From assembly GCF_900184935.1 (NCBI RefSeq), contig NZ_FXYE01000002.1:1479501-1543500 (forward strand): a stretch of DNA of 64,000 bases, in the 5' to 3' direction. Within the stretch, counting starts at the first letter, position 1. The number at the start of each line of letters is the position of its first letter. Both the position numbers and the translations under genes were made by a program. The notes beneath the pieces are model-generated. The model was not told the origin of the DNA. It saw only the letters and a program-made list of their open reading frames with translations, and searched no databases. Origin of the DNA: Actibacterium lipolyticum (GTDB taxonomy: Bacteria > Pseudomonadota > Alphaproteobacteria > Rhodobacterales > Rhodobacteraceae). Positions 1 to 64,000 of the stretch are shown here, one piece after another.

Positions 1-279
1 TTCTTCGGTATTGCCAGATGTCAGCGCGCCCGCCGCAACGCCCGCCTCGCGCAAGCCGCGCACTTGGTCCCGCATCAGGGCAATCAGCGGTGAAATCACC
101 ACCGTCACCCCATCGCGGCACAGCGCGGGCAATTGAAAGCAAAGGGATTTACCGCCGCCCGTTGGCATAATCGCCAGCGTGTTTTCACCCGCCGTTACGG
201 CATCGACAATTTCAGCCTGCCCGGGGCGAAAGCCCGAGAATCCGAAAATAGCGGCAAGAAGTTCTTCTGCGCGGTTCAT
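1..279 (-). CDS. recQ: ATP-dependent DNA helicase RecQ, N-terminal part (cut by window edge)
   Basis: A superfamily 2 3'-5' DNA helicase that acts in recombination and repair at stalled forks. Only the first 93 residues are present, because the gene runs off the left edge. The visible part has the RecQ opening: FRPGQ (residues 17-21, Q-motif region), then the Walker A motif MPTGGGKS (38-45), then motif Ia with SPLIALMRDQV. The start is an ATG read on the minus strand at 277-279. The yggT gene lies upstream on the same strand, separated by about 70 bases that hold a long inverted repeat. The family call is firm for the fragment; the RQC and HRDC domains cannot be checked here. Confidence 0.9.
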   Translation of the reverse strand, partial: MNRAEELLAAIFGFSGFRPGQAEIVDAVTAGENTLAIMPTGGGKSLCFQLPALCRDGVTVVISPLIALMRDQVRGLREAGVAAGALTSGNTEE

Positions 280-283
280 TGGG

Positions 284-328
284 CCTGTGGGATTATTGCT
301 GCTCGATTTTTTCGAACAATCCCACAGG
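284..328. repeat. 11-bp perfect inverted repeat between yggT and recQ
   Basis: CCTGTGGGATT at 284-294 pairs perfectly with AATCCCACAGG at 318-328. The 23-base loop holds a smaller TCGA...TCGA hairpin around a run of six T. There is no U-tract after the stem on the minus strand, so it is not an ordinary intrinsic terminator for yggT. It could be a weak terminator, an mRNA stability element or an operator just ahead of recQ. Confidence 0.6.
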
Positions 329-349
329 AGGATTCAGGCGGCAAGCCCC

Positions 350-637
350 TCAGGCAAAGGCGTAGAGGTTATTTCCGATGATAATCCGCAATGCATAGAT
401 CGCGACCAGCACAATCAGCGGCGCCAGATCAAGCCCGCCGGTGTTCGGCAACGCGTTTCGAATTGGGCCATAGATGGGTTCTAAAATGCGGTTCAACCCA
501 TCCCACAGCTGCGCGACCAGCGGCTGACGCAGGTTCAGAACCTGAAAACTGATAAGCCAGCTCATGATGATATGGGCGATGATGATGAACCAGACGATAT
601 CAAGGATCAGAAGCAGGATCTGCATAAGCGATTGCAT
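350..637 (-). CDS. YggT family integral membrane protein
   Basis: A small inner-membrane protein (95 aa) of the YggT family. The family is linked to cell division and osmotic tolerance, but its exact role is unknown. The sequence shows two hydrophobic blocks typical of the family: an N-terminal segment LLLILDIVWFIIIAHIIMSW followed by a C-terminal LAPLIVLVAIYALRIII. Between them is the family signature LNRILEPIYGPIRNALP. The start at 637 (MQSLMQILLL) gives the usual family length and puts the first membrane helix at the N-terminus. A GTG or ATG further upstream (to 706) would add 23 polar residues that the family lacks. Confidence 0.88.
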   Translation of the reverse strand: MQSLMQILLLILDIVWFIIIAHIIMSWLISFQVLNLRQPLVAQLWDGLNRILEPIYGPIRNALPNTGGLDLAPLIVLVAIYALRIIIGNNLYAFA

Positions 638-772
638 GGGCGCGGGTCTTTCATTGCCAACAGTTGCGGAACACAGGTAAGGGCACATGCCCCGTGTGGC
701 AACCACCTAACGCAGCGTTCATATTGACGCCGCGCCGCACTGCGGCACGTTGGCCGATAAAGGAGCCGCCCG

Positions 773-1300
773 ATGTATCCGTTTATCCGCCTATTCAAAG
801 AAATGATCATTCACCGCAACGCCCCGGCGATGCCTTTGGATGGAACGCATGTATCCCACCACATCTGCTGGCCTTGGGATTTGGACCTGTGGAACGAATT
901 GAACAACGGGCGCACACTGACGCTGTATGATCTGGGACGGATGCCCGCAGCCCGGCGCGTTGGGTTGTTAAAGACCCTAATGCAGCAGAAATGGGGGATG
1001 ACGATGGCCGGCGTGACTGTTCGGTATCGTCGCCGCGTGCGGATGTTCGACCGGTTGGAAATGCGCACGCGCTTCGTCGGCGCGGACAAAAGGTTTATCT
1101 ATATCGACCAAACGATGTGGAAAAAGGGCGAATGCTCCAGCCAAGCCGTTTATCGCGTCGCCGTGACGGGGCCGGACGGAATCGTGCCAACAGAAAAGTT
1201 GATCGAGGCGATGGGCGCAGAAAAGCTGCCCGATTTGCCCGGCTGGATCCAAACCTGGATAGAAGCAGAAGCGCAACGCCCCTGGCCACCCGCGCGATAA
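773..1300 (+). CDS. Acyl-CoA thioesterase-like (hotdog fold) protein
   Basis: A 175-aa protein of the 4HBT-like hotdog thioesterase group (THEM6/YbgC-like). The typical motif is visible as LDLWNELNNGRTLTLYDLGR near residues 37-56. It is followed by the beta strands of the fold (VTVRYRRRVRMFDRLEMRTRFVGADKRFIYIDQTMWKKGE). The start is supported by a good ribosome site, AAAGGAG, about 8 bases before the ATG. The likely role is hydrolysis of acyl-CoA or handling of an acyl group in the cytoplasm; the substrate cannot be told from sequence. It stands alone on this strand before the MFS gene. Confidence 0.75.
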   Translation: MYPFIRLFKEMIIHRNAPAMPLDGTHVSHHICWPWDLDLWNELNNGRTLTLYDLGRMPAARRVGLLKTLMQQKWGMTMAGVTVRYRRRVRMFDRLEMRTRFVGADKRFIYIDQTMWKKGECSSQAVYRVAVTGPDGIVPTEKLIEAMGAEKLPDLPGWIQTWIEAEAQRPWPPAR

Positions 1301-1369
1301 GCCCCCACAAAGCTTGCGCGCCCCTGAATTAACGGGTCATATCGGCCATAACAAAACAGGGGCAAAAGC

Positions 1370-2728
1370 ATGGAACACGTGTCGGCGAAACGGCGCATTT
1401 GGGGCTGGTTTTTCTTTGATTGGGCCAGTCAGCCTTATAACACCCTGCTTTTGACTTTCATCTTTGCGCCCTACGTCAAGGAAATGGTCGGTGATGGCTC
1501 CCAAGCGCAGGCCGCTTGGGGGTATGGCGTTGGTGCGGCCGGGCTTATCATTGCGTTTCTCGCGCCGGTGCTGGGCGCAATCGCCGACCGGTCAGGTGGC
1601 CGGATGCGGTTTATCTGGATCTTCTCTCTTCTTTATGTGGTCGGGTCGGGCGCTTTGTGGCTGGCAACACCGAATGATTTCAACATCACGCTGGTTCTGA
1701 TCTTTTTCGGGATCGGCCTGATCGGGATGGAATTTGCCACGATCTTTACCAATGCGATGCTGCCGGGCCTTGGCACGAAAAAGGAAATCGGCGGGATTTC
1801 CGGCACCGGCTGGGCGCTGGGGTATGTTGGTGGCGTTTTCGCACTGATCCTGATGCTGGCGCTGTTCGCCGAAAGCTCTTCCACCGGGAAAACCCTGATC
1901 GGGATCGACCCTATCTTTGGTCTGGATGCATCGCAGCGCGAAGGCACGCGTGCGGTTGGCCCGTTCACCGCTATCTGGTTTGCCATCTTTATGATCCCGT
2001 TCTTCATGTGGGTCCGCGAACCGCGCGAGCCTGATGCCCTTACCATCCGTCAGGCTGTTGGCTCTGCCCTGCCCGAACTGCGCCAAACCCTGCGCCACTT
2101 GCCCGATAACAAAAGCCTGTTCGCTTATCTTGGGTCGTCCATGTTCTATCGCGATGCGCTGAACGGGATGTATACATTTGGCGGCATCTATGCGGCGGGC
2201 GTCTTGGAATGGACGGTCACGGATGTCGGCGTCTTTGGTATCATTGCCGCCATCACCGGCGCGATTTTTGCTTGGTTGGGCGGCAAGGCCGATAACCGTT
2301 TCGGCCCCAAGCCAGTGATCATCACCTGCGTTCTGGTTCTGACGGGCGTCGCCATCGCGGTGGTCTTCGTTTCGCGCTCTTCCGTTTTGGGCATCCCGGT
2401 TGAGGCGACCTCCAACCTGCCCGACATCGCGTTTTACGTCATCGGGGCGTTGATCGGTGCCGCGGGTGGCGCGCTGCAATCGGCCAGCCGTACAATGATG
2501 GTTCGCCAAGCTAACCCCCACCGCATGACAGAGGCGTTTGGCCTGTATGCACTGGCCGGAAAAGCGACTTCGTTCATCGCTCCACTTGCCATTGCGGTGG
2601 TGACTGACGTCACGGGAAGCCAACAATTGGGAATTTCTCCCCTCATCCTTCTCTTCCTTATTGGGCTGTTTTTGCTAGTCTGGGTAAAACCAGATGGCGA
2701 ACGAGCAGAAACATGGTCCGCATCCTAA
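1370..2728 (+). CDS. MFS transporter, UMF1/Atg22-like permease
   Basis: A 452-aa multi-pass inner-membrane transporter. The N-terminus (IWGWFFFDWASQPYNTLLLTFIFAPY) and the long interrupted loop after transmembrane segment 6 match the UMF1 family of the major facilitator superfamily, which is related to yeast Atg22. About twelve hydrophobic segments can be counted. Atg22 exports amino acids from the vacuole; the bacterial substrates are not established. The 3' end overlaps the start of mepA by 16 bases, so the two are probably translated from one mRNA. Confidence 0.85.
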   Translation: MEHVSAKRRIWGWFFFDWASQPYNTLLLTFIFAPYVKEMVGDGSQAQAAWGYGVGAAGLIIAFLAPVLGAIADRSGGRMRFIWIFSLLYVVGSGALWLATPNDFNITLVLIFFGIGLIGMEFATIFTNAMLPGLGTKKEIGGISGTGWALGYVGGVFALILMLALFAESSSTGKTLIGIDPIFGLDASQREGTRAVGPFTAIWFAIFMIPFFMWVREPREPDALTIRQAVGSALPELRQTLRHLPDNKSLFAYLGSSMFYRDALNGMYTFGGIYAAGVLEWTVTDVGVFGIIAAITGAIFAWLGGKADNRFGPKPVIITCVLVLTGVAIAVVFVSRSSVLGIPVEATSNLPDIAFYVIGALIGAAGGALQSASRTMMVRQANPHRMTEAFGLYALAGKATSFIAPLAIAVVTDVTGSQQLGISPLILLFLIGLFLLVWVKPDGERAETWSAS

Positions 2729-3600
2729 CAACACTCTTCCTTATTCTTGGCTTGGCAAGCACTGCCGGGGCGCAGGAAAAGGCGAACAAGCTTTTTGGGG
2801 CAAAGCGTAACGCCTCGGCGCAGGCGCCAGCGGCGATTGGCACCTATGCAAAGGGGTGTGGCGCCGGGTTGGTCGAACTGGCTGAAAACGGCCCGACGTG
2901 GCAGGCGATGCGCCTTAGCCGCAACCGCAATTGGGGCCACCCCGATACGATCGCCTTTATCAAACGCCTAAGCGTCGAGGCGCGGCGCCAAGGCTGGGCC
3001 GGCCTTTACGTCGGCGATATCAGCCAGCCGCGCGGTGGGCCGATGACGTCTGGCCATTCATCGCACCAAATCGGGCTGGATGCCGATATTTGGCTGCTGC
3101 CCCCCAAACGCCTGAACCTGACGCGGAAAGAGCGCGAAGAGATCAGCTCTCTCAACGTGCGCAGCAAGGATCAGCGCAGCGTGAACAGCAACTTCACCCG
3201 CGCGCATTACAACATCATTAAGGCCGCCGCGCTGGACCCTGCGGTTGACCGCATCTTCATCACCGCCCCCGTGAAGGTAGAGATGTGCAAAACCGCCAAG
3301 CGAAAAGACAAAGCCTGGCTTCAGAAAATCCGGCCGCTTTATGGGCACAACACCCATTTTCACGTCCGCCTGAAATGCCCTGCGGGTTCAAATTTCTGCA
3401 AAACGCAGAAACCGACCGTGGCCGAGCTTTCGAACGGCGGTAACGGCTGTGACGAGACGCTGAATTGGTGGGTTACCGATTACCTGAACCCACCCAAAAC
3501 CACGGCGAAGCCCAAGAAAACGCCCAAAAAGCGCGGAGCGCGCGATTATACAATGGCGGATCTGCCCAACCAATGCGCGCGCGTTCTTTCCTCGCGATAA
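2713..3600 (+). CDS. mepA: Penicillin-insensitive murein endopeptidase MepA (peptidase M74)
   Basis: A periplasmic zinc enzyme that cuts the D-Ala-mDAP cross-links of peptidoglycan. The 295-aa protein starts with a signal peptide (MVRILTTLFLILGLASTAGA, cut near residue 20). It then shows the LAS-family metal motif GHSSHQIGLDADIW with H118 and D125 in the H-x6-D arrangement, and later HNTHFHVRL, which supplies the third histidine ligand. A C-terminal cysteine-rich part ends in a lysine-rich linker. The length is close to E. coli MepA (274 aa). The gene starts inside the MFS gene and ends 28 bases inside the next gene, so the three look co-expressed. Confidence 0.92.
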   Translation: MVRILTTLFLILGLASTAGAQEKANKLFGAKRNASAQAPAAIGTYAKGCGAGLVELAENGPTWQAMRLSRNRNWGHPDTIAFIKRLSVEARRQGWAGLYVGDISQPRGGPMTSGHSSHQIGLDADIWLLPPKRLNLTRKEREEISSLNVRSKDQRSVNSNFTRAHYNIIKAAALDPAVDRIFITAPVKVEMCKTAKRKDKAWLQKIRPLYGHNTHFHVRLKCPAGSNFCKTQKPTVAELSNGGNGCDETLNWWVTDYLNPPKTTAKPKKTPKKRGARDYTMADLPNQCARVLSSR

Positions 3601-4457
3601 CCCTTGCGATTATCACATCTGCAATTCCTCTGGCAGCGGACCCTGAAAAGGCGACGCTGCTGGGCGAATTCGTCTGGACGATTGAACACGAATCCTTCGG
3701 CGGCTTTTCGGGCCTAGAGCTTTCCAAAGACGGCCGCACATTTACCGCCATTTCGGATCGCGGGGCATTCATGACGGGCCAATTCGCCCGCGCAAACGGC
3801 GCAATCACGGGTATCGAAAACCTGACGCTGACGCCGATCAAAGACATCAATGGTGGCGCCCTGCCCGAAGACATTACAGACCCAGAAGGGCTGGCCATTC
3901 GCAGTGACGGGCGGATTTTCATCTCGTTCGAAGGCTATCATCGGGTCTGGACCTATCGCGACACCGCGTCCGAAGGCGCGTGGCTGCCCCGCCATGCCGA
4001 TTTCATGGCGATGCAGAACAACTCCTCTCTCGAAGCATTGGCAATCTCACCCGACGGTACGCTGTTCACACTGCCGGAACGTTCAGGACACAAGGCGCGC
4101 CCTTTCCCCGTCTACCGGTACCGCCACGGGACATGGACACAGCCGTTCACCATCCCACGTCGCGGCGATTTCCTGCCGGTTGGGGCCGACATCGGGCCCG
4201 ACGACCGGTTCTATCTGTTAGAGCGCGACTTCCACGGCGTTTTTGGGTTCAGCACCCGCATCAGGCGCTTCACCATTGGGCCGCGCGGCTTTGCCAATGA
4301 ACAGGAATTGCTAGTCACCGAAGTCGGCCAACATGACAACCTAGAAGGCATCAGCGTGTGGCGCGACGAAGCCGGATTGGTCATGACCTTGCTGTCAGAC
4401 GACAATTTCCACTGGGCCCAGCACACCGAATTCGTTGAATACCGCGCTGCGGAATAG
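3573..4457 (+). CDS. Esterase-like activity of phytase family protein (exported)
   Basis: A 294-aa exported protein. The start at 3573 (MRARSFLAITLAIITSAIPLAA) gives a proper signal peptide, and it overlaps the mepA 3' end by 28 bases in another frame. The mature part has the repeats of a beta-propeller: FSGLELSKDGRTFTAISDRG, DPEGLAIRSDGRIFISFEG, LEALAISPDGTLFTLPE and LEGISVWRDEAG. This pattern is typical of the 'esterase-like activity of phytase' domain. The real substrate is not known, though phosphate or organic ester release in the periplasm is the usual guess. It is the last gene of the run that starts with the MFS transporter. Confidence 0.8.
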   Translation: MRARSFLAITLAIITSAIPLAADPEKATLLGEFVWTIEHESFGGFSGLELSKDGRTFTAISDRGAFMTGQFARANGAITGIENLTLTPIKDINGGALPEDITDPEGLAIRSDGRIFISFEGYHRVWTYRDTASEGAWLPRHADFMAMQNNSSLEALAISPDGTLFTLPERSGHKARPFPVYRYRHGTWTQPFTIPRRGDFLPVGADIGPDDRFYLLERDFHGVFGFSTRIRRFTIGPRGFANEQELLVTEVGQHDNLEGISVWRDEAGLVMTLLSDDNFHWAQHTEFVEYRAAE

Positions 4458-4547
4458 CTTGATTTAAAGCACAGCGGTGGTTAGCTGAGCCAGCTTCGCC
4501 CGATGGGCCGCCAAGTTTCCGCAACCTTGTAAAAACGGATCATAACC

Positions 4548-5171
4548 ATGAACCGCACGATCATTCCCGGCGTAATCGCGATGGCCGCCATCGTCGTGGC
4601 CTCTAACATCCTTGTGCAATTTCTGTTCGGCCAATGGCTGACGTGGGGTGCGTTCACCTATCCCGTTGCGTTCTTGGTGACCGACGTGATGAACCGCGTC
4701 TATGGCGTTGGCCCGGCGCGAAAGGTTGTGTTCGCTGGGTTCATCGTTGGCGTGATCTGTTCGTTGATCGGCACGCAGATCATGGGCGAATTCGGCCCGC
4801 TGGTGACGCTGCGCATCGCGCTTGGATCGGGCATCGCGTTCCTGACCGCACAGCTGTTGGACGTGGCGATTTTCGACCGGCTGCGCGAAGGCGCGTGGTG
4901 GAAGGCACCGTTAGCCTCAACGTTTATTGGGTCTTCGGTTGATACGGCGCTGTTTTTCAGCATCGCGTTTTCGGGGGCTTTGACGTTTCTGGAACCGGCC
5001 AACGATGTCAGCTGGGCGGGCGAGGCTTTGCCCCTGATTGGGGTCGGCCCGGTGGTGCCTTTGTGGGTTTCGCTGGCCGTGGCGGATTGGCTTGTTAAAC
5101 TTTCGCTCGCTTTATTGGCACTTCTGCCGTTTCGCCTAATTGTGAAGCGATTAATGGCACGGGTTGCGTAA
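4548..5171 (+). CDS. Queuosine precursor transporter (YhhQ/VUT family)
   Basis: A 207-aa inner-membrane protein of the YhhQ (VUT/QPTR) family, which takes up queuosine precursors such as preQ0/preQ1 or queuine. The sequence has about six hydrophobic segments and the family signature TYPVAFLVTDVMNRVYG near residues 37-53, then RKVVFAGF and ASTFIGSSVDTALFF. A gene for the last step of queuosine synthesis, queG, lies elsewhere in this window (32.2-33.2 kb). The 90-base leader upstream can fold into a small hairpin and might be regulatory, but I could not match it to a known preQ1 riboswitch class. Confidence 0.88.
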   Translation: MNRTIIPGVIAMAAIVVASNILVQFLFGQWLTWGAFTYPVAFLVTDVMNRVYGVGPARKVVFAGFIVGVICSLIGTQIMGEFGPLVTLRIALGSGIAFLTAQLLDVAIFDRLREGAWWKAPLASTFIGSSVDTALFFSIAFSGALTFLEPANDVSWAGEALPLIGVGPVVPLWVSLAVADWLVKLSLALLALLPFRLIVKRLMARVA

Positions 5172-5177
5172 AAAGTT

Positions 5178-5206
5178 TTGACAAACACTAAATCTGTGGC
5201 ACCCTA
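5178..5206 (+). promoter_or_regulatory. Probable sigma-70 promoter of a small transcript
   Basis: A perfect -35 hexamer TTGACA lies at 5178-5183. A spacing of 17 bases leads to ACCCTA at 5201-5206, a poor -10. The -35 and the short distance to the strong ribosome site downstream support a promoter here, but the -10 is not convincing by itself. Confidence 0.5.
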
Positions 5207-5223
5207 CCTCTAACGGCAACAGC

Positions 5224-5241
5224 AGAAAGGAGGTGGTCCAG
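5224..5241 (+). promoter_or_regulatory. Extended Shine-Dalgarno complementary to the whole 16S rRNA tail
   Basis: AGAAAGGAGGTGGTCCAG can pair over 18 bases with the 16S rRNA 3' end usual in this group (CTGGATCACCTCCTTTCT). There are 17 Watson-Crick pairs and one G-U wobble. Normal ribosome sites here pair over 4-7 bases. It sits directly before, and overlaps the first base of, a GTG start at 5241. Confidence 0.75.
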
Positions 5242-5297
5242 TGTCTAGAGTGATATTGGAGAGAGGTGTCCGAACAGTTGAGGAGGCCGTTGTCTAG
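5241..5297 (+). CDS. 18-aa small ORF with super-strong ribosome site
   Basis: GTG start and TAG stop, coding for MSRVILERGVRTVEEAVV. I do not recognise the peptide. It is the only ORF in a short, self-contained transcription unit: a -35 TTGACA about 60 bases upstream, an 18-nt extended Shine-Dalgarno that includes the first base of the start codon, then hairpins, and an intrinsic terminator at 5368-5394. The peptide is charged and probably helical, with no membrane segment. It could be a real small protein, a leader peptide, or the coding part of a dual-function RNA. The base sequence also contains TCTAGA twice, at 5244-5249 and 5293-5298, framing the ORF. Confidence 0.5.
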   Translation: MSRVILERGVRTVEEAVV

Positions 5298-5367
5298 ACG
5301 AACAACCTAGGCAGAACATCCTTGATTGGGCTTTGCTCTAACTGGCCCATCTCCCAACATACTCGAA

Positions 5368-5394
5368 GGGCTGTCGTTTTCCGGCAGCCCTTTT
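5368..5394 (+). terminator. Intrinsic terminator of the small transcript upstream of arfB
   Basis: GGGCTGTCG (5368-5376) pairs with CGGCAGCCC (5382-5390) across a TTTTC loop, with one G-U pair, and is followed at once by TTTT. This is a classic rho-independent terminator. It lies 70 bases before the arfB start, so it ends the small transcript or acts as an attenuator for arfB. Confidence 0.88.
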
Positions 5395-5463
5395 CGTTTG
5401 CAAGAATTCTTGCAAGACTTACAGGTTCACAGGCCCCGTTCTTTAAAGACTTGAAAGCGTAAA

Positions 5464-5883
5464 ATGCCCCTTCGGATTAACGATCAGATAACGATTGAAG
5501 ACTGGGAACTGACAGAGGCCTTCAGCCGCGCATCGGGGCCGGGCGGGCAGAACGTGAACAAAGTGTCCACCGCCGTGGACCTGCGGTTCGAGGCGGACCG
5601 ATCCCCCAACCTGCCCGGCCCGGTGAAAAACCGGCTGAAACGTCTGGCCGGTCGGCGCTGGACGAAGGACGGCGCGGTGGTCATTCAATGCGACGAAACC
5701 CGCAGCCAAGCCCGCAACCGCGACATCGCACGAGAGCGGCTGGTAGAGCTGATCAGCAAAGCCTTGGTCGCGCCCAAGCGCAGGGTGGCGACGAAACCCA
5801 CGTTGGGATCAAAGAAACGCCGGTTAAAGGCGAAGAAGGTCCGCGGGGAAGTTAAGGCGTTGAGGGGGCGGGTTGAGGAGTAA
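5464..5883 (+). CDS. arfB: Alternative ribosome-rescue peptidyl-tRNA hydrolase ArfB (YaeJ/ICT1)
   Basis: A 139-aa release-factor-like protein that enters the A site of ribosomes stalled on mRNAs without a stop codon and hydrolyses the peptidyl-tRNA. The catalytic GGQ tripeptide lies at residues 27-29 (SGPGGQNVNK). The C-terminus is a basic tail (KKRRLKAKKVRGEVK) that in this family plugs the empty mRNA channel. The length matches E. coli YaeJ (140 aa). Upstream is a terminated small transcript with a very strong ribosome site, which may bear on its control. The ribosome site of arfB itself is weak. Confidence 0.95.
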   Translation: MPLRINDQITIEDWELTEAFSRASGPGGQNVNKVSTAVDLRFEADRSPNLPGPVKNRLKRLAGRRWTKDGAVVIQCDETRSQARNRDIARERLVELISKALVAPKRRVATKPTLGSKKRRLKAKKVRGEVKALRGRVEE

Positions 5884-5937
5884 GAGGTACAGAGCCAAAA
5901 TCAGAGACAGGGATCATTGTTCTAAGGAAAATTGTTT

Positions 5938-6918
5938 ATGTTATCTAGCATGCTGAGTGAAATTTCGATTCAGTACATATTTGAGCGCGCAAAGCCATTT
6001 GCAGGAAATAAATTCGGAAACTTTGTACGCCACGACCTCCCGATCGAAGCGAAAAAACAACTCATATTTTGGCCCTTTGATCTAAAAGTGAAGTCAAGTG
6101 TCGGAGCCGGAAACTGGGCCAGCGTTCCCTGGCTTGGGTTCTTTGATCCTTTAATTACGGAAACCGCGACAAAGGGGTTTTACGTTGTCTATTTGATAAA
6201 TACGCAGGATCAATCCTACTCGCTCTCAATGAATCAGGGAGCCACAGCTGTTTATGAGGAGTTCGGGCAAAGTCGGGGACGGGATGTTCTAAAACGCCGG
6301 GCACAAGACATTGCCGAAAGAGTCCAGGATTTCGCGAGCGGTTTTGACACATCACCCATTCAACTAGGCTCAAAAGAATCTTTGCCACTGGGTTATGAGG
6401 CCGGCCATGCATTTGGTCGTACATATCAAGCCAACAAGGTTTCTGAAAATGAGCTGATTGCCGATCTTAAAAACATGCTCTCAGCCTATAGCGCTCTGGT
6501 AGATCGAGGTGGAACAGTTCCTACCGATCTCATGCTTGCTGAAGCCGGCTCCCAAGACATAGACGAAACGAGAAGATACATTCTGTCTCGTCGCATTGAG
6601 AGATCGAACAATGTTCGACGCGATGTGTTGGCAACGCGCAAAGCGATCTGCGAGGGCTGCGGCTTAAATCCAAAAATCGACTACAAATTCACTGGGCGTG
6701 AAGACAACACTCCATTGGATGTACACCATTCAAAGCCACTTCGTGAACTCGCCGAAGGTGAAACTAGACGATACCGGATACCCGACGATTTTCTTGTGCT
6801 CTGTCCCAATTGCCATCGGATGATCCACAAACAAAACGACCCGTCCAATCTTCAAGAACTAAAAAATAGGATTGGGTTTCGATACATGCGTGATGTTGCA
6901 CTTGGCTACTCACCCTAA
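5938..6918 (+). CDS. MrcB N-terminal-domain / HNH endonuclease (putative modification-dependent restriction enzyme)
   Basis: A 326-aa protein with two parts. Residues of about 20-170 resemble the MrcB-like N-terminal domain (DUF3578): the run [19 protein letters not shown], then [11 protein letters not shown] and LSMNQGAT. This domain occurs in McrB-type, modified-DNA-targeting restriction proteins. The C-terminal part is an HNH nuclease with [13 protein letters not shown] and [10 protein letters not shown], which supply the zinc cysteines and catalytic histidines. The chosen ATG at 5938 has AAGGA nine bases upstream; a TTG two codons earlier is too close to it. The gene is clearly AT-richer (about 47% GC in sampled lines) than its neighbours, and its end overlaps pncB by 4 bases tail to tail. 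It looks acquired and probably acts in defence; its substrate is inferred. Confidence 0.8.
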
Positions 6919-8207
6919 ACCACAACCTCCAACCGTTCCTGTTCCCCTACTCCGAACACGCGTTTGTAGCGGGTGATCTCGTCTGCGGGGCCCATGGCTT
7001 TGTTGGGGTTGTCGGACAGTTTCACCGTGGGGCGGCCGTTGGCCGAGACGGCTTTGCAGACCAGTGAGAAGGGCGCCAGCGCGTCGTCGGTGACCAGACC
7101 TCGGAAATCGTTGGTCATCAGGGTGCCCCAGCCGAAGCTGACCTTGACCCGCCCGGCGAACCGGCTGTGCAGGTCGACGATTTTGTCAGCGTCCAGCCCA
7201 TCGGAGAAGATGACCAGCTTTTCGCGGGGATCCTCGCCACGTTCTTTCCACCAGCGGATGGCGGTTTCGGCGCCCTCGGCCGGGTCGCCGCTGTCGATGC
7301 GGATGCCTGTCCAACCTGTCAGCCAGTCGGGGGCGTTTCTTAGGAAACCTTCGGTGCCGTAGGTATCGGGCAGGATGATGCGCAGGTTGCCTTCATGCTC
7401 GCGCTGCCAATCGGCAAGGACCTGATAGGGCGCTTGGGCCAGTTCGGCGTCGGTTTCGGCCAGCGCGGAATAAACCATGGGCAGTTCGTGGGCGTTGGTG
7501 CCGATCGCCTCCACCTCTCGTCGCATGGCGATGAGGCAGTTGGAGGTGCCGACGAACTTATCGCCCAGCCCTTCCAGCATCGCCTGAACGCACCAGTCCT
7601 GCCACAGGAAAGAGTGGCGGCGGCGGGTGCCGAAATCAGCGATGCGCAGGGTATCGATGCCACGCAGGCGTTCGACCTTTTCCCACAGCTTGGTCATGGC
7701 GCGGGCATAGAGCACCTGAAGTTCGAATTTGCCCATCTGTTGCAGCACAGCGCGCGAGCGCAGCTCCATCAACACGGCGAGGGCGGGGATTTCCCACAGC
7801 ATCACCTCGGGCCAGTTGCCTTCGAATGTCAGCTCATACTGGCCGTCACGCTTTTCAAGGTGATAGGGCGGCAGTTGCAGGTTTTCGAACCACTGCATGA
7901 AGTCCGGGCTGAACATCTGACGCTTGCCGTAAAAGGTGTTGCCGCGCAGCCAGGTGCTTTCGCCGCGGGACAGGCGCAGGGTGCGGATGTGGTCAAGCTG
8001 TTCGCGCAGTTCGCCTTCGTCGATCAGTTCGGCAAGGCGGATGGTTTTGGTGCGGTTGATCAGGCTAAAGCTGACCTGCGTGTCGGGTTTGTTGTGAAAC
8101 ACCGACTGACACATCAGCAGCTTGTAAAAATCGGTGTCGATCAAAGAGCGGACGATCGGGTCGATCTTCCACTTGTGGTTATGAACGCGGGTGGCGATAT
8201 CGACCAT
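6915..8207 (-). CDS. pncB: Nicotinate phosphoribosyltransferase
   Basis: A cytoplasmic enzyme of NAD salvage that joins nicotinate and PRPP to give nicotinate mononucleotide. The 430-aa length fits PncB. Recognisable family parts are [17 protein letters not shown] near the N-terminus, [13 protein letters not shown] (the conserved histidine region), GTSNCLIAM, and [16 protein letters not shown] with the phosphate-binding region downstream ([12 protein letters not shown]). pncA lies just upstream on the same strand, about 60 bases away, so the two form a nicotinamide-to-NaMN salvage unit. Its 3' end overlaps the HNH gene by 4 bases in convergent orientation. Confidence 0.95.
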
Positions 8208-8270
8208 TGGAAACTCCCGATCTTGTCGGATCGGTTAAATCAAGCCGATGGCGGGTTTGCAAGGATCGCG

Positions 8271-8876
8271 CTAATCCAGCACGACGCCTGCGTCCAGCAT
8301 CGCTTCGCGGGCGTCCTCCAATGACCCATCAAGGTCAATCGCGCGGCAGGCGCTTTCCACGACGGTCACGTTGTAGCCAAGCCGCGCGGCATCCAGCGCC
8401 GAATATTGCACGCAGAAATCTGTCGCCAGACCAACAAGCGTAACAGCCGACACCCCGCGCGTGCGCAGGTAACCATCAAGCCCGGTTGGGGTTTCGCGGT
8501 CATTTTCAAAGAACGCCGAATAGCTGTCGATCGCGGGGCGGAACCCTTTGCGGATTATCATATCGGCAGGATCTGTGTTCAGGTCCGCATGGAAGGCCGC
8601 GCCGGGGGTGCCTTGGATGCAGTGGTCGGGCCACAAGACCTGACCGCCATAAGGCATATCGACGATTTCAAACGGGTTTTTGCCCGAATGCTGGCTGGCA
8701 AAGGACGAATGGTTGGCCGGGTGCCAGTCTTGGGTAAACACGCGCACCTGAAATTCTGTCAAAAGCGCGTTGATTTGAGGAATGATGTCATCGCCGCCCG
8801 TAACGGCCAACGCGCCGCCGGGGCAAAAGTCATTTTGGACATCAATCACGATAAGGGCGTCATGGGCGGGTCGCAT
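8271..8876 (-). CDS. pncA: Nicotinamidase (also pyrazinamidase) PncA
   Basis: An amidohydrolase of the isochorismatase-like fold that converts nicotinamide to nicotinate, feeding pncB downstream. The 201-aa protein shows the catalytic triad D12 (VIDVQNDF), K110 (IRKG) and C155 ([12 protein letters not shown]). It also has the metal-binding group D50, H52 and H56 ([12 protein letters not shown]). The family cis-peptide segment just before the cysteine is present. Divergent from trhO, with about 100 bases between the two starts. Confidence 0.95.
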
Positions 8877-8979
8877 GGGGCACCTCCTGTATCTTTATAC
8901 CAGAGGTAAGGGGGGTTGCGTCACTTCGTCAATGGCTGGGGCTTGCGGCAAACCCCCGCGCAGGCGTAAGAGAACGCCC

Positions 8980-9897
8980 ATGTTTACAGTTGCAGCCCTA
9001 TACCACTTTACCCGTTTTGATGACCCGGCCGCCCTGCGTGGGCCGCTGGAAGAGGTGTGTGAGAAGGCGGGAACCACAGGTTCCCTTCTGATCGCCTCTG
9101 AGGGGATCAATGGCACCATTTCCGGGTCTCGCGCCGGCATCGATACGGTGCTGGCCTATATCCGCGCCCTGCCCGGTTGCGCAGATCTGGAGTGGAAGGA
9201 AAGCACCGCATCCCACGAACCCTTTGGCCGCATGAAAGTGCGCCTGAAGAAAGAGATCGTGACGATGGGCCAGCCCGACGTGGACCCACGGGCCAAGGTC
9301 GGCCACTATGTTTCGCCAGACGACTGGAACGAGCTGATTTCAGCCCCCGACGTTGCGGTGATTGATACGCGCAATGATTACGAGGTTCAGATCGGCACGT
9401 TTGAGGGCGCGATTGACCCCGGCACAAAATCGTTCCGCGAATTTCCGCAGTGGTGGGATGAAAACAAACACCGGTTCCACAACAAACGCATCGCGATGTT
9501 CTGCACCGGCGGTATCCGCTGTGAGAAATCCACGAACTTCCTGCTGGGTCAGGGCGTGGAAGATGTGTTCCACCTGAAAGGCGGCATCCTGAAGTATCTG
9601 GAAGAGGTACCGCAGGACGAAAGCAAGTGGGATGGCGAATGTTTCGTCTTTGACGAACGCGTATCGGTTGGCCACGGGCTTACCGAAGGGCCGCACACCC
9701 TGTGCCGCGCCTGCCGTCGCCCACTGGCCCCAGAGGATCTGAAACACGCCGATTACGAAGAGGGTGTCAGCTGCCACCAGTGCATCACCGAAAATTCGGA
9801 CGAACGGCGCGAACGGTTCCGCGAACGCCAGCGCCAGATCGCGCTGTCACATGCCCGCGGTGAACGCCACATGGGTGCGCACAAGGTCAAAGACTGA
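8980..9897 (+). CDS. trhO: tRNA uridine-34 5-hydroxylase TrhO (rhodanese-family, YceA)
   Basis: A 305-aa protein that uses oxygen to make 5-hydroxyuridine at the wobble position of tRNAs, the precursor of cmo5U. It has an N-terminal acylphosphatase-like region, a rhodanese domain with the active cysteine C175 in [11 protein letters not shown], and a C-terminal zinc motif pair CRACRRPL...CHQC. The order and length match the YceA group. The start at 8980 gives the standard N-terminus [13 protein letters not shown]; an upstream in-frame extension is pncA antisense. The nearby pncA on the other strand shares the intergenic region. Confidence 0.92.
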
Positions 9898-10056
9898 CGC
9901 TGGGGCAACTTATGCTGCGCGTGCATCCAAATTGATGTTAGCGCACCCATCGTTGAAAATAGGCGTTTTTATGACATGCAATTGCTGCATGGCGGCAATT
10001 CCAGATCGTGGATTGTGCAATTGCAGCAAATCCCTATTTCAGTGTCACAGGAAACG

Positions 10057-10071
10057 GCGGGACCGTCCCGC
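10057..10071 (+). promoter_or_regulatory. Hairpin in the leader of the DUF1127 gene
   Basis: GCGGGA (10057-10062) and TCCCGC (10066-10071) form a perfect 6-bp stem with a three-base loop, 27 bases before the ATG. Further upstream, TTGCTGC (9983-9989) pairs with GCAGCAA (10023-10029) around GCAATT repeats. The leader is therefore strongly structured and may control translation or mRNA stability. Confidence 0.45.
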
Positions 10072-10097
10072 AGGACACTTTAGTAGGAAATGGTAAA

Positions 10098-10313
10098 ATG
10101 GCTTTAGCCTCTGATATCCGCAACGTTGAAACCGGTCTGGCACACGCTGTCCGCAACGTTATCGACACTGTTCGTGTTGCACGCGCACGCCGCGCTGCTT
10201 TCAACACAACATTCCGCGAGCTTTCGGCGCTGACTGATCGTGATCTGGCTGACCTCGGCATCCACCGTGGTGAGATTACACGTATCGCACGCGAAGAAGC
10301 TGCGCTCGTCTAA
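10098..10313 (+). CDS. DUF1127 small protein (CcaF1-like RNA-binding candidate)
   Basis: A 71-aa basic protein with the DUF1127 core FRELSALTDRDLADLGIHRGEITRIARE (residues of about 40-66), preceded by a long helical N-terminal part. In Rhodobacter sphaeroides a DUF1127 protein, CcaF1, binds RNA and is encoded together with small RNAs under stress control. That is established for that gene and only inferred here. The ATG at 10098 follows the AGGAAATGG region. The gene is alone between trhO and a SulP gene. It has a structured leader, and downstream a perfect hairpin plus a strong terminator, so its transcript may yield a 3' small RNA. Confidence 0.85.
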   Translation: MALASDIRNVETGLAHAVRNVIDTVRVARARRAAFNTTFRELSALTDRDLADLGIHRGEITRIAREEAALV

Positions 10314-10317
10314 CATT

Positions 10318-10343
10318 CGGTTGGCGCATCTTGCAGCCAACCG
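10318..10343 (+). repeat. Perfect hairpin directly after the DUF1127 stop codon
   Basis: CGGTTGGC (10318-10325) pairs fully with GCCAACCG (10336-10343) over a 10-base loop. It is followed nine bases later by the terminator hairpin. Two stem-loops in a row after a DUF1127 gene recall the layout of 3'-UTR small RNAs in Rhodobacter, though the loop lacks the CUCC motif of the known CcsR RNAs. Confidence 0.6.
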
Positions 10344-10351
10344 TCTTATGA

Positions 10352-10394
10352 AAATCGCCCGGCGCGCCTAGTGCGTACCGGGCGATTTCTTTTT
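10352..10394 (+). terminator. Intrinsic terminator after the DUF1127 gene
   Basis: AAATCGCCCGG (10352-10362) pairs perfectly with CCGGGCGATTT (10378-10388), followed by CTTTTT. An 11-bp GC-rich stem and U-tract make this a strong rho-independent terminator. Confidence 0.9.
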
Positions 10395-10596
10395 GTGGGC
10401 CTCGTTTCCCACAAGCATCTGAACCCCCACACATAATTCCGCGTGCCATGGCGATTCGAACCAAGTTGCCCTGTGGCCGCTGGGCCACGCCGCTTGACCC
10501 ATCCTGTGCAATCGCCTTGGCTGGTCTTAGCTTCTTGTAATTTCGACCTGCGACCACTATTCATATATTAAATCATGAATGTGAAAGTAACCTTCC

Positions 10597-12321
10597 GTGC
10601 GATTTACAGCTTTGAAACCGTTCGAACGCTACCTGCCGATCTTGGATTGGGGGAAGACGTATAACCGCGATGCGCTGACCAATGACATGGTGGCGGCTGT
10701 GATTGTGACGATCATGCTGATTCCGCAATCGCTGGCCTATGCCCTGTTGGCGGGCCTTCCCGCCGAAATGGGGCTTTACGCCTCCATCCTACCGCTTGTG
10801 GCCTATGCGATTTTCGGAACCTCGCGCGCCTTGGCCGTGGGGCCGGTGGCGGTGGTTTCGCTGATGACGGCGGCGGCTGTGGGCAATCTGGCCCTGCAAG
10901 GCACCGCTGAATACGCGGCGGCGGCGATCACACTGGCGTTTCTTTCGGGACTAATCCTGCTGATTATGGGGTTTTTCCGGCTGGGGTTCTTGGCGAATTT
11001 CCTTAGCCACCCGGTGATTGCGGGCTTTATCACGGCTTCGGGCATCATCATCGCGACCAGCCAGTTAAAGCATATTCTTGGCATCAACGCCTCGGGCCAC
11101 AATCTGGCCGAGCTGGTGCATTCCATCTTTACCCATCTGAACGAGATCAGCATCTGGACGCTGATCATCGGCGTCACCTCTACGGCGTTTCTGTTTTGGG
11201 TGCGCAAAGGGTTGAAGCCGATGCTGCTGAACGCCGGGCTAAAGCCGCGCATGGCAGAGATTTTGGCCAAGGCTGGCCCGGTTGGCGCGGTTGTTGTGAC
11301 CACGCTGGTGACATGGATGTTCGGCCTGCAAAACCACGGCGTCGCCATCGTTGGGTCGGTTCCGCAGGGGTTGCCGCCGCTGACCGTGCCAAAATTCGAC
11401 GCCGATGTCTGGACCAGCCTGTTCGGCTCTGCCGTGTTGATTTCGATCATCGGCTTTGTTGAATCCGTGTCCGTTGCGCAAACGCTTGCCGCGAAAAAGC
11501 GCCAGCGGATCGTGCCAGATCAGGAGCTGATTGGCCTTGGCGCATCAAACATCGCGGCCTCTGTCAGCGGTGGGTATCCGGTTACGGGCGGCTTTGCGCG
11601 GTCGGTTGTGAACTTTGATGCGGGTGCTGAAACGCCGGCTGCTGGTGCGTTTACCGCGATCGGAATTGCGCTGGCCGCGCTGGCGCTGACGCCGCTGTTG
11701 TTCTTCCTGCCCAAGGCGACCTTGGCCGCGACGATCATCGTTGCTGTGCTATCGCTGGTCGACTTTTCGATCCTGAAAACCACGTGGAACTATTCAAAGG
11801 CCGATTTCGCCGCCGTTGCCGCGACGATTCTGCTGACGCTGGGCTTTGGTGTTGAAACCGGGGTTTCGGCGGGGGTTCTGCTGTCGATCTTTTTGTTCCT
11901 TTACCGCACCTCGCGCCCGCATATCGCCGAAGTGGGTCTGGTGCCCGGAACCGAGCATTTCCGAAACATCGAACGGCACAAGGTCGAAACCAATCCGGCC
12001 ATCCTGACGATCCGCGTGGATGAGAACCTGTATTTCGCCAACGCGCGTTTCTTGGAGGATTACCTTTACGACCGCGTTGTGGGCGATTGCGATCTGAAAC
12101 ACGTTATCCTGATGTGTTCGGCCGTGAATGACATCGACACATCCGCGCTGGAATCGTTAGAGGCAATCAACCACCGCCTTCAGGACATGGGAATCACCCT
12201 GCACCTATCCGAGGTGAAAGGCCCTGTGATGGACCGGCTGGGGCGCTCTCATTTTCTGCATGATCTGACGGGGAAGGTGTTCCTTTCGCAGTTCGGCGCG
12301 GTGAAAGAGCTTTCGGCTTGA
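10597..12321 (+). CDS. SulP family inorganic anion (sulfate) permease with STAS domain
   Basis: A 574-aa inner-membrane transporter of the SLC26/SulP family, which moves sulfate, bicarbonate or similar anions. The N-terminal membrane part starts with the family signature NDMVAAVIVTIMLIPQSLAYALLAGLPAEMGLYASILP. The transporter core carries VSGGYPVTGGFARSVVNFDAG. The C-terminal STAS domain (residues of about 440-560) has LTIRVDENLYFANARFLEDYL and CSAVNDIDTSALESLEAIN, with the conserved DxS. The start is a GTG at 10597 with a weak ribosome site; no in-frame ATG is placed better. The substrate cannot be told from sequence. Confidence 0.9.
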   Translation: MRFTALKPFERYLPILDWGKTYNRDALTNDMVAAVIVTIMLIPQSLAYALLAGLPAEMGLYASILPLVAYAIFGTSRALAVGPVAVVSLMTAAAVGNLALQGTAEYAAAAITLAFLSGLILLIMGFFRLGFLANFLSHPVIAGFITASGIIIATSQLKHILGINASGHNLAELVHSIFTHLNEISIWTLIIGVTSTAFLFWVRKGLKPMLLNAGLKPRMAEILAKAGPVGAVVVTTLVTWMFGLQNHGVAIVGSVPQGLPPLTVPKFDADVWTSLFGSAVLISIIGFVESVSVAQTLAAKKRQRIVPDQELIGLGASNIAASVSGGYPVTGGFARSVVNFDAGAETPAAGAFTAIGIALAALALTPLLFFLPKATLAATIIVAVLSLVDFSILKTTWNYSKADFAAVAATILLTLGFGVETGVSAGVLLSIFLFLYRTSRPHIAEVGLVPGTEHFRNIERHKVETNPAILTIRVDENLYFANARFLEDYLYDRVVGDCDLKHVILMCSAVNDIDTSALESLEAINHRLQDMGITLHLSEVKGPVMDRLGRSHFLHDLTGKVFLSQFGAVKELSA

Positions 12322-12394
12322 ACGAACGTCGCATTGAAACGGCGGCACGTTGTCGCGATACCTTCGGATTAGGCCATAAGTATTGGTGAATCGT

Positions 12395-12422
12395 TTGACC
12401 GGCGGCGCTGGCGACATATTGT
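12395..12422 (+). promoter_or_regulatory. Possible sigma-70 promoter of the cytochrome gene
   Basis: TTGACC (12395-12400) and TATTGT (12417-12422) are spaced by 16 bases, which would start transcription about 30 bases before the cytochrome ATG. Both hexamers differ from consensus, so this is only a candidate. Confidence 0.35.
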
Positions 12423-12458
12423 TTGCCCAGACTGCCGAACCGTAAAAGGGAGAGAGTT

Positions 12459-12899
12459 ATGAAACTCAAACTAGGAATTGTTGCCGCGGGCCTGTTGGCC
12501 GCTGCACCGGTTTTTGCTGACAGCCACGGCGCCACAGGTGACGCCGCAGCCGGTGAAAAAGCATTCCGTCAATGCGTGGCGTGCCACGTCGTTGTGAACG
12601 AAGCGGGCGACACGCTTGCCGGTAAAAAGGCCAAGACCGGCCCGAACCTGTATGGCATCGCTGGCCGTGCTGCTGGTGCGCAAGAAGGGTTCAAATACTC
12701 TAAGTCCATGGTTGCCGCTGGCGAAGCTGGCCTTGTTTGGACCGAAGAGAGCTTTGTTGCCTTCGTGAAAGACCCCGGCGGGTACATGAAAGAGGCAAGC
12801 GGCGATTCCAAGGCGCGTTCCAACATGTCCTTCAAGGTGCGCAAAGAAGGCGATGCGGAAAACCTGTACGCTTATCTTGCCAGCCTTTCGGCAGAATAA
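12459..12899 (+). CDS. cycA: Cytochrome c550/c2-type soluble electron carrier
   Basis: A periplasmic monohaem class I cytochrome c that carries electrons between the bc1 complex and terminal oxidases. The 146-aa precursor has a signal peptide (residues 1-20, ending PVFA). The haem site CVACH is at residues 39-43, and KTGPNLYGIAGRAAG follows, with the region around SNMSFKV probably supplying the axial methionine. Sequence and length resemble Paracoccus cytochrome c550. A good ribosome site, AAAGGGAGAG, precedes the ATG, and a 13-bp terminator follows the stop, so it is transcribed alone. Confidence 0.88.
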   Translation: MKLKLGIVAAGLLAAAPVFADSHGATGDAAAGEKAFRQCVACHVVVNEAGDTLAGKKAKTGPNLYGIAGRAAGAQEGFKYSKSMVAAGEAGLVWTEESFVAFVKDPGGYMKEASGDSKARSNMSFKVRKEGDAENLYAYLASLSAE

Positions 12900-12916
12900 T
12901 CCCCGCGAAACTTAGT

Positions 12917-12949
12917 AAAAGGCCGTCGGATAATCCCGGCGGCCTTTTG
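12917..12949 (+). terminator. Intrinsic terminator after the cytochrome gene
   Basis: AAAAGGCCGTCGG (12917-12929) pairs with CCGGCGGCCTTTT (12936-12948) with one G-U pair and a six-base loop. The T-run is within the stem end. A strong terminator for the cytochrome mRNA. Confidence 0.88.
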
Positions 12950-13008
12950 CGTGGGCTTGCCCCAAGCCGCCCCTGCGGATATTCCCGCCCCAAGAAGGAG
13001 CCCAGCGT

Positions 13009-14109
13009 ATGAGCATCAACACATTCGGCCACCTGTTCCGCGTCACGACATGGGGCGAAAGCCACGGGCCCGCCCTTGGCGCCACGGTTGATGGCTGCCC
13101 CCCCGGCGTACCGGTGGACGAGGCGATGCTGCAGCACTGGCTGGACAAGCGTAAACCGGGCCAGAACAAGTTCACCACCCAACGCCGCGAACCCGATCAG
13201 GTAAAGATCCTGTCTGGTGTGTTCGAAGGGCAGACAACTGGCACGCCGATCCAGTTGATGATCGAAAACACCGATCAGCGTTCAAAAGATTACGGCGATA
13301 TCGTTGAAAAATTCCGCCCCGGTCATGCCGATATCACCTATTGGCAGAAATACGGGATTCGTGACTATCGCGGCGGCGGGCGGTCCTCTGCCCGTGAAAC
13401 TGCGGCGCGTGTTGCGGCCGGTGGGATTGCCCGCGCGGCGCTGAACGCGCTTGTGCCCGGCATCGCGATCACCGGCTATATGACTCAGGTCGGGCCACAT
13501 AAAATTGACCGTGCGCGGGTGGATATGGACCAGATCGAACAGAACCCGTTCTGGACGCCTGATGCCACGGCTGCTGATGAATGGGCCGCCTATCTGGATG
13601 AGCTTCGCAAATCCGGCAATTCCGTTGGTGCCGTGATCGAGGTGATCGCCCAAGGCGTTCCCGCAGGGATCGGCGCACCGGTTTACGGCAAGTTAGACAC
13701 TGATTTGGCCGCCGCGATGATGTCTATCAACGCTGTGAAAGGCGTTGAGATTGGCGATGGCATGGCCTCGGCTGAACTGACCGGCGTTGAGAATGCGGAC
13801 GAGATTTCGATGGGGCCGAACGGGCCTGAATATTCGTCCAACCACGCGGGCGGTATTTTGGGCGGTATTTCCACGGGGCAGGATGTTGTCGTGCGTTTTG
13901 CGGTTAAGCCGACCTCTTCGATCCTGACCACGCGCAAGACGATCACCAAATCCGGCGAAGAGACAGAGATTGTGACCAAGGGCCGTCATGACCCCTGTGT
14001 CGGTATTCGCGCGGTTCCCGTGGGCGAAGCGATGATGGCCTGTGTGGTGCTTGACCACGTGCTGCTGCATCGTGGCCAAGTTGGTGAAAACCGCGGTAAA
14101 ATCGGCTGA
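13009..14109 (+). CDS. aroC: Chorismate synthase
   Basis: The last enzyme of the shikimate pathway. It turns EPSP into chorismate, the branch point to aromatic amino acids, folate and ubiquinone, and it needs reduced FMN. The 366-aa length is standard. Family signatures are visible: [27 protein letters not shown] at the N-terminus, the second signature [17 protein letters not shown] (residues of about 123-139), and the third, [18 protein letters not shown], near the C-terminus. AAGAAGGAG precedes the ATG. It stands between the cytochrome terminator and the convergent thioredoxin gene, with no spacer at its 3' end. Confidence 0.97.
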
Positions 14110-14523
14110 TCAGGCGGTCGCCGCACCAAGGGCGACATCCATCAGCGCCTTAATCTCGTCCTTGCCGGTGCCCGCAACGATGCGGCCCAGTTCTGCGTCG
14201 CCCTTCAGCACCACAAGCGTAGAGCGGCGCGGGATGTTCAGGCCAGTGGTTAGCGCATCTTTGCTGTAGGCATCCCAATCGACGTTGATAAAGCTGATCG
14301 CCTGCTCATACGCGGGGTTTTCAGCCTTAAGCGCATTGATAACACGTTCCTGCGCGGCGCATGTGCTGCACCAGCTTGCCTTGAAATCAAGGAAGACGGT
14401 TTTGCCGGCGGCCAGCTCTTTTTCGACTAGGCCGGGGGTGTAATCCATCGCAGCGGCCCACACGCCCAACGGGGCGACGGTGGAAACAGCGGCGGTGAGA
14501 AGGAAAAAGTCACGGCGATTCAT
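14110..14523 (-). CDS. Thioredoxin-family protein with Tat-type leader (partner of CcdA)
   Basis: A 137-aa exported thiol-disulfide protein. The N-terminus MNRRDFFLLTAAVST has a twin-arginine motif followed by a hydrophobic stretch. The thioredoxin active site reads WCSTC with C52 and C55, in FLDFKASWCSTC. The start at 14523 is chosen because it begins the leader; the seven extra in-frame codons upstream do not fit. It lies 10 bases downstream of a ccdA-type gene on the same strand. The likely job is to take electrons that CcdA passes across the membrane and reduce periplasmic proteins, as in cytochrome c maturation. The client is unknown. Confidence 0.85.
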   Translation of the reverse strand: MNRRDFFLLTAAVSTVAPLGVWAAAMDYTPGLVEKELAAGKTVFLDFKASWCSTCAAQERVINALKAENPAYEQAISFINVDWDAYSKDALTTGLNIPRRSTLVVLKGDAELGRIVAGTGKDEIKALMDVALGAATA

Positions 14524-14533
14524 CGGAAACTCC

Positions 14534-15247
14534 TTAAATTGCAACGGAAAGATCGATTAGCCAGGGCGGCAGGTTCTGCACGGCCCAAAACTCTAACATG
14601 TGGTGAACGCGGAACAGGATGCCTGCGCCAACAGCGACGAAAACGATGCCCATAACCGGCTTGGCCCGCGCAGCGATGCCGCGCATCCACGCCTGACGCT
14701 TTTGGATCACGGATCGCGCGCCATAACCCAGCGCAAGAATGACCGACGACACGCCAAGCGCGAAGGCCACCATGATACCGCCCGCGCGGAACAGGCTTTC
14801 GCCCTGACTGGCCAGTGAAATGGCGCCGCCCAGCGTGGGGCCGATACAGGGGCTCCAGACTGCGCCAAGAAGCATACCGCCAAGGAACTGCCCGTTCAGG
14901 CCGGACCGGTCCAGCCCATCCATTCCGGTGTCTGCGCGGGCGGAAAACCCGGCCGTTGCCGTGGCAAAGCCTTCGGAAAAGCGCGGAACCAGCAGGACCA
15001 GCCCAAAGCCGATCATCAGAACGGCCCCCGCGTCAGCGATGGTTTCTTCGGTGATGCCAAGGCTGCGACCCAGAACGGTGACGCCCATGCCCAGAACGAC
15101 GAATGACAGGCTCATCCCTGCGGCGACGGCCATCGGGCCATAACGGCTGGCCTGCAACGCGGTGGCCAGTACGATCGGCAAGATCGGCAATACGCAGGGG
15201 TTGATCAACGTCAGAAGGCCCGCGCCATATCCAAGCAAAAATTCCAT
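14534..15247 (-). CDS. CcdA-type transmembrane thiol-disulfide transporter
   Basis: A 237-aa inner-membrane protein with about six transmembrane segments. The two functional cysteines sit in the hallmark contexts LINPCVLPILP (residue 18) and AVWSPCIGPTLGG, as in CcdA and the DsbD core. It moves reducing power from cytoplasmic thioredoxin to the periplasm. The thioredoxin-like gene immediately downstream (14110-14523) is the probable acceptor. The two make a two-gene operon convergent to aroC. Confidence 0.9.
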   Translation of the reverse strand: MEFLLGYGAGLLTLINPCVLPILPIVLATALQASRYGPMAVAAGMSLSFVVLGMGVTVLGRSLGITEETIADAGAVLMIGFGLVLLVPRFSEGFATATAGFSARADTGMDGLDRSGLNGQFLGGMLLGAVWSPCIGPTLGGAISLASQGESLFRAGGIMVAFALGVSSVILALGYGARSVIQKRQAWMRGIAARAKPVMGIVFVAVGAGILFRVHHMLEFWAVQNLPPWLIDLSVAI

Positions 15248-15316
15248 GGCTGGGAAGGTGCGCTAAGATTGCGCCCCTGTCACCCAACATTGCCCTAACG
15301 CGGTTTCACATGCGCG

Positions 15317-16198
15317 TCAGGGTTTGGAAACATTTTCCTGCTGCTTGGACAGTTGGACCGCCAAAATGCCAAGCGCGATGACCAAAACGCCGATGATATC
15401 GCTTAGGCCCAAGGCTTCGTCCAGAAGGACGGCGGCGATGGCCACCCCAAGGAACGGGTTCAGAAAGTGGAACGTCGCCGCCCGCACCGCGCCGATGCGC
15501 CCAACAAGCATGAACCAAGTGAAGGTCGCCAAAAGGCCGGGCACAATCGTGGTATAGGCAAACGCCCACAGCAACCGAGGGGTCCAATTGACCTGCCACG
15601 TTTCAAGGAACAGGGCGGCGACAGCCAAAACCGCGCTGCCAACCAGCATTTGCAAACCAACGATCATCAAAACGTTGCCGCCCGACGCCGCACCGCGAAC
15701 GGACAAGGTCGCCACCGCCAGCGCAAGCGCGCCAACAAGGCACAGAACCAGGCCATATAGGTCAACGCCGCCGCTGATCCGGCTGGCCATAATAACGGCA
15801 ACACCCACGAACCCGGCGATCAGCCCCACAATGCCAAGCGTTGGCAACCTTTCGCCGTAAACCGCCCAACCAATGGCCCCGACAAGCAGGGGCATCGACG
15901 ATGCGACGATGGCGGCCAAGGAGGCCTCGATCGTTTGCATCGCGACAAAGTTCAGGCCCAGATACAGCGCGTTCTGGCAAAGGCCAAAGACGAAAGTTGC
16001 GCGCCATTGCGCCCGCGTCAGACGCCAGGTTTGACCAAGCGCAAACGCAATCGCGATGCCAATAACGCCAGAAATCAGAAACCGTATTGCAAGGGCTGTT
16101 AATGGCGGCGCGTCAGCGACAATCATCCGGGCAGAGGTAAAGGCCGAGGACCACATCAAGGCAAATGCCAAGCCCATAGCGATGGCGCGAAAATCCAT
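15317..16198 (-). CDS. DMT superfamily transporter (EamA family)
   Basis: A 293-aa inner-membrane protein with ten hydrophobic segments, made of two EamA repeats (residues of about 8-140 and 150-285). Typical features are the N-terminal ALMWSSAFTSARMIV, ALYLGLNFVAMQTIEASLAAIVASSMPLLVGAIGWAVYGE at the end of the first repeat, and LNPFLGVAIAAVLLDEALGLSDIIG at the end of the second. Members export amino acids or metabolites; the substrate cannot be assigned. It lies upstream of ccdA on the same strand but 69 bases away. Its start (16198) is preceded by a region shared with the HU gene's 3' end. Confidence 0.85.
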   Translation of the reverse strand: MDFRAIAMGLAFALMWSSAFTSARMIVADAPPLTALAIRFLISGVIGIAIAFALGQTWRLTRAQWRATFVFGLCQNALYLGLNFVAMQTIEASLAAIVASSMPLLVGAIGWAVYGERLPTLGIVGLIAGFVGVAVIMASRISGGVDLYGLVLCLVGALALAVATLSVRGAASGGNVLMIVGLQMLVGSAVLAVAALFLETWQVNWTPRLLWAFAYTTIVPGLLATFTWFMLVGRIGAVRAATFHFLNPFLGVAIAAVLLDEALGLSDIIGVLVIALGILAVQLSKQQENVSKP

Positions 16199-16276
16199 GA
16201 TGTCTCCTGAAAAACGAATAGGGCCGCCAAAAGGCGACCCTAGTGTATTTCACAACATGGGCAAGGCCCCGTTGGA

Positions 16277-16564
16277 TTAGCCGTTTACGCTGTCTTTCAG
16301 CGCTTTGGCGATGGTCATTTTCACGACCTTGTCGGCTTCTTTTTTGATCTGCTCGCCGGTGGCAGGGTTGCGCACCATACGCTCTGGGCGCTCGCGGCAA
16401 TAGATTTTGCCAACGCCTGGCAGTGTTACTGCGCCGCCGTCTGCAACTTCTTTGGTGATCACACCAGTGATCGCGTCCAGCGCAGCCGATGCGGCTTTTT
16501 TGTCCGCACCCATTTCATCTGCGAGAGCGGCAACCAGCTGCGTCTTCGTCATCGGTTTTGCCAT
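16277..16564 (-). CDS. HU-family DNA-binding protein
   Basis: A 95-aa histone-like protein that bends DNA and organises the nucleoid. The sequence shows the helical N-terminal half (MTKTQLVAALADEMGADKKAASAALDAITGVI) and the DNA-binding arm region (GVGKIYCRERPERMVRNPATGEQI), which contains the conserved RNPATG, then a C-terminal helix VVKMTIAKALKDSV. The gene is single on this strand between amn and a DMT exporter. Its 130-base upstream region is AT-rich, with CACAACGATTTGTG as a palindrome near 16640-16653. Confidence 0.95.
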   Translation of the reverse strand: MAKPMTKTQLVAALADEMGADKKAASAALDAITGVITKEVADGGAVTLPGVGKIYCRERPERMVRNPATGEQIKKEADKVVKMTIAKALKDSVNG

Positions 16565-16696
16565 GTATGGTCTCCTCGTTCATGCCCTCTCATATCGGGG
16601 CGATTTCAGTAATTTAACGGAATATTGGGGTCAGACACAACGATTTGTGTAAGCAAACATGCATATTTCCTGCATTTTGTGCCTGTTTACGCAGAG

Positions 16697-18181
16697 TCAA
16701 AGGAATGCTGTTTCCTCAAAACTGCGCAATTTGCGTGAATGGATGCGTTCCAGCGGCATTTCACGCAGTTTTTCCATCGCGCGGATTCCGATCAAAAGAT
16801 GCCGCGTGACCTGCGTTTTGTAAAAGTCAGACGCCATGCCGGGCAGCTTTAGTTCGCCATGCAACGGCTTGTCGGAAACGCACAAAAGCGTGCCGTAAGG
16901 AACGCGGAAACGATAGCCGTTCGCGGCAATTGTCGCGCTTTCCATATCCAGAGCGATGGCGCGGGACTGTGAAAGCCGCTGAACCGGGCCGGACTGATCG
17001 CGCAGTTCCCAGTTGCGGTTATCGATGGTCGCGACGGTGCCGGTACGCATGATCCGCTTCAGGTCGTACCCTTCCAGTTCTGTCACCTGCTCAACCGCGT
17101 CTTCAAGGGCGATCTGAATCTCGGCCAGGGCCGGGATTGGCACCCAAACGGGAAGGTCATCGTCAAGCACGTGATCTTCGCGCAGATAGGCGTGGGCCAG
17201 CACGAAATCACCAAGGCTTTGACTGTTGCGAAGGCCAGCGCAGTGGCCAACCATCAGCCACGCGTGGGGGCGCAAAACAGCGATGTGATCGGTTGCGGTT
17301 TTGGCGTTCGACGGGCCGACGCCGATGTTCACCAAAGTGATCCCGGCATTATCGTCACGCTTTAGGTGATAGGTCGGCATCTGCGGCAGCTTCGCCGGCG
17401 CGGGAAGCGGCGCGTCGGGGTCGGTGATCTCTATGTTACCGGGGCCAACAAGGCTGGTGTAGCCGCTGTTGGGATCACGCAGCGCGTTGCGGGCGTAAAG
17501 TTCGAACTCTTCGACATAGAACTGATAGTTGGTGAACAGAACGTGGTTCTGAAAGTGTTCAGCCCGGGTCGCGGTGTAGTGCGACAGGCGCGCAAGGGAA
17601 TAATCCACACGCTGTGCGGTAAACGGCGCAAGCGGCGCAGAGCCGTCGGTGTATTTGAACCCATAGCCGTTAACGATGTCGTCATTCGTGGTCGAAAGAT
17701 CCGGCACATCGAACACGTCGCGCAACGGGAAATCCAGCACCCCGTCCTGCGGAACGGTGATCGTGTCGTCCCCGGCCACGGCGAAATGCACGGGCATGGG
17801 CGTGTGCGACAGGCCGATGGTCACGGGGACGCCGTGGTTTTCAATCAGCAGCCCGATTTGTTGTTCCAGATAGTTTTCGAACAGGTCGGGGCGCGTAACG
17901 GTCGTGGTATAGGTGCCGGGGTCGGACACATGGCCAAAGCTTAGGCGGCTATCCACCTTAGCGAAGCTGGTCGTGACCAGCCGGATTTCAGGATAATACG
18001 CACGGTACCGCGCCCGGCGGGGTTGGCCGGCCAGCGTTTCCTGAAACCTTGCACGCAAGAAATCCGTCGCCTCGTCGAACAGCTGTCTTAGGCGTGCCAC
18101 CGCTGCGGTTGGGTCCATAAAGCTTTGCAGCTCTACCGGGGTGGGCGTTTCGATCGGCAGGTTTTGGTCGGATACTGTCAT
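16697..18181 (-). CDS. amn: AMP nucleosidase
   Basis: A cytoplasmic enzyme that cleaves AMP to adenine and ribose 5-phosphate and so adjusts the adenylate pool. The 494-aa length matches Amn. The N-terminal domain (residues of about 20-200) holds the AMP-nucleosidase-specific part with PEIRLVTTSFAKVDSRLSFGHV. The C-terminal nucleoside phosphorylase domain shows ITLVNIGVGPSNAKTATDHIAVLRPHAWLMVGHCAGL and, further on, ALDMESATIAANGYRFRVPYGTLLCVSDKPLHGE. Single gene, divergent from the downstream NAD(P)-binding protein. Confidence 0.95.
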   Translation of the reverse strand: MTVSDQNLPIETPTPVELQSFMDPTAAVARLRQLFDEATDFLRARFQETLAGQPRRARYRAYYPEIRLVTTSFAKVDSRLSFGHVSDPGTYTTTVTRPDLFENYLEQQIGLLIENHGVPVTIGLSHTPMPVHFAVAGDDTITVPQDGVLDFPLRDVFDVPDLSTTNDDIVNGYGFKYTDGSAPLAPFTAQRVDYSLARLSHYTATRAEHFQNHVLFTNYQFYVEEFELYARNALRDPNSGYTSLVGPGNIEITDPDAPLPAPAKLPQMPTYHLKRDDNAGITLVNIGVGPSNAKTATDHIAVLRPHAWLMVGHCAGLRNSQSLGDFVLAHAYLREDHVLDDDLPVWVPIPALAEIQIALEDAVEQVTELEGYDLKRIMRTGTVATIDNRNWELRDQSGPVQRLSQSRAIALDMESATIAANGYRFRVPYGTLLCVSDKPLHGELKLPGMASDFYKTQVTRHLLIGIRAMEKLREMPLERIHSRKLRSFEETAFL

Positions 18182-18318
18182 GCGCGGACACCCTGAACAG
18201 GAAAAATATGCCTAAATATTAGAAGACGGCGGCACCGTTCCTTCCCAAATGTCACGACTTGGCCAAAGGGATCAAGCCCGCCCTTGCATACAATTGGCTA
18301 AGGCCAGATGATCCGCGC

Positions 18319-19176
18319 ATGAACAACACTCTTCTATCCCTTGGGCATGGGTATTCTGCTCAGGCGCTGGCGCGGCTCTTGCCGGACGATTGGCGCATCA
18401 TCGCAACCACACGAAACGCCGAAAAAGCCGCCCAGCTGAACAAGCAAGGGATAGAGGCGCTGATTTGGCCCGGTAGTGACCTGACCGAGGCCTTGGCGAA
18501 GGCATCCCATGTTTTGATGTCGATCGCGCCGAATGACGAAGGCGACCCTATCATTGCCGAACTTGGCCCAGAACTGGCCAAAGCCGACCATCTGAAATGG
18601 GTCGGTTACCTGTCGACCACCGGCGTTTACGGCGATCATGGCGGCGATTGGGTAGACGAAGAAACGCCCCTGTCCCCATCCACAAAGCGTGGCCTTGCGC
18701 GGGTCAAGGCCGAGGCCGCGTGGGAAAAGCTGGGCCTGCCGCTTCATATTTTCCGTTTGGCGGGCATTTATGGCCCCGGTCGTGGACCGTTTGCCAAGGT
18801 GCGCGCCGGAAAGGCACGCCGCATCATCAAAGAGGGGCAGGTGTTTTCACGAACCCATGTGGAAGACATCGCGCAGATCGTGGCGGCCTCTATCGCCAAG
18901 CCAAACCCCGGCGCTGCCTATAATGTGTGCGATGACGACCCGGCCCCGCCCCAAGACGTGATCGAACACGCCGCACAGCTTTTGGGCCTGCCCGTTCCCC
19001 CCGCCATCCCGTTCGAACAGGCCGAGATGACCCCAATGGCGCGCAGCTTTTATGCCGAGTCAAAGAAGGTCAGGAATGATCGCATCAAGGATGAACTGGG
19101 GGTCACGCTGAAATACCCCACATACCGGCACGGGCTTGCTGCGCTTCTTTCCGCCGAGGGGCTGGACCCAAGCTGA
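18319..19176 (+). CDS. NAD(P)-binding epimerase/reductase-like protein (YeeZ-like SDR)
   Basis: A 285-aa Rossmann-fold protein. The start at 18319 gives MNNTLLSLGHGYSAQALARLL, whose GHGYSA is a glycine-rich nucleotide loop of the variant used in the YeeZ group. Further features are WVGYLSTTGVYGDHGGDWVDEETP, corresponding to the STTGVYGD active-site strand of atypical SDRs, and FRLAGIYGPGRGPFAKVR. An upstream in-frame extension of 20 codons is not needed. The family is annotated as NAD-dependent epimerase/dehydratase, and its substrate is unknown. exoD follows 45 bases downstream on the same strand. Confidence 0.78.
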   Translation: MNNTLLSLGHGYSAQALARLLPDDWRIIATTRNAEKAAQLNKQGIEALIWPGSDLTEALAKASHVLMSIAPNDEGDPIIAELGPELAKADHLKWVGYLSTTGVYGDHGGDWVDEETPLSPSTKRGLARVKAEAAWEKLGLPLHIFRLAGIYGPGRGPFAKVRAGKARRIIKEGQVFSRTHVEDIAQIVAASIAKPNPGAAYNVCDDDPAPPQDVIEHAAQLLGLPVPPAIPFEQAEMTPMARSFYAESKKVRNDRIKDELGVTLKYPTYRHGLAALLSAEGLDPS

Positions 19177-19221
19177 CCGATACCCCATCTTTATGCGGAA
19201 ACGGCAACGAACGGACAGCAA

Positions 19222-19806
19222 ATGGCCGAAGGGGCAGAACCGAGCACAATTAACGAGGTGTTGGATTCGCTTTGCCACGCCCGCAACGGAGACCGGGTGA
19301 CGGTGCGCGATATCGTCGAAAAGATGGGCGAACGGTCGTTCGCGCCGCTTTTGCTGGTTCCGGCGATGATATTGGTGTCGCCCGTTTCATCGATCTTGGG
19401 AATGCCGACGTTTGGCGCGTTGGTGATTGGCCTGATCTTGGTTCAGGCGATCATGGGGCGCAAACACCTTTGGATCCCTGAATTTCTGGCACGCCGTTCT
19501 TTACCGGCCAAACGTGTTGAAAGCGCGGTGAACTGGCTGCGCAAACCCGCAACTTGGGTGGACCGCCATGTTCACCGTCGTTTGACGTATCTGACGGTTC
19601 GCCCGCTTAGCTATATCGCGCTGCTGACCTGCCTTGCCCTAACGCTGACCATGCCGTTGCTAGAGGTGTTGCCCATGCTGGCCACCGTAAGTGCCACGGC
19701 GATTACGTTGTTTGCCATTGGCCTGTTGACCCATGACGGCATGTTCATAATCGCCGGTTACGCCTTTATCGGGCTGGGCATATCGCTTGGATCGCTGTTT
19801 ATTTAA
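19222..19806 (+). CDS. ExoD-like exopolysaccharide synthesis membrane protein
   Basis: A 194-aa inner-membrane protein of the ExoD family. In Sinorhizobium meliloti, ExoD is needed for normal exopolysaccharide and alkali tolerance; its biochemical role is unknown. The protein shows the cytoplasmic start [52 protein letters not shown] typical of the family. Hydrophobic segments follow, and it ends in [18 protein letters not shown]. Its 3' end overlaps dxs tail to tail by 8 bases. Confidence 0.85.
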
Positions 19807-21730
19807 GCTTGCGATCAGGCAACTGGGCAACGCCCAGAACTTCCAGAACCTTGGCTTCGATATCGTCGGCATTCATCCCGGCAACGGCATACATATCGGC
19901 CGGGCTGGCCTGATCGATAAAGATATCGGGAAGCACCATCGAACGGAACTTTAGCCCGTTATCAAACACGCCCTCATCCGCCAGCAATTGCGCAACATGA
20001 GAGCCGAACCCACCAACAGCGCCCTCTTCGATCGTGATCAGCGCGTCGTGGTCGGCGGCCAGTTTCAGGATCATGTCACGGTCCAGCGGCTTGGCGAAAC
20101 GCGCATCGGCGATTGTGGGGGTGATGCCCTTGGCCGCTAGGTTTTCGCAGGCTTGCTGAACCTCTTGCAGGCGCGTGCCGAAGGAAAGGATGGCAACCCC
20201 TGCCCCGTCCTGAATCATCCGGCCCTTGCCGATTTCCAGCGGTTCGCCCTTTTCGGGCATTTCGACACCCACGCCTTCGCCGCGTGGGAAACGGAACGCG
20301 ATGGGCCCTTCGTCATGGGCAACGGCGGTGGCGACCATGTGCTTCAGCTCTGCCTCGTCCGCGGCGGCCATAACGACGAAACCGGGAAGGTTCGCCAGAT
20401 AGGCAATGTCAAAACTGCCCGCGTGGGTCGCGCCATCGGCACCCACCAGCCCAGCGCGGTCAATCGCGAAGCGCACGGGAAGGCGTTGGATCGCCACATC
20501 ATGCACAACCTGATCGTACCCACGTTGAAGGAAGGTGGAATACATCGCGCAGAACGGCTTCATCCCGCCCGCGGCCAAACCCGCGCAGAAGGTCACGCCG
20601 TGCTGTTCGGCGATACCAACGTCAAAGCACCGGCTGGGATAACGTTCGGCGAACAGGTTCAGGCCGGTGCCATCGGGCATTGCGGCCGTGACGGCGACGA
20701 TCTTGTCATCGCCAGCTGCCTCTTGCAGCAGGGCGTCGGCGAAGACCTTGGTATAGCTGGGCGCGTTGGACGGCGCCTTTGTCTGCTTACCGGTCACAAC
20801 GTCGAACTTGGCCGTCGCGTGGCCCTTATCGATGGCCTGTTCGGCGGGGCGGTACCCTTTGCCCTTTTTGGTGATCGCGTGAATCAGGATCGGCCCGGTC
20901 GCGCGGTCCTTGACGGTACGCAGAACGGCCAAAAGCTGATCCATGTCGTGCCCGTCGATGGGGCCTAGATAGGAAAAGCCCAGCTCTTCGAACAAAGTGC
21001 CGCCGACGGTCATGTGTTTCAGCATGTCCTTGGCCCGGCGCGCGCCTTCTTGGAACGGCGGAGGCAGCAGGCTGACCGCGCCCTTGGCGGCGGCTTTCAG
21101 TTCCTGAAATGGCGCACCGGCGTAAAGGCGCGACAGATAGGATGACATCGCGCCAACCGGCGGGGCGATCGACATTTCGTTATCGTTCAGGATAACGATC
21201 ATCCGCTTTTTCAGATGACCCGCGTTATTCAACGCCTCGAACGCCATGCCCGCGCTCATCGAGCCATCGCCGATCACGGCAATCGCATCACCGATCCCAT
21301 GCTCGGGCGCGCCGCCCAGATCGCGCGCCACGGCAAAGCCCAGCGCGGCAGAGATAGAGGTAGAGCTGTGCGCGGCCCCGAATGGGTCATACGGGCTTTC
21401 GCTGCGTTTGGTGAAACCGCTAAGCCCATCCTTTTGACGCAGGGTGCGGATACGGTCACGCCGCCCGGTCAGGATTTTGTGAGGATAGCATTGGTGCGAC
21501 ACGTCCCAGATCAACCGGTCCTTCGGGGTATCGAACACCGCATGCAGCGCCACGGTCAGTTCAACAACACCCAGACCCGCGCCCAGATGCCCGCCCGTTT
21601 CAGACACAGCCGAAATCGTTTCCGCGCGCAGTTCATCGGCAACCTGCGAAAGTTCGCGGTCGTTGAATTGCTTCAAATCAGCAGGGGTATGCACACGGTC
21701 CAACAGGGGTGTGTTTGGGGTATCGCTCAT
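19799..21730 (-). CDS. dxs: 1-deoxy-D-xylulose-5-phosphate synthase
   Basis: The thiamine-diphosphate enzyme that starts the MEP isoprenoid pathway from pyruvate and glyceraldehyde 3-phosphate. The 643-aa length is standard. Visible parts are [44 protein letters not shown], the ThDP/Mg motif [31 protein letters not shown], and [20 protein letters not shown] with the catalytic glutamate. The C-terminal transketolase domain is present. It is the last gene of the operon deacetylase-xseB-ispA-dxs on the minus strand, about 20 bases after ispA. Confidence 0.97.
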
Positions 21731-21752
21731 CGCGGGCCCTCCTCAGGGCGGC

Positions 21753-22622
21753 TTAGTTCTCGCGGGAGATAACGAACCGCGCGGCTTCCCGCAAGTTTTC
21801 GGCAGCATCTCCATAGGGGGAAAGTGCGGCCTCGGCCTCCAAAACCAACGTTTTTGCGCGCTGTTTGGCACCATCCAGCCCAAGGAGAGAGACGAAAGTC
21901 GCCTTTCCGGCGTCCGCATCTTTTTGCAACCGCTTGCCCGCCTTCGCGGCGTCGCCTTCGACATCCAGAATGTCATCGGCAATCTGAAACGCCAAACCAA
22001 GGGCCGTTGCATAGGTGCGAAGCGGGGTTGGGTCGGCTTGGCCCAGCACTGCGCCGGCCTCGGCCGACCAACAGATCAGCGCGCCGGTTTTGTTGGCCTG
22101 AAGGGCGGTGATTTCTTCCAAGGTCAGCGGGCGGCCTGCGGTTTCGGCGGCGATATCCTGCGCCTGCCCCAAAACCATGCCATGCGCGCCAGACGCACGC
22201 GCAAGCGAGGCCACCAAAGCCACGCGCACGTCTGCGTTATTGTGGGTCTGTTCCGCCGCCAAAAGCTCAAACGCGAGGGTTTGCAACGCATCACCGACCA
22301 GAACGCCGGTCGCCTCGTCCCATTTCACGTGAACGGTGGGAAGGCCGCGGCGCAGATCGTCATCGTCCATGCAAGGCAGGTCATCATGCACCAGCGAATA
22401 GGCATGAAGCGCCTCAACCGCCGCCGCCGCTTGCATCGCCTGTTGCGGATCAACGCCGTGCAACGCCGCGCTTTCCATCACCAGAAACGCGCGCAGCCGC
22501 TTGCCCCCCTGAACGGCATAGCGCATCGCATCCGTCACCGGATGTGCGGGGTAGCCGTCAAGAACATGGGTCAAGTGCGCCGCAACTTGCGCGGCGGTTT
22601 CCTCAAGCCGGGTCTGAAACAT
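21753..22622 (-). CDS. ispA: Farnesyl diphosphate synthase (short-chain polyprenyl synthetase)
   Basis: Condenses DMAPP or GPP with IPP to give FPP, the precursor of quinones, undecaprenyl phosphate and carotenoids. The 289-aa protein has the first aspartate-rich motif DDLPCMDDDD (residues 80-89) and the second, DDILD, near residue 220 (FQIADDILDVEGD). Both are needed for Mg-diphosphate binding. The start abuts the xseB stop without any gap, which implies coupled translation. dxs follows downstream and supplies its substrates. Confidence 0.96.
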   Translation of the reverse strand: MFQTRLEETAAQVAAHLTHVLDGYPAHPVTDAMRYAVQGGKRLRAFLVMESAALHGVDPQQAMQAAAAVEALHAYSLVHDDLPCMDDDDLRRGLPTVHVKWDEATGVLVGDALQTLAFELLAAEQTHNNADVRVALVASLARASGAHGMVLGQAQDIAAETAGRPLTLEEITALQANKTGALICWSAEAGAVLGQADPTPLRTYATALGLAFQIADDILDVEGDAAKAGKRLQKDADAGKATFVSLLGLDGAKQRAKTLVLEAEAALSPYGDAAENLREAARFVISREN

Positions 22623-22865
22623 TCAAAGGCCTTCGACGGGCGTGGTGCCGGTGGGGTTGCCATCCGTATCAAGCGTGATCGCGGCGACCTTTTCTTCGGC
22701 CTCTTTCAGCTTTTCTTCGCAGCGCTTTTTCAGCGCGGCACCGCGTTCGTACAGCTTGATCGAATCTTCCAACGGCACGTCGCCGCGTTCAAGTTGGTTC
22801 ACCACACGCTCCAGTTCGGCCATTGCCTCTTCGAAGCTCATCTCGCCCACTGGTTTATCGGTCAT
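22623..22865 (-). CDS. xseB: Exodeoxyribonuclease VII small subunit
   Basis: An 80-aa subunit that associates with XseA in the single-strand-specific exonuclease VII. The family pattern is plain: SFEEAMAELERVVNQLERGDVPLEDSIKLYERGAALKKRCEEKLKEAEEKV, a coiled-coil-like pair of helices, with the invariant LE..V..LE.G...L......Y..G..L. It overlaps the upstream deacetylase-family gene by 4 bases (ATGA) and abuts ispA. This xseB-ispA-dxs order is conserved in many proteobacteria. xseA is not in the window. Confidence 0.95.
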   Translation of the reverse strand: MTDKPVGEMSFEEAMAELERVVNQLERGDVPLEDSIKLYERGAALKKRCEEKLKEAEEKVAAITLDTDGNPTGTTPVEGL

Positions 22866-23797
22866 GCTCCACGCTCCATCAGCACTGTAAGATGCGCCGC
22901 CACACTTGCGGCGAGCGCATCCAGATCATATCCGCCTTCAAGTGTCGAGACCACCTTGCCCCCTGCATGCGCATCCGCGATGTCGCACAAGCGGTGCGTG
23001 GCCCATGCAAAGTCATCCTCGTGCCATTGCAGTTGCGCCAACGGATCAGCGAAATGCGCATCGAATCCGGCCGAAATCAGAACCAGTTCCGGCTTGAACG
23101 CATCCAGCGCGGGCAGAACCTGCCCCTCCATTTCCTCGCGGAACCTGCGACCGCCGGACATGGGCGGCAACGGAACGTTCAGCACATTGCCATGCGCCCC
23201 GGTTTCATGCGCCGCGCCCGTGCCGGGATACAGCGGCATCTGATGGGTAGAGGCGAAAAGAATCCGCTCCTCCTCCCACAGCAAATCTTGGGTGCCGTTA
23301 CCGTGGTGTACGTCAAAATCCATGATCGCCACGCGCGACAGCCCGTGATGATCCAACGCGTATTTGGCAGCAATAGAGACGTTTCCGAACAGGCAGAACC
23401 CCATCGCCGTCTGCGTTTCGGCATGGTGACCGGGCGGGCGCACAGCTGCGAATGCATTCGCAACCTCGCCGCCAAGAACCATATCAACGGCCTTAAGGTT
23501 CGCCCCCACCCCACGTAGCGCAGCGTTAAGCGAACCGGGTGAAAGATGGGTGTCGGCGTCCAACGCGGTTGAGCCACTGGCCGGAAGCGCGGATTTGACC
23601 TTTTCCAGATAGGCCTGCGGGTGACAGCGCAATACCTGAGCCTCTTCGGCCAACGGCGCTTCGACCCGCTGCAGCACGTCAAATTCGGGCGCTTTCAGGC
23701 GTGTTAGAACCGCTTCCAGCCGCGCAACGCGTTCGGGATGGCCCGCCGGGGTGACGTGGTTAAGGCAATCAGGGTGGGTCAGAATGGCTGTCGTCAT
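22862..23797 (-). CDS. Histone-deacetylase family amidohydrolase
   Basis: A 311-aa zinc-dependent enzyme of the arginase/deacetylase fold. It shows HPDCLNHVTPAGHPERVARLEAVL near the start, VRPPGHHAETQTAMGFCLFGNVSIAA with the catalytic H124 and H125, and then IMDFDVHHGNGTQDLLW, whose Asp and His are zinc ligands. In bacteria such enzymes act on acetylpolyamines, acetoin-related compounds or acetylated proteins; the substrate is not clear here. It is the first gene of the isoprenoid operon and overlaps xseB by 4 bases. A role in isoprenoid synthesis is not implied by its family. Confidence 0.85.
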   Translation of the reverse strand: MTTAILTHPDCLNHVTPAGHPERVARLEAVLTRLKAPEFDVLQRVEAPLAEEAQVLRCHPQAYLEKVKSALPASGSTALDADTHLSPGSLNAALRGVGANLKAVDMVLGGEVANAFAAVRPPGHHAETQTAMGFCLFGNVSIAAKYALDHHGLSRVAIMDFDVHHGNGTQDLLWEEERILFASTHQMPLYPGTGAAHETGAHGNVLNVPLPPMSGGRRFREEMEGQVLPALDAFKPELVLISAGFDAHFADPLAQLQWHEDDFAWATHRLCDIADAHAGGKVVSTLEGGYDLDALAASVAAHLTVLMERGA

Positions 23798-23835
23798 ATG
23801 AAAGCCCTTTCAGATGGAAATGAACCTGCGAACGG

Positions 23836-24540
23836 TTAATCCGGCGCCAGCATATACCCCGCGCCCCGAACGGTTTGCAGATATCTGGGCTGTTTCGGGT
23901 CAGTCTCTATCTTGCGGCGCAGGCGGGTGATTTGAACATCAACGGCACGTTCCTGCGCCTGTCCTTTGTCACGCCCCAAATCTTCGACCAGCTTGGTACG
24001 GGTCACAGCCTCACCAGGGGTGGCCGAAAAGATGCGCATCAGCTGACTTTCCGTGGCCGTCAGGCGCACCAAATCTTCGCCGCGCCACATTTCACCGCGG
24101 TCAATGTCGTAACGCACAGGGCCAAGGTGCAGTACCTTTGGCCCAACATTTTCCGGCTTTAGCTGTGGCACCCGGCGCAGAATGGCGTTGATACGCAACA
24201 GCAGCTCTTTCGGCTCAAACGGTTTGGCAAGGTAGTCATCGGCCCCCGCTTCTAGCCCTTGAATCCGATCACTGGTTTCGCCTCGCGCGGTCAGCAAAAG
24301 AATTGGCGTCGAGATCTCTTCGCGCAGACTTTTGGTAAGTGAGATCCCGTCTTCGCCCGGCATCATCACGTCCAGCACCAACAGGTCGAACGCCAGCCCG
24401 CCCAACAAACGGCGCGCATGGGCCGCGTCGCGCGCAGCACTGACAAGAAAGCCGTGCCGCACCAAGAATTTCTGCAACAAGCCGCGAATACGTTCATCGT
24501 CATCGACGATCAACAGGTGGGCTTCGGCGTCTGCATTCAT
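23836..24540 (-). CDS. petR: Response regulator, OmpR/PhoB family (PetR-like)
   Basis: A 234-aa two-domain regulator. The receiver domain has the acidic pair in IVDDDERIRG, the phospho-acceptor D57 in LLVLDVMMPGEDG, and K106 in LAKPFEPKE. The C-terminal winged helix ends with DVQITRLRRKIETDPKQPRYLQTVRGAGYML, the OmpR signature. It overlaps the upstream MarR-type gene by 4 bases. This MarR-then-OmpR pair without a histidine kinase is the petPR arrangement of Rhodobacter capsulatus, which is needed for cytochrome bc1 synthesis. The gene name is inferred from that context. Confidence 0.85.
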   Translation of the reverse strand: MNADAEAHLLIVDDDERIRGLLQKFLVRHGFLVSAARDAAHARRLLGGLAFDLLVLDVMMPGEDGISLTKSLREEISTPILLLTARGETSDRIQGLEAGADDYLAKPFEPKELLLRINAILRRVPQLKPENVGPKVLHLGPVRYDIDRGEMWRGEDLVRLTATESQLMRIFSATPGEAVTRTKLVEDLGRDKGQAQERAVDVQITRLRRKIETDPKQPRYLQTVRGAGYMLAPD

Positions 24541-25049
24541 TGCCCACTATCCTTCAGCGTTTGGAAATGGCGGCGCATTTCTGGGTCCATCATGGCCTCT
24601 AGCACTTGGCGGAACCCAACGACAGCGTCCGGGCCAACGGACCGAAACGCCGCGCGCATTCTTTCGCGCTGCGCATCCGAAAGCTCACGTTCCAGCGCAT
24701 CGCCGGTTTCGGTTAGAAACAGGTGGCGTTCCCGCTTGTCGCGTTTACCCACACGGCTTTCGACCAACCCATCGTCAATTAGGGTCCGAAGGACCCGGTT
24801 TAGTGACTGTTTGGTGACCCCAAGGATCGACAGCAGATTGTTCACCGTCGTCCCAGGAGAGCGGTGAATGAAGTGAATGGCGCGGTGATGCGCGCGGCCA
24901 TATCCGTGCTGTTCTAGGATTCGATCAGGGTCTGCGGTGAAGCCGCGATAGGCGAAAAACATCGCCTCGATCCCTTTTCGCAATTGCTCGTCCGTCAGGA
25001 ACAACAGGCCTTCGCTGCCCGGTGTGCCCTGATGCCCACCTTCTGCCAT
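24537..25049 (-). CDS. petP: MarR-family transcriptional regulator (PetP-like)
   Basis: A 170-aa DNA-binding protein. It carries a winged helix with the MarR pattern HHRAIHFIHRSPGTTVNNLLSILGVTKQSLNRVLRTLIDDGLVESRVGKRDKRERHLFLTETG (residues of about 55-118), where the RDKRERHLFLT wing is diagnostic. The start at 25049 is chosen because GGAGGG stands 7 bases before this ATG; an in-frame GTG at 25073 has no ribosome site. petR overlaps by 4 bases. A perfect 15-bp palindrome, GTCAGCCTTGCTGAC, lies 44 bases upstream of the start, and a second one lies further on near ilvE. Self-regulation through it is an inference. Confidence 0.85.
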   Translation of the reverse strand: MAEGGHQGTPGSEGLLFLTDEQLRKGIEAMFFAYRGFTADPDRILEQHGYGRAHHRAIHFIHRSPGTTVNNLLSILGVTKQSLNRVLRTLIDDGLVESRVGKRDKRERHLFLTETGDALERELSDAQRERMRAAFRSVGPDAVVGFRQVLEAMMDPEMRRHFQTLKDSGQ

Positions 25050-25092
25050 CGCGTGTCCCTCCGGGTTTTTCACAACGTTTTCTGGATTTTAT

Positions 25093-25107
25093 GTCAGCCT
25101 TGCTGAC
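25093..25107. promoter_or_regulatory. Candidate operator 1 (GTCA-N7-TGAC palindrome)
   Basis: GTCAGCCTTGCTGAC is a perfect palindrome apart from its three-base centre, preceded by TTTTAT. It stands 44 bases before the petP ATG. It shares its shape and flank with sites at 25161, 41561 and 41636. Confidence 0.65.
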
Positions 25108-25160
25108 GATCCAAGGAATATTCACGCTGCCCGCTTTTTTAGCGCCTTGGCCAATTATAT

Positions 25161-25175
25161 GTCAGTCTTGTTGAC
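25161..25175. promoter_or_regulatory. Candidate operator 2 (GTCA-N7-TGAC palindrome) before ilvE
   Basis: GTCAGTCTTGTTGAC, preceded by TTATAT, is an imperfect copy of the palindrome at 25093, 68 bases away centre to centre. It lies 123 bases upstream of the ilvE start, on the face shared by the two divergent genes. Confidence 0.6.
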
Positions 25176-25297
25176 TTTATCGGAATCAATTGATAGCGAT
25201 CCTACAATTCAGCGCAACATTATGTCCGAAACGGACTTAAGCAGCGCAATTTTTGCAAAACTGGGCGATTGCCCGCGCATTAAGAAAGGATCGAACA

Positions 25298-26164
25298 ATG
25301 GCTGGTTACGATGATCGTGACGGACATATCTGGGTGGACGGTAAGCTTGTGCCGTGGCGGGACGCCAATGTTCACATCCTGACGCATGCGCTTCACTACG
25401 CTTCTTCGGTGTTCGAAGGCGAACGGGCCTATAACGGCAAAATCTTCAAAAGCCGCGAACATTCAGAGCGGCTGAAACGCTCTGCCAACATGATCGACTT
25501 CGAAATTCCGTATTCGATTGATCAGATCGAAGCCGCGAAAGAAGAGGTTCTGAAAACCTCGGGCCTGTCGGACGCTTATGTGCGCGCAATCGCATGGCGC
25601 GGTGCTGGCGAAGATATGGGTGTCGCATCGGCGCGCAACCCGGTTCGCATGGCGATCGCGGCGTGGGAATGGGGAGCCTATTACGGCGACGCCAAGATGA
25701 AGGGCGCGAAGCTGGACATTTCCAAATGGAAACGCCCGTCGCCCGAAACCATTCCATCGCACGCCAAGGCCGCCGGTCTTTACATGATCTGCACCATGTC
25801 CAAGCACGCGGCCGAGGCGAAGGGCTGTTCCGACGCGATGATGTTTGACTATCGCGGCTATGTGGCCGAAGCGACCGGCGCGAACATCTTCTTCGTCAAA
25901 GACGGCGAAGTGCACACGCCTGACCCCGATTGCTTCTTGAACGGCATCACCCGCCAGACGGTTATCGGCATGCTGAAAGACCGCGGCATCAAGGTGCACG
26001 AACGCCACATCATGCCCGAAGAGCTGGAAGGGTTCGAACAGTGCTGGCTAACCGGCACCGCCGCCGAAGTGACCCCCGTGGGCCAGATTGGTGACTATAA
26101 CTTCGAAGTGGGCGCCCTGACACGCGACATCGCCGAAGCATATGAAAAGCTGGTTCGGGAATAA
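25298..26164 (+). CDS. ilvE: Branched-chain amino acid aminotransferase
   Basis: A PLP enzyme that transfers the amino group between glutamate and the keto acids of valine, leucine and isoleucine. The 288-aa length fits the bacterial class IV type. Motifs are HALHYASSVFEGERAYNG, the PLP lysine K157 in IPSHAKAAGLYM, and DYRGYVAEATGANIFFVKDG. The ATG at 25298 follows AGAAAGGATCG. The gene faces petP across a 248-base region with two copies of a palindromic site, so it may be under amino-acid control. A terminator follows at 26192. Confidence 0.95.
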   Translation: MAGYDDRDGHIWVDGKLVPWRDANVHILTHALHYASSVFEGERAYNGKIFKSREHSERLKRSANMIDFEIPYSIDQIEAAKEEVLKTSGLSDAYVRAIAWRGAGEDMGVASARNPVRMAIAAWEWGAYYGDAKMKGAKLDISKWKRPSPETIPSHAKAAGLYMICTMSKHAAEAKGCSDAMMFDYRGYVAEATGANIFFVKDGEVHTPDPDCFLNGITRQTVIGMLKDRGIKVHERHIMPEELEGFEQCWLTGTAAEVTPVGQIGDYNFEVGALTRDIAEAYEKLVRE

Positions 26165-26191
26165 GTTTCAGCCACGCAGATCAAGATTAAG

Positions 26192-26219
26192 AAGAGCACG
26201 CCTTGGGCGTGCTCTTTTC
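26192..26219. terminator. Intrinsic terminator between ilvE and the DUF1294 gene
   Basis: AAGAGCACGCC (26192-26202) pairs perfectly with GGCGTGCTCTT (26206-26216) over a TTG loop, then TTCG. An 11-bp stem with T-run on the plus strand. The reverse strand ends in A-rich sequence, so it could also stop the convergent gene. Confidence 0.9.
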
Positions 26220-26232
26220 GTTAAGAACCGCG

Positions 26233-26592
26233 TTAGCCGAGATAACGAACCGCGAACTGAGCAAGGCCGTTCAGCCCAGCGCCCACCGTTGAACGGATTT
26301 GCGGGTGGAACAGTGACATCAGCGCAACCACCTGCCCCAGCACGATCAAATTCAACACTGTCCGGAACGGCTGTTTCCGGGTTTTGTGGCGAAGAACTTT
26401 TTGCGCCAGCTTGGCCGACGGGCTTCCACCAACGAATGACCAGATCAGCAACGTGGATTCGCGTATGCGCCAGCCACCGTTAGCCGCCCGATGCTTATCC
26501 CATGCGAAAAGGAGATAGGTAATCAGGTTCACACAAAACAAGTACGGTAGAACGATAACAAGCCATGCAAACGGCTCCAACGTTTCGGGCAC
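26233..26592 (-). CDS. DUF1294 domain membrane protein
   Basis: A small inner-membrane protein of about 119 aa. It shows the DUF1294 pattern: a hydrophobic segment VLPYLFCVNLITYLLFAWDKHRAANGGWRIRESTLL, then GGSPSAKLAQKVLRHKTRKQPF, then a second hydrophobic segment LNLIVLGQVVALMSLF. The role is unknown. I chose the GTG at 26592 because GGAG stands 7 bases upstream. A GTG seven codons earlier (26613) is also open but has no ribosome site. It is convergent with ilvE. Confidence 0.75.
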   Translation of the reverse strand: MPETLEPFAWLVIVLPYLFCVNLITYLLFAWDKHRAANGGWRIRESTLLIWSFVGGSPSAKLAQKVLRHKTRKQPFRTVLNLIVLGQVVALMSLFHPQIRSTVGAGLNGLAQFAVRYLG

Positions 26593-26665
26593 GACGACAC
26601 TCCACTGACACACTGAACATGTTGCAGCAGCTAAACCATTTATGCGCGTCGTTGCCCAGACACAG

Positions 26666-27229
26666 TCAGTCCGTTGCGGTAATCTTCAACCCGACTGCGG
26701 CGTACCAATCGGCCATCGCGCGGATTTCAACGTCGGTCAGGTCGGCGGCGATGTCTGACATCACCTCATGCACGCGTTTGCCGTTTCGGAACGCCTTTAG
26801 CTGTGTGTCGATATAGATGTTGGTTTCCCCGGCCAGATTTGGCGCATCTTCGGCGACGGCGATACCGTCAGCCCCATGGCATCCCACGCACAGTTCGGGC
26901 GCGTCGTCGGGGTTGGCCGTGATGGTCGCCACGGCGGTGTGGCTTGCATACCATGCCGACACATCTGCGATCTGTTGATCGGACAGGCCGCTGGCCACGA
27001 CGGTCATCATTTCGTGCACGCGCGCGCCGGTTTTGAACGCGTGAAGCTGCGCGGAAAGATAGGCCGCCGGTTCACCTCCGATATGGGGTGCGATGGGGAT
27101 TTTGGCGTAGCCGTCCAGCCCGTGACACGTGCGGCACATCCCAGCGACCTTGCGCCCGGCATCCACGTCCTGCGCAAGGGCACCCCCGGCAAGCATCAGC
27201 CCGCCGAGAGCAAGAACAACGCAACGCAT
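26666..27229 (-). CDS. Dihaem c-type cytochrome
   Basis: A 187-aa periplasmic cytochrome with a signal peptide (residues 1-20) and two c-type haem sites, CRTCHG (32-36) and CVGCHG (114-118). They lie in two similar halves that resemble cytochrome c4 or cytochrome c553 type: both halves end in ADW/YASH-like and ADWYAAV segments, a sign of internal duplication. Its start overlaps the stop of the PQQ-type dehydrogenase gene by one base (TGATG), so the two are translated together. It is the probable electron acceptor of that enzyme. Confidence 0.88.
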   Translation of the reverse strand: MRCVVLALGGLMLAGGALAQDVDAGRKVAGMCRTCHGLDGYAKIPIAPHIGGEPAAYLSAQLHAFKTGARVHEMMTVVASGLSDQQIADVSAWYASHTAVATITANPDDAPELCVGCHGADGIAVAEDAPNLAGETNIYIDTQLKAFRNGKRVHEVMSDIAADLTDVEIRAMADWYAAVGLKITATD

Positions 27230-28485
27230 CAGTTGCCTTCGTACCAGATGCGATAAAGCGCACCGGCAAGGTCATCCGACACAAGGATCGACCCATCGCG
27301 CAGAGACACGACATCGACAGGGCGGCCCAGGTATTCGCCGTTTTCGTCGATCCAGCCTTCGGCAAACGGCTCTGTCGTGGCGTTTCCTTCGCCGTCAATG
27401 AAGGTCACCATGACCCGCGCGCCAACCGGCGTTGTGCGGTTCCATGACCCGTGCTGAGCCGAAAAGATGGCGTTCTTATACTTCGCCGGGAACATGTTCC
27501 CGGAATAGAACGACATGCCAAGGTCAGCCGCATGTGCCACGGTTTCAACGGCAGGCATCACAACATCGACCGGCACGTCTTCGCCCTTATATTCGTTGGT
27601 GCGTACCGAACCGCCGCCAAACCACGGATGGCCGAAATGCTGGCCCATTTCCGTTTGGCGGTTGATTTCACCCGGCGGAATATCGTCGCCCATGCCATCG
27701 ACCTGATTGTCGGTCCACCACAGCTCTCCGGTTTCGGGGTGGAAGTCGTGGCCGACAGAGTTGCGCACGCCATAGGTATAAACCTCGCGCCCGCTGCCGT
27801 CGGTGTTCATGCGGATGATCCCACCGATGCCGACCTGATTGTAAAGGTCCAGCTTTTCCGCCGGGGCCACGTTGAACGGCTGCCCAAGCGAGATATAGAT
27901 CTTGCCGTCCGGCCCGATTTTGCAGACCCGCGCGGTGTGGTTAAAGCTTTCCTCTTCCACCGGAATTAGGTCGCCCTTGGCCACAAGGTTAAACGCCGCC
28001 ACGTCCGGGCTTTCGTAAAAGAATTCGGCCGCTGGGAACAAAAGCACGCGGTTCTGTTCGGCGATGTAAAGGAACCCGTCCTTGGAAAAGCACGGCCCGT
28101 TCGGGATAGAGAATTGCAGCGAGGGCGCGAAATCCTTCACCTCGTCCGCGACGCGGTCTTTGTTACGGTCAGTGACCGACCAGACCTTATCTTTCCGCGT
28201 GCCAACAAAGGTTACGATGCCTTGGGGCCCCACGGCCATGTGCCGCGCGTCGGGCACGATTGCGTAAAGCCCGATTTTAAAACCAGGCGGCAAAGTGATT
28301 CCCGCCAGCGTTTTTTCAATCCCGGCGGCGTAATCGCCCCCTTGTTCAACGAACGTGAACTCGGTCACGCCGGTCGATTGGAAATTCGAAAGTTTCTCAA
28401 GATTATCGGGGACTTCGGCTGACTGCGCGAATACTGGACCCGTAAACGCAGCCAAAACCGCGGCGCACAAAAACGTACTTTTCAT
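27229..28485 (-). CDS. Exported PQQ-dependent sugar dehydrogenase-like beta-propeller protein
   Basis: A 418-aa exported protein with a signal peptide (MKSTFLCAAVLAAFTGPVFA). The mature part resembles soluble quinoprotein glucose or sorbosone dehydrogenases: LPPGFKIGLYAIVPDARHMAVGPQG, then KIYISLGQPFNV, YGVRNSVGHDFHPETGELWWTDNQVDGMGDDIPPGEINR, and the closing VVSLRDGSILVSDDLAGALYRI. The YGVRNSVG/HDFHP and VSDD elements match the family's PQQ and calcium region. GGGAGG stands 8 bases before this ATG. The dihaem cytochrome downstream is the likely electron acceptor. The sugar oxidised is not known, and I did not see PQQ synthesis genes nearby. Confidence 0.85.
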   Translation of the reverse strand: MKSTFLCAAVLAAFTGPVFAQSAEVPDNLEKLSNFQSTGVTEFTFVEQGGDYAAGIEKTLAGITLPPGFKIGLYAIVPDARHMAVGPQGIVTFVGTRKDKVWSVTDRNKDRVADEVKDFAPSLQFSIPNGPCFSKDGFLYIAEQNRVLLFPAAEFFYESPDVAAFNLVAKGDLIPVEEESFNHTARVCKIGPDGKIYISLGQPFNVAPAEKLDLYNQVGIGGIIRMNTDGSGREVYTYGVRNSVGHDFHPETGELWWTDNQVDGMGDDIPPGEINRQTEMGQHFGHPWFGGGSVRTNEYKGEDVPVDVVMPAVETVAHAADLGMSFYSGNMFPAKYKNAIFSAQHGSWNRTTPVGARVMVTFIDGEGNATTEPFAEGWIDENGEYLGRPVDVVSLRDGSILVSDDLAGALYRIWYEGN

Positions 28486-28633
28486 TGGTTCCTCCCTAGC
28501 GATTATTTTGAGCCGCACTGAATTTACGGCACGCGAAAGCCTTTGCTTTCCGTAGGGGAAGCTAACCCATCAGGCGGTGGACTCAAAATTAAATCAGAAA
28601 TTGGTCAGATAACTTTACCTGTTTGGCGCAAAG

Positions 28634-29560
28634 CTATTTGCCACCCGGCGCCATGCCCTTGCGCTGCTTTGACCGTTCAAGGCCAAGCTGCCGTTCGCGC
28701 CAGATAATCATGACTCCGGCGGCAATCACCAGACCCGCACCCGACAGCATGATTGGGGTCGGCACCTCGTCAAACACGAAATACCCGATAAGCAGCGCCA
28801 ACAGCATCGAAGCATAGTCAAACGGTGCCACAACCGACGCATCCGCGTAGCGATAGCTTGACGTCAGGAAGATCTGCGCCACCCCGCCCAGCAAGCCCGC
28901 CAAGATCAAATAGGCCGCTTCGCGCGGGGCCGGCACGACCCATCCAAACGGGATTGTGGCCAGCGACAGGATCGTGCCCGTGACCGAAAACCAAAAGACG
29001 ATCGCGGCCGTCCGTTCCGTGTGCACCAGTTTGCGCACAAACACCTGCGCCAGCGCGGCACAGGTTGCACCGCCCAACACGACGACCGCGCCCAAGGTTT
29101 GGCTGGCATCCATATCATTGTTGGAAAAGGCTGTCAGACGCGGCGAAAGTACGATCAAGACCCCGACAAGCCCCATGCCCACCGCCGCCAAACGAAACAC
29201 GCGCACCTCTTCGCCAAGGAACATCGCGGCAAAGATTACCACCAACAGCGGGGCGGCGTATCCGATGGCCGTAACCTCGGGCAGGGGCAGCAGGCCCAGC
29301 CCGGCAAACATAAGCCCCATCGCCATCGACCCGACCAGCCCGCGCCAGAAATGACCCAGCGGGTTAGAGGTGCGCAGCCCGACCGACAATTCTTGCCGCG
29401 CGGCCAGCCACGCGATGATCACCGGCAGCGCAAACAGAGAGCGGAAGAACACCGATTCACCCGGCGGCACATGTTCAGACACCGACTTAATCAGCGAAGA
29501 CATCACGACAAAAAGTGTGACAGAGGCAAGCTTGAAGGCAATGGCGCGCGCGGGTTGCAT
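28634..29560 (-). CDS. DMT superfamily transporter (EamA family), second copy
   Basis: A 308-aa inner-membrane protein with ten hydrophobic segments in two EamA repeats. Seen are AFKLASVTLFVVMSSLIKSV at the start, FRSLFALPVIIAWLAA, VTAIGYAAPLLVVIFAAMFLGEEVRVFRLAAVGMGLVGVLIV, and YADASVVAPFDYASMLLALLIGYFVFDEVPTPIMLSGAGLVIAAGVMII in the second repeat. Metabolite export is the general role and the substrate is not known. It is the second DMT gene in the window (see 15317). A hairpin, GAAAGC..GCTTTC at 28535-28550, lies between this gene and the dehydrogenase gene downstream on the same strand. Confidence 0.85.
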   Translation of the reverse strand: MQPARAIAFKLASVTLFVVMSSLIKSVSEHVPPGESVFFRSLFALPVIIAWLAARQELSVGLRTSNPLGHFWRGLVGSMAMGLMFAGLGLLPLPEVTAIGYAAPLLVVIFAAMFLGEEVRVFRLAAVGMGLVGVLIVLSPRLTAFSNNDMDASQTLGAVVVLGGATCAALAQVFVRKLVHTERTAAIVFWFSVTGTILSLATIPFGWVVPAPREAAYLILAGLLGGVAQIFLTSSYRYADASVVAPFDYASMLLALLIGYFVFDEVPTPIMLSGAGLVIAAGVMIIWRERQLGLERSKQRKGMAPGGK

Positions 29561-29600
29561 GAGTCTGTCCTACGCCTGTCTTTGCGCGATGGGAATGGGT

Positions 29601-30773
29601 TTAAAGGATCGTCCGTTCGACAAACCACCAGAACCCAATCAGCCCAATGATCACAGACGCCGGAATAGCGATAACCGCGCGATACCAGTCTTTCTTTGCG
29701 AACCAGATACCCACCAACAAGAACGCGGCTAAAATAACGGCCAGTTGCCCCAGCTCTACCCCGATATTGAAGGCCACAAGGTCTGCAATCAGGCGGCTGG
29801 GGTTCATCCCGATTTCACCCAACACGCTGGCGAAGCCCAAGCCGTGCAGCAGGCCAAAGGCAAAGATGACCACGATCCGGCGCATGTTCATCTGCCCGCC
29901 CAAGACGTTCTCAACGGCGATATAAACGATGGACGCGGCAATCAGCGGTTCAACGATTTCGGGTGAAATAGTGACGATTTTCAGCGTCGCCAGCGCCAGT
30001 GTTACCGTGTGCGCAACGGTAAACGCTGTCACCTGCCAAAGCAGCGGCCGCAGGTGAAGCGAGAAGAAGAAAAGCCCCAGCACGAACAGGATATGATCCA
30101 GCCCTTTGGGCACAATATGTTCGAAGCCAAGCACGACATAGCGCCCGAATTCCTGAAGCGCGCCCAGTTCGGCAACGCCTTCGCGCGGCAGTGGGTCGCT
30201 CATCTGGCCGCCTTCAAGATAGCCGGTGTAAAGGGCGTCACCTTCACCAACTTGGCGCAGAACAAGCGGGCCGTAGGTTGCGTTCCACCCAATCATGACG
30301 GGCGCGTCGCCATCGGGAAGCTGCGCGGTAAGGGTAAGAACGCTGTCGCGCGCGATGTCTGTGTCGCCGACCTCGGGGATTTGAACATCGCCTAGTGACG
30401 GTTCGATTTCGGCGCCGTCGACCTCTATCCGGATGCCATCTTTGATCGCTGGCCAAATGTCGTTGAATGCCGTTTCCAGATCCGCAGGGGGAAGCGCGCG
30501 CAGCTGATCGTAATATCCTGAAAGCGGGGAATTGTCGGTATCGTCCAGCCCGGCCAGATCGATCCCGGCCACCAGCCCCTCTAGGGCCAGCCGAAGGTCC
30601 AGGCGCACGGCGTCTTGGGTGACCTCTACATCACCGATGGCTGGCCGCACCTCATGCGCGGTGGCGGATGCCGCAAACAACCCCGTGAGAATCGCCAGCA
30701 GAACACCGTGCAGGGTTGACTTGACCCCGCGCCGCAGCAGGTAGTTGATTATGACAAACCCGGTTGGAAACAT
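29601..30773 (-). CDS. HupE/UreJ_2 family membrane protein with periplasmic N-terminal domain
   Basis: A 390-aa protein. The first part (to about residue 195) is a signal-like segment and an Ig-like periplasmic domain beginning HEVRPAIGDVEV. The second part has six or seven membrane segments with the HupE motif GFEHIVPKGLDHILFVLGLFFFS, and LHGLGFASVLGEIGM. HupE/UreJ proteins move nickel or cobalt. The start at 30773 is preceded by AAGGGA at a good distance. This start overlaps the start of the divergent DUF4198 gene, so its promoter must lie within that gene. It forms a metal locus with the next two genes. Confidence 0.8.
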   Translation of the reverse strand: MFPTGFVIINYLLRRGVKSTLHGVLLAILTGLFAASATAHEVRPAIGDVEVTQDAVRLDLRLALEGLVAGIDLAGLDDTDNSPLSGYYDQLRALPPADLETAFNDIWPAIKDGIRIEVDGAEIEPSLGDVQIPEVGDTDIARDSVLTLTAQLPDGDAPVMIGWNATYGPLVLRQVGEGDALYTGYLEGGQMSDPLPREGVAELGALQEFGRYVVLGFEHIVPKGLDHILFVLGLFFFSLHLRPLLWQVTAFTVAHTVTLALATLKIVTISPEIVEPLIAASIVYIAVENVLGGQMNMRRIVVIFAFGLLHGLGFASVLGEIGMNPSRLIADLVAFNIGVELGQLAVILAAFLLVGIWFAKKDWYRAVIAIPASVIIGLIGFWWFVERTIL

Positions 30774-31587
30774 GCGCATTCCCTTATCAATAACTTTCAT
30801 CGCAACAATGCTAATTAGCGCGGCTTCAGCGCAAGCCCATGAATTCTGGATCTCGCCCGAGTCCTATCAGATTGCGCCGGATGACCCTATCCGCGCTGAC
30901 ATCCGGGTGGGGCAAAACCTGAAAGGGTCCGCCTATGCCTATATCCCCAAGCGGTTTGAACGGTTTGATCTGATCGTCGGAGACAGCGTCATTCCTGTTG
31001 AGGGGCGCATGGGCGACAGGCCCGCAATGGTCACTATTCCACCTGAAAGCGGGATGGCGATTGTCGTTCACGAAACGACCGATACCATCCTGACCTATAC
31101 CGATTGGGACAAGTTCCTGACCTTCGTGACCGACAAACACTTCCCCGATGCGCTGGAACAACACGCCGCGCGCGGCTTGCCCGAAACGGGTTTTCGCGAA
31201 AGTTATCGCCGGTTTGCCAAAAGCCTGATCGCAGTGGGCGATGGTGCGGGCACAGACCGCCCCGTGGGCCTAGAGACCGAGATTGTCGCCCTTTCCAACC
31301 CCTATACCGACGACATGACCAACGGCTTGCCCGTTCAGGTTCTGTATAACGGCTCTCCGCGCCAGAATGCGCAGGTCGAGGTGTTTGACAAAGCGCCCGA
31401 CGGCAAGGTCACAGTGACCCAGATTTTCACCGACCCCTTGGGTCATGCGACCATCCCCGTTGCCCGTGGCCATGAGTACCTGCTAGATGCTGTGATATTA
31501 CGAAGCACCGGAAACGACGATTTTGAAGCCGGTCCAGTTTGGCACTCTCTTTGGGCCGCCCTGACATTTCAGGTTCCCGGCGAATAG
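30772..31587 (+). CDS. DUF4198 domain exported protein (NikM-like)
   Basis: A 271-aa protein with a signal peptide (MRIPLSITFIATMLISAASAQA). It has the DUF4198 opening HEFWISPESYQIAPDDPIRADIRVGQNLKGSAYAYIPKRFERF, and later beta-rich segments ending in HSLWAALTFQVPGE. DUF4198 proteins accompany nickel or cobalt uptake systems in many bacteria and probably bind the metal outside. Another in-frame ATG at 30751 would add seven residues, and I cannot decide between them by ribosome site. The gene is divergent from a HupE gene with which it overlaps by two bases, and is followed 11 bases later by a second HupE-type gene. Confidence 0.78.
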   Translation: MRIPLSITFIATMLISAASAQAHEFWISPESYQIAPDDPIRADIRVGQNLKGSAYAYIPKRFERFDLIVGDSVIPVEGRMGDRPAMVTIPPESGMAIVVHETTDTILTYTDWDKFLTFVTDKHFPDALEQHAARGLPETGFRESYRRFAKSLIAVGDGAGTDRPVGLETEIVALSNPYTDDMTNGLPVQVLYNGSPRQNAQVEVFDKAPDGKVTVTQIFTDPLGHATIPVARGHEYLLDAVILRSTGNDDFEAGPVWHSLWAALTFQVPGE

Positions 31588-31598
31588 AACGGATTAAT

Positions 31599-32180
31599 AT
31601 GACCTACCTCCCGCTAGCCATCGCGCTGACAGTTACTGCCACATCCGCCACGGCGCATACTGGCCCAGACGCCTTGGGTGGGTTCAGTCAGGCATTCATG
31701 CATCCGCTTGGATCATGGGCCCATATTGCCGTGATGTTCGCGGTCGGCCTGTGGGCCGGATATCTGGGGCGCCGCACGGCCTTTGTTTTGCCGTTGGTCT
31801 TCGCGTTGGCGATGGCGGGTGGCATCGGATTGGCCATGCAGGGCATCGCCTTGCCGGCAGTCGAACTGTGGCTGGCGCTTTCTGGCATATCCATGGGTTT
31901 GCTGGTTGCGCTGGCGGTTAGCCCGCCCTTGGCCATTTCCGGGATCATCATCGCAGCACTGGCGGTGTTTCACGGCCACGCTCACGGCGGAGGCCTGACC
32001 GAGATGGCCGAACCTTACCCATTCGCCGCGGGGCTGATCGCCGGGGCAGTTGCGCTTCAGGCATGTGGCGCGTTCCTTGGCCTGTTCGCAAAGTTCAAAA
32101 TTGGTGAGTTTGTGGTTCGCGCGACCGGCCTTGGCATCGCAGCCTTTGGTGTGACCGTGCTGAACGCGTTCATGAACTGA
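31599..32180 (+). CDS. HupE/UreJ family metal transporter (small form)
   Basis: A 193-aa inner-membrane protein with a signal-like N-terminus and about six membrane segments. It has the second metal motif FHGHAHG (residues 123-129, with H124, H126 and H128). The first motif reads HPLGSWAH (35-42) where the family normally has HP..G.DH, so the usual aspartate is an alanine here. The start at 31599 is 11 bases after the DUF4198 stop, so the two are co-transcribed. Likely nickel or cobalt uptake, though the changed motif leaves this uncertain. Its 3' end overlaps queG tail to tail by 11 bases. Confidence 0.82.
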
Positions 32181-33216
32181 CGCGGTCCAACCGCCCAACG
32201 GCCCATCGCGCCGCATCGGCAACGGTTTCATCAGGGTCTTCGGCCAACTGCTGCGCGACAGGGCGCAGGGTTTCATCGTTCGAATTACCAATGGCGTACA
32301 AGACATTGCGCACGAACCTGTTGCGGCCAATCCGTTTGATCGGTGAACCTGAAAACAACGCGCGAAACGCCGAGTCGTCCAATACCGCCAAATCGGCCAA
32401 GCGCGGCGCGATAAGGTCGGGCCGCGCGGCATATTTCACCTCTTGGGCGGTGGCGGCGAATTTGTTCCATGGGCACGCGGCAAGGCAATCATCACAGCCA
32501 TAGATGCGGTTGCCCAGCATCGGGCGCAGCTCTTCTGCGACGGGGCCGTGGTGTTCGATCGTCAGGTAGGAAATGCAGCGCCGCGCATCCAGCTGAAACG
32601 GGGCCGGAAACGCCTTGGTCGGGCAGATATCCAAACACGCGGTGCAAGACCCGCAATGTTCGTATTCCGCTGTGTTAGGCTCTAATTCGATGGTCGTGAA
32701 GATGGCCCCAAGGAAGAACCAACTGCCCAAATCGCGGGACAACAGGTTGGTGTGCTTTCCCTGCCATCCCAGCCCAGCCGCCTGTGCCAACGGCTTTTCC
32801 ATAACGGGGGCCGTATCGACGAAAACCTTGATCTGTTCGCCCGGCACCTGCTCTAGCAACCACCGGCCAACGCGCTTTAGCCGCTTTTTGACAACGTCGT
32901 GGTAATCGCGGTTCTGGGCGTAAACTGAAATCGCGGCATGGTCGCGCTGTTCCAGCACGGCAAGCGGGTCATGGGCGGGCGTATAAGGTTCGGCCAGCAT
33001 GATGACCGAGCGCGCCTCGGGCCAAAGGGCGGCGGGGTTCCCGCGCCAATGCTTTCGCTCTTCCATCCAAGCCATCTGACCGTGGCGACCGTCGGCCAGA
33101 AATGCGTCCAGCCGCGCGGCAATCTCGGGCACGGCGTCGGGGCGGCAAATGCCGACCTTCGCAAAACCGGCCTCTAGGGCATAGGTAGTAAGGTTTTGTT
33201 TGAGCGCGCCGCTCAA
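32170..33216 (-). CDS. queG: Epoxyqueuosine reductase QueG
   Basis: A cobalamin- and iron-sulfur-dependent enzyme that makes the last reduction from epoxyqueuosine to queuosine in tRNA position 34. The 348-aa protein has [10 protein letters not shown] with the catalytic D134, and two [4Fe-4S] sites: [12 protein letters not shown] (C188, C191, C194, C198) and [10 protein letters not shown] (C241, C244, C248). A C-terminal HEAT-like part ends the protein. The start is a TTG at 33216 that overlaps the GST stop. Its need for cobalamin links it loosely to the metal locus next to it. A queuosine-precursor transporter is at 4548. Confidence 0.95.
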
Positions 33217-33878
33217 AAATCAAGGTCCGCATAGTGGGCGGGCGGCGGAAAGCCGGGCACCTGATCGGCCAGCAGCCCGCGAAACGCCGGGCGCGATTTG
33301 ATCTTGGCGTACCAGTCTTTGACGTTGGCGTTCCGGTTCCAGTCTACGTCGCTGATGTAATCAAGGCACGACAGATGCGCGGCGGCGGTGAAATCGGCCA
33401 GCGTCATGACATCACCCGCCAACCAGCGGCGTTGATCCAGCAACCAACCCATATAATCGAGGTGATATTTGATCTTCTGCGCGCCAAATTTGACGTTCTT
33501 ACTGTCCGGGTATCCCTGCCCCATGACCTTTTTGTTCACCCGCTCAAACAACAGCTTTGAGGTGACTTCGGCATGGAATTTATCATCAAACCAAAAGATC
33601 AGCCGCCGGGTTTCGTACCGTTCCGCCGCTGTGCCGGGCATTAGCGCGGGCGTTGGGTGGGTTTCTTCGACGTATTCGCAGATTGCCTGACTTTCCGACA
33701 TTGAACGCCCATCCATCCGCAAAACCGGGACTTTCCCGGCCGGATTGCGGCGCATGAAATCGGGGTCTTGTTCCCAATACCGTTCCTCTACCAGCTCGAC
33801 CTCGATCTTCTTTTCGGCCAGCACAAGGCGCACCTTGCGGGAGTAGGGGGACAGCGGGACGTGGAAAAGACGGTTCAT
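33213..33878 (-). CDS. Glutathione S-transferase family protein
   Basis: A 221-aa cytoplasmic protein with the thioredoxin-fold N-terminal domain ([32 protein letters not shown], with the GSH-contact segment [23 protein letters not shown]) and an alpha-helical C-terminal domain. The serine in SPYSRK is the likely catalytic position. Function in detoxification or thiol chemistry is general to the family. It overlaps queG by 4 bases, so the two are probably one transcript, but no shared pathway is evident. Confidence 0.9.
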
Positions 33879-33935
33879 GGCCTGTTGCTCAATACTGGAG
33901 GGACATCCCCCTCATGCCGCGCTACGCGGGGATTT

Positions 33936-34703
33936 TCAACTCTCGAAACAGGATGCGCGGCCATCCGCCTTAATCGTTGCCGCCCCATCTTGCACCCGCG
34001 CGGCGTGCTTTTGAAGCCATGGCGGCAAACGCGCAGCGTTGCGTTCTTTGGGATTCGGCAGAACAACTGCCAGCCGCGCTCCCTGTGCCGGGGTCAAATC
34101 GGCAGCGGAAACACCGAAATAGTGCTGCGCCGCGGCTTCGACGCCGAACACGCCTTCACCGAATTCCGCGATATTCAGGTAAACTTCGATGATCCGGCGT
34201 TTAGGCCAGATGGCTTCGACCGCGGGGGTCAGCAAAGCCTCTGTCGCTTTGCGCATCCAACTGCGGCCCTGCCACAGGAACACGTTCTTTACAGTCTGCT
34301 GCGAAATGGTCGAGGCCCCGCGCTGCCCCCCATCTTCGATGGCGTCCCGTATCGCGGACATATCAAAGCCCCAGTGGCCGCAAAAATCAGCGTCTTCGGC
34401 GGCAACAACGGCCCGTACAGCCGATGGCGCGATGTCTTCGATGGCGACCCGATCCCATTCGACACCGCCCAAACGGCGCGATTCTGACCAGATCGTGTGG
34501 GTTGTCGGCGGGCCGGCAAAGCGGAAGACAATGATCAGCAAGGCAAAGAATGCCACCACGCCCAAGATCGCGCGTACAGCATAACGACGCACCCGACGGC
34601 CCATGCTTACGCTGGGCTTTGCCGGTTTCTTCTTGCTCGTTGGTTTCTTTTTCGCTGCCTTTGCCACGGGTCTTGATTGCCCTTTCCGCACGGCCAAGGT
34701 CAA
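33936..34703 (-). CDS. mtgA: Monofunctional peptidoglycan glycosyltransferase MtgA
   Basis: A membrane-anchored GT51 enzyme that polymerises glycan strands from lipid II. The N-terminus is very basic (KKKPTSKKKPAK), followed by one membrane anchor (AILGVVAFFALLIIVFRFA). The GT51 motifs are seen: VAAEDADFCGHWGFD with the catalytic glutamate, GASTISQQTVKNVFL, RKATEALLTPAVEAIWPKRRIIEVYLNIAEFG, and AARLAVVLPNP-like LTPAQGARLAVVLPNPKERN. The start is uncertain: TTG at 34703, with GTG at 34691 or 34667 also possible, and none has a good ribosome site. The product is 255 aa from the TTG. Confidence 0.92.
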   Translation of the reverse strand: MTLAVRKGQSRPVAKAAKKKPTSKKKPAKPSVSMGRRVRRYAVRAILGVVAFFALLIIVFRFAGPPTTHTIWSESRRLGGVEWDRVAIEDIAPSAVRAVVAAEDADFCGHWGFDMSAIRDAIEDGGQRGASTISQQTVKNVFLWQGRSWMRKATEALLTPAVEAIWPKRRIIEVYLNIAEFGEGVFGVEAAAQHYFGVSAADLTPAQGARLAVVLPNPKERNAARLPPWLQKHAARVQDGAATIKADGRASCFES

Positions 34704-34777
34704 GCATGTTGATCCGGATCAAGGCCCCTGCGCACCGCTTCGGCAAAGTGAACCCACCATCAAAGGAGGGCCACCTG

Positions 34778-35287
34778 ATGGAAACCAACACGCTTCCTCA
34801 TTGCGACACCAGCGAAAATACGACCAATTGTTGCCCGAAATTCAACCCGGATGGGTGGGACGGGCAAAAGCTTCATTTTGACAAAAAGCCGTTCGTTCGT
34901 GCCACGACGAAATCGGTCATGCATGTGCCGGTGAACATGGGAAAAGTCTTCACCCGCGTGCAAAAGCATATGGAAGAAGCTGACGCCATCGACCCGAACA
35001 ATTACATCGTGCTAAGCCGCGATCTTTCTTCGTGGCAGGGTGAGCATTTGTTTTCATCGCCCGTCCGCGTCGAGAACGAAGAGAACATGACGCTTTCAGG
35101 TGACTTCGTGACAAAGGTGTTCGAAGGCCCCTACCGCAAAGCGAAAGACTGGTACGAGGAAATGAAAGACACCGTGCGTGCCAGCGGGTCAGAACCCGGC
35201 GAGGTCTGGTTCTTTTACACGACCTGTCCAAAATGCGCGAAAGCCTATGGCGAAAACTATGTTGTGGGCGTCGCCGAGGTGAAATGA
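34778..35287 (+). CDS. Conserved protein of unknown function with cysteine pairs
   Basis: A 169-aa protein I do not recognise as a named family. The start at 34778 has a clear AAAGGAGGG before it. The N-terminus has a cysteine-rich stretch (HCDTSENTTNCCPKF), and a CPKC motif lies near residue 153 (FFYTTCPKCAKAYG). The middle is hydrophilic with FVRATTKSVMHVPVNMGKVFTRVQKHMEEADA. No signal peptide or membrane segment is visible. A metal-binding or redox role is possible from the cysteines but not shown. It is convergent to gltB, with a shared terminator at its end. Confidence 0.72.
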   Translation: METNTLPHCDTSENTTNCCPKFNPDGWDGQKLHFDKKPFVRATTKSVMHVPVNMGKVFTRVQKHMEEADAIDPNNYIVLSRDLSSWQGEHLFSSPVRVENEENMTLSGDFVTKVFEGPYRKAKDWYEEMKDTVRASGSEPGEVWFFYTTCPKCAKAYGENYVVGVAEVK

Positions 35288-35314
35288 AAACGGCGGCCCC
35301 AGTGGCCGCCGTTT
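35288..35314. terminator. Bidirectional terminator between 34778-35287 gene and gltB
   Basis: AAACGGCGGCC (35288-35298) pairs perfectly with GGCCGCCGTTT (35304-35314). T-runs lie on one side and A-runs on the other. It suits termination in both directions, at the tail-to-tail junction with gltB. Confidence 0.85.
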
Positions 35315-35320
35315 CGTTTC

Positions 35321-38300
35321 TTATTCCGCTGGAACAGCCGTGCTTTCCAAGCTGAGCGGATGTTTCAGGTGAACCAGCATTTCCTTCGGGCAAACCTGAA
35401 GGAAATTGCCGCGTTCCAGATCCCAATGCTGAAGAATATCAGCGGCCTTGCGGCTGTTGGTTTCCGCCAAGTGGCGTTCGATCAGGCCCTTAAGCTGCTC
35501 TTCCCAGTGGTCCACGGTTACGGGGCAGGTTACCAGCGTTTCCATGTTCATCATGCTCTCGCACGCGCCGTCGGGGTTATAGAGGTACGCCATACCACCC
35601 GTCATACCCGCGCCGAAGTTGGCACCGATGGACCCAAGGATAATGGCAAGGCCGCCGGTCATATATTCACAACCGTTGGAGCCACAGCCTTCGATCACCA
35701 CAGTCGCGCCCGAGTTACGCACAGCGAAACGTTCGCCCGCGCGGCCAGCCGCAAACAGGTAACCGTCGGTCGCACCATACAGAACCGTGTTGCCGATGAT
35801 CGTGTTTTCAGACGCAACCAGCGGGCTGGCCATCGGAGGACGCACCACAATGGTACCGCCCGAAAGGCCCTTACCGACATAGTCGTTGGCGTCGCCCGAT
35901 ACTTCGATCTTCAGCCCCGGTGCGGCGAACGCACCCAGCGCCTGACCCGCAGAACCGGTCAGCTTTACCGTCAGGTGGTCGGGTTGCAGGTTGTTGCGCA
36001 TCCCGAAGTTCTTGACGATGTGGCTGGACGTGCGCGTGCCGATGGAACGCAGCGTGTTCTGCACCGCATAGGAAAGCTGCATCTTTTCACCGTCGTTCAG
36101 GAAGCGCGCGGCATCCTTGACGATTTCAGCATCCAGCGTATCGGGCACAGCGTTGCGTGGCTTGTTGCGGTCGTAAACGATCTTGTTCGCGCCATCGACC
36201 GTGATCAGAAGCGGGTTCAGATCAAGATCGTCCAGATGCGCGGACCCGCGGCTGACCTGGCTAAGCAGATCGGCACGGCCAATCACCTCGTCCAAGGAAC
36301 GTGCGCCGATAGAGGCAAGGATTTCACGCACCTCTTGGGCATAGAACGTAATCAGGTTCACAACCTTGTCGGCGTTGCCGGTGAACTTTTCACGCAGGCG
36401 TTCGTCTTGCGTACAGACGCCAACCGGGCAGGTGTTCGACTGGCACTGACGCACCATGATACAGCCCATCGCGATCAGCGCGGCGGTGCCGATGCCGTAT
36501 TCTTCGGCACCCATCATTGCCGCCATGACGATGTCACGACCCGTGCGCAGGCCACCATCGGTGCGCAGCGTCACGCGTTCGCGCAGGTTGTTCATAGCCA
36601 GAACCTGATGCGCCTCTGTCAGGCCCATCTCCCACGGAAGACCCGCGTATTTGATCGAGGTCGCAGGCGAAGCACCCGTGCCGCCGTTGTGGCCCGAAAT
36701 CAGAATGATATCGGCCTTGGCCTTCGCAACACCTGCTGCAATCGTGCCGACACCGGACGATGCAACCAGCTTTACCGTCACTTTACAGCGCGGGTTGATC
36801 TGTTTCAGGTCATAGATCAGCTGAGCAAGGTCTTCGATCGAATAGATGTCGTGGTGCGGCGGAGGCGAAATCAGCGTCACGCCCTTGGTCGAATGCCGCA
36901 GCTTGGCGATCAGGTCAGTAACCTTCATCCCCGGAAGCTGGCCACCCTCGCCCGGTTTCGCACCCTGTGCGACCTTGATTTCAAGCTCTTCACAGTGAAG
37001 CAGGTATTCGGCGGTTACACCGAAACGACCCGAAGCCACCTGTTTGATCTTGGCGGACGCGTTATCGCCATTGGGTTCCGGCGTGAAGTCATCGGGGCTT
37101 TCGCCGCCTTCACCCGAATCCGACTTGGCGCCGATGCGGTTCATCGCGATGGACAGCGTACGGTGTGCTTCGGGCGACAGGGCGCCCAGCGACATGCCCG
37201 GCGTCACGAAACGCTTGCGGATAGAGGTGATCGATTCAACCTCTTCCAGCGGGATCGCTTTGCCGATTGCTTTGATGTCCAACAAGTCACGCAGGTGGAT
37301 CGGAGGGTTCGCCCGCATCGCGGCCGAGAACTTTTTCCACATCTCGTAAGACGACCGGTCACAGGCTGCTTGCAGCATGTGCATGGTCTGCGCTTCCCAC
37401 GCGTGCTTTTCACCGGAACGGCGCGCTTTATAGAAGCCACCGATCGGCAACACGTCAGAGCCGCCTTTCCAGCCGCGTGCGTGCACCTCTTCCAGCTTGC
37501 GCTGGATGCCGCTGACACCGATGCCGGAAATGCGGGAATGCATACCGGGGAAGTATTCAGCACACATCGCACGGGACAGACCGACAGCTTCGAAGTTCAG
37601 ACCACCGCGATAGGACGAAATGACCGAAATACCCATCTTGGCCATGATCTTCAGCAGGCCAGCATCCACCGCCGCGCGGTACCGCTGAACGGCTTCGTTC
37701 AGGGAGCAATCCAGCAGGCCGCGTTCGATACGGTCGGCAAGGCTGTCTTCGGCCAGATAGGCGTTTACGATGGTCGCGCCACAGCCGATCAGAACCGCAA
37801 AGTAATGCGGGTCGATACATTCGGCAGAACGCACGCCAACAGAACAGAACGTCCGCAGGCCCTTGCGCGTCAGCCAGCTGTGAACGGCGCTGGTGGCAAG
37901 GATCATCGGCATGGCGACCTTGTCCGGCCCCTGATGCTGATCCGTCAGAACGATGTGGCCACCACCCGAACGAACGGCATCTTCGGCTTCGGCACGGATG
38001 CGGGCCAGACCTTGGCGCAGCGCGTCCTGACCACCGCCAGCGGCGAAGGTACAGTCGATTTCAACCATCGGCGCGTTGAATTCGCCAACCATTGCGTCGA
38101 ACTGAGCGTTGCCAACAAATGGGCTGTCCAGCACCAGAATTTCCGTCTGGCTGCTGTCTTGGTCCAGCACGTTCTTCAGGTTGCCGAACCGTGTCTTCAG
38201 GCTCATCACGCGGAATTCGCGCAACGAGTCGATGGGCGGGTTCGTCACCTGGCTAAAGTTCTGGCGGAAGAAATGGCTTAGCGGGCGGTACTTTTCAGAA

Positions 38301-39859
38301 AGCACAGCCGATGGCGTGTCATCGCCCATCGAAGCAATCGCTTCTTTCGCGTCCTCGGCCATAGGGGCAAGGATTTGTTCCAGCTCTTCGATGGAATAAC
38401 CAGCCGCGATCTGACGCTTGCGCAGTTCAGCACCCGCGAAAGTCGGCTTTTCGGTAACGTCGGCCAGAACGCTGTCCAGTTCGGTGATCTTACCGACCCA
38501 CTCGCCGAAGGGCTGTGCCTCGGCCAGTTTGTCTTTCAGTTCGCGATCGTGGAACAGAACGCCTTCTTTCGTGTCCACGGCGATCATCTGACCAGGGCCA
38601 AGCGCGCCTTTTTCACGAACGGTTGCTTCGTCTGTCGGGACCATGCCGGCTTCGGAACCGGCGATCATCAGGCCATCACCCGTCACGACGTAACGCATTG
38701 GGCGCAGGCCATTCCGGTCAAGTCCCGCGCAGACCCAGCGGCCATCCGTCATCGCCAACGCAGCGGGGCCATCCCATGGCTCCATCACGCTGTTGCAATA
38801 GGAATACATGTCGCGCCACGTTTCGGGCAGCTCTACAGCCTGCTTGGACCAGCTTTCGGGCACCAGCATTGTCTTGGCCATCGGCGCATCACGACCGGCG
38901 CGCACCAACACTTCGAACACAGCGTCCAGCGCGGCAGAGTCAGAAGACCCCTGTGGAACAACCGGTTTGATGTCATCCGCCAGATCGCCAAACGCGGACG
39001 ATGTCATGCGGATTTCGTGGCTTTTCATCCAGTTCAGGTTGCCCTTCAGCGTGTTAATCTCGCCGTTGTGGGCCAACATTCGGAACGGCTGAGCCAACCA
39101 CCACTGTGGGAACGTGTTCGTGGAATACCGCTGGTGATAGATGGCGAACGCGGATTCGAAACGCTCGTCCTTCAGGTCGGGATAGAATTCCGCAACCTGT
39201 TCGGCCAGCATCATGCCTTTGTAGATGATCGAACGGCAGGACAGCGAACAGATGTACAGCGACCCAACGCCAGCCGCAGCCGCCGCTTTTTCGATCCGAC
39301 GGCGGATAACATAAAGCTCACGCTCGAATGTTTCTTCGTCCACGCCCTTGGAGTTGGAGATCAGGATCTGCTCAATCTCGGGGCGGGTTGCGTTGGCTTT
39401 TTCGCCCAGACACTCCACCTCGACCGGCACGTGGCGCCAGCCGTAGATGTAATAGCCCATGCGCAGCACTTCGGATTCAACGATCGTGCGGCATGTTTCC
39501 TGAGCGCCGAAATCAGTACGCGGCAGGAACACCTGACCAACGGCGACCAGCTGATCGGCGTGGGGTTCGTGGCCTGTGCGACGAATTTGGTCGTAAAAGA
39601 ACGGAACCGGGATCTGAACGTGAATACCCGCGCCGTCGCCGGTTTTACCGTCGGCATCCACAGCACCACGGTGCCAGATCGCCTTTAGCGCGCTGATGCC
39701 GTTTTCAACGACTTTGCGGCTTGGCTTACCATCAACCGAAACAACAAGCCCCACGCCGCAGGACGAATGTTCGTCCTCTTCGCGGTACAGGCCGTTTTCG
39801 GACATGAACTTGCGCTTGGCCTCTTCGGCGGCCACCCATTCGGCGTCATATTTGGTCAT
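35321..39859 (-). CDS. gltB: Glutamate synthase (NADPH), large subunit
   Basis: Glutamine:2-oxoglutarate amidotransferase, alpha chain, the ammonia-assimilating enzyme that makes two glutamates. It is 1512 aa from the ATG at 39859, which has GAGGAG before it. The pro-enzyme has a short leader before the N-terminal nucleophile C34 in HSSCGVG. The central FMN barrel part contains HNGGTGASPATSIKYAGLPWEMGLTEAHQVLAMNNLRERV, and a 3Fe-4S motif is in CIMVRQCQSNTCPVGVCTQDERL. The C-terminal GXGXG repeats (GGLAIILGSIGANFGAGMTGG) complete the protein. gltD lies upstream on the same strand. Confidence 0.97.
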   Translation of the reverse strand: MTKYDAEWVAAEEAKRKFMSENGLYREEDEHSSCGVGLVVSVDGKPSRKVVENGISALKAIWHRGAVDADGKTGDGAGIHVQIPVPFFYDQIRRTGHEPHADQLVAVGQVFLPRTDFGAQETCRTIVESEVLRMGYYIYGWRHVPVEVECLGEKANATRPEIEQILISNSKGVDEETFERELYVIRRRIEKAAAAAGVGSLYICSLSCRSIIYKGMMLAEQVAEFYPDLKDERFESAFAIYHQRYSTNTFPQWWLAQPFRMLAHNGEINTLKGNLNWMKSHEIRMTSSAFGDLADDIKPVVPQGSSDSAALDAVFEVLVRAGRDAPMAKTMLVPESWSKQAVELPETWRDMYSYCNSVMEPWDGPAALAMTDGRWVCAGLDRNGLRPMRYVVTGDGLMIAGSEAGMVPTDEATVREKGALGPGQMIAVDTKEGVLFHDRELKDKLAEAQPFGEWVGKITELDSVLADVTEKPTFAGAELRKRQIAAGYSIEELEQILAPMAEDAKEAIASMGDDTPSAVLSEKYRPLSHFFRQNFSQVTNPPIDSLREFRVMSLKTRFGNLKNVLDQDSSQTEILVLDSPFVGNAQFDAMVGEFNAPMVEIDCTFAAGGGQDALRQGLARIRAEAEDAVRSGGGHIVLTDQHQGPDKVAMPMILATSAVHSWLTRKGLRTFCSVGVRSAECIDPHYFAVLIGCGATIVNAYLAEDSLADRIERGLLDCSLNEAVQRYRAAVDAGLLKIMAKMGISVISSYRGGLNFEAVGLSRAMCAEYFPGMHSRISGIGVSGIQRKLEEVHARGWKGGSDVLPIGGFYKARRSGEKHAWEAQTMHMLQAACDRSSYEMWKKFSAAMRANPPIHLRDLLDIKAIGKAIPLEEVESITSIRKRFVTPGMSLGALSPEAHRTLSIAMNRIGAKSDSGEGGESPDDFTPEPNGDNASAKIKQVASGRFGVTAEYLLHCEELEIKVAQGAKPGEGGQLPGMKVTDLIAKLRHSTKGVTLISPPPHHDIYSIEDLAQLIYDLKQINPRCKVTVKLVASSGVGTIAAGVAKAKADIILISGHNGGTGASPATSIKYAGLPWEMGLTEAHQVLAMNNLRERVTLRTDGGLRTGRDIVMAAMMGAEEYGIGTAALIAMGCIMVRQCQSNTCPVGVCTQDERLREKFTGNADKVVNLITFYAQEVREILASIGARSLDEVIGRADLLSQVSRGSAHLDDLDLNPLLITVDGANKIVYDRNKPRNAVPDTLDAEIVKDAARFLNDGEKMQLSYAVQNTLRSIGTRTSSHIVKNFGMRNNLQPDHLTVKLTGSAGQALGAFAAPGLKIEVSGDANDYVGKGLSGGTIVVRPPMASPLVASENTIIGNTVLYGATDGYLFAAGRAGERFAVRNSGATVVIEGCGSNGCEYMTGGLAIILGSIGANFGAGMTGGMAYLYNPDGACESMMNMETLVTCPVTVDHWEEQLKGLIERHLAETNSRKAADILQHWDLERGNFLQVCPKEMLVHLKHPLSLESTAVPAE

Positions 39860-39870
39860 GGGTCTTCTCC

Positions 39871-40011
39871 TCATCCGCGCAGCGAAGCACCGGCGGGGCC
39901 GATGCTGTGTGTTGCGCTGTTCCATTCGTTGGCCGGAAATCCTTGCCGTGCGGAGGCACCGGCCAAATGGGCCGGGGCGATCCGTAGCAGGGCGAGGTGT
40001 CTTTCCGTCAT
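39871..40011 (-). CDS. Possible 46-aa ORF between gltD and gltB
   Basis: An ATG at 40011 opens a frame of 46 codons ending in TGA at 39871-39873. The TGA falls within TGAGGAG, immediately before the gltB ribosome site and start. The protein is MTERHLALLRIAPAHLAG... ending LRG, with no known motif. A stop so near the gltB start would couple translation of the two. The ribosome site for the ATG is poor, and the space could equally be a plain spacer. I keep it as a weak candidate. Confidence 0.2.
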   Translation of the reverse strand: MTERHLALLRIAPAHLAGASARQGFPANEWNSATHSIGPAGASLRG

Positions 40012-40063
40012 TGCTTGCGTTCCATTTGGTCAGCTTGCCCGGCGCACTGCGCCTGCCCGCTGG

Positions 40064-41497
40064 TTACTCTGCCGCGACCTGCGCGGGCTGAGCGAGGAAA
40101 TCCAAAATGCTGTCTGCCGCTTCGCGACCGTCGCGGATGGCCCAAACCACCAATGACGCACCGCGCACGATGTCACCCACGGCAAACACACCGGGAAGAG
40201 ACGTTTCATGCGTGCGGAAGTCAGCCTTGATCGTGCCCCAACGGGTCACTTCCAGCGCAGGCTCACCCCACAGGGTTGGCAGGTCTTCGGGTTCAAAACC
40301 AAGGGCTTTGACAACCAGATCGGCGCCTTCGGAATAATCCGCGCCTTCGATCACCTCGGGGCTTTGACGGCCGGATGCATCGGGTGCGCCAAGACGCATC
40401 TTTTGCACCATCACGCTTTCAACACGGTCACCGGTGAAGCCTTTGGGCGCCGAAAGCCAAACGAACTCTACGCCTTCTTCTTCGGCGTTTTGAACTTCGC
40501 GCTGGGAACCCGGCATGTTGGCCTTATCGCGGCGATACAGACACTTCACGCTGGTCGCGCCCTGACGGATCGCGGTGCGCACACAGTCCATCGCGGTGTC
40601 ACCACCGCCGATAACCACAACGCGTTTGCCTTCGGCGTTCAGCTCTCCGCTGTTGTATTCAGCGACATCGTCACCAAAGCTAACGCGGTTAGAGGCCGTC
40701 AGATAATCAATCGCCCGCACGATACCTTCGGCACCAGAGCCCGGCCCCTGAAGGTCACGCGTTTTGTAAACGCCAGCGGCAATCAGAACGGCGTTATGTT
40801 TGCTGCGGATGTCATCAAAACTGATGTCTTCACCAACGTTGCAGTTCAGAACGAACTTAACGCCCGACTTTTCAAGCTGTTCGATGCGGCGCATGACCAC
40901 GTCTTTTTCAAGCTTAAAGCCCGGAATACCATAGGTCAGCAAACCGCCGGCGCGGTCGTAACGGTCATATACGGTGACCTGAACACCCTGCTGGCGCAGC
41001 GCATCCGCCGCGGCCAAACCGCCAGGGCCGGCACCGATGATACCAACGGTTTCGGCGCGTTCGACCGATGGCGTCACAGGCTGAACCCAGCCGTTTTCCC
41101 ACGCCGTATCGGTGATGTATTTTTCGACCGACCCAATGGTCACAGTGCCATGGCCGGATTGTTCGATCACACAGTTCCCTTCGCACAGGCGATCCTGCGG
41201 GCAAATACGGCCGCAGATTTCAGGGAAGGTGTTTGTGGCCTGACTGATTTCATACGCCTCTTTCAGACGCCCTTCGGCGGTCAGGCGCAGCCAGTCTGGA
41301 ATGTTGTTGTGCAGGGGGCAATGCGATTGGCAATATGGCACACCACATTGCGAGCAGCGGCTTGCCTGCTCTTTCGCTTTCTCATCTGCGTATTCCGCAT
41401 AGATTTCGTGGAAATCATGCGCACGCAGATTGGGGGGACGCTTTTCAGGCATCTCCTTGGTCACGTCTACAAATTGGAGCATACGTTCCTTCGCCAT
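40064..41497 (-). CDS. gltD: Glutamate synthase, small subunit
   Basis: The beta chain that passes electrons from NADPH to GltB. The 477-aa length is standard. The N-terminal [4Fe-4S] region has CSQCGVPYCQSHCPLHNNIPDWL and later CGRICPQDRLCEGNC. The FAD-binding site is VGIIGAGPGGLAAADALRQQGVQVTVYDR, and the NADPH site is RVVVIGGGDTAMDCVRTAIRQGATSV. The ATG at 41497 has GGGAG before it. A 220-base upstream region shared with uppP has two copies of the GTCA-N7-TGAC palindrome, which may control both genes. gltB follows after about 200 bases. Confidence 0.97.
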   Translation of the reverse strand: MAKERMLQFVDVTKEMPEKRPPNLRAHDFHEIYAEYADEKAKEQASRCSQCGVPYCQSHCPLHNNIPDWLRLTAEGRLKEAYEISQATNTFPEICGRICPQDRLCEGNCVIEQSGHGTVTIGSVEKYITDTAWENGWVQPVTPSVERAETVGIIGAGPGGLAAADALRQQGVQVTVYDRYDRAGGLLTYGIPGFKLEKDVVMRRIEQLEKSGVKFVLNCNVGEDISFDDIRSKHNAVLIAAGVYKTRDLQGPGSGAEGIVRAIDYLTASNRVSFGDDVAEYNSGELNAEGKRVVVIGGGDTAMDCVRTAIRQGATSVKCLYRRDKANMPGSQREVQNAEEEGVEFVWLSAPKGFTGDRVESVMVQKMRLGAPDASGRQSPEVIEGADYSEGADLVVKALGFEPEDLPTLWGEPALEVTRWGTIKADFRTHETSLPGVFAVGDIVRGASLVVWAIRDGREAADSILDFLAQPAQVAAE

Positions 41498-41560
41498 CGC
41501 GAAATTCTCCCGATTTCCTTAGATCGCGCCTCTCTTACGGTGTCGGCGAAAGAAATAAAA

Positions 41561-41575
41561 GTCAGTTTGTATGAC
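41561..41575. promoter_or_regulatory. Candidate operator 3 (GTCA-N7-TGAC) upstream of gltD
   Basis: GTCAGTTTGTATGAC at 64-78 bases upstream of the gltD start has the same half-sites GTCA and TGAC at the same spacing as the petP/ilvE sites. It is flanked by AAA and by CTAATAG. Confidence 0.5.
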
Positions 41576-41635
41576 CTAATAGTAATTATTTTCGCGTGAG
41601 ACGCCCGAACATCAAGCGTTTTGGGTAAAATTTAT

Positions 41636-41650
41636 GTCAGCACTAGTGAC
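41636..41650. promoter_or_regulatory. Candidate operator 4 (GTCA-N7-TGAC) upstream of uppP
   Basis: GTCAGCACTAGTGAC, preceded by TTTAT, copies the flank and first half of the site at 25093. Its centre is 75 bases from the site at 41561 and it lies 68 bases before the uppP start. Confidence 0.6.
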
Positions 41651-41717
41651 CCTTTTACGCACTTTCCACTTAGAATCATTAGTTTAGGATGGCGGAAAAT
41701 AATCGGGCTGGTTTCGT

Positions 41718-42521
41718 ATGTCTCTTTACTATCTCCTAATTGTCGCAGTTATCCAAGGCGTTACGGAATTCTTACCAGTCTCGTCCTCGGGGCACCTGAT
41801 TCTTCTTCCCAGCCTAACGGGCCACGAAGACCAAGGTCAGGTGATCGACGTGGCGGTGCATGTCGGCACGCTTTTCGCCGTCATACTTTATTTCAGGCAG
41901 GACGTTGCCAGCGCATTTGGCGGCTTGCTGCGCCTGATACGCGGGAAAATCGACACCGATGGCGCGCGGCTGGCGTTCTTGTTGATCGTCGCCACCATCC
42001 CGGTGATTCTGTGCGGGCTATTGCTAAAACTCAGCGGGCTGGATGATGCGATGCGGTCGATCAAGGTGATCGGCTGGACGATGCTGATTTTCGGGCTGTT
42101 CCTTTACTGGACCGACCAGAAAGGCCCAACAACGCTGAAAGCCGAAGACTGGTCGCTGCGCCACGCGATTATTATGGGGCTGTGGCAGGCGGTTGCGCTG
42201 ATCCCCGGCACGTCACGTTCGGGCATCACCATCTCTGGCGCGCGTCAGCTGGGGTATAAGCGCGAAGATGGCGCAAAGATCGCAATGCTGATGTCGATTC
42301 CCACGATCATTGCATCAGGCACCCTGTTGGGCGCAGAGGTTGCAATGACAGCCGATGCCGCAGCCGCGCGGGATGGCGCGATTGCGGCTGTGTTTGCCTT
42401 TGGCTCGGCGCTGGTGGCCTTGACGTTGATGATGCGCCTGCTGCGGTCGACCAGCTTCACGCCCTATGTGATCTATCGTGTGATCCTGGGCGTGGTGCTG
42501 TTGTTCATCGCTTACAGCTAA
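41718..42521 (+). CDS. uppP: Undecaprenyl-diphosphatase UppP (BacA)
   Basis: An inner-membrane enzyme that dephosphorylates undecaprenyl diphosphate to recycle the lipid carrier for peptidoglycan and O-antigen. The 267-aa protein has eight hydrophobic segments. The catalytic motifs are VTEFLPVSSSGHL (residues of about 15-27, with E17 and the serines) and PGTSRSGITISGARQLG (near residue 160). The start at 41718 is the only ATG that gives the family N-terminus. It is divergent from gltD and convergent with the NDUFA9-like gene. Confidence 0.96.
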   Translation: MSLYYLLIVAVIQGVTEFLPVSSSGHLILLPSLTGHEDQGQVIDVAVHVGTLFAVILYFRQDVASAFGGLLRLIRGKIDTDGARLAFLLIVATIPVILCGLLLKLSGLDDAMRSIKVIGWTMLIFGLFLYWTDQKGPTTLKAEDWSLRHAIIMGLWQAVALIPGTSRSGITISGARQLGYKREDGAKIAMLMSIPTIIASGTLLGAEVAMTADAAAARDGAIAAVFAFGSALVALTLMMRLLRSTSFTPYVIYRVILGVVLLFIAYS

Positions 42522-42524
42522 GGC

Positions 42525-43508
42525 TTAGGCCTTTAGGTTCTTCGCGGAATCCATGATCGCGTCGTACTGCCCCGCGGGGCGGAAACGATACAGGTATTCC
42601 GGCGTCACAGCCTCGGCCGAGGTTGGCACGATGCCCAACTCTTCGAACCCTGCTGCGCCTTCGGCCACCACGTTATCAACACGCAGGCTTTTGACCTGAT
42701 CACGGGTCAGCATGCCGTTGGTGATAAGGCCGCCGGTCATGAACTGAAGGAAGTCAAAGCCACCCGCCATGATGCGCGCTTTCCAGAACGGAATGTTTAC
42801 AATCAGACGGCGGCGGTGAACGACCTTCATCAGGTCCTTCATCAATTCACGGAATGTGCTGACCTCTGGCCCGCCCAGTTCGTAAACGCCGGGGGCAGCC
42901 TGCCCCAGCACGCCGGCAACAGCGGCTTTCGCAACATCATCAACGTATACCGGCTGAAACTTTGTGTCGGCACCGACAACGGGCAAGATTGGCCCAAGCC
43001 GCGACATCGAAGCAAAGCGGTTAAAGAAGTTATCTTCGGGACCAAAGATCACCGATGGGCGCAGGATGACCGCGTTTGCGAACCCTTCCAGCACGCCCTG
43101 TTCACCCAAAGCCTTAGACTTGGAATAGCGGCTTTCGGATTCGGCATCTGCACCGATGGCCGACATGTGAACCAGACGCGCAACGCCTTCGTCGGTTGCC
43201 AAACGCGCGATGCGTTCTGCACCTTCGTGCTGAACCGCATCGAATTTGTTTTTGCCGACTTCGTTCAGAATGCCAACGCAGTTCACCACCGCATCCGCAC
43301 CATGAAGAACCGCGCGAACGGAATCGTCATCGCGAATGTTGCAGAAAACAGGTTCCACCTGCCCGACCGCGCCATAGGGGCGCACAAAGCCAGCTTCGTT
43401 TGGGCGACGTACAGCGACGCGGACGCGCCAGCCTTCTTTGGCCATGCGACGTGCGATATAGCGCCCGACAAAGCCCGACCCGCCGAAAATGGTCACAAGC
43501 TTGGACAT
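42525..43508 (-). CDS. NDUFA9-like NAD(P)-binding protein (complex I-associated SDR)
   Basis: A 327-aa atypical short-chain dehydrogenase. The N-terminus MSKLVTIFGGSGFVGRYIARRMAKEGWRVRVAVRRP has the TGxxGxxG-like nucleotide loop. VVNCVGILNEVGKNKFDAVQHEGAERIARLA and LRPSVIFGPEDNFFNRFASM follow. Such proteins resemble the NDUFA9 accessory subunit of complex I and are usually found near respiratory or quinone genes; binding of NADPH is likely, and catalysis is doubtful. The ATG at 43508 has GGAGG before it, and the 48 in-frame codons upstream are not used. tRNA-Leu is upstream on the other strand. Confidence 0.85.
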   Translation of the reverse strand: MSKLVTIFGGSGFVGRYIARRMAKEGWRVRVAVRRPNEAGFVRPYGAVGQVEPVFCNIRDDDSVRAVLHGADAVVNCVGILNEVGKNKFDAVQHEGAERIARLATDEGVARLVHMSAIGADAESESRYSKSKALGEQGVLEGFANAVILRPSVIFGPEDNFFNRFASMSRLGPILPVVGADTKFQPVYVDDVAKAAVAGVLGQAAPGVYELGGPEVSTFRELMKDLMKVVHRRRLIVNIPFWKARIMAGGFDFLQFMTGGLITNGMLTRDQVKSLRVDNVVAEGAAGFEELGIVPTSAEAVTPEYLYRFRPAGQYDAIMDSAKNLKA

Positions 43509-43608
43509 AAGGTGGCCTCCATCTAATTCGTTACGTGCCTGAATAGCTTTCTGACCGGCGCCAAACAAGCCGATATCGCGATTGTGCAAATTCTGTCGCA
43601 ATGACCCG

Positions 43609-43637
43609 TTGACACTGCCCGCCACCGGCTTTACATC
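43609..43637 (+). promoter_or_regulatory. Promoter of tRNA-Leu
   Basis: TTGACA (43609-43614) and TACATC (43632-43637) are spaced by exactly 17 bases. The first tRNA base follows about 17 bases later. The -35 is perfect and the -10 is weaker, as often seen in this group. Confidence 0.65.
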
Positions 43638-43654
43638 CCCGCTCCACGACACCT

Positions 43655-43741
43655 GCCCAGGTGGCGGAATTGGTAGACGCGCTAGCTTCAGGTGCTAGTA
43701 TTGGCAACGATGTGGAGGTTCGAGTCCTCTCCTGGGCACCA
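43655..43741 (+). tRNA. tRNA-Leu, anticodon CAG
   Basis: An 87-base tRNA gene including an encoded CCA (43739-43741). The acceptor stem is GCCCAGG...CCTGGGC with discriminator A. The D-arm region GGCGGAATTGGTAGACGC, the anticodon stem CTAGC/GCTAG with loop TTCAGGT (anticodon CAG), and the T-arm GGTTCGAGTCC are all clear, as is the long variable arm of class II leucine tRNAs. It reads CUG codons. Confidence 0.96.
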
Positions 43742-43819
43742 AAAAACCCCAACGACATTTCCAATGTTTTTTACATGCAGCACCTTCACAGGTCCATGGC
43801 TTAGCTTTTGGCACGCGGG

Positions 43820-44749
43820 TTATTTGAGAATCGATTCCCCCGCCGTCGGCAACGCGCTTTGTTTTACACCTGCTTGGCGGACGATCTCGGCTATGTTTGC
43901 CAACTGATCGGACAACGGGTTGGATTTTCGCCAAACCATCCCAATCGTTCTTGAGGGCCGCGGATCTGGCAAACGCGCCAACGAAACCGAGGCAGAGCGC
44001 GTTTCAATCGGCACCGCCATCTCTGGAATCAGCGTTACACCGATTCCCGCGCCCACCATCTGAACGAGGGTGGAAAGGGAACTGCCCTCCATCAACTCAC
44101 GTGGCAGCGAAGACGACATTTTACAAAACGAAATCGCCTGATCGCGAAAACAGTGCCCTTCCTCCAGCAACAGCAAACGCATCTGCTGTAACATTTCGGG
44201 ATTCGGCACGGGTTTGTCGGCGTCCTCAAGCGGGCGCAGTAGAACGAATTCTTCGTCAAACAGCGGCACCTCGACCAACGACGGTTCAGAAATTGGCAAC
44301 GCAACGATCGCCATATCCAACCGCGCCTTCAGCAAATCCTTGATCAGCTTTTGCGTCACCGTTTCGCGCGGGTGCAGATCCAACCCCGGATAATGCAGCG
44401 TAAGAGATTTGATCACCTCGGGCAGCAGATACGGCGCGACCGTGGGAATCACACCAATCCGCAGCCGCCCAATCAGCGGGGCCTGCGTTGCGCGTGCCAA
44501 ATCCTCCAGCTCGTCAACGGCGCGCAGGATGTCGCTTACACGGCTTGCGAATTCTTCGCCCAGCCCGGTCAGACGAATTTGACGCGTCCCCCGTTCAACA
44601 AGGGGCGCGCTGATCAGCCCTTCCAGTTCTTTGATCTGCACGGACAGCGCAGGCTGCGAAATCGAGCAATCCTCAGCCGCGCGGCCAAAGTGGCGATTCC
44701 GGGCAAGTGCCTCAAAATAACGAAGATGCTTCATCGAGATTCTATTCAT
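43820..44749 (-). CDS. oxyR: LysR-type hydrogen peroxide-sensing regulator OxyR
   Basis: A 309-aa regulator that senses peroxide through a disulfide and activates antioxidant genes. The N-terminal HTH is MKHLRYFEALARNRHFGRAAEDCSISQPALSVQIKELEGL. The redox pair is seen as C200 in EGHCFRDQ and C209 in SFCKMSS, the same spacing as E. coli C199/C208. The start at 44749 is supported by AGGA seven bases upstream. It is divergent from katG across a 175-base region, the usual OxyR arrangement. Confidence 0.95.
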   Translation of the reverse strand: MNRISMKHLRYFEALARNRHFGRAAEDCSISQPALSVQIKELEGLISAPLVERGTRQIRLTGLGEEFASRVSDILRAVDELEDLARATQAPLIGRLRIGVIPTVAPYLLPEVIKSLTLHYPGLDLHPRETVTQKLIKDLLKARLDMAIVALPISEPSLVEVPLFDEEFVLLRPLEDADKPVPNPEMLQQMRLLLLEEGHCFRDQAISFCKMSSSLPRELMEGSSLSTLVQMVGAGIGVTLIPEMAVPIETRSASVSLARLPDPRPSRTIGMVWRKSNPLSDQLANIAEIVRQAGVKQSALPTAGESILK

Positions 44750-44777
44750 AAGAAAATCCTATCAGAGCGTTTAGAAA

Positions 44778-44791
44778 ATGCAATTTTGCAT
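44778..44791. promoter_or_regulatory. Palindrome ATGCAATTTTGCAT in the oxyR-katG region
   Basis: ATGCAATTTTGCAT is a perfect 6-bp inverted repeat with a two-base centre, 29 bases from the oxyR start and about 135 from katG. It does not match the ATAG-N7-CTAT OxyR consensus; it is closer to Fur-family boxes of the TGCAA...TTGCA type. It is probably an operator, but whose is not known. Confidence 0.4.
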
Positions 44792-44900
44792 TATCGCCAG
44801 ACTCCTGTAATTTTCGCGCAAGAGGACGCCCCTTCATCCAGAATCGCCACGCAGTTGCGCAACGGTTTTGTGCTGGGGTCGTCTTTCCGTGCCACGATAA

Positions 44901-47099
<2,199 letters not shown>

Positions 47100-47106
47100 A
47101 CAATTG

Positions 47107-47134
47107 GGCTCTCCGCGCACCTGCGCGGGGAGCC
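47107..47134 (+). terminator. Terminator-like hairpin after katG
   Basis: GGCTCTCCGCGC (47107-47118) pairs with GCGCGGGGAGCC (47123-47134) over an ACCT loop with one wobble. The following TCTTAT is a poor U-tract, so it may be a weak terminator or an mRNA stabiliser. Confidence 0.6.
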
Positions 47135-47344
47135 TCTTATGGCCGGGGTTTCCCGCGCAATAAACGACATCGGCAATTCATCGCCGCGCCCAAGCCCCCA
47201 TACAGGTTGCACCAAGACGCCAGCATCGTTAGATAAATGCGGCTCAGCGCGCGGTTAGAACGACCATGCGGCTGCGGCTAAACAATGCTTGCGGGGTTAA
47301 GTTGGCCAAAACCTTTGGTCGCGCCCCTTGGATCAGGGGCCGAC

Positions 47345-47956
47345 GTGGCGAATTTCCTTTATAAGAACGACCTTCCCGATGATCTGGACCTTGGTCCAGT
47401 TGTTGCCATCGACTGTGAAACCATGGGGCTGAACCCACATCGTGACCGCCTGTGCGTTGTGCAGATGTCGGGCGGTGACGGAAACGCGCATATGGTGCAG
47501 ATCGAAATCGGCCAGACCGAGGCACCGAACCTGTGCAAAATGCTGGCCGATCCGAACGTGCTGAAGCTGTTCCATTTTGGCCGTTTTGACATTGCCGCGA
47601 TGTACAACGCGTTTGGCACACTGGCCGCGCCTGTCTATTGCACCAAGATCGCGTCCAAACTGATCCGCACCTACACCGACCGTCACGGGCTGAAAGCGCT
47701 GCTTCAGGAATTGATCGGCGTAGATATCTCGAAGCAACAGCAAAGCTCTGACTGGGGCGCGGCTGAGTTGACCGAGGCGCAGCTTTCCTATGCGGCGTCC
47801 GACGTGCTGTACCTGCACCGCCTGCGCGACGAATTGAACACACGCCTTGTGCGCGAAGGACGCATGGAACTGGCACAGTCGTGCTATGATTTCTTGCCGG
47901 TCCGCGCGCAACTGGACCTTGCGGGCTGGCCCGAAATCGACATTTTTGATCATTGA
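47345..47956 (+). CDS. rnd: Ribonuclease D (DEDD exonuclease)
   Basis: A 203-aa 3'-5' exoribonuclease that trims tRNA and other RNA ends. The DEDDy motifs are seen: VVAIDCETMGL (motif I, D and E), HFGRFDIAAM (II, D), and YAASDVLYLHRLRDEL (III, Y and D). This short form lacks the C-terminal HRDC domains of E. coli RNase D, which is common in alphaproteobacteria. The start is a GTG at 47345 with AGGGG five bases before it; the 20 in-frame codons upstream from 47285 look unneeded. kdsD follows five bases after the stop, so it probably leads the LPS/sigma-54 operon. Confidence 0.88.
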   Translation: MANFLYKNDLPDDLDLGPVVAIDCETMGLNPHRDRLCVVQMSGGDGNAHMVQIEIGQTEAPNLCKMLADPNVLKLFHFGRFDIAAMYNAFGTLAAPVYCTKIASKLIRTYTDRHGLKALLQELIGVDISKQQQSSDWGAAELTEAQLSYAASDVLYLHRLRDELNTRLVREGRMELAQSCYDFLPVRAQLDLAGWPEIDIFDH

Positions 47957-47960
47957 TCCC

Positions 47961-48926
47961 ATGACAAACGAAACCTTCATCCAAACCGGCCGCCGCGTCA
48001 TCACACGCGAGGCTGACGCGCTGGCCCTCCTCTCTGACGCTTTGGGCGACAGCTTTTCCGAGGCGGTCGAGGTCTTGTTGAAAGCCCGCGGTCGGGTGAT
48101 CGTTTCGGGCATGGGCAAATCGGGCCACATCGCACGCAAAATCGCGGCCACCTTTGCTTCAACCGGCACACCGGCGCAGTTCGTGCACCCGGCCGAGGCA
48201 AGCCACGGCGACCTTGGCATGGTGGCAAAGGGCGATGTTGCGCTGGTGCTGTCAAATTCGGGCGAAACGCCTGAACTGGCGGATATCATTGCCTATACCC
48301 GCCGTTTTTCCATCCCGATGATCGGGGTGGCAAGCCGGTCAAATTCGACCCTGTTGCGCGAATCCGACGTGGCGCTGTTGCTGCCCCCCGCGGAAGAAGC
48401 CTGTGACACCGGCATCGTCCCGACCACATCCACCACGATGACCTTGGCATTGGGTGATGCGCTGGCCATTGCGTTGATGGAACACCGCCAATTTACGCCC
48501 GAACATTTCCGCGAATTCCACCCCGGTGGCAAACTGGGCGCGCGCCTGTCCAAAGTGCGCGACCTGATGCACGGCGCCGTTGAGGTGCCAACCGTGCGCA
48601 CCGGCACCCCGATGAGCGACGCCCTGTTAACGATGAGCCAAAAGACCTTTGGCGTGGTGGGTGTCACGAATAGCGATGGCAAACTGATCGGCATCGTGAC
48701 GGATGGTGACCTTCGCCGCCACATGAAGGGGCTGCTGGACTTGACCGCAGATCAGGTAATGACGGAAAGCCCACTGACCATCGCACCGACCGCGTTGGCG
48801 GAAGAGGCCGTGGCCCTGATGAATGACCGCAAGATCACCTGCCTGTTCGTCGTCGAACCCGATGGGGATGGCAGCGCCCAAGGGATTTTGCACATTCACG
48901 ACTGCCTGCGCGCCGGGGTGGCCTGA
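47961..48926 (+). CDS. kdsD: Arabinose-5-phosphate isomerase KdsD (KpsF)
   Basis: Converts ribulose 5-phosphate to arabinose 5-phosphate, the first step to Kdo for LPS and capsule. The 321-aa protein has an SIS domain at residues of about 35-180 (ARGRVIVSGMGKSGHIARKIAATFASTGTPAQFVHPAEASHGDLGMV, SNSGETPEL) and a pair of CBS domains at about 195-320. The ATG at 47961 follows rnd by four bases. The downstream genes lptC, lptA and lptB transport the finished LPS, and kdsB at 60857 activates Kdo. Confidence 0.94.
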   Translation: MTNETFIQTGRRVITREADALALLSDALGDSFSEAVEVLLKARGRVIVSGMGKSGHIARKIAATFASTGTPAQFVHPAEASHGDLGMVAKGDVALVLSNSGETPELADIIAYTRRFSIPMIGVASRSNSTLLRESDVALLLPPAEEACDTGIVPTTSTTMTLALGDALAIALMEHRQFTPEHFREFHPGGKLGARLSKVRDLMHGAVEVPTVRTGTPMSDALLTMSQKTFGVVGVTNSDGKLIGIVTDGDLRRHMKGLLDLTADQVMTESPLTIAPTALAEEAVALMNDRKITCLFVVEPDGDGSAQGILHIHDCLRAGVA

Positions 48927-48930
48927 GGCG

Positions 48931-49554
48931 ATGGCCTCGTTCGATAACACCTATTCCCGCTTTATTGCGCTGGCCAAAATCGTATTGCCACTGGCCGCGC
49001 TGGCGCTGCTTTCAACGCTGTTCCTGTTTTCACGGGATGTGGATCCAACCCGGTCCATCCCCTATTCAAACGTGGATGTTGAACAATTGGTGCGCGAACA
49101 GCGCGTCAACGCCCCCCACTATTCCGGCGTAACATCCGACGGAACCGCAATATCGGTATCCGCCGAATCCGCCATCCCTGAACTTGGAAACCCCGAACGA
49201 GCATCGGCGACGGCAATGACCGCGCGGCTGGACTTTGCGAATGGGGGCCATACCGACATCCAGTCCGCCAGCGGCCAAATTGATACGGGCGCGGGCAACG
49301 CAGTGCTGGACGGCGGGGTTATCATCGATACGTCAGATGGTTATCACATCACCACCAACAAACTGACCACCGCGCTGGACCAAACCTCGGTCGTGACGGA
49401 CAGCACAATCAACGCCACTGGCCCCTTGGGCACACTGACGGCTGGCCAGATGGAGCTGAACCAGACCAACGGGGAAAATGGCGGGTATCTTCTGGTTTTC
49501 AAGCAGGGTGTGAAACTGGTATACGATCCTGCGGAGCAAGGGGAATTGGAATGA
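48931..49554 (+). CDS. lptC: LPS export bridge protein LptC
   Basis: A 207-aa inner-membrane-anchored periplasmic protein that passes LPS from the LptBFG ABC transporter to LptA. It has one N-terminal membrane segment (IALAKIVLPLAALALLSTLFLFS, residues of about 12-34), then a beta-jelly-roll with SGTAISVSAESAIPE-type strands and GQMELNQTNGENGGYLLVFKQGVKLVYDP. The start is four bases after the kdsD stop; the stop overlaps the lptA start. Confidence 0.85.
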   Translation: MASFDNTYSRFIALAKIVLPLAALALLSTLFLFSRDVDPTRSIPYSNVDVEQLVREQRVNAPHYSGVTSDGTAISVSAESAIPELGNPERASATAMTARLDFANGGHTDIQSASGQIDTGAGNAVLDGGVIIDTSDGYHITTNKLTTALDQTSVVTDSTINATGPLGTLTAGQMELNQTNGENGGYLLVFKQGVKLVYDPAEQGELE

Positions 49555-50057
49555 TGCGTTTGCGGACCGGCCTTATGGCATTGTGCCTAACTTTACTGCC
49601 CGCTTTGGCTTTTGCTCAGGGCGCGCAGGTCGCGTTTGGCGGGTTGAAGCAGGACACATCACTGCCGGTTGAGGTGACCGCTGATGAGCTGCGCGTTAAC
49701 CAAGCAGACGGCACCGCGATCTTCACCGGGAATGTTTTGATTGGCCAAGGCGAAATGCGCCTGTCTGCCAACCGGGTTCAGGTGGAATACGCAACTGAAA
49801 ACGGCCAGCAAAGCGGCGACATCCAACGCATGCACGCAACCGGCAACGTCGTCTTGGTGAACGGCGGTGAAGCCGCAGAGGCGCAAGAGGCGATTTATAC
49901 GCTTGCGTCCGGTTCCATCGTGATGACCGGTGACGTGATCCTGACACAGGGCCTAAGCGCGCTTTCCGGGCAGCGGCTTGTTGTGGATCTGCAAGCTGGC
50001 ACCGGACAGATGGAAGGCCGCGTTAAAACCATCTTCCAACCGGGCGCGAACCAATGA
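49551..50057 (+). CDS. lptA: LPS transport periplasmic protein LptA
   Basis: A 168-aa periplasmic protein of the OstA fold that forms the filament carrying LPS across the periplasm. It has a signal peptide (to about residue 24, ALAFAQG) and the OstA signature LPVEVTADELRVNQADGTAIFTGNVLIGQGEMRLSANRVQVEY. The start ATG at 49551 overlaps lptC by 4 bases. The stop overlaps lptB by 4 bases (ATGA), so the lptC-lptA-lptB set is translated in coupled fashion. Confidence 0.92.
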   Translation: MMRLRTGLMALCLTLLPALAFAQGAQVAFGGLKQDTSLPVEVTADELRVNQADGTAIFTGNVLIGQGEMRLSANRVQVEYATENGQQSGDIQRMHATGNVVLVNGGEAAEAQEAIYTLASGSIVMTGDVILTQGLSALSGQRLVVDLQAGTGQMEGRVKTIFQPGANQ

Positions 50058-50815
50058 GCCAAGCCCCCGACCTTACAGTTGCTGACGGCGATGTTGGCCT
50101 GAAGGTCGTGAACCTGCGCAAAAGTTACCGCCGCCGCCCTGTCATTCGCGATGTCAGCCTTGAACTTGGCCGCGGCGAAGTTGTTGCATTGCTGGGGCCA
50201 AACGGTTCGGGCAAGACCACGTGTTTTTACAATATTGCGGGTCTAATCCGGCCCGAAGGCGGGTCTGTCACCATCGACGGGCGCGAAGTTACCGCCCTGC
50301 CAATGTATCGGCGTGCCAAGCTTGGCATCGGCTATCTGCCGCAAGAGGTCAGCATTTTTCGCGGGATGAGCGTTGAGGATAACATCCTCGCCATTCTCGA
50401 AATATCCGAAAAAGACCGCCACAAGCGCCGCGAGCGTCTGGAAGAGCTGCTTTCGGAATTCTCAATCGGCCACCTTCGGCGCGCCCCTGCCCTTTCGTTG
50501 TCTGGTGGCGAACGCCGGCGTGTCGAAATCGCACGCTGTTTGGCGGCGAACCCGAAATACCTGCTGCTGGATGAACCCTTTGCCGGGGTCGATCCAATCG
50601 CGGTGGGTGAAATTCGCGGGCTGGTATCTGATCTGAAGAACCGCGGCATCGGCGTGCTGATCACCGATCACAACGTGCGCGAAACGCTGGAAATCGTCGA
50701 TCGCGCGTATATCCTGCATGACGGCAAGGTACTGATGAGCGGCACAACAGACGAAGTCGTGCGCGACGAAAACGTGCGGCGGGTCTATCTGGGCCAAAGT
50801 TTCCGCATATCGTAA
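50054..50815 (+). CDS. lptB: LPS export ABC transporter ATP-binding protein LptB
   Basis: The cytoplasmic ATPase of the LptBFG pump. The 253-aa protein has Walker A GPNGSGKTT (residues of about 52-60), the signature ALSLSGGERRRVEIARCLA, Walker B YLLLDEPFAGVDPI, and a switch histidine in LITDHNVRETLEI. The Q-loop region LPQEVSIFRGMSVEDNI is typical of LptB. lptF and lptG are not in this window. rpoN starts 11 bases downstream, a conserved order in proteobacteria. Confidence 0.97.
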   Translation: MSQAPDLTVADGDVGLKVVNLRKSYRRRPVIRDVSLELGRGEVVALLGPNGSGKTTCFYNIAGLIRPEGGSVTIDGREVTALPMYRRAKLGIGYLPQEVSIFRGMSVEDNILAILEISEKDRHKRRERLEELLSEFSIGHLRRAPALSLSGGERRRVEIARCLAANPKYLLLDEPFAGVDPIAVGEIRGLVSDLKNRGIGVLITDHNVRETLEIVDRAYILHDGKVLMSGTTDEVVRDENVRRVYLGQSFRIS

Positions 50816-50826
50816 GGACGCAAGCC

Positions 50827-52146
50827 ATGGCGTTAAACCAACGGCTTCAACCACGTCAAACACAGCGCATCGCGCTAACGCCTGCCCTGCGACATGGGCT
50901 GCAAATCCTTCAGACGCCTATCATTGAACTGCACGCCGAAATCGCGCGGCTGGCGGCGGAAAACCCGCTGATTCTGGTGGAAGACGCCCAGCCCGTCAGC
51001 TTTCGCGGGGGTATGGAGGGCGCAGAAGATTTCGTTGCTGAGCAAGAAACCCTTGCACAAAACCTGCGGCACCAACTGTCTCTGATGCAGCTGGAACGCC
51101 CCACCATGCTGTTGGCGCAGTTCCTGACGGGCGACCTGACCGACGACGGCTATCTGGATAGCACCGCCGAAGAGTTATCACAGAACCTTGGCCTTCCGCT
51201 TGATCATGTGGCCGCCTCCATTCGTGCCTTGCAGGCCTGTGAACCCGTCGGGGTTGGGGCGCGCAACCTTGCGGAATGTCTGCAGCTACAACTGATCGAC
51301 AAGGGCGTTTCGGGTGATGTTGCGCGGCTGGCGTGTCAGCATCTTGATATTTTGGTCGAAGGAAATTGGAAGAAGGCTGAAAAGCTGATCGGGCTGCCCC
51401 AGGCGGAACTTGAAAAGCTTACCGATTTGATCCGCACCCTGAACCCGCGCCCAGCCCGCCAAGTCGCAGAACCGACGCGCCACATCATGCCCGAGGTGCT
51501 GGTCGAAGAAGATGGTCAGGGTGGGTTTCGTGTGGATATCAACCAATCTGTCATGCCGGCCGTTCGCCTTGATGCTGAACTTTTGGCGCGACTCGACGCA
51601 AAAGATGAGCTTCTGCGCGCCCATCGCGCCCCAGCCGAGGCATTGGTGAACGGCCTAGCCTTTCGCGCGCAGACCCTACGCCAAGTAGCCACAGCGCTTG
51701 TCGCACGTCAGCAAAAGTTCTTTACCTTCGGCCCCGACCACATGGAGCCCCTGACCCGCGCCGCCCTAGCCGAGGCGTTGAACCTTCACCCATCAACTGT
51801 CGGTCGCGCCCTTACAGATAAGGCGCTTACGTTTAATGGCGTGGTCTATCCACTGTCCGATTTCCTGACATCCAGCGTGGGAAATGCCGACGGAAAACGC
51901 GTTTCTGCCTATGTCGTTCAGCGCAAAATTCGACGCCTGATAGAGCAGGAAGACGCCGATTCGACCCTTTCGGACGATGAAATTACGACCATTCTTAAAC
52001 GCGAAGGCGTTGACATCGCCCGTCGAACTGTCGCCAAATACAGGGGATGTATGAATGTTCCATCATCGTTCGAACGCAGCCGACGCAAGGTCGCGCGGCG
52101 GACGCGCCCGGAGGCTCCGGGAGGCGAACCCCCAGATCAGCCTTGA
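50827..52146 (+). CDS. rpoN: RNA polymerase sigma-54 factor
   Basis: The alternative sigma factor for nitrogen and other genes that need enhancer-binding activators. The 439-aa protein begins with the glutamine-rich activator region I (RLQPRQTQRIALTPALRHGLQILQTPIIELHAEIARLAAENPLI). It has the core-binding domain and ends with the RpoN box ARRTVAKYR near residue 397. AAGGACG precedes the ATG. The C-terminal tail (RRKVARRTRPEAPGGEPPDQP) is a little longer than usual. Its companions hpf and ptsN follow. Confidence 0.95.
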   Translation: MALNQRLQPRQTQRIALTPALRHGLQILQTPIIELHAEIARLAAENPLILVEDAQPVSFRGGMEGAEDFVAEQETLAQNLRHQLSLMQLERPTMLLAQFLTGDLTDDGYLDSTAEELSQNLGLPLDHVAASIRALQACEPVGVGARNLAECLQLQLIDKGVSGDVARLACQHLDILVEGNWKKAEKLIGLPQAELEKLTDLIRTLNPRPARQVAEPTRHIMPEVLVEEDGQGGFRVDINQSVMPAVRLDAELLARLDAKDELLRAHRAPAEALVNGLAFRAQTLRQVATALVARQQKFFTFGPDHMEPLTRAALAEALNLHPSTVGRALTDKALTFNGVVYPLSDFLTSSVGNADGKRVSAYVVQRKIRRLIEQEDADSTLSDDEITTILKREGVDIARRTVAKYRGCMNVPSSFERSRRKVARRTRPEAPGGEPPDQP

Positions 52147-52201
52147 TACGGACACGTCCGCGTGACCCGCGTTTTTCTGCGTCATTAACAGGAGGCATTG
52201 T

Positions 52202-52765
52202 ATGCGCTACCAAATCAGCGGAAAACAAATCGACATCGGCGAAGCCCTGCAAACCCATGTAAAACAAGAGCTTGGCGAAGCCGTCGACAAATATGCAGAA
52301 CGCCCAACTGACGCCCAAGTCATCTTTTCACGCAATGCGCACGAGTATGTCTGTGAAGCTACCGTACACTTATCAACCGGCCTGACGGCCCAAGCGAAAG
52401 CCCACGCAACAGAAATCTATTCTGCGTTCGATGGTTGCCGCGATAAAATGGAAAAACAGTTGCGCCGCTATAAGCGGAGATTGAAGGACCATCACCGTGA
52501 ACGCTCGCAGCCGGTTGAATTAACCGGCGGTTCCTCGTATATCCTCGCCAGTGCTGAAGACAACGAAGAGTCGGAACCCGAGACGCTCCAGCCCATGATC
52601 ATTGCCGAGATGGAAACAAGTATTCCGTCGCTTTCGGTTGGTGAAGCGGTGATGCAAATGGAACTGGCCGGGGTCCCTCTTTTGGTTTTCCGCAATGAAA
52701 AGACTGGGGGGGTCAATGTCGTGCATAGCCGTGAAGACGGCAATGTGGGGTGGATTGATCCTTAA
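52202..52765 (+). CDS. hpf: Ribosome hibernation promoting factor, long form (HPF)
   Basis: A 187-aa protein that binds resting ribosomes and causes 100S dimers. The N-terminal S30AE domain (residues of about 1-100: MRYQISGKQIDIGEALQTHVKQELGEAVDKYAERPTDAQVIFSRN) is joined by a variable linker to the C-terminal dimerisation domain (IPSLSVGEAVMQMELAGVPLLVFRNEKTGGVNVVHSREDGNVGWIDP), so it is the long form. AACAGGAGG precedes the ATG. Located between rpoN and ptsN as in many proteobacteria. Confidence 0.95.
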   Translation: MRYQISGKQIDIGEALQTHVKQELGEAVDKYAERPTDAQVIFSRNAHEYVCEATVHLSTGLTAQAKAHATEIYSAFDGCRDKMEKQLRRYKRRLKDHHRERSQPVELTGGSSYILASAEDNEESEPETLQPMIIAEMETSIPSLSVGEAVMQMELAGVPLLVFRNEKTGGVNVVHSREDGNVGWIDP

Positions 52766-52813
52766 AGGGCAGTAAACGGAGCGCCTGTAACAGGGCGGCA
52801 AAGCACTGGATAA

Positions 52814-53278
52814 ATGGAACTCTCGAGCATTTTAAGGCCCGAGGCGGTCAAAGTATTTGGCACGCTTTCAAGTAAAAAACGTCTCTTCCAAGATTTGGGA
52901 GAGATGGCTGCTTCTGTGTATTCTCTTAACGGCTCTGATGTCGTTGACGCACTTCAGGAACGCGAAAGTCTGGGCCCGACGGGCGTTGGACACGGCGTTG
53001 CCTTGCCTCACGCCCGCCTTGAAGGGCTGGATCACGTCGCTGGCGCATTCCTGCGGCTGGAAAAACCGTTGGATTTTGATGCGGTGGATCGCCAGCCTGT
53101 GGATTTGGTATTTGCGTTGTTTGCACCAAAAGATTCAGGCGTCGATCACCTTAAAGCATTGGCTTTGGTATCGCGCACACTGCGTGACGCAACGATTTGC
53201 GCCAAGCTTCGCGCAAACCTAGACCCCGCTGCACTTCACGCGGTTCTAACCGAAGGCCCTGCCTCGCAAGCCGCCTAA
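52814..53278 (+). CDS. ptsN: Nitrogen-regulatory PTS IIA protein (EIIA-Ntr)
   Basis: A 154-aa phospho-carrier of the nitrogen-related PTS, which regulates potassium uptake and other functions. It has the phosphorylated histidine H66 in GHGVALPHARLEG, matching E. coli H73, and the fold elements KRLFQDLGEMAASVYSLNG and PVDLVFALFAPKDSGVDHLKALALVSRTLRD. It ends the rpoN operon and overlaps the sulfotransferase gene tail to tail by 4 bases. No ptsP or ptsO gene is present in this window. Confidence 0.95.
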   Translation: MELSSILRPEAVKVFGTLSSKKRLFQDLGEMAASVYSLNGSDVVDALQERESLGPTGVGHGVALPHARLEGLDHVAGAFLRLEKPLDFDAVDRQPVDLVFALFAPKDSGVDHLKALALVSRTLRDATICAKLRANLDPAALHAVLTEGPASQAA

Positions 53279-54699
53279 GCGCGCCACGCCCGGTAGCCGA
53301 ATGTCATATAGTCGCGCTGGTAAACATCCCGCGCGGCGGCTTCTACTTCTTCATCGTAGATTTCAGACAGCGCCACAGGCAGCTGTGGCGGAGCATCGAC
53401 GTCCGGCACATTACAGCCAACCATACCCGCGATCAGGGCAAGGTCTTCGGCCAAGCGTTCTTCACGCATCACCATATCCGGCAGCGCGAATTCGCCCATA
53501 CCCTGCAACAGATTGCTTTGCGATGCCCAGGATGGATCAACGCGCACACTGGTCTGCCCGCCCAAGTTCCCTTTCAGGAAGTTAAGAAACGCCAAGAACG
53601 CGGTGCGGTGCTGTACGGCACCATAGTTTTCGTCGGGCCCGTTCTTGGGCACCGGCAGCTTGTAATTATCCACAAGAACGGCACGAAGCTCGGGGTTACT
53701 GCCCTCTCCGGTGCTCAAAATACGTTCGCAAAACGCGGTGTGCGCGCGCTGAACCGGGTGTGTGACCACGGTGAAGCTGCGATGCCCGGGGTTGCGGCGC
53801 TTCCACTGGCGCAGGGTCTTTTGGGTGAACTTGCGCCGCAAATCGTTTGGCGTGCCCCCATCAATCGCAGACAGCCATCCCTCAACCTGTGTTACGGGGC
53901 CGCCATGTAGCGGAAGATAGATCAGCGGCGCGTTGGCGGCGGCAACATATCCGGGAACCAGCGGGCCGCGGCGGGGTTCAAAACTGGGCGTTCGCGAAAG
54001 ATCAAACCGGTCCAATCCGGCGAGGGCGGCCTGCATATCAGCGTAATTCGAAACCTTTTCTGACAGCGGAGCAGGGTTTTGTTTTTTTACACCACCCGCC
54101 AGCGCCTTTACCGTCTCTGTTACACCTAAAAACCGGGCTAAGCCGTTCAACACGTCCACATCGCGCAGGTCGTCGTATGCGATGTAAAACGCGGTCTGCC
54201 CGCTGGTTTGCAGGCTGCGCTGAAGCCGAAGCTGCGCGCCCTGAATGCCCGCCAGATAGCGTTCAAAATCGTCCGCATCGAACGTAACCGTGGCCGAGCG
54301 TTGATGCTTCATATCGCCCAGTTTCCACTGCCCGGTTTCCCGCGCAATCATTAGCGACACATAGCTATCAACCGGATTCCGGGTCAGAATGATTTTCGCA
54401 CAGCGCGGATCATTCAACACATGATCCATGATGCGAGGGTCATGGTCGTGAAAGAACCGAAAACCAGGCAGCGCATGTGTTTCAGCCTTGATGGCCGTGA
54501 TCAGCTTTAGTGGGTCCGCCTCGCGCAGGGCCATATCAACGCCGAACAGCTCTCGTCTGCTTTTTTGCCCGATGAAATGGGGGTTAAAAACCTCGCCATA
54601 GCACCGAAGCCCTTCGAACGCGTTGATATTGGATTCTAGAAAGTTGGAGCCTGTGCGCATCTCGGCCAGAACAACGAAATAGTCGAATTTACCGGACAT
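53275..54699 (-). CDS. Two-domain sulfotransferase-like protein
   Basis: A 474-aa cytoplasmic protein with two sulfotransferase-like modules. The first (residues of about 1-240) has a PAPS 5'-phosphosulfate loop RTGSNFLES (15-23) and the 3'-phosphate site LTRNPVDSYVS (105-115), like NodH/Stf0-type enzymes. The second (of about 250-470) shows VVTHPVQRAHTAFCER (311-326), the 3'-phosphate-like motif of the Sulfotransfer_2 family, but its 5' loop is less clear. It likely sulfates a glycan or lipid; the substrate is unknown. It follows a GT14-type gene by six bases and is the last gene of the glycan cluster. Confidence 0.8.
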   Translation of the reverse strand: MSGKFDYFVVLAEMRTGSNFLESNINAFEGLRCYGEVFNPHFIGQKSRRELFGVDMALREADPLKLITAIKAETHALPGFRFFHDHDPRIMDHVLNDPRCAKIILTRNPVDSYVSLMIARETGQWKLGDMKHQRSATVTFDADDFERYLAGIQGAQLRLQRSLQTSGQTAFYIAYDDLRDVDVLNGLARFLGVTETVKALAGGVKKQNPAPLSEKVSNYADMQAALAGLDRFDLSRTPSFEPRRGPLVPGYVAAANAPLIYLPLHGGPVTQVEGWLSAIDGGTPNDLRRKFTQKTLRQWKRRNPGHRSFTVVTHPVQRAHTAFCERILSTGEGSNPELRAVLVDNYKLPVPKNGPDENYGAVQHRTAFLAFLNFLKGNLGGQTSVRVDPSWASQSNLLQGMGEFALPDMVMREERLAEDLALIAGMVGCNVPDVDAPPQLPVALSEIYDEEVEAAARDVYQRDYMTFGYRAWRA

Positions 54700-54705
54700 G
54701 ACAGG

Positions 54706-56403
54706 TTACTTCACCAGATAGGGACGCTGTGGTTTGGCAGCCGATGCCTGCAAATCATCACCCACCGGGAAGTCGCCCATAAGATAAGGGTGCATCCCCT
54801 GATTTTTCAGGTTCTGGAGGAACTGGCCAAAGCCATCCAAATTCACCAATTGCGGTGCCTCGGCCAACCGGTGCTGGCCACGCGGGGCGATGTCATCGAC
54901 AATCTCTTGCAGCGGTTCCATCGGGTTTTGGATGAAGTCAGCCATCGTCCAAACCCGAACCTGAGCCTTCGCGTGGGTCGAACGCAGTATCTGCAAATGC
55001 TTTGCTTCAATCTTTTGCAATGCTGCTGCCTCGCGCCGGATATAGGCGAAGTTGTCGGATGATTTGAACAACGGCACAGCCCAAGCGCCCGTAATGACCG
55101 AGATTTGTGCGTTGGTGTCCATCGCCATGAACTTGCTTATCTGCTGCGCGTCGCCGGGCCCGAATTGAAAACACTGCCGTTCGCCGCGGGTGTTCCAGAT
55201 CAGACTGGTTAGAAAGGCCTTGGGTTCATAGTCGCGCAAGGCAGCGCTGTTTGACAGGCCACCGTTATAGATCGTTTCGCCACCGGCAAACTGCACGGAA
55301 TCAGGGTGGAACAGATGCCCGTGAACACGCCCACCCACGGCCTTAAACAGCCAGGTTTCGAAGTTTTCGAACAAGTCGCTGAAACCTTCGAACACTGAAT
55401 AGCGCGCGCAGGTTTTTCCGTTTTCCCACTCTTCCTTCGGAAAACGACTGTGCATGTATAGGCCGGGCCGGCCTTTTTTGCGCCGCTCGACCGCTTTGGT
55501 GAAAATCCGGTCGATTTGACCTGGGTTCGGTTCGGTGTTTTTGGTGACCGCTGGATCGTTGGACAAAAAGCTTGAGTAAAGCTTATCCGCCTGTGGCCAG
55601 ATTTTGCGCGCCACAAAACAATCAGACCGACGCAGCAATTGCAGATGGTCATCATAGAAAATGTGCGGCTTTCCCTGAAAATCGAACTTCGAAAGGGTAA
55701 GCGAGCGGCTTTCGATGCTTTGGCTATGCAGGCGCACCAGCGTCTGGAAATAGCTTTCATCGGGAATCCAGACGCGCCGGAAAAACCGATCATAGGTTGG
55801 CCTGTCTGGATCTTGCAAAACGGCCGTTAGCGTCTGTCTGGTCAGACACCACCATTGCGACCCAAGATGCGGCACTAACTTGGCGGGAACGCGCCGTTTA
55901 AACCCGATTTTGCGTTGGAAACGCACGTATCGATCAAACAGATACCGGTGCTTTTTCCACGAAAAAGGAAAGCGCAGGGTAAAGCGTTCACTGTCCAGCC
56001 CGCCGATTGTCCAAGGCACATCATCCGTGGTGGCGGATTCAATGAAATCGGTTCGCGGGCGGCTGGCCAAATAGGCCTTCAGTTCTTGCACGGGGCGCAG
56101 GGGCAGGCACGAGCCTGATGCAAAATAGATATGGTGCGTGTGTGGAAACGCCTCTAGCGCCATTTCCGAGGCGGCGATCGTTGCTTTCACGACAGACCAC
56201 GTTCCCCACTCCACATCGGTACGCGCGCAGAACTTAACATTATCAAGATCTGACAAGCCGTCGACGAACGCAGCATGATCCGCATCGGACACTTTTGCAT
56301 CGACATGGATGACAACAGGGCACCCGCTGTTCGCCCAGTGGCGTGCCACCGAAGACGCCCGATCAAGCGCGGCATGAACCAGCATGATGAAGCCGACACT
56401 CAT
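54706..56403 (-). CDS. GT14-type beta-1,6-N-acetylglucosaminyltransferase with C-terminal DUF5928-like domain
   Basis: A 565-aa protein. Residues of about 1-260 resemble the core-2/I-branching GT14 transferases: GFIMLVHAALDRASSVARHW, VIHVDAKVSD, HHIYFASGSCLPLRPVQELKAYL and LVPHLGSQWWCLTRQTLTAVL, then WIPDESYFQTLV. The remaining 300 residues form a domain of unknown function (DUF5928-like) with NFETWLFKAVGGRVHGHLFHPDSVQFAGGETIYNGGLSNSAALR. It overlaps the preceding glycosyltransferase gene by 4 bases (ATGA). The role is transfer of a GlcNAc-like sugar to a surface glycan, inferred from the family. Confidence 0.8.
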   Translation of the reverse strand: MSVGFIMLVHAALDRASSVARHWANSGCPVVIHVDAKVSDADHAAFVDGLSDLDNVKFCARTDVEWGTWSVVKATIAASEMALEAFPHTHHIYFASGSCLPLRPVQELKAYLASRPRTDFIESATTDDVPWTIGGLDSERFTLRFPFSWKKHRYLFDRYVRFQRKIGFKRRVPAKLVPHLGSQWWCLTRQTLTAVLQDPDRPTYDRFFRRVWIPDESYFQTLVRLHSQSIESRSLTLSKFDFQGKPHIFYDDHLQLLRRSDCFVARKIWPQADKLYSSFLSNDPAVTKNTEPNPGQIDRIFTKAVERRKKGRPGLYMHSRFPKEEWENGKTCARYSVFEGFSDLFENFETWLFKAVGGRVHGHLFHPDSVQFAGGETIYNGGLSNSAALRDYEPKAFLTSLIWNTRGERQCFQFGPGDAQQISKFMAMDTNAQISVITGAWAVPLFKSSDNFAYIRREAAALQKIEAKHLQILRSTHAKAQVRVWTMADFIQNPMEPLQEIVDDIAPRGQHRLAEAPQLVNLDGFGQFLQNLKNQGMHPYLMGDFPVGDDLQASAAKPQRPYLVK

Positions 56404-57410
56404 GCCCAGTTCCCCTTCGACATCAGGCCCAGAATTTCAAGCTGGCGCCAGTTGATGTATTGCTCTGACCACTTGCTCCACAGCCCGGTGTCTTCTTTCA
56501 GGCCAGCGTAATAGGCTTTGTATTCCTTACCGTCGGCAAAATGCTGTTTTCGCAGAAGCTCTTCTTGCGACTTAGAGGCCAGCGTATTGATAAACTTAGC
56601 ATGCAACAGGCAGCCCGATGCCTTTTCCCCACCCCATTCGTCATACGCAAGGTTTAGCCCACGCGGTAACAACATATGGGTAGAACTGACATAGGCATAG
56701 CTGCGGTGCCATTTCACCAGCGGTATCTTATTCAGTGCCGGTGAACTGGCAGGGTTGTCGGAAAAGTATTCCCGCGCCCGTGGTCCGCCTTGAATCCACA
56801 GGTTCCCCAAGAAGTTATTCTTCTTCATCGTGTAGTTGCCGCTATCGAACCATTCGGCAATCTCAAACGGGTTCTGGCCCGCTTTATAGGGGACCAAGTC
56901 CAAAGGCCCACGCGGATACATATCAAGCAGCATCGCCGAAAAGCTGCGCCTGCCTGAATTGTCCAGCCAGTCGGTCAAGGCCCGGATCGGGCGCGAGTCG
57001 CAGAAGGGGTAGACGAAAAATTCGTCCACATCGACGACCAGCGACCAATGATCATGCCCATATTTACGTTGCAGCCAGTTCAGCCAATCGGCGCCGTAAC
57101 GGGATTTCTTATAGCTTTTGTCGCAGGACCAGAGAGAGACATCCGGCTGACCCTCCAACAGGGCGCGGCCGCCATCTTCGCTGCCGTTGTCAACGATCAG
57201 AAAATGATCAACGCCGAGGTTGCGATAGTATTTCAGGAAATACGGCAGGCGCACTTCTTCGTTACGGATTGTCGCGAAAAGAAGGATGTCACCTTTGGCG
57301 ATGCTGGCGGTGCGATTGGCAACGGGCGTCATCTCCCGCCGTTTACGGAAGGCACGGAACAGCAACTGCTTTCTTTTCATTCGTAAGCGATATGAATTCC
57401 ACGCGCCCAA
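56400..57410 (-). CDS. Glycosyltransferase family 2/GT92-like protein, copy A
   Basis: A 336-aa cytoplasmic glycosyltransferase. It has DILLFATIRNEEVRLPYFLKYYRNLGVDHFLIVDNGSEDG, then the metal-binding DxD at residues 127-130 (SLVVDVDEFFVYP), and DMYPRGPLD. The start is a TTG at 57410, supported by alignment with the paralogue; the next in-frame ATG would cut the shared N-terminus. Copy B at 57561 is about equally long and very similar. The N-terminal basic RLRMKRKQLLFRAFRKRR is shared. Substrate unknown. Confidence 0.85.
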   Translation of the reverse strand: MGAWNSYRLRMKRKQLLFRAFRKRREMTPVANRTASIAKGDILLFATIRNEEVRLPYFLKYYRNLGVDHFLIVDNGSEDGGRALLEGQPDVSLWSCDKSYKKSRYGADWLNWLQRKYGHDHWSLVVDVDEFFVYPFCDSRPIRALTDWLDNSGRRSFSAMLLDMYPRGPLDLVPYKAGQNPFEIAEWFDSGNYTMKKNNFLGNLWIQGGPRAREYFSDNPASSPALNKIPLVKWHRSYAYVSSTHMLLPRGLNLAYDEWGGEKASGCLLHAKFINTLASKSQEELLRKQHFADGKEYKAYYAGLKEDTGLWSKWSEQYINWRQLEILGLMSKGNWA

Positions 57411-57560
57411 CTGTTACTCTTCTCACTCCCTAAGCGACTAGATCCAGCCATGGATCATTAGTAGCGGTTATGTAGCTGCTTTTCATAGGTTTTCGACCCC
57501 AACACAGCCGATTTCTTCACAAGCAGGCAGTTCTGCCACCAAAGATCATCCCGGACCGTT

Positions 57561-58583
57561 CTAAAGCCACCCGCCTTTCGACATCAGACCCATCGCTTCC
57601 AACTGTCGCCAATTCCTATAGCGGGTCGATTTTTCGGTCCACAAAACCGGGTCCGCCGCGATGCTATCGTAGTATTCGTCGTAAAGACTGCTAACGGCAA
57701 AATGTTCTTTGCGCAGTTTTTCCTCACGTGACTTTTCAATGACCGTGTGCAGGAACTTTGTATGAAGCAATATGCCCGATGTCTTTTCCCCGCCGGTGTC
57801 GTCGTAAACGTGGTTCAGATCAGGCGGCAAAATGCTGTGGGTTGAGCTGACATAGGCAAACCTGCGGTTCCACTTCACCAAGGGCGTTTTGCTAAGCGTC
57901 GGGGCACGACGCGGGTTATTTGCAAAGAAACTGCGCGCACGAACGCCGCCTTGCACCCACAGGTTTTGCAGCTCTGGCTGTCGATGGATGATGTAGTTGC
58001 CGCTATCGAACCAGCCCAAAATGTCGATCGGGTCTTCGCCAGCGACATAGGTTTGATCGTCCAAGCGGCCCTCTGGGTACATATCCAACATCATCGCGCC
58101 AAAAGACCGTTCGCCGGTGGAATCAAGCCACGCGGTCAGTGCCGCCAAGGGCCGACTTTCATAATAGGGATAAACCAGTAATTCGTCGGCATCCAAGGTC
58201 AGGCACCAATGCCCATGACCATATTTGACCTGAAGCCAGGTAAGCCAATCCACGCCAAACCGCGCAGCCTTATAGCTGTGCCCGGTGGACCAAAGCGAAA
58301 CATCGGGTTGCTGGCGCAGATATTCCGCCGTCCCGTCATCGCTTTGATTATCGACAAACAGAAAGTGCCCGACGCCCAGCTTTCTGTAATGGTCCAAAAA
58401 ATGCGGAAGCCGGATAAGTTCGTTGCGCACGGTCGCGAACGCCAGAATATCACTGGGCAGAATGTCAGCCGTGCGGTTTTCCACCTCGGTCAGCTGACGA
58501 CGTTTGCGAAATGCCCGAAACAGATACCGCCGGCGCTTTAGGCGCAGGCGGTACGCTGTCCATAACTTGGAAGGCATCCTCAT
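57561..58583 (-). CDS. Glycosyltransferase family 2/GT92-like protein, copy B
   Basis: A 340-aa paralogue of the preceding gene, with the same motif order: DILAFATVRNELIRLPHFLDHYRKLGVGHFLFVDNQSDDG, CLTLDADELLVYP (DxD), AMMLDMYPEGRLD and SSTHSILPPDLNHVYDDTGGEK. The start is chosen at 58583, which avoids overlap with galE (32 bases away). An upstream in-frame ATG would overlap galE by 41 bases. The close likeness to copy A shows a tandem duplication followed by divergence. Both probably act in the same surface glycan pathway. Confidence 0.82.
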   Translation of the reverse strand: MRMPSKLWTAYRLRLKRRRYLFRAFRKRRQLTEVENRTADILPSDILAFATVRNELIRLPHFLDHYRKLGVGHFLFVDNQSDDGTAEYLRQQPDVSLWSTGHSYKAARFGVDWLTWLQVKYGHGHWCLTLDADELLVYPYYESRPLAALTAWLDSTGERSFGAMMLDMYPEGRLDDQTYVAGEDPIDILGWFDSGNYIIHRQPELQNLWVQGGVRARSFFANNPRRAPTLSKTPLVKWNRRFAYVSSTHSILPPDLNHVYDDTGGEKTSGILLHTKFLHTVIEKSREEKLRKEHFAVSSLYDEYYDSIAADPVLWTEKSTRYRNWRQLEAMGLMSKGGWL

Positions 58584-58614
58584 TGGCGAACACGTCCTCT
58601 GCCCGCTAATGGGC

Positions 58615-59598
58615 TCAGCCCTTATAGCTACCGTTTTGGTGCCAACGCCATGCATCCTTGATCATCGCGTCCATGGTGGAGCGTTTCGGCTTCCAGCCAA
58701 GCTCTGCTTCTGCGCGGGTAGACCCAGAAACCAGCTGCACCGCATCGCCGCCGCGCCGTGGCCCAATCTCATACGGAACTTCGCGATTTGTCACGGTTCG
58801 CGATTGATCAATCACTTCGCGCACGGAAAAGCCTTTGCCGGTGCCAAGGTTGAACACGCGGCTGCCTTTGCCGTCTTCCAGCCACTTCACACCCAACACA
58901 TGCGCGTCGACCAGATCCATCACGTGAACATAGTCACGGATGCAGGTGCCGTCGGGCGTGGGATAATCCGTGCCAAAGACGGTCAGCGCGGGGCGCTTAC
59001 CCTCAATCGCATCAAGCATCAGCGGGATAAGGTGCGTTTCGGGCTGATGGAATTCACCAACCTCGGCTTCGGGATCAGCGCCCGCCACGTTGAAATAGCG
59101 GAAGATCACAGACTTCAGGCCATGGCTGGCCTCAAAGTCTGTCAGGATATCTTCGATCGCGCGTTTTGAAGCGCCATAGGCGTTCAACGGCATCTGCTGG
59201 CTGTTTTCATCCAACACAACACCGTCTTGGTCGCCGTAAGTGGCACAGGTGGACGAAAACACAAAGTTCAGGCAGCCAGCCGCAACCGCAGCTTCGATTA
59301 GCGTCAGCGAACCACACACGTTGTTGCGCCAGTATTTTCCAGGCTCGCGCATCGCTTCGCCAACTTGGCTGAAGGCCGCGAAATGCATTACGGCGACGGG
59401 TTCGTAACGGGCGAACACATCATCCAACCGCGCGCGGTCATTCAGATCGCCCTGCTCTAGCGGGCCAAACTTAACCGCGTCCGCCCAGCCGGTGGAAAGA
59501 TTGTCGAAAGTAACCGGTGTGTACCCAGCTGCGCGCAAAACCTTACAAGCGTGCGAGCCGATATAGCCCGCACCGCCAGTGACCAAAACATGTGGCAC
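58615..59598 (-). CDS. galE: UDP-glucose 4-epimerase
   Basis: Interconverts UDP-glucose and UDP-galactose for glycan synthesis. The 327-aa protein has the NAD loop VTGGAGYIGSHACKVL (GGAGYIG at residues 8-14), the substrate-region FSSTCATYGDQDG with the catalytic serine/threonine, NAYGASKRAIEDIL (YxxxK), and DYVHVMDLVDAHV. The start is a GTG at 59598 with AAGGA seven bases upstream. It lies 12 bases downstream of galU, so the two are co-transcribed to supply UDP-Glc and UDP-Gal. Confidence 0.94.
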   Translation of the reverse strand: MPHVLVTGGAGYIGSHACKVLRAAGYTPVTFDNLSTGWADAVKFGPLEQGDLNDRARLDDVFARYEPVAVMHFAAFSQVGEAMREPGKYWRNNVCGSLTLIEAAVAAGCLNFVFSSTCATYGDQDGVVLDENSQQMPLNAYGASKRAIEDILTDFEASHGLKSVIFRYFNVAGADPEAEVGEFHQPETHLIPLMLDAIEGKRPALTVFGTDYPTPDGTCIRDYVHVMDLVDAHVLGVKWLEDGKGSRVFNLGTGKGFSVREVIDQSRTVTNREVPYEIGPRRGGDAVQLVSGSTRAEAELGWKPKRSTMDAMIKDAWRWHQNGSYKG

Positions 59599-59610
59599 TA
59601 CGCCGTCCTT

Positions 59611-60504
59611 TTATTGTGCTGCATTCTTAAGTGCGGCCATTTCTTCCAGATATTGCGAGAATTCATCGCGCAATTCATCGCGGGCAAGGCCAAACGCAAC
59701 CGTTGCCTGCAGGAAGCCCGCCTTGGAACCACAGTCGAACCGCTGACCACGGAAGCGGAAGCCGTAAACGCCTTCTTCTGTACCGATCTGGGCCGCAATC
59801 GCGTCGGTCAACTGAATCTCGCCGCCCGCACCTTGTTTCATCTTGTTGATGTTCTGCATCACACTTGGCGTCAGGATATAACGCCCGATTACGGCAAGGT
59901 TGGATGGGGCTTCGTCTGCGTTTGGCTTTTCAACCATGCCGCCAACGGAAACCATCTGGCCCATATCCTCTTTCACATCAAGAATACCGTAAGCGCCGGC
60001 TTTTTCCTGTGGCACTTCCATGGCCGCAACCATGTTGCCACCGGTTTCCTGATATGCTTCGACCATCTGCTGAAGGCAGGGTGTTTCAGCCGCGATAACG
60101 TCATCGGGCAGGATCACCGCGAAGGGTTCGTTCGAAATCAGACGACGGGCACACCACACAGCGTGGCCAAGGCCCAGCGCTTTTTGCTGACGGATATAGG
60201 CGATCGCGCCGCTATCCATATTTGTGGCTTTCAGCGTGTCCAACAGATCGGTTTTGCCCTTCTTGCGAAGCTCTGCCTCAAGCAAGGGGGCGCTGTCGAA
60301 GTAATCTTCCAGCGCGCTTTTCCCGCGTGCCGTAACGAAGATGAATTCTTTAATACCGGCTGCACGTGCTTCATCGATTGCATATTGAATCAATGGCCGG
60401 TCAACCAGTGTCATGATTTCTTTGGGGACAGATTTAGTGGCTGGGAGGAACCGCGTTCCCATGCCCGCGACGGGGAAGATTGCCTTCGTAACTTTTCTTT
60501 TCAT
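59611..60504 (-). CDS. galU: UTP-glucose-1-phosphate uridylyltransferase
   Basis: Makes UDP-glucose from glucose 1-phosphate and UTP. The 297-aa length is standard. The nucleotide-binding GAGMGTRFLPATKSVPKEI is seen as VAGMGTRFLPATKSVPKEIMTLVDRPLIQYAIDEARAAG near the N-terminus, then VILPDDVIAAET, and the C-terminal YGFRFRGQRFDCGSKAGFLQATV. It heads the galU-galE-glycosyltransferase-GT14-sulfotransferase series on the minus strand. A 352-base region upstream separates it from kdsB. Confidence 0.95.
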   Translation of the reverse strand: MKRKVTKAIFPVAGMGTRFLPATKSVPKEIMTLVDRPLIQYAIDEARAAGIKEFIFVTARGKSALEDYFDSAPLLEAELRKKGKTDLLDTLKATNMDSGAIAYIRQQKALGLGHAVWCARRLISNEPFAVILPDDVIAAETPCLQQMVEAYQETGGNMVAAMEVPQEKAGAYGILDVKEDMGQMVSVGGMVEKPNADEAPSNLAVIGRYILTPSVMQNINKMKQGAGGEIQLTDAIAAQIGTEEGVYGFRFRGQRFDCGSKAGFLQATVAFGLARDELRDEFSQYLEEMAALKNAAQ

Positions 60505-60856
60505 ACTGTCACCCTAATTCACAACCGCGTTCGCGGAAATCGATTGAAGCATGCCCGCAACGCGCGAACTTTTCTCTCGCATTTTTCTTGCTCAATTTAC
60601 TTAGCACCTGTGCAAAATATAACCCATTTTGGGAGAACTTATGGCGGAATTGCGAGAATTGCCGCCGATTTAGGTTTTCATAACACCGAATTCATCGGCA
60701 AGTTCCTGCTAAATGCCTGATATGGGGGCAAAACTACAAGAATAAAGAAACCCATGATTCGACGCCGCACGTTTTGGCAAACACAGATGACGGTGGCGCG
60801 TAGCCTCTTCCCCCCAAAGAGAATCAAGAGGAAAGGTTTCGCCCCCGCGCCAGCCG
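60505..60856. other. 352-base non-coding region between galU and kdsB, with hairpins
   Basis: No clear gene. It must hold the galU promoter, which I could not place. Structures seen are CCGCG-TT-CGCGG (60525-60536) near the galU start; GCACCTGTGC (60605-60614); and a stem of GGCGG-AATT paired with AATT-G-CCGCC (60643-60666). A 10-codon ORF (60641-60673, MAELRELPPI) follows GGGAG at 60631-60635, but it is too short to trust. The part next to kdsB contains CCTCTT...AAGAGG and a C-run. Confidence 0.5.
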
Positions 60857-61657
60857 CTATTCAACAGCCATTTCTGCCAACATTGCTTCGATTCTGGGCA
60901 CATCTTCCGGGTTGTTCAACTCCCAGAACTGGCGCCCGCGACCTTCGACTTCGACACAAAGAACGGGGCGTTCGCGTTCAAGAAAACGCAACTGCTCCAA
61001 CCCTTCAAGCTGCTCCAACGGGCCAGCATCCCAACGCGGATAGGCCGCCAAAGCTGAAGGGCGATAGGCATAGACACCAACATGGTGGAACACCGGCGTT
61101 TCATCCTCGTCGGCGAACACCTTCCCCGTATAGGGAATGACTTCTTTCGAGAAATAGAGCGCCTTGCGGTCTTGTCCGAAAACAGCGGTGGTTCCACCGA
61201 CGCGCCCTTCGCGACGGTCGCCCAACAGCGCGTTCAACGCACGCCCATCACAGCGCAAAACCGGCGTGGCAACTTCGGCCACCGGGTCGGCGCGAAGCCC
61301 CCCGACCAATTCTTCAACGAACCACGACGGCGTCAGCGGCGCATCGCCCTGCAAGTTGACGACAATATCAAAACCGCCGCCCAGCGCGTCATACGCCTCG
61401 GCGCAGCGTTCGGTGCCGTTGGCGCATTTTTCCGAGGTCATCACAACCTCGGCCCCGAAGGATTCAGCCGCCGTGCGAATCCGATCATCATCCGTCGCCA
61501 CCACCACGCGCGGAGCGTCAGAGACGGCCATCGCCGCCTCCCACGAACGTTGGATCAGGCTCTTTTCCTGCCCGTTTACACCTTTCAGGTTCACAAGCGG
61601 CTTGCCCGGATACCGGGTGGACGCAAAGCGGGCGGGAATGACGATCAGTACGGACAT
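60857..61657 (-). CDS. kdsB: CMP-Kdo synthetase (3-deoxy-manno-octulosonate cytidylyltransferase)
   Basis: Activates Kdo as CMP-Kdo for LPS inner core and, in some strains, capsule. The 266-aa protein has IPARFASTRYPGKPLVNLKG (nucleotide loop with SxRxPGK), VVATDDDRI, EVVMTSEKCANGTERCAEAYDALG, and VNLQGDAPLTPSWF. The start at 61657 overlaps the cysQ stop by one base (TGATG). It works with kdsD at 47961. Next to cysQ and a capsule-type export permease, so a capsular role is possible. Confidence 0.94.
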   Translation of the reverse strand: MSVLIVIPARFASTRYPGKPLVNLKGVNGQEKSLIQRSWEAAMAVSDAPRVVVATDDDRIRTAAESFGAEVVMTSEKCANGTERCAEAYDALGGGFDIVVNLQGDAPLTPSWFVEELVGGLRADPVAEVATPVLRCDGRALNALLGDRREGRVGGTTAVFGQDRKALYFSKEVIPYTGKVFADEDETPVFHHVGVYAYRPSALAAYPRWDAGPLEQLEGLEQLRFLERERPVLCVEVEGRGRQFWELNNPEDVPRIEAMLAEMAVE

Positions 61658-62454
61658 CAAGCTTCTTTCAGCTCTACGCCCGGTGCGGTCACGATGAAAA
61701 ACGGGTTTTCATAGATCGGTTTGCCGTATGTCAGAGGCGAGTGGTCGTCGAACCGAAGAACCTGACCACCAGCACCCAGAACAACAGCGTGACCGGCAGC
61801 GGTATCCCATTCCATCGTCCGGCCAAGACGCGGGTAAAGGTCAGCCTCGCCCGTTGCGACAAGGCAGAACTTCAGCGACGAACCGGCGCTGGTCATGTCT
61901 TTAACAGCGTATTTGCCGATGTAATCATCCGTCGCCTGATCGCGGTGCGACTTAGAGGCGACGACGATCAAGCTGTCATTGTTAGGGGTCGAAACCTTGA
62001 TCGGCTTAACCGCGCCAACAGCATCCAGCGCCAAATCGCCAGTTTCTTCGACCGATGTGCCATCAGCCTGCGTGTAAAACAGCCGGTCCTTAGCGGGGGC
62101 GTAAACCACTCCGCGTACAGGAACACCTTTTTCGACGTAGGCGATGTTCACCGTAAATTCGCCGCGGCGCTTTACGAATTCCTTCGTGCCATCCAGCGGA
62201 TCGACGATCAGGAAATTTTCGGCGCTTTCAGCGTGGCTGTCGGCCTGTTCTTCGGTCACGATCAGAACGTCGGGGAACGCTTCTTTCAGCGCGGCGCTGA
62301 TCATCGCGTCAGCGGCTTCGTCTGCTTCGGTTACCGGGCTTTCATCAGACTTGGATTTCACTTCGAAATCGTCGGACTGATAAATTTCCATAATCTTCGC
62401 GCCAGCTTCCAAGGCAGCACGGCGGCTAACCGTTTCCAGTTTCTGAAAGTCCAA
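61657..62454 (-). CDS. cysQ: 3'(2'),5'-bisphosphate nucleotidase CysQ
   Basis: A magnesium-dependent phosphatase that hydrolyses PAP, which forms when PAPS gives up its sulfate. The 265-aa protein shows PVTEADEAADAMISAAL, EEQADSHAESAENFLIVDPLDGTKEFVKRRGEFTVNIAYV (the DPLDGT metal motif), and MEWDTAAGHAVVLGAGG. The start is a TTG at 62454, taken because GGAG lies about eight bases upstream and the resulting length fits CysQ; the long in-frame extension to 62625 is not typical. Its presence beside a sulfotransferase cluster suggests removal of PAP made there. It is divergent from the ABC permease. Confidence 0.87.
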   Translation of the reverse strand: MDFQKLETVSRRAALEAGAKIMEIYQSDDFEVKSKSDESPVTEADEAADAMISAALKEAFPDVLIVTEEQADSHAESAENFLIVDPLDGTKEFVKRRGEFTVNIAYVEKGVPVRGVVYAPAKDRLFYTQADGTSVEETGDLALDAVGAVKPIKVSTPNNDSLIVVASKSHRDQATDDYIGKYAVKDMTSAGSSLKFCLVATGEADLYPRLGRTMEWDTAAGHAVVLGAGGQVLRFDDHSPLTYGKPIYENPFFIVTAPGVELKEA

Positions 62455-62597
62455 ATCCCTGACTCCGTTAAGGCCGCGGCGACAATGCGGTAAAACCGCC
62501 GGGCGTTGTAAGAATTCCGCAATTACCTTATGATCTGCTGCCACAAGAACGGCAAGCAGGCCTTGGCCCATTGCCGACAAACCGGGAATCCTTGCCG

Positions 62598-63419
62598 ATG
62601 TTCGAGGCACGCAAGTCACAATCAAACTGGGCCAGTGGGTTCAGCCTCGCGTCGGTGATCTATCACGCGACGGTAAGAGACGTGCGTAAATCTCATCGAA
62701 ACCCGCTGATCGGCTTGCTGACCAATATCTTTCAGACCCTACTGTTCGTCGCGTTCTTTTATTTGATGTTCTCTATCCTTGGGATGAAGGGCGCGGCCAT
62801 TCGCGGCGATTTCCTGCTCTACATTATGTCGGGCGTGTTTCTTTATTTGACGCACAACAAAGCCATGAGCGCCGTTTTGGGGTCCGAAGGCCCGACATCG
62901 GCCATGATGCAACACGCGCCGATGAATACCGTTGTCGCCATCACATCATCTGCGCTGAGTTCGCTTTACATCCAAGTCCTGTCCGTCAGCGTGGTTCTGT
63001 TTGTCTATCACGCAGCCGTCACGCCCATCGTCATCATTAATCCGATGGGTGCGCTTGGAATGCTGTTGTTGGCGTGGTTTTCCGGGTGCGCGGTTGGCAT
63101 CGTTTTGCTGGCGATCAAGCCGTGGTTTCCCGGCTTTGTCGGCATCGTCTCTAACATCTATTCGCGGGCGAACATGATCGCGTCGGGAAAGATGTTTGTG
63201 GCCAACACTCTGCCCAGCAGCATGCTTGCCCTGTTCGATTGGAACCCGCTGTTTCACACGATTGATCAGAACCGGGGGTTCATCTTCATGAACTATAACC
63301 CGCATTTTTCATCGGTCAGCTACCCACTTTACCTGTCGATCGTGTTGCTGATGCTTGGGATGATGGGCGAATATTTCACCCGCCACCGCGCCTCTCTTAG
63401 CTGGAGCGCGGGGCGCTGA
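62598..63419 (+). CDS. Capsule/polysaccharide export ABC transporter permease (KpsM-like)
   Basis: A 273-aa inner-membrane protein of the ABC-2 permease type used for capsule or LPS export. It has six hydrophobic segments, with RDVRKSHRNPLIGLLTNIFQTLLFVAFFYLMFSILGMKG at the start and a C-terminal YFTRHRA. The start at 62598 gives the shortest well-formed N-terminus. No ATP-binding partner lies in this window. Its neighbours cysQ and kdsB fit export of a Kdo-linked, maybe sulfated, polysaccharide. Confidence 0.78.
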   Translation: MFEARKSQSNWASGFSLASVIYHATVRDVRKSHRNPLIGLLTNIFQTLLFVAFFYLMFSILGMKGAAIRGDFLLYIMSGVFLYLTHNKAMSAVLGSEGPTSAMMQHAPMNTVVAITSSALSSLYIQVLSVSVVLFVYHAAVTPIVIINPMGALGMLLLAWFSGCAVGIVLLAIKPWFPGFVGIVSNIYSRANMIASGKMFVANTLPSSMLALFDWNPLFHTIDQNRGFIFMNYNPHFSSVSYPLYLSIVLLMLGMMGEYFTRHRASLSWSAGR

Positions 63420-63545
63420 TTTCCGCCTAAACGGAACCAACTTCGGTCATCTGCGTTGTCTTTCCACAGACAAGGTGCGTCCATCTCTTTTCTAAGGTGT
63501 GCAAAAAGGGATGGGCCACCGACCTGCATGAACGGAGAATTTGTT

Positions 63546-63806
63546 ATGAAGAAACTGATCCTCGCGCTTGGTATGGCCAGCATGGTCGCCGCCTGCGAAA
63601 CACCTGGCCAAACCGCAGCCCTTGGGGCCGCGACAGGGGCTGCAATCGGCGCTGCGACTGCCGGCAAAGACGAAACCAGAGGCGCGGTTATTGGCGCTGC
63701 TGCTGGTCTTGCCGCCGGGGCAGTGATCAGTGCGGCGCAGGAACCCGGGACCTGCCTTTACAGATATCCCGATGGCACAGAATACGTCGCCGAATGCCCA
63801 TCATAA
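63546..63806 (+). CDS. Glycine-zipper lipoprotein
   Basis: An 86-aa exported lipoprotein. The N-terminus MKKLILALGMASMVAAC has a lipobox VAAC with C17, after which the protein becomes lipid-modified. It then has glycine/alanine repeats (GAATGAAIGAATAGKDETRGAVIGAAAGLAAGAV), typical of glycine-zipper proteins such as the SlyB/RcnB or YMGG-like types, and a C-terminal CLYRYPDGTEYVAECP. Envelope role; details unknown. It has a 10-bp hairpin terminator after it, shared with alkB. Confidence 0.8.
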   Translation: MKKLILALGMASMVAACETPGQTAALGAATGAAIGAATAGKDETRGAVIGAAAGLAAGAVISAAQEPGTCLYRYPDGTEYVAECPS

Positions 63807-63813
63807 GATTGTC

Positions 63814-63845
63814 AGCAAAGCCCGGTCATCGCGCTGGGCTTTGCT
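63814..63845. terminator. Bidirectional terminator between the lipoprotein and alkB
   Basis: AGCAAAGCCC (63814-63823) pairs perfectly with GGGCTTTGCT (63836-63845). The stem overlaps the alkB stop region on the other strand. Short T-runs are poor on both sides, but a perfect 10-bp repeat at a tail-to-tail junction fits termination in both directions. Confidence 0.6.
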
Positions 63846-64000
63846 AATCCACCACACGCAACGTCAGATTGATCCGCCCGCCCTTAGGAAGCAACGAAGA
63901 AGAGCCCGCGCGAATTTTGTCGACCCCGTGATAGGTCAACCGCGCGTCACCCCCCATCACCATGACATCCCCGGATTGCAGCCAAAGGCTTTCCGTTGAT
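63844..64000 (-). CDS. alkB: AlkB-like 2-oxoglutarate/Fe(II) dioxygenase, C-terminal part (cut by window edge)
   Basis: A DNA/RNA dealkylation enzyme that oxidises methyl groups from 1-methyladenine and 3-methylcytosine. Only the last 51 residues are present. They contain LQSGDVMVMGGDARLTYHGVDKI, in which the histidine of YHGV is the last iron ligand, and GRINLTLRVVD, where the arginine contacts 2-oxoglutarate. The stop TAG is at 63844-63846. The upstream part lies outside the window. Confidence 0.85.
   Translation of the reverse strand, partial: STESLWLQSGDVMVMGGDARLTYHGVDKIRAGSSSLLPKGGRINLTLRVVD

Follow-up and report, generated by a model that had tools for sequence, protein, structure and literature searches.

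The palindrome GTCA-N7-TGAC, found between petP and ilvE and again between gltD and uppP in the 64,000-nucleotide stretch of Actibacterium lipolyticum DNA analyzed here (the window), is, judging from its sequence conservation, a real and deeply conserved operator. It is probable that one conserved MarR-family dimer, most likely PetP, acts at these operators, where it would repress petP, ilvE and an indolepyruvate ferredoxin oxidoreductase gene and would bind upstream of gltBD in an activator-like position, joining amino-nitrogen and 2-oxo-acid metabolism.

Five copies of the palindrome are present in the window (at 25093, 25161, 40964, 41561 and 41636), compared to a mean of 0.84 and a maximum of 4 in 200 dinucleotide shuffles of the same sequence, and two pairs with copies 40-100 bases apart were observed in the window compared to zero in the shuffles. 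Genome-wide, 83 copies were counted, compared to 26 of the reversed pattern employed as a control. The copy at 40964 lies within gltD, and nothing pointing to a function for it was found. The rest of the genome was covered by pattern searches and single fetched stretches, and the majority of the fetched copies fall in coding frames and probably reflect chance, the exception being one that precedes a GntR-family gene (L287). While part of the genomic copies may thus have arisen by chance, the shuffle counts and the conservation of the sites over dozens of genera rule out this origin for the palindromes as a whole, leaving it virtually no probability.

The operator between petP and ilvE

A protein search of named genomes provided a set of 80 named Rhodobacterales petP loci. 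In 79 of these, exactly one perfect site is located 31-89 bases before petP, nearly letter-identical among loci (TGGAAAGTCAACAAGGCTGACATAAA), and the 487 kb of petP loci contain just 4 further copies. The consensus petP promoter reads TTGGAA-[AGTCAACAAGGCTGACA]-TAAAAT, with the operator filling the 17-bp spacer, and TTGGWW-N17-TANNNT was found on the petP strand at 66 of the 79 loci. On the ilvE strand, an arm of the operator itself provides the predicted -35 (TTGACT-N17-TAGCGA), and TTGAC followed by TA at 17-bp spacing is retained at all but one locus (78/79). Taken column by column, the conservation surrounding the site can be read as a pair of overlapping promoters, one for petP and one for ilvE.

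The window genome and one other (G149) were the sole cases with two operator copies between petP and ilvE. In both, each copy retains one promoter, TTGGAT-CGTCAGCAAGGCTGACA-TAAAAT for petP and TTGACT-N17-TAGCGA for ilvE, and the pair in the window is, by this comparison, a lineage-specific doubling of a single conserved operator. The retention of a copy at each of the separated promoters suggests that control of both genes has been selected for. Pairing as an essential feature of this region was dismissed, given the single site in 79 of 80 named loci. The features of the window at this locus are as follows.

25093-25107, minus strand: petP operator copy, within the predicted petP promoter spacer; 79/80 loci have a single perfect site 31-89 bp ahead of petP, and the promoter fits in the window
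25109-25114, minus strand: predicted petP -35, TTGGAT; TTGG shows little or no variation among the 79 loci
25086-25091, minus strand: predicted petP -10, TAAAAT; TA does not vary among the 79 loci, most of which have TANNNT at 17 bp
25161-25175, plus strand: ilvE operator copy, the right arm forming part of the predicted ilvE -35; second copy limited to the window genome and G149
25171-25176, plus strand: predicted ilvE -35, TTGACT; TTGAC, then TA at 17-bp spacing, in 78/79 loci
25194-25199, plus strand: predicted ilvE -10, TAGCGA; TA invariant in 79 loci
24537-25049, minus strand: petP, MarR-family regulator and proposed binder of the operators; matches to the Pfam models MarR_2 and MarR exceed the cut-off, and the gene is syntenic with R. 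capsulatus petP
23836-24540, minus strand: petR, encoding an OmpR-type response regulator and overlapping the end of petP; Response_reg and Trans_reg_C
25298-26164, plus strand: ilvE, branched-chain amino-acid aminotransferase; NF005726 and TIGR01122 above cut-off

The predicted ilvE leader also contains another conserved palindrome, AGGTCCG-N3-CGGACATAA (25224-25236 in the window, GTCCGAAACGGAC). It is present at the same offset in 43 of the 79 named petP/ilvE regions with TTGCGC boxes at its flanks, and in several genera this type of palindrome takes the place of the distal gltD site.

The paired sites upstream of gltD

The sequence-only reading had placed the palindrome twice between divergent gltD (minus strand, ATG at 41497) and uppP (plus strand, ATG at 41718), and both 15-mers are indeed found there, at 41561 and 41636, 75 bases apart. 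Its report that the second of these matches the petP/ilvE site in its flank was borne out as well, with TTTATGTCAG common to 41636 and 25093. Of 47 distinct regions upstream of gltD in the family, 44 contain the proximal site (consensus WWTAGGTCAGYATTGCTGACTTTT) with at most one mismatch, and in 33 of these it is perfect. Counted from the site start, a TA occupies exactly +38/+39 in 43 of the 44 aligned regions; we read this TA as the first two bases of the gltD -10, and the hexamer 17 bp upstream of this TA, TTTTMT, is a poor -35. Because the predicted -10 is held at this fixed distance, the center of the proximal site would lie near -43.

Distal perfect sites occur in 9 genera, every one of them 74 or 75 bp from the proximal site. 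In other genera, the distal position is occupied by GGTCCG..CGGACC or GGTAA..TTACC palindromes, and some genera (L034, L040 and L048) have an additional site 41 bp away. The earlier proposal of a shared regulon, which the lack of the pattern in orthologous regions would have counted against, is supported by these data, as the pattern is kept in 79/80 petP/ilvE and 44/47 gltD regions. In the window, the locus contains the following features.

41561-41575, minus strand: proximal gltBD operator, TATTAGGTCATACAAACTGACTTTTAT on the gltD strand; center at about -43 from the predicted gltD transcription start, 44/47 regions, 33 perfect
41636-41650, minus strand: distal gltBD operator, seven helical turns (75 bp) away from the proximal one; perfect in 9 genera at 74/75 bp, close to uppP and apparently not tied to it
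41532-41537, minus strand: predicted gltD -10, TAAGAG; TA at +38/+39 in 43/44 aligned regions
40064-41497, minus strand: gltD, which comes first in gltDB and encodes the small subunit of glutamate synthase; TIGR01318 above cut-off
35321-39925, minus strand: gltB, located downstream of gltD and encoding the large subunit of glutamate synthase; NF008730 above cut-off, the coordinate being the frame start, with the true start probably internal
41718-42521, plus strand: uppP, undecaprenyl-diphosphatase, a neighbor and probably not a target (orientation test); NF001393 above cut-off

The pair might instead represent one site for each divergent promoter, linking nitrogen metabolism to the envelope through uppP. 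In the window, each site does lie ~64-68 bp upstream of one start codon, that of gltD or that of uppP, and of the 48 family loci examined, 34 have a divergent uppP. However, four loci (L011, L014, L022 and L023) retain a perfect pair at 74-75 bp even though their uppP-like gene (29-32% identity) is located upstream on the same strand. Since the sites are retained where this gene is not divergent, they belong to gltBD, and the conserved gltD pair is, by this orientation test, independent of uppP. We therefore consider one site per promoter improbable, and the envelope link put forward in the sequence-only reading is not supported. The same reading had treated the occurrence of pairs in divergent regions as a common property of both loci; this stands for gltD insofar as the 74-75 bp pair is conserved, but not for petP/ilvE, where the pair is confined to the window genome and G149.

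Several further observations were made at gltD loci. In some family genomes, the encoded GltD is a distant one (35-38% identity) whose gene lacks an upstream operator (L100-L104), and two of them, G054 and G136, still have petP but carry the distant gltD without the operator, indicating that the operator goes with the native gltD. Near uppP, the window also contains a LysR-type gene and a divergent catalase-peroxidase-like gene (43820-47099; translations read by eye only). An array of 28-bp tandem repeats at L009 (G042:C14:47159-47285), which includes GTCAGTTTGCCTGAC, is probably unrelated.

Further candidate targets and other families

The extended pattern TADGTCA-N7-TGACHTA is present in 13 of 30 family genomes, and in 10 of the 30, representing 10 genera, it precedes the same fused indolepyruvate ferredoxin oxidoreductase gene. 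The predicted promoter of this gene displays the petP geometry, with a -35 (TTTGTA, TTGGTA or TTTATA), 17 bp holding the operator, and a -10 of the form TANNNT. The site of the window genome is located at G000:C10:271729-271749 (L250), and those of the other nine genera are within L249-L263. The oxidoreductase gene is divergent from a LysR-type gene. A site was also found 63-70 bp upstream of a PLP aminotransferase gene in 8 of 9 orthologues; this case is absent from the window genome. Both targets fit the theme of nitrogen and branched-chain amino-acid metabolism suggested earlier from the window. Rare neighbors of the site include an ANTAR regulator (L274), a LysE-type exporter (L279) and YitT proteins (L265 and L278). 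At L294, L296, L297 and L298, the aminotransferase gene is divergent from a PdhR-like GntR gene, and a second palindrome, ATTGGTCA-N7-TGACCA, is located on the GntR side and is possibly the regulator's own site.

In other alphaproteobacterial families, a perfect site precedes petP at 10 of 27 loci, the remaining 17 promoters having no recognizable site, and precedes gltD at 6 of 24 loci with a clearly orthologous GltD. A matrix made from the petP sites alone placed 10 of the 24 outside gltD upstream regions above the 95% background, and one made from the gltD sites alone did so for 10 of the 27 outside petP upstream regions, with ~1 expected in each case. Both the site counts and these cross-matrix scans indicate that the presence of the same operator at petP/ilvE and gltD holds beyond the family.

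PetP as the candidate regulator

The PetP protein of the window has a MarR winged-helix domain (PF12802, 48.9 bits; PF01047, 31.4 bits; both above cut-off), its PDB matches are MarR proteins, and the recognition helix TKQSL(N/S)RVL is near-invariant among these proteins. MarR autoregulators have a conserved palindrome in the spacer of their own promoter, and a palindromic operator is present in petP's own promoter at 79 of 80 loci. Because the site fills this spacer, PetP is the best candidate, and we infer that it is most likely the protein that binds the operators.

Two related regulators instead of one are possible, since petP sites (TGACATAAAA) and gltD sites (TAGGTCA, TGACTTTT) are flanked differently, and since four incomplete genomes in which petP was not detected (G019, G028, G147 and G195; 73-93% complete) retain the gltD site. 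Genomes in which petP was not detected are either incomplete or encode a different gltD. The 17 outside petP promoters with no recognizable site, and the occurrence of the perfect oxidoreductase site in just 10 of 30 genomes, also count against a single conserved regulator. With two regulators, PetP would act at petP/ilvE, and gltD and the metabolic genes would be served by another protein with similar half-sites, whether MarR-like or not, and the differing inner-base preferences of the two classes of site would be consistent with this. Nevertheless, the two classes have a common 15-bp architecture, the matrix from each recognizes the other in other families, and the oxidoreductase gene unites gltD-like flanks with petP-like geometry, so that we regard a second regulator as rather unlikely. 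An Lrp/AsnC-type regulator, which the sequence-only reading had named beside PetP, would account for a target set resembling that of enteric Lrp and for the multiple phased sites typical of Lrp. In contrast, the sharp 15-bp palindrome within the spacer of the petP promoter is the kind of operator that a MarR autoregulator has, and an unsystematic look noticed no AsnC-type gene with the sites. Of the two proteins originally proposed, PetP is retained; no evidence for an Lrp-like one was found in this unsystematic look, and we consider it very improbable.

With a single regulator, most likely PetP, the sign of regulation at each promoter can be inferred from the position of the operator. Binding within the 17-bp spacer would block RNA polymerase, resulting in autorepression of petP and repression of the oxidoreductase gene, given that the operator occupies the spacer in both. 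The ilvE gene would be repressed in step with petP, because the operator overlaps the predicted ilvE -35, and in the window genome the doubled operator would provide each of the two promoters with its own copy. At gltBD, the -43 position, the weak -35 and the rigid distance to the -10 fit activation of glutamate synthase, aided by cooperative binding at two sites that would lie on one face of the DNA, as 74-75 bp corresponds to seven helical turns. Activation is the weakest step in this scheme, and we favor it only somewhat over the opposite sign. The regulon would couple transamination and 2-oxo-acid use to glutamate supply, and the ligand is presumably an amino acid or a 2-oxo acid. More tentatively, PetP might serve in Alphaproteobacteria, throughout the family and in part of the class, as a global regulator of amino-nitrogen and 2-oxo-acid metabolism, equivalent to Lrp though not related to it, combining repression from the promoter spacer with activation of gltBD through two sites seven helical turns apart.

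The sites yield a concrete candidate regulon, consisting of petPR, ilvE, the indolepyruvate oxidoreductase gene, gltBD and an aminotransferase gene, and they provide PetP, a long-known and unexplained regulator, with a testable role and mechanism. If true, this would explain how glutamate synthesis is coupled to the use of amino acids and keto acids in these abundant marine and phototrophic bacteria. In the searchable literature, we found no PetP target set, operator or metabolic regulon, and no gltBD regulon of this kind in these bacteria.

The petP gene has long been known beside the cytochrome bc1 genes of Rhodobacter, and to our knowledge the sole known link of PetP is to petR and this bc1 locus. 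Rhodobacter capsulatus PetP is an orthologue (83% identity), encoded with ilvE to one side of it and petR, Rieske and cytochrome b genes to the other (L160); the linkage of petP-petR and ilvE is the same in the window, whereas the bc1 genes do not follow petR there. Enteric Lrp connects glutamate synthase with branched-chain amino-acid metabolism, and its targets are thus similar to those proposed for PetP, but it belongs to another protein family and employs another type of operator. Control of gltBD by NtrC has been reported in some alphaproteobacteria (PMC5343134), whereas the conserved element described here is GTCA-N7-TGAC, common to petP. A close likeness is also seen with autoregulated MarR-family repressors of the MarR, SlyA and HpaR type, which are also winged-helix proteins matching MarR Pfam models with a palindromic operator in their own promoter. 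PetP would differ from these in its amino-nitrogen and 2-oxo-acid targets, in the activator-like position at gltBD with a second phased site, and in the use of one operator common to the overlapping petP and ilvE promoters.
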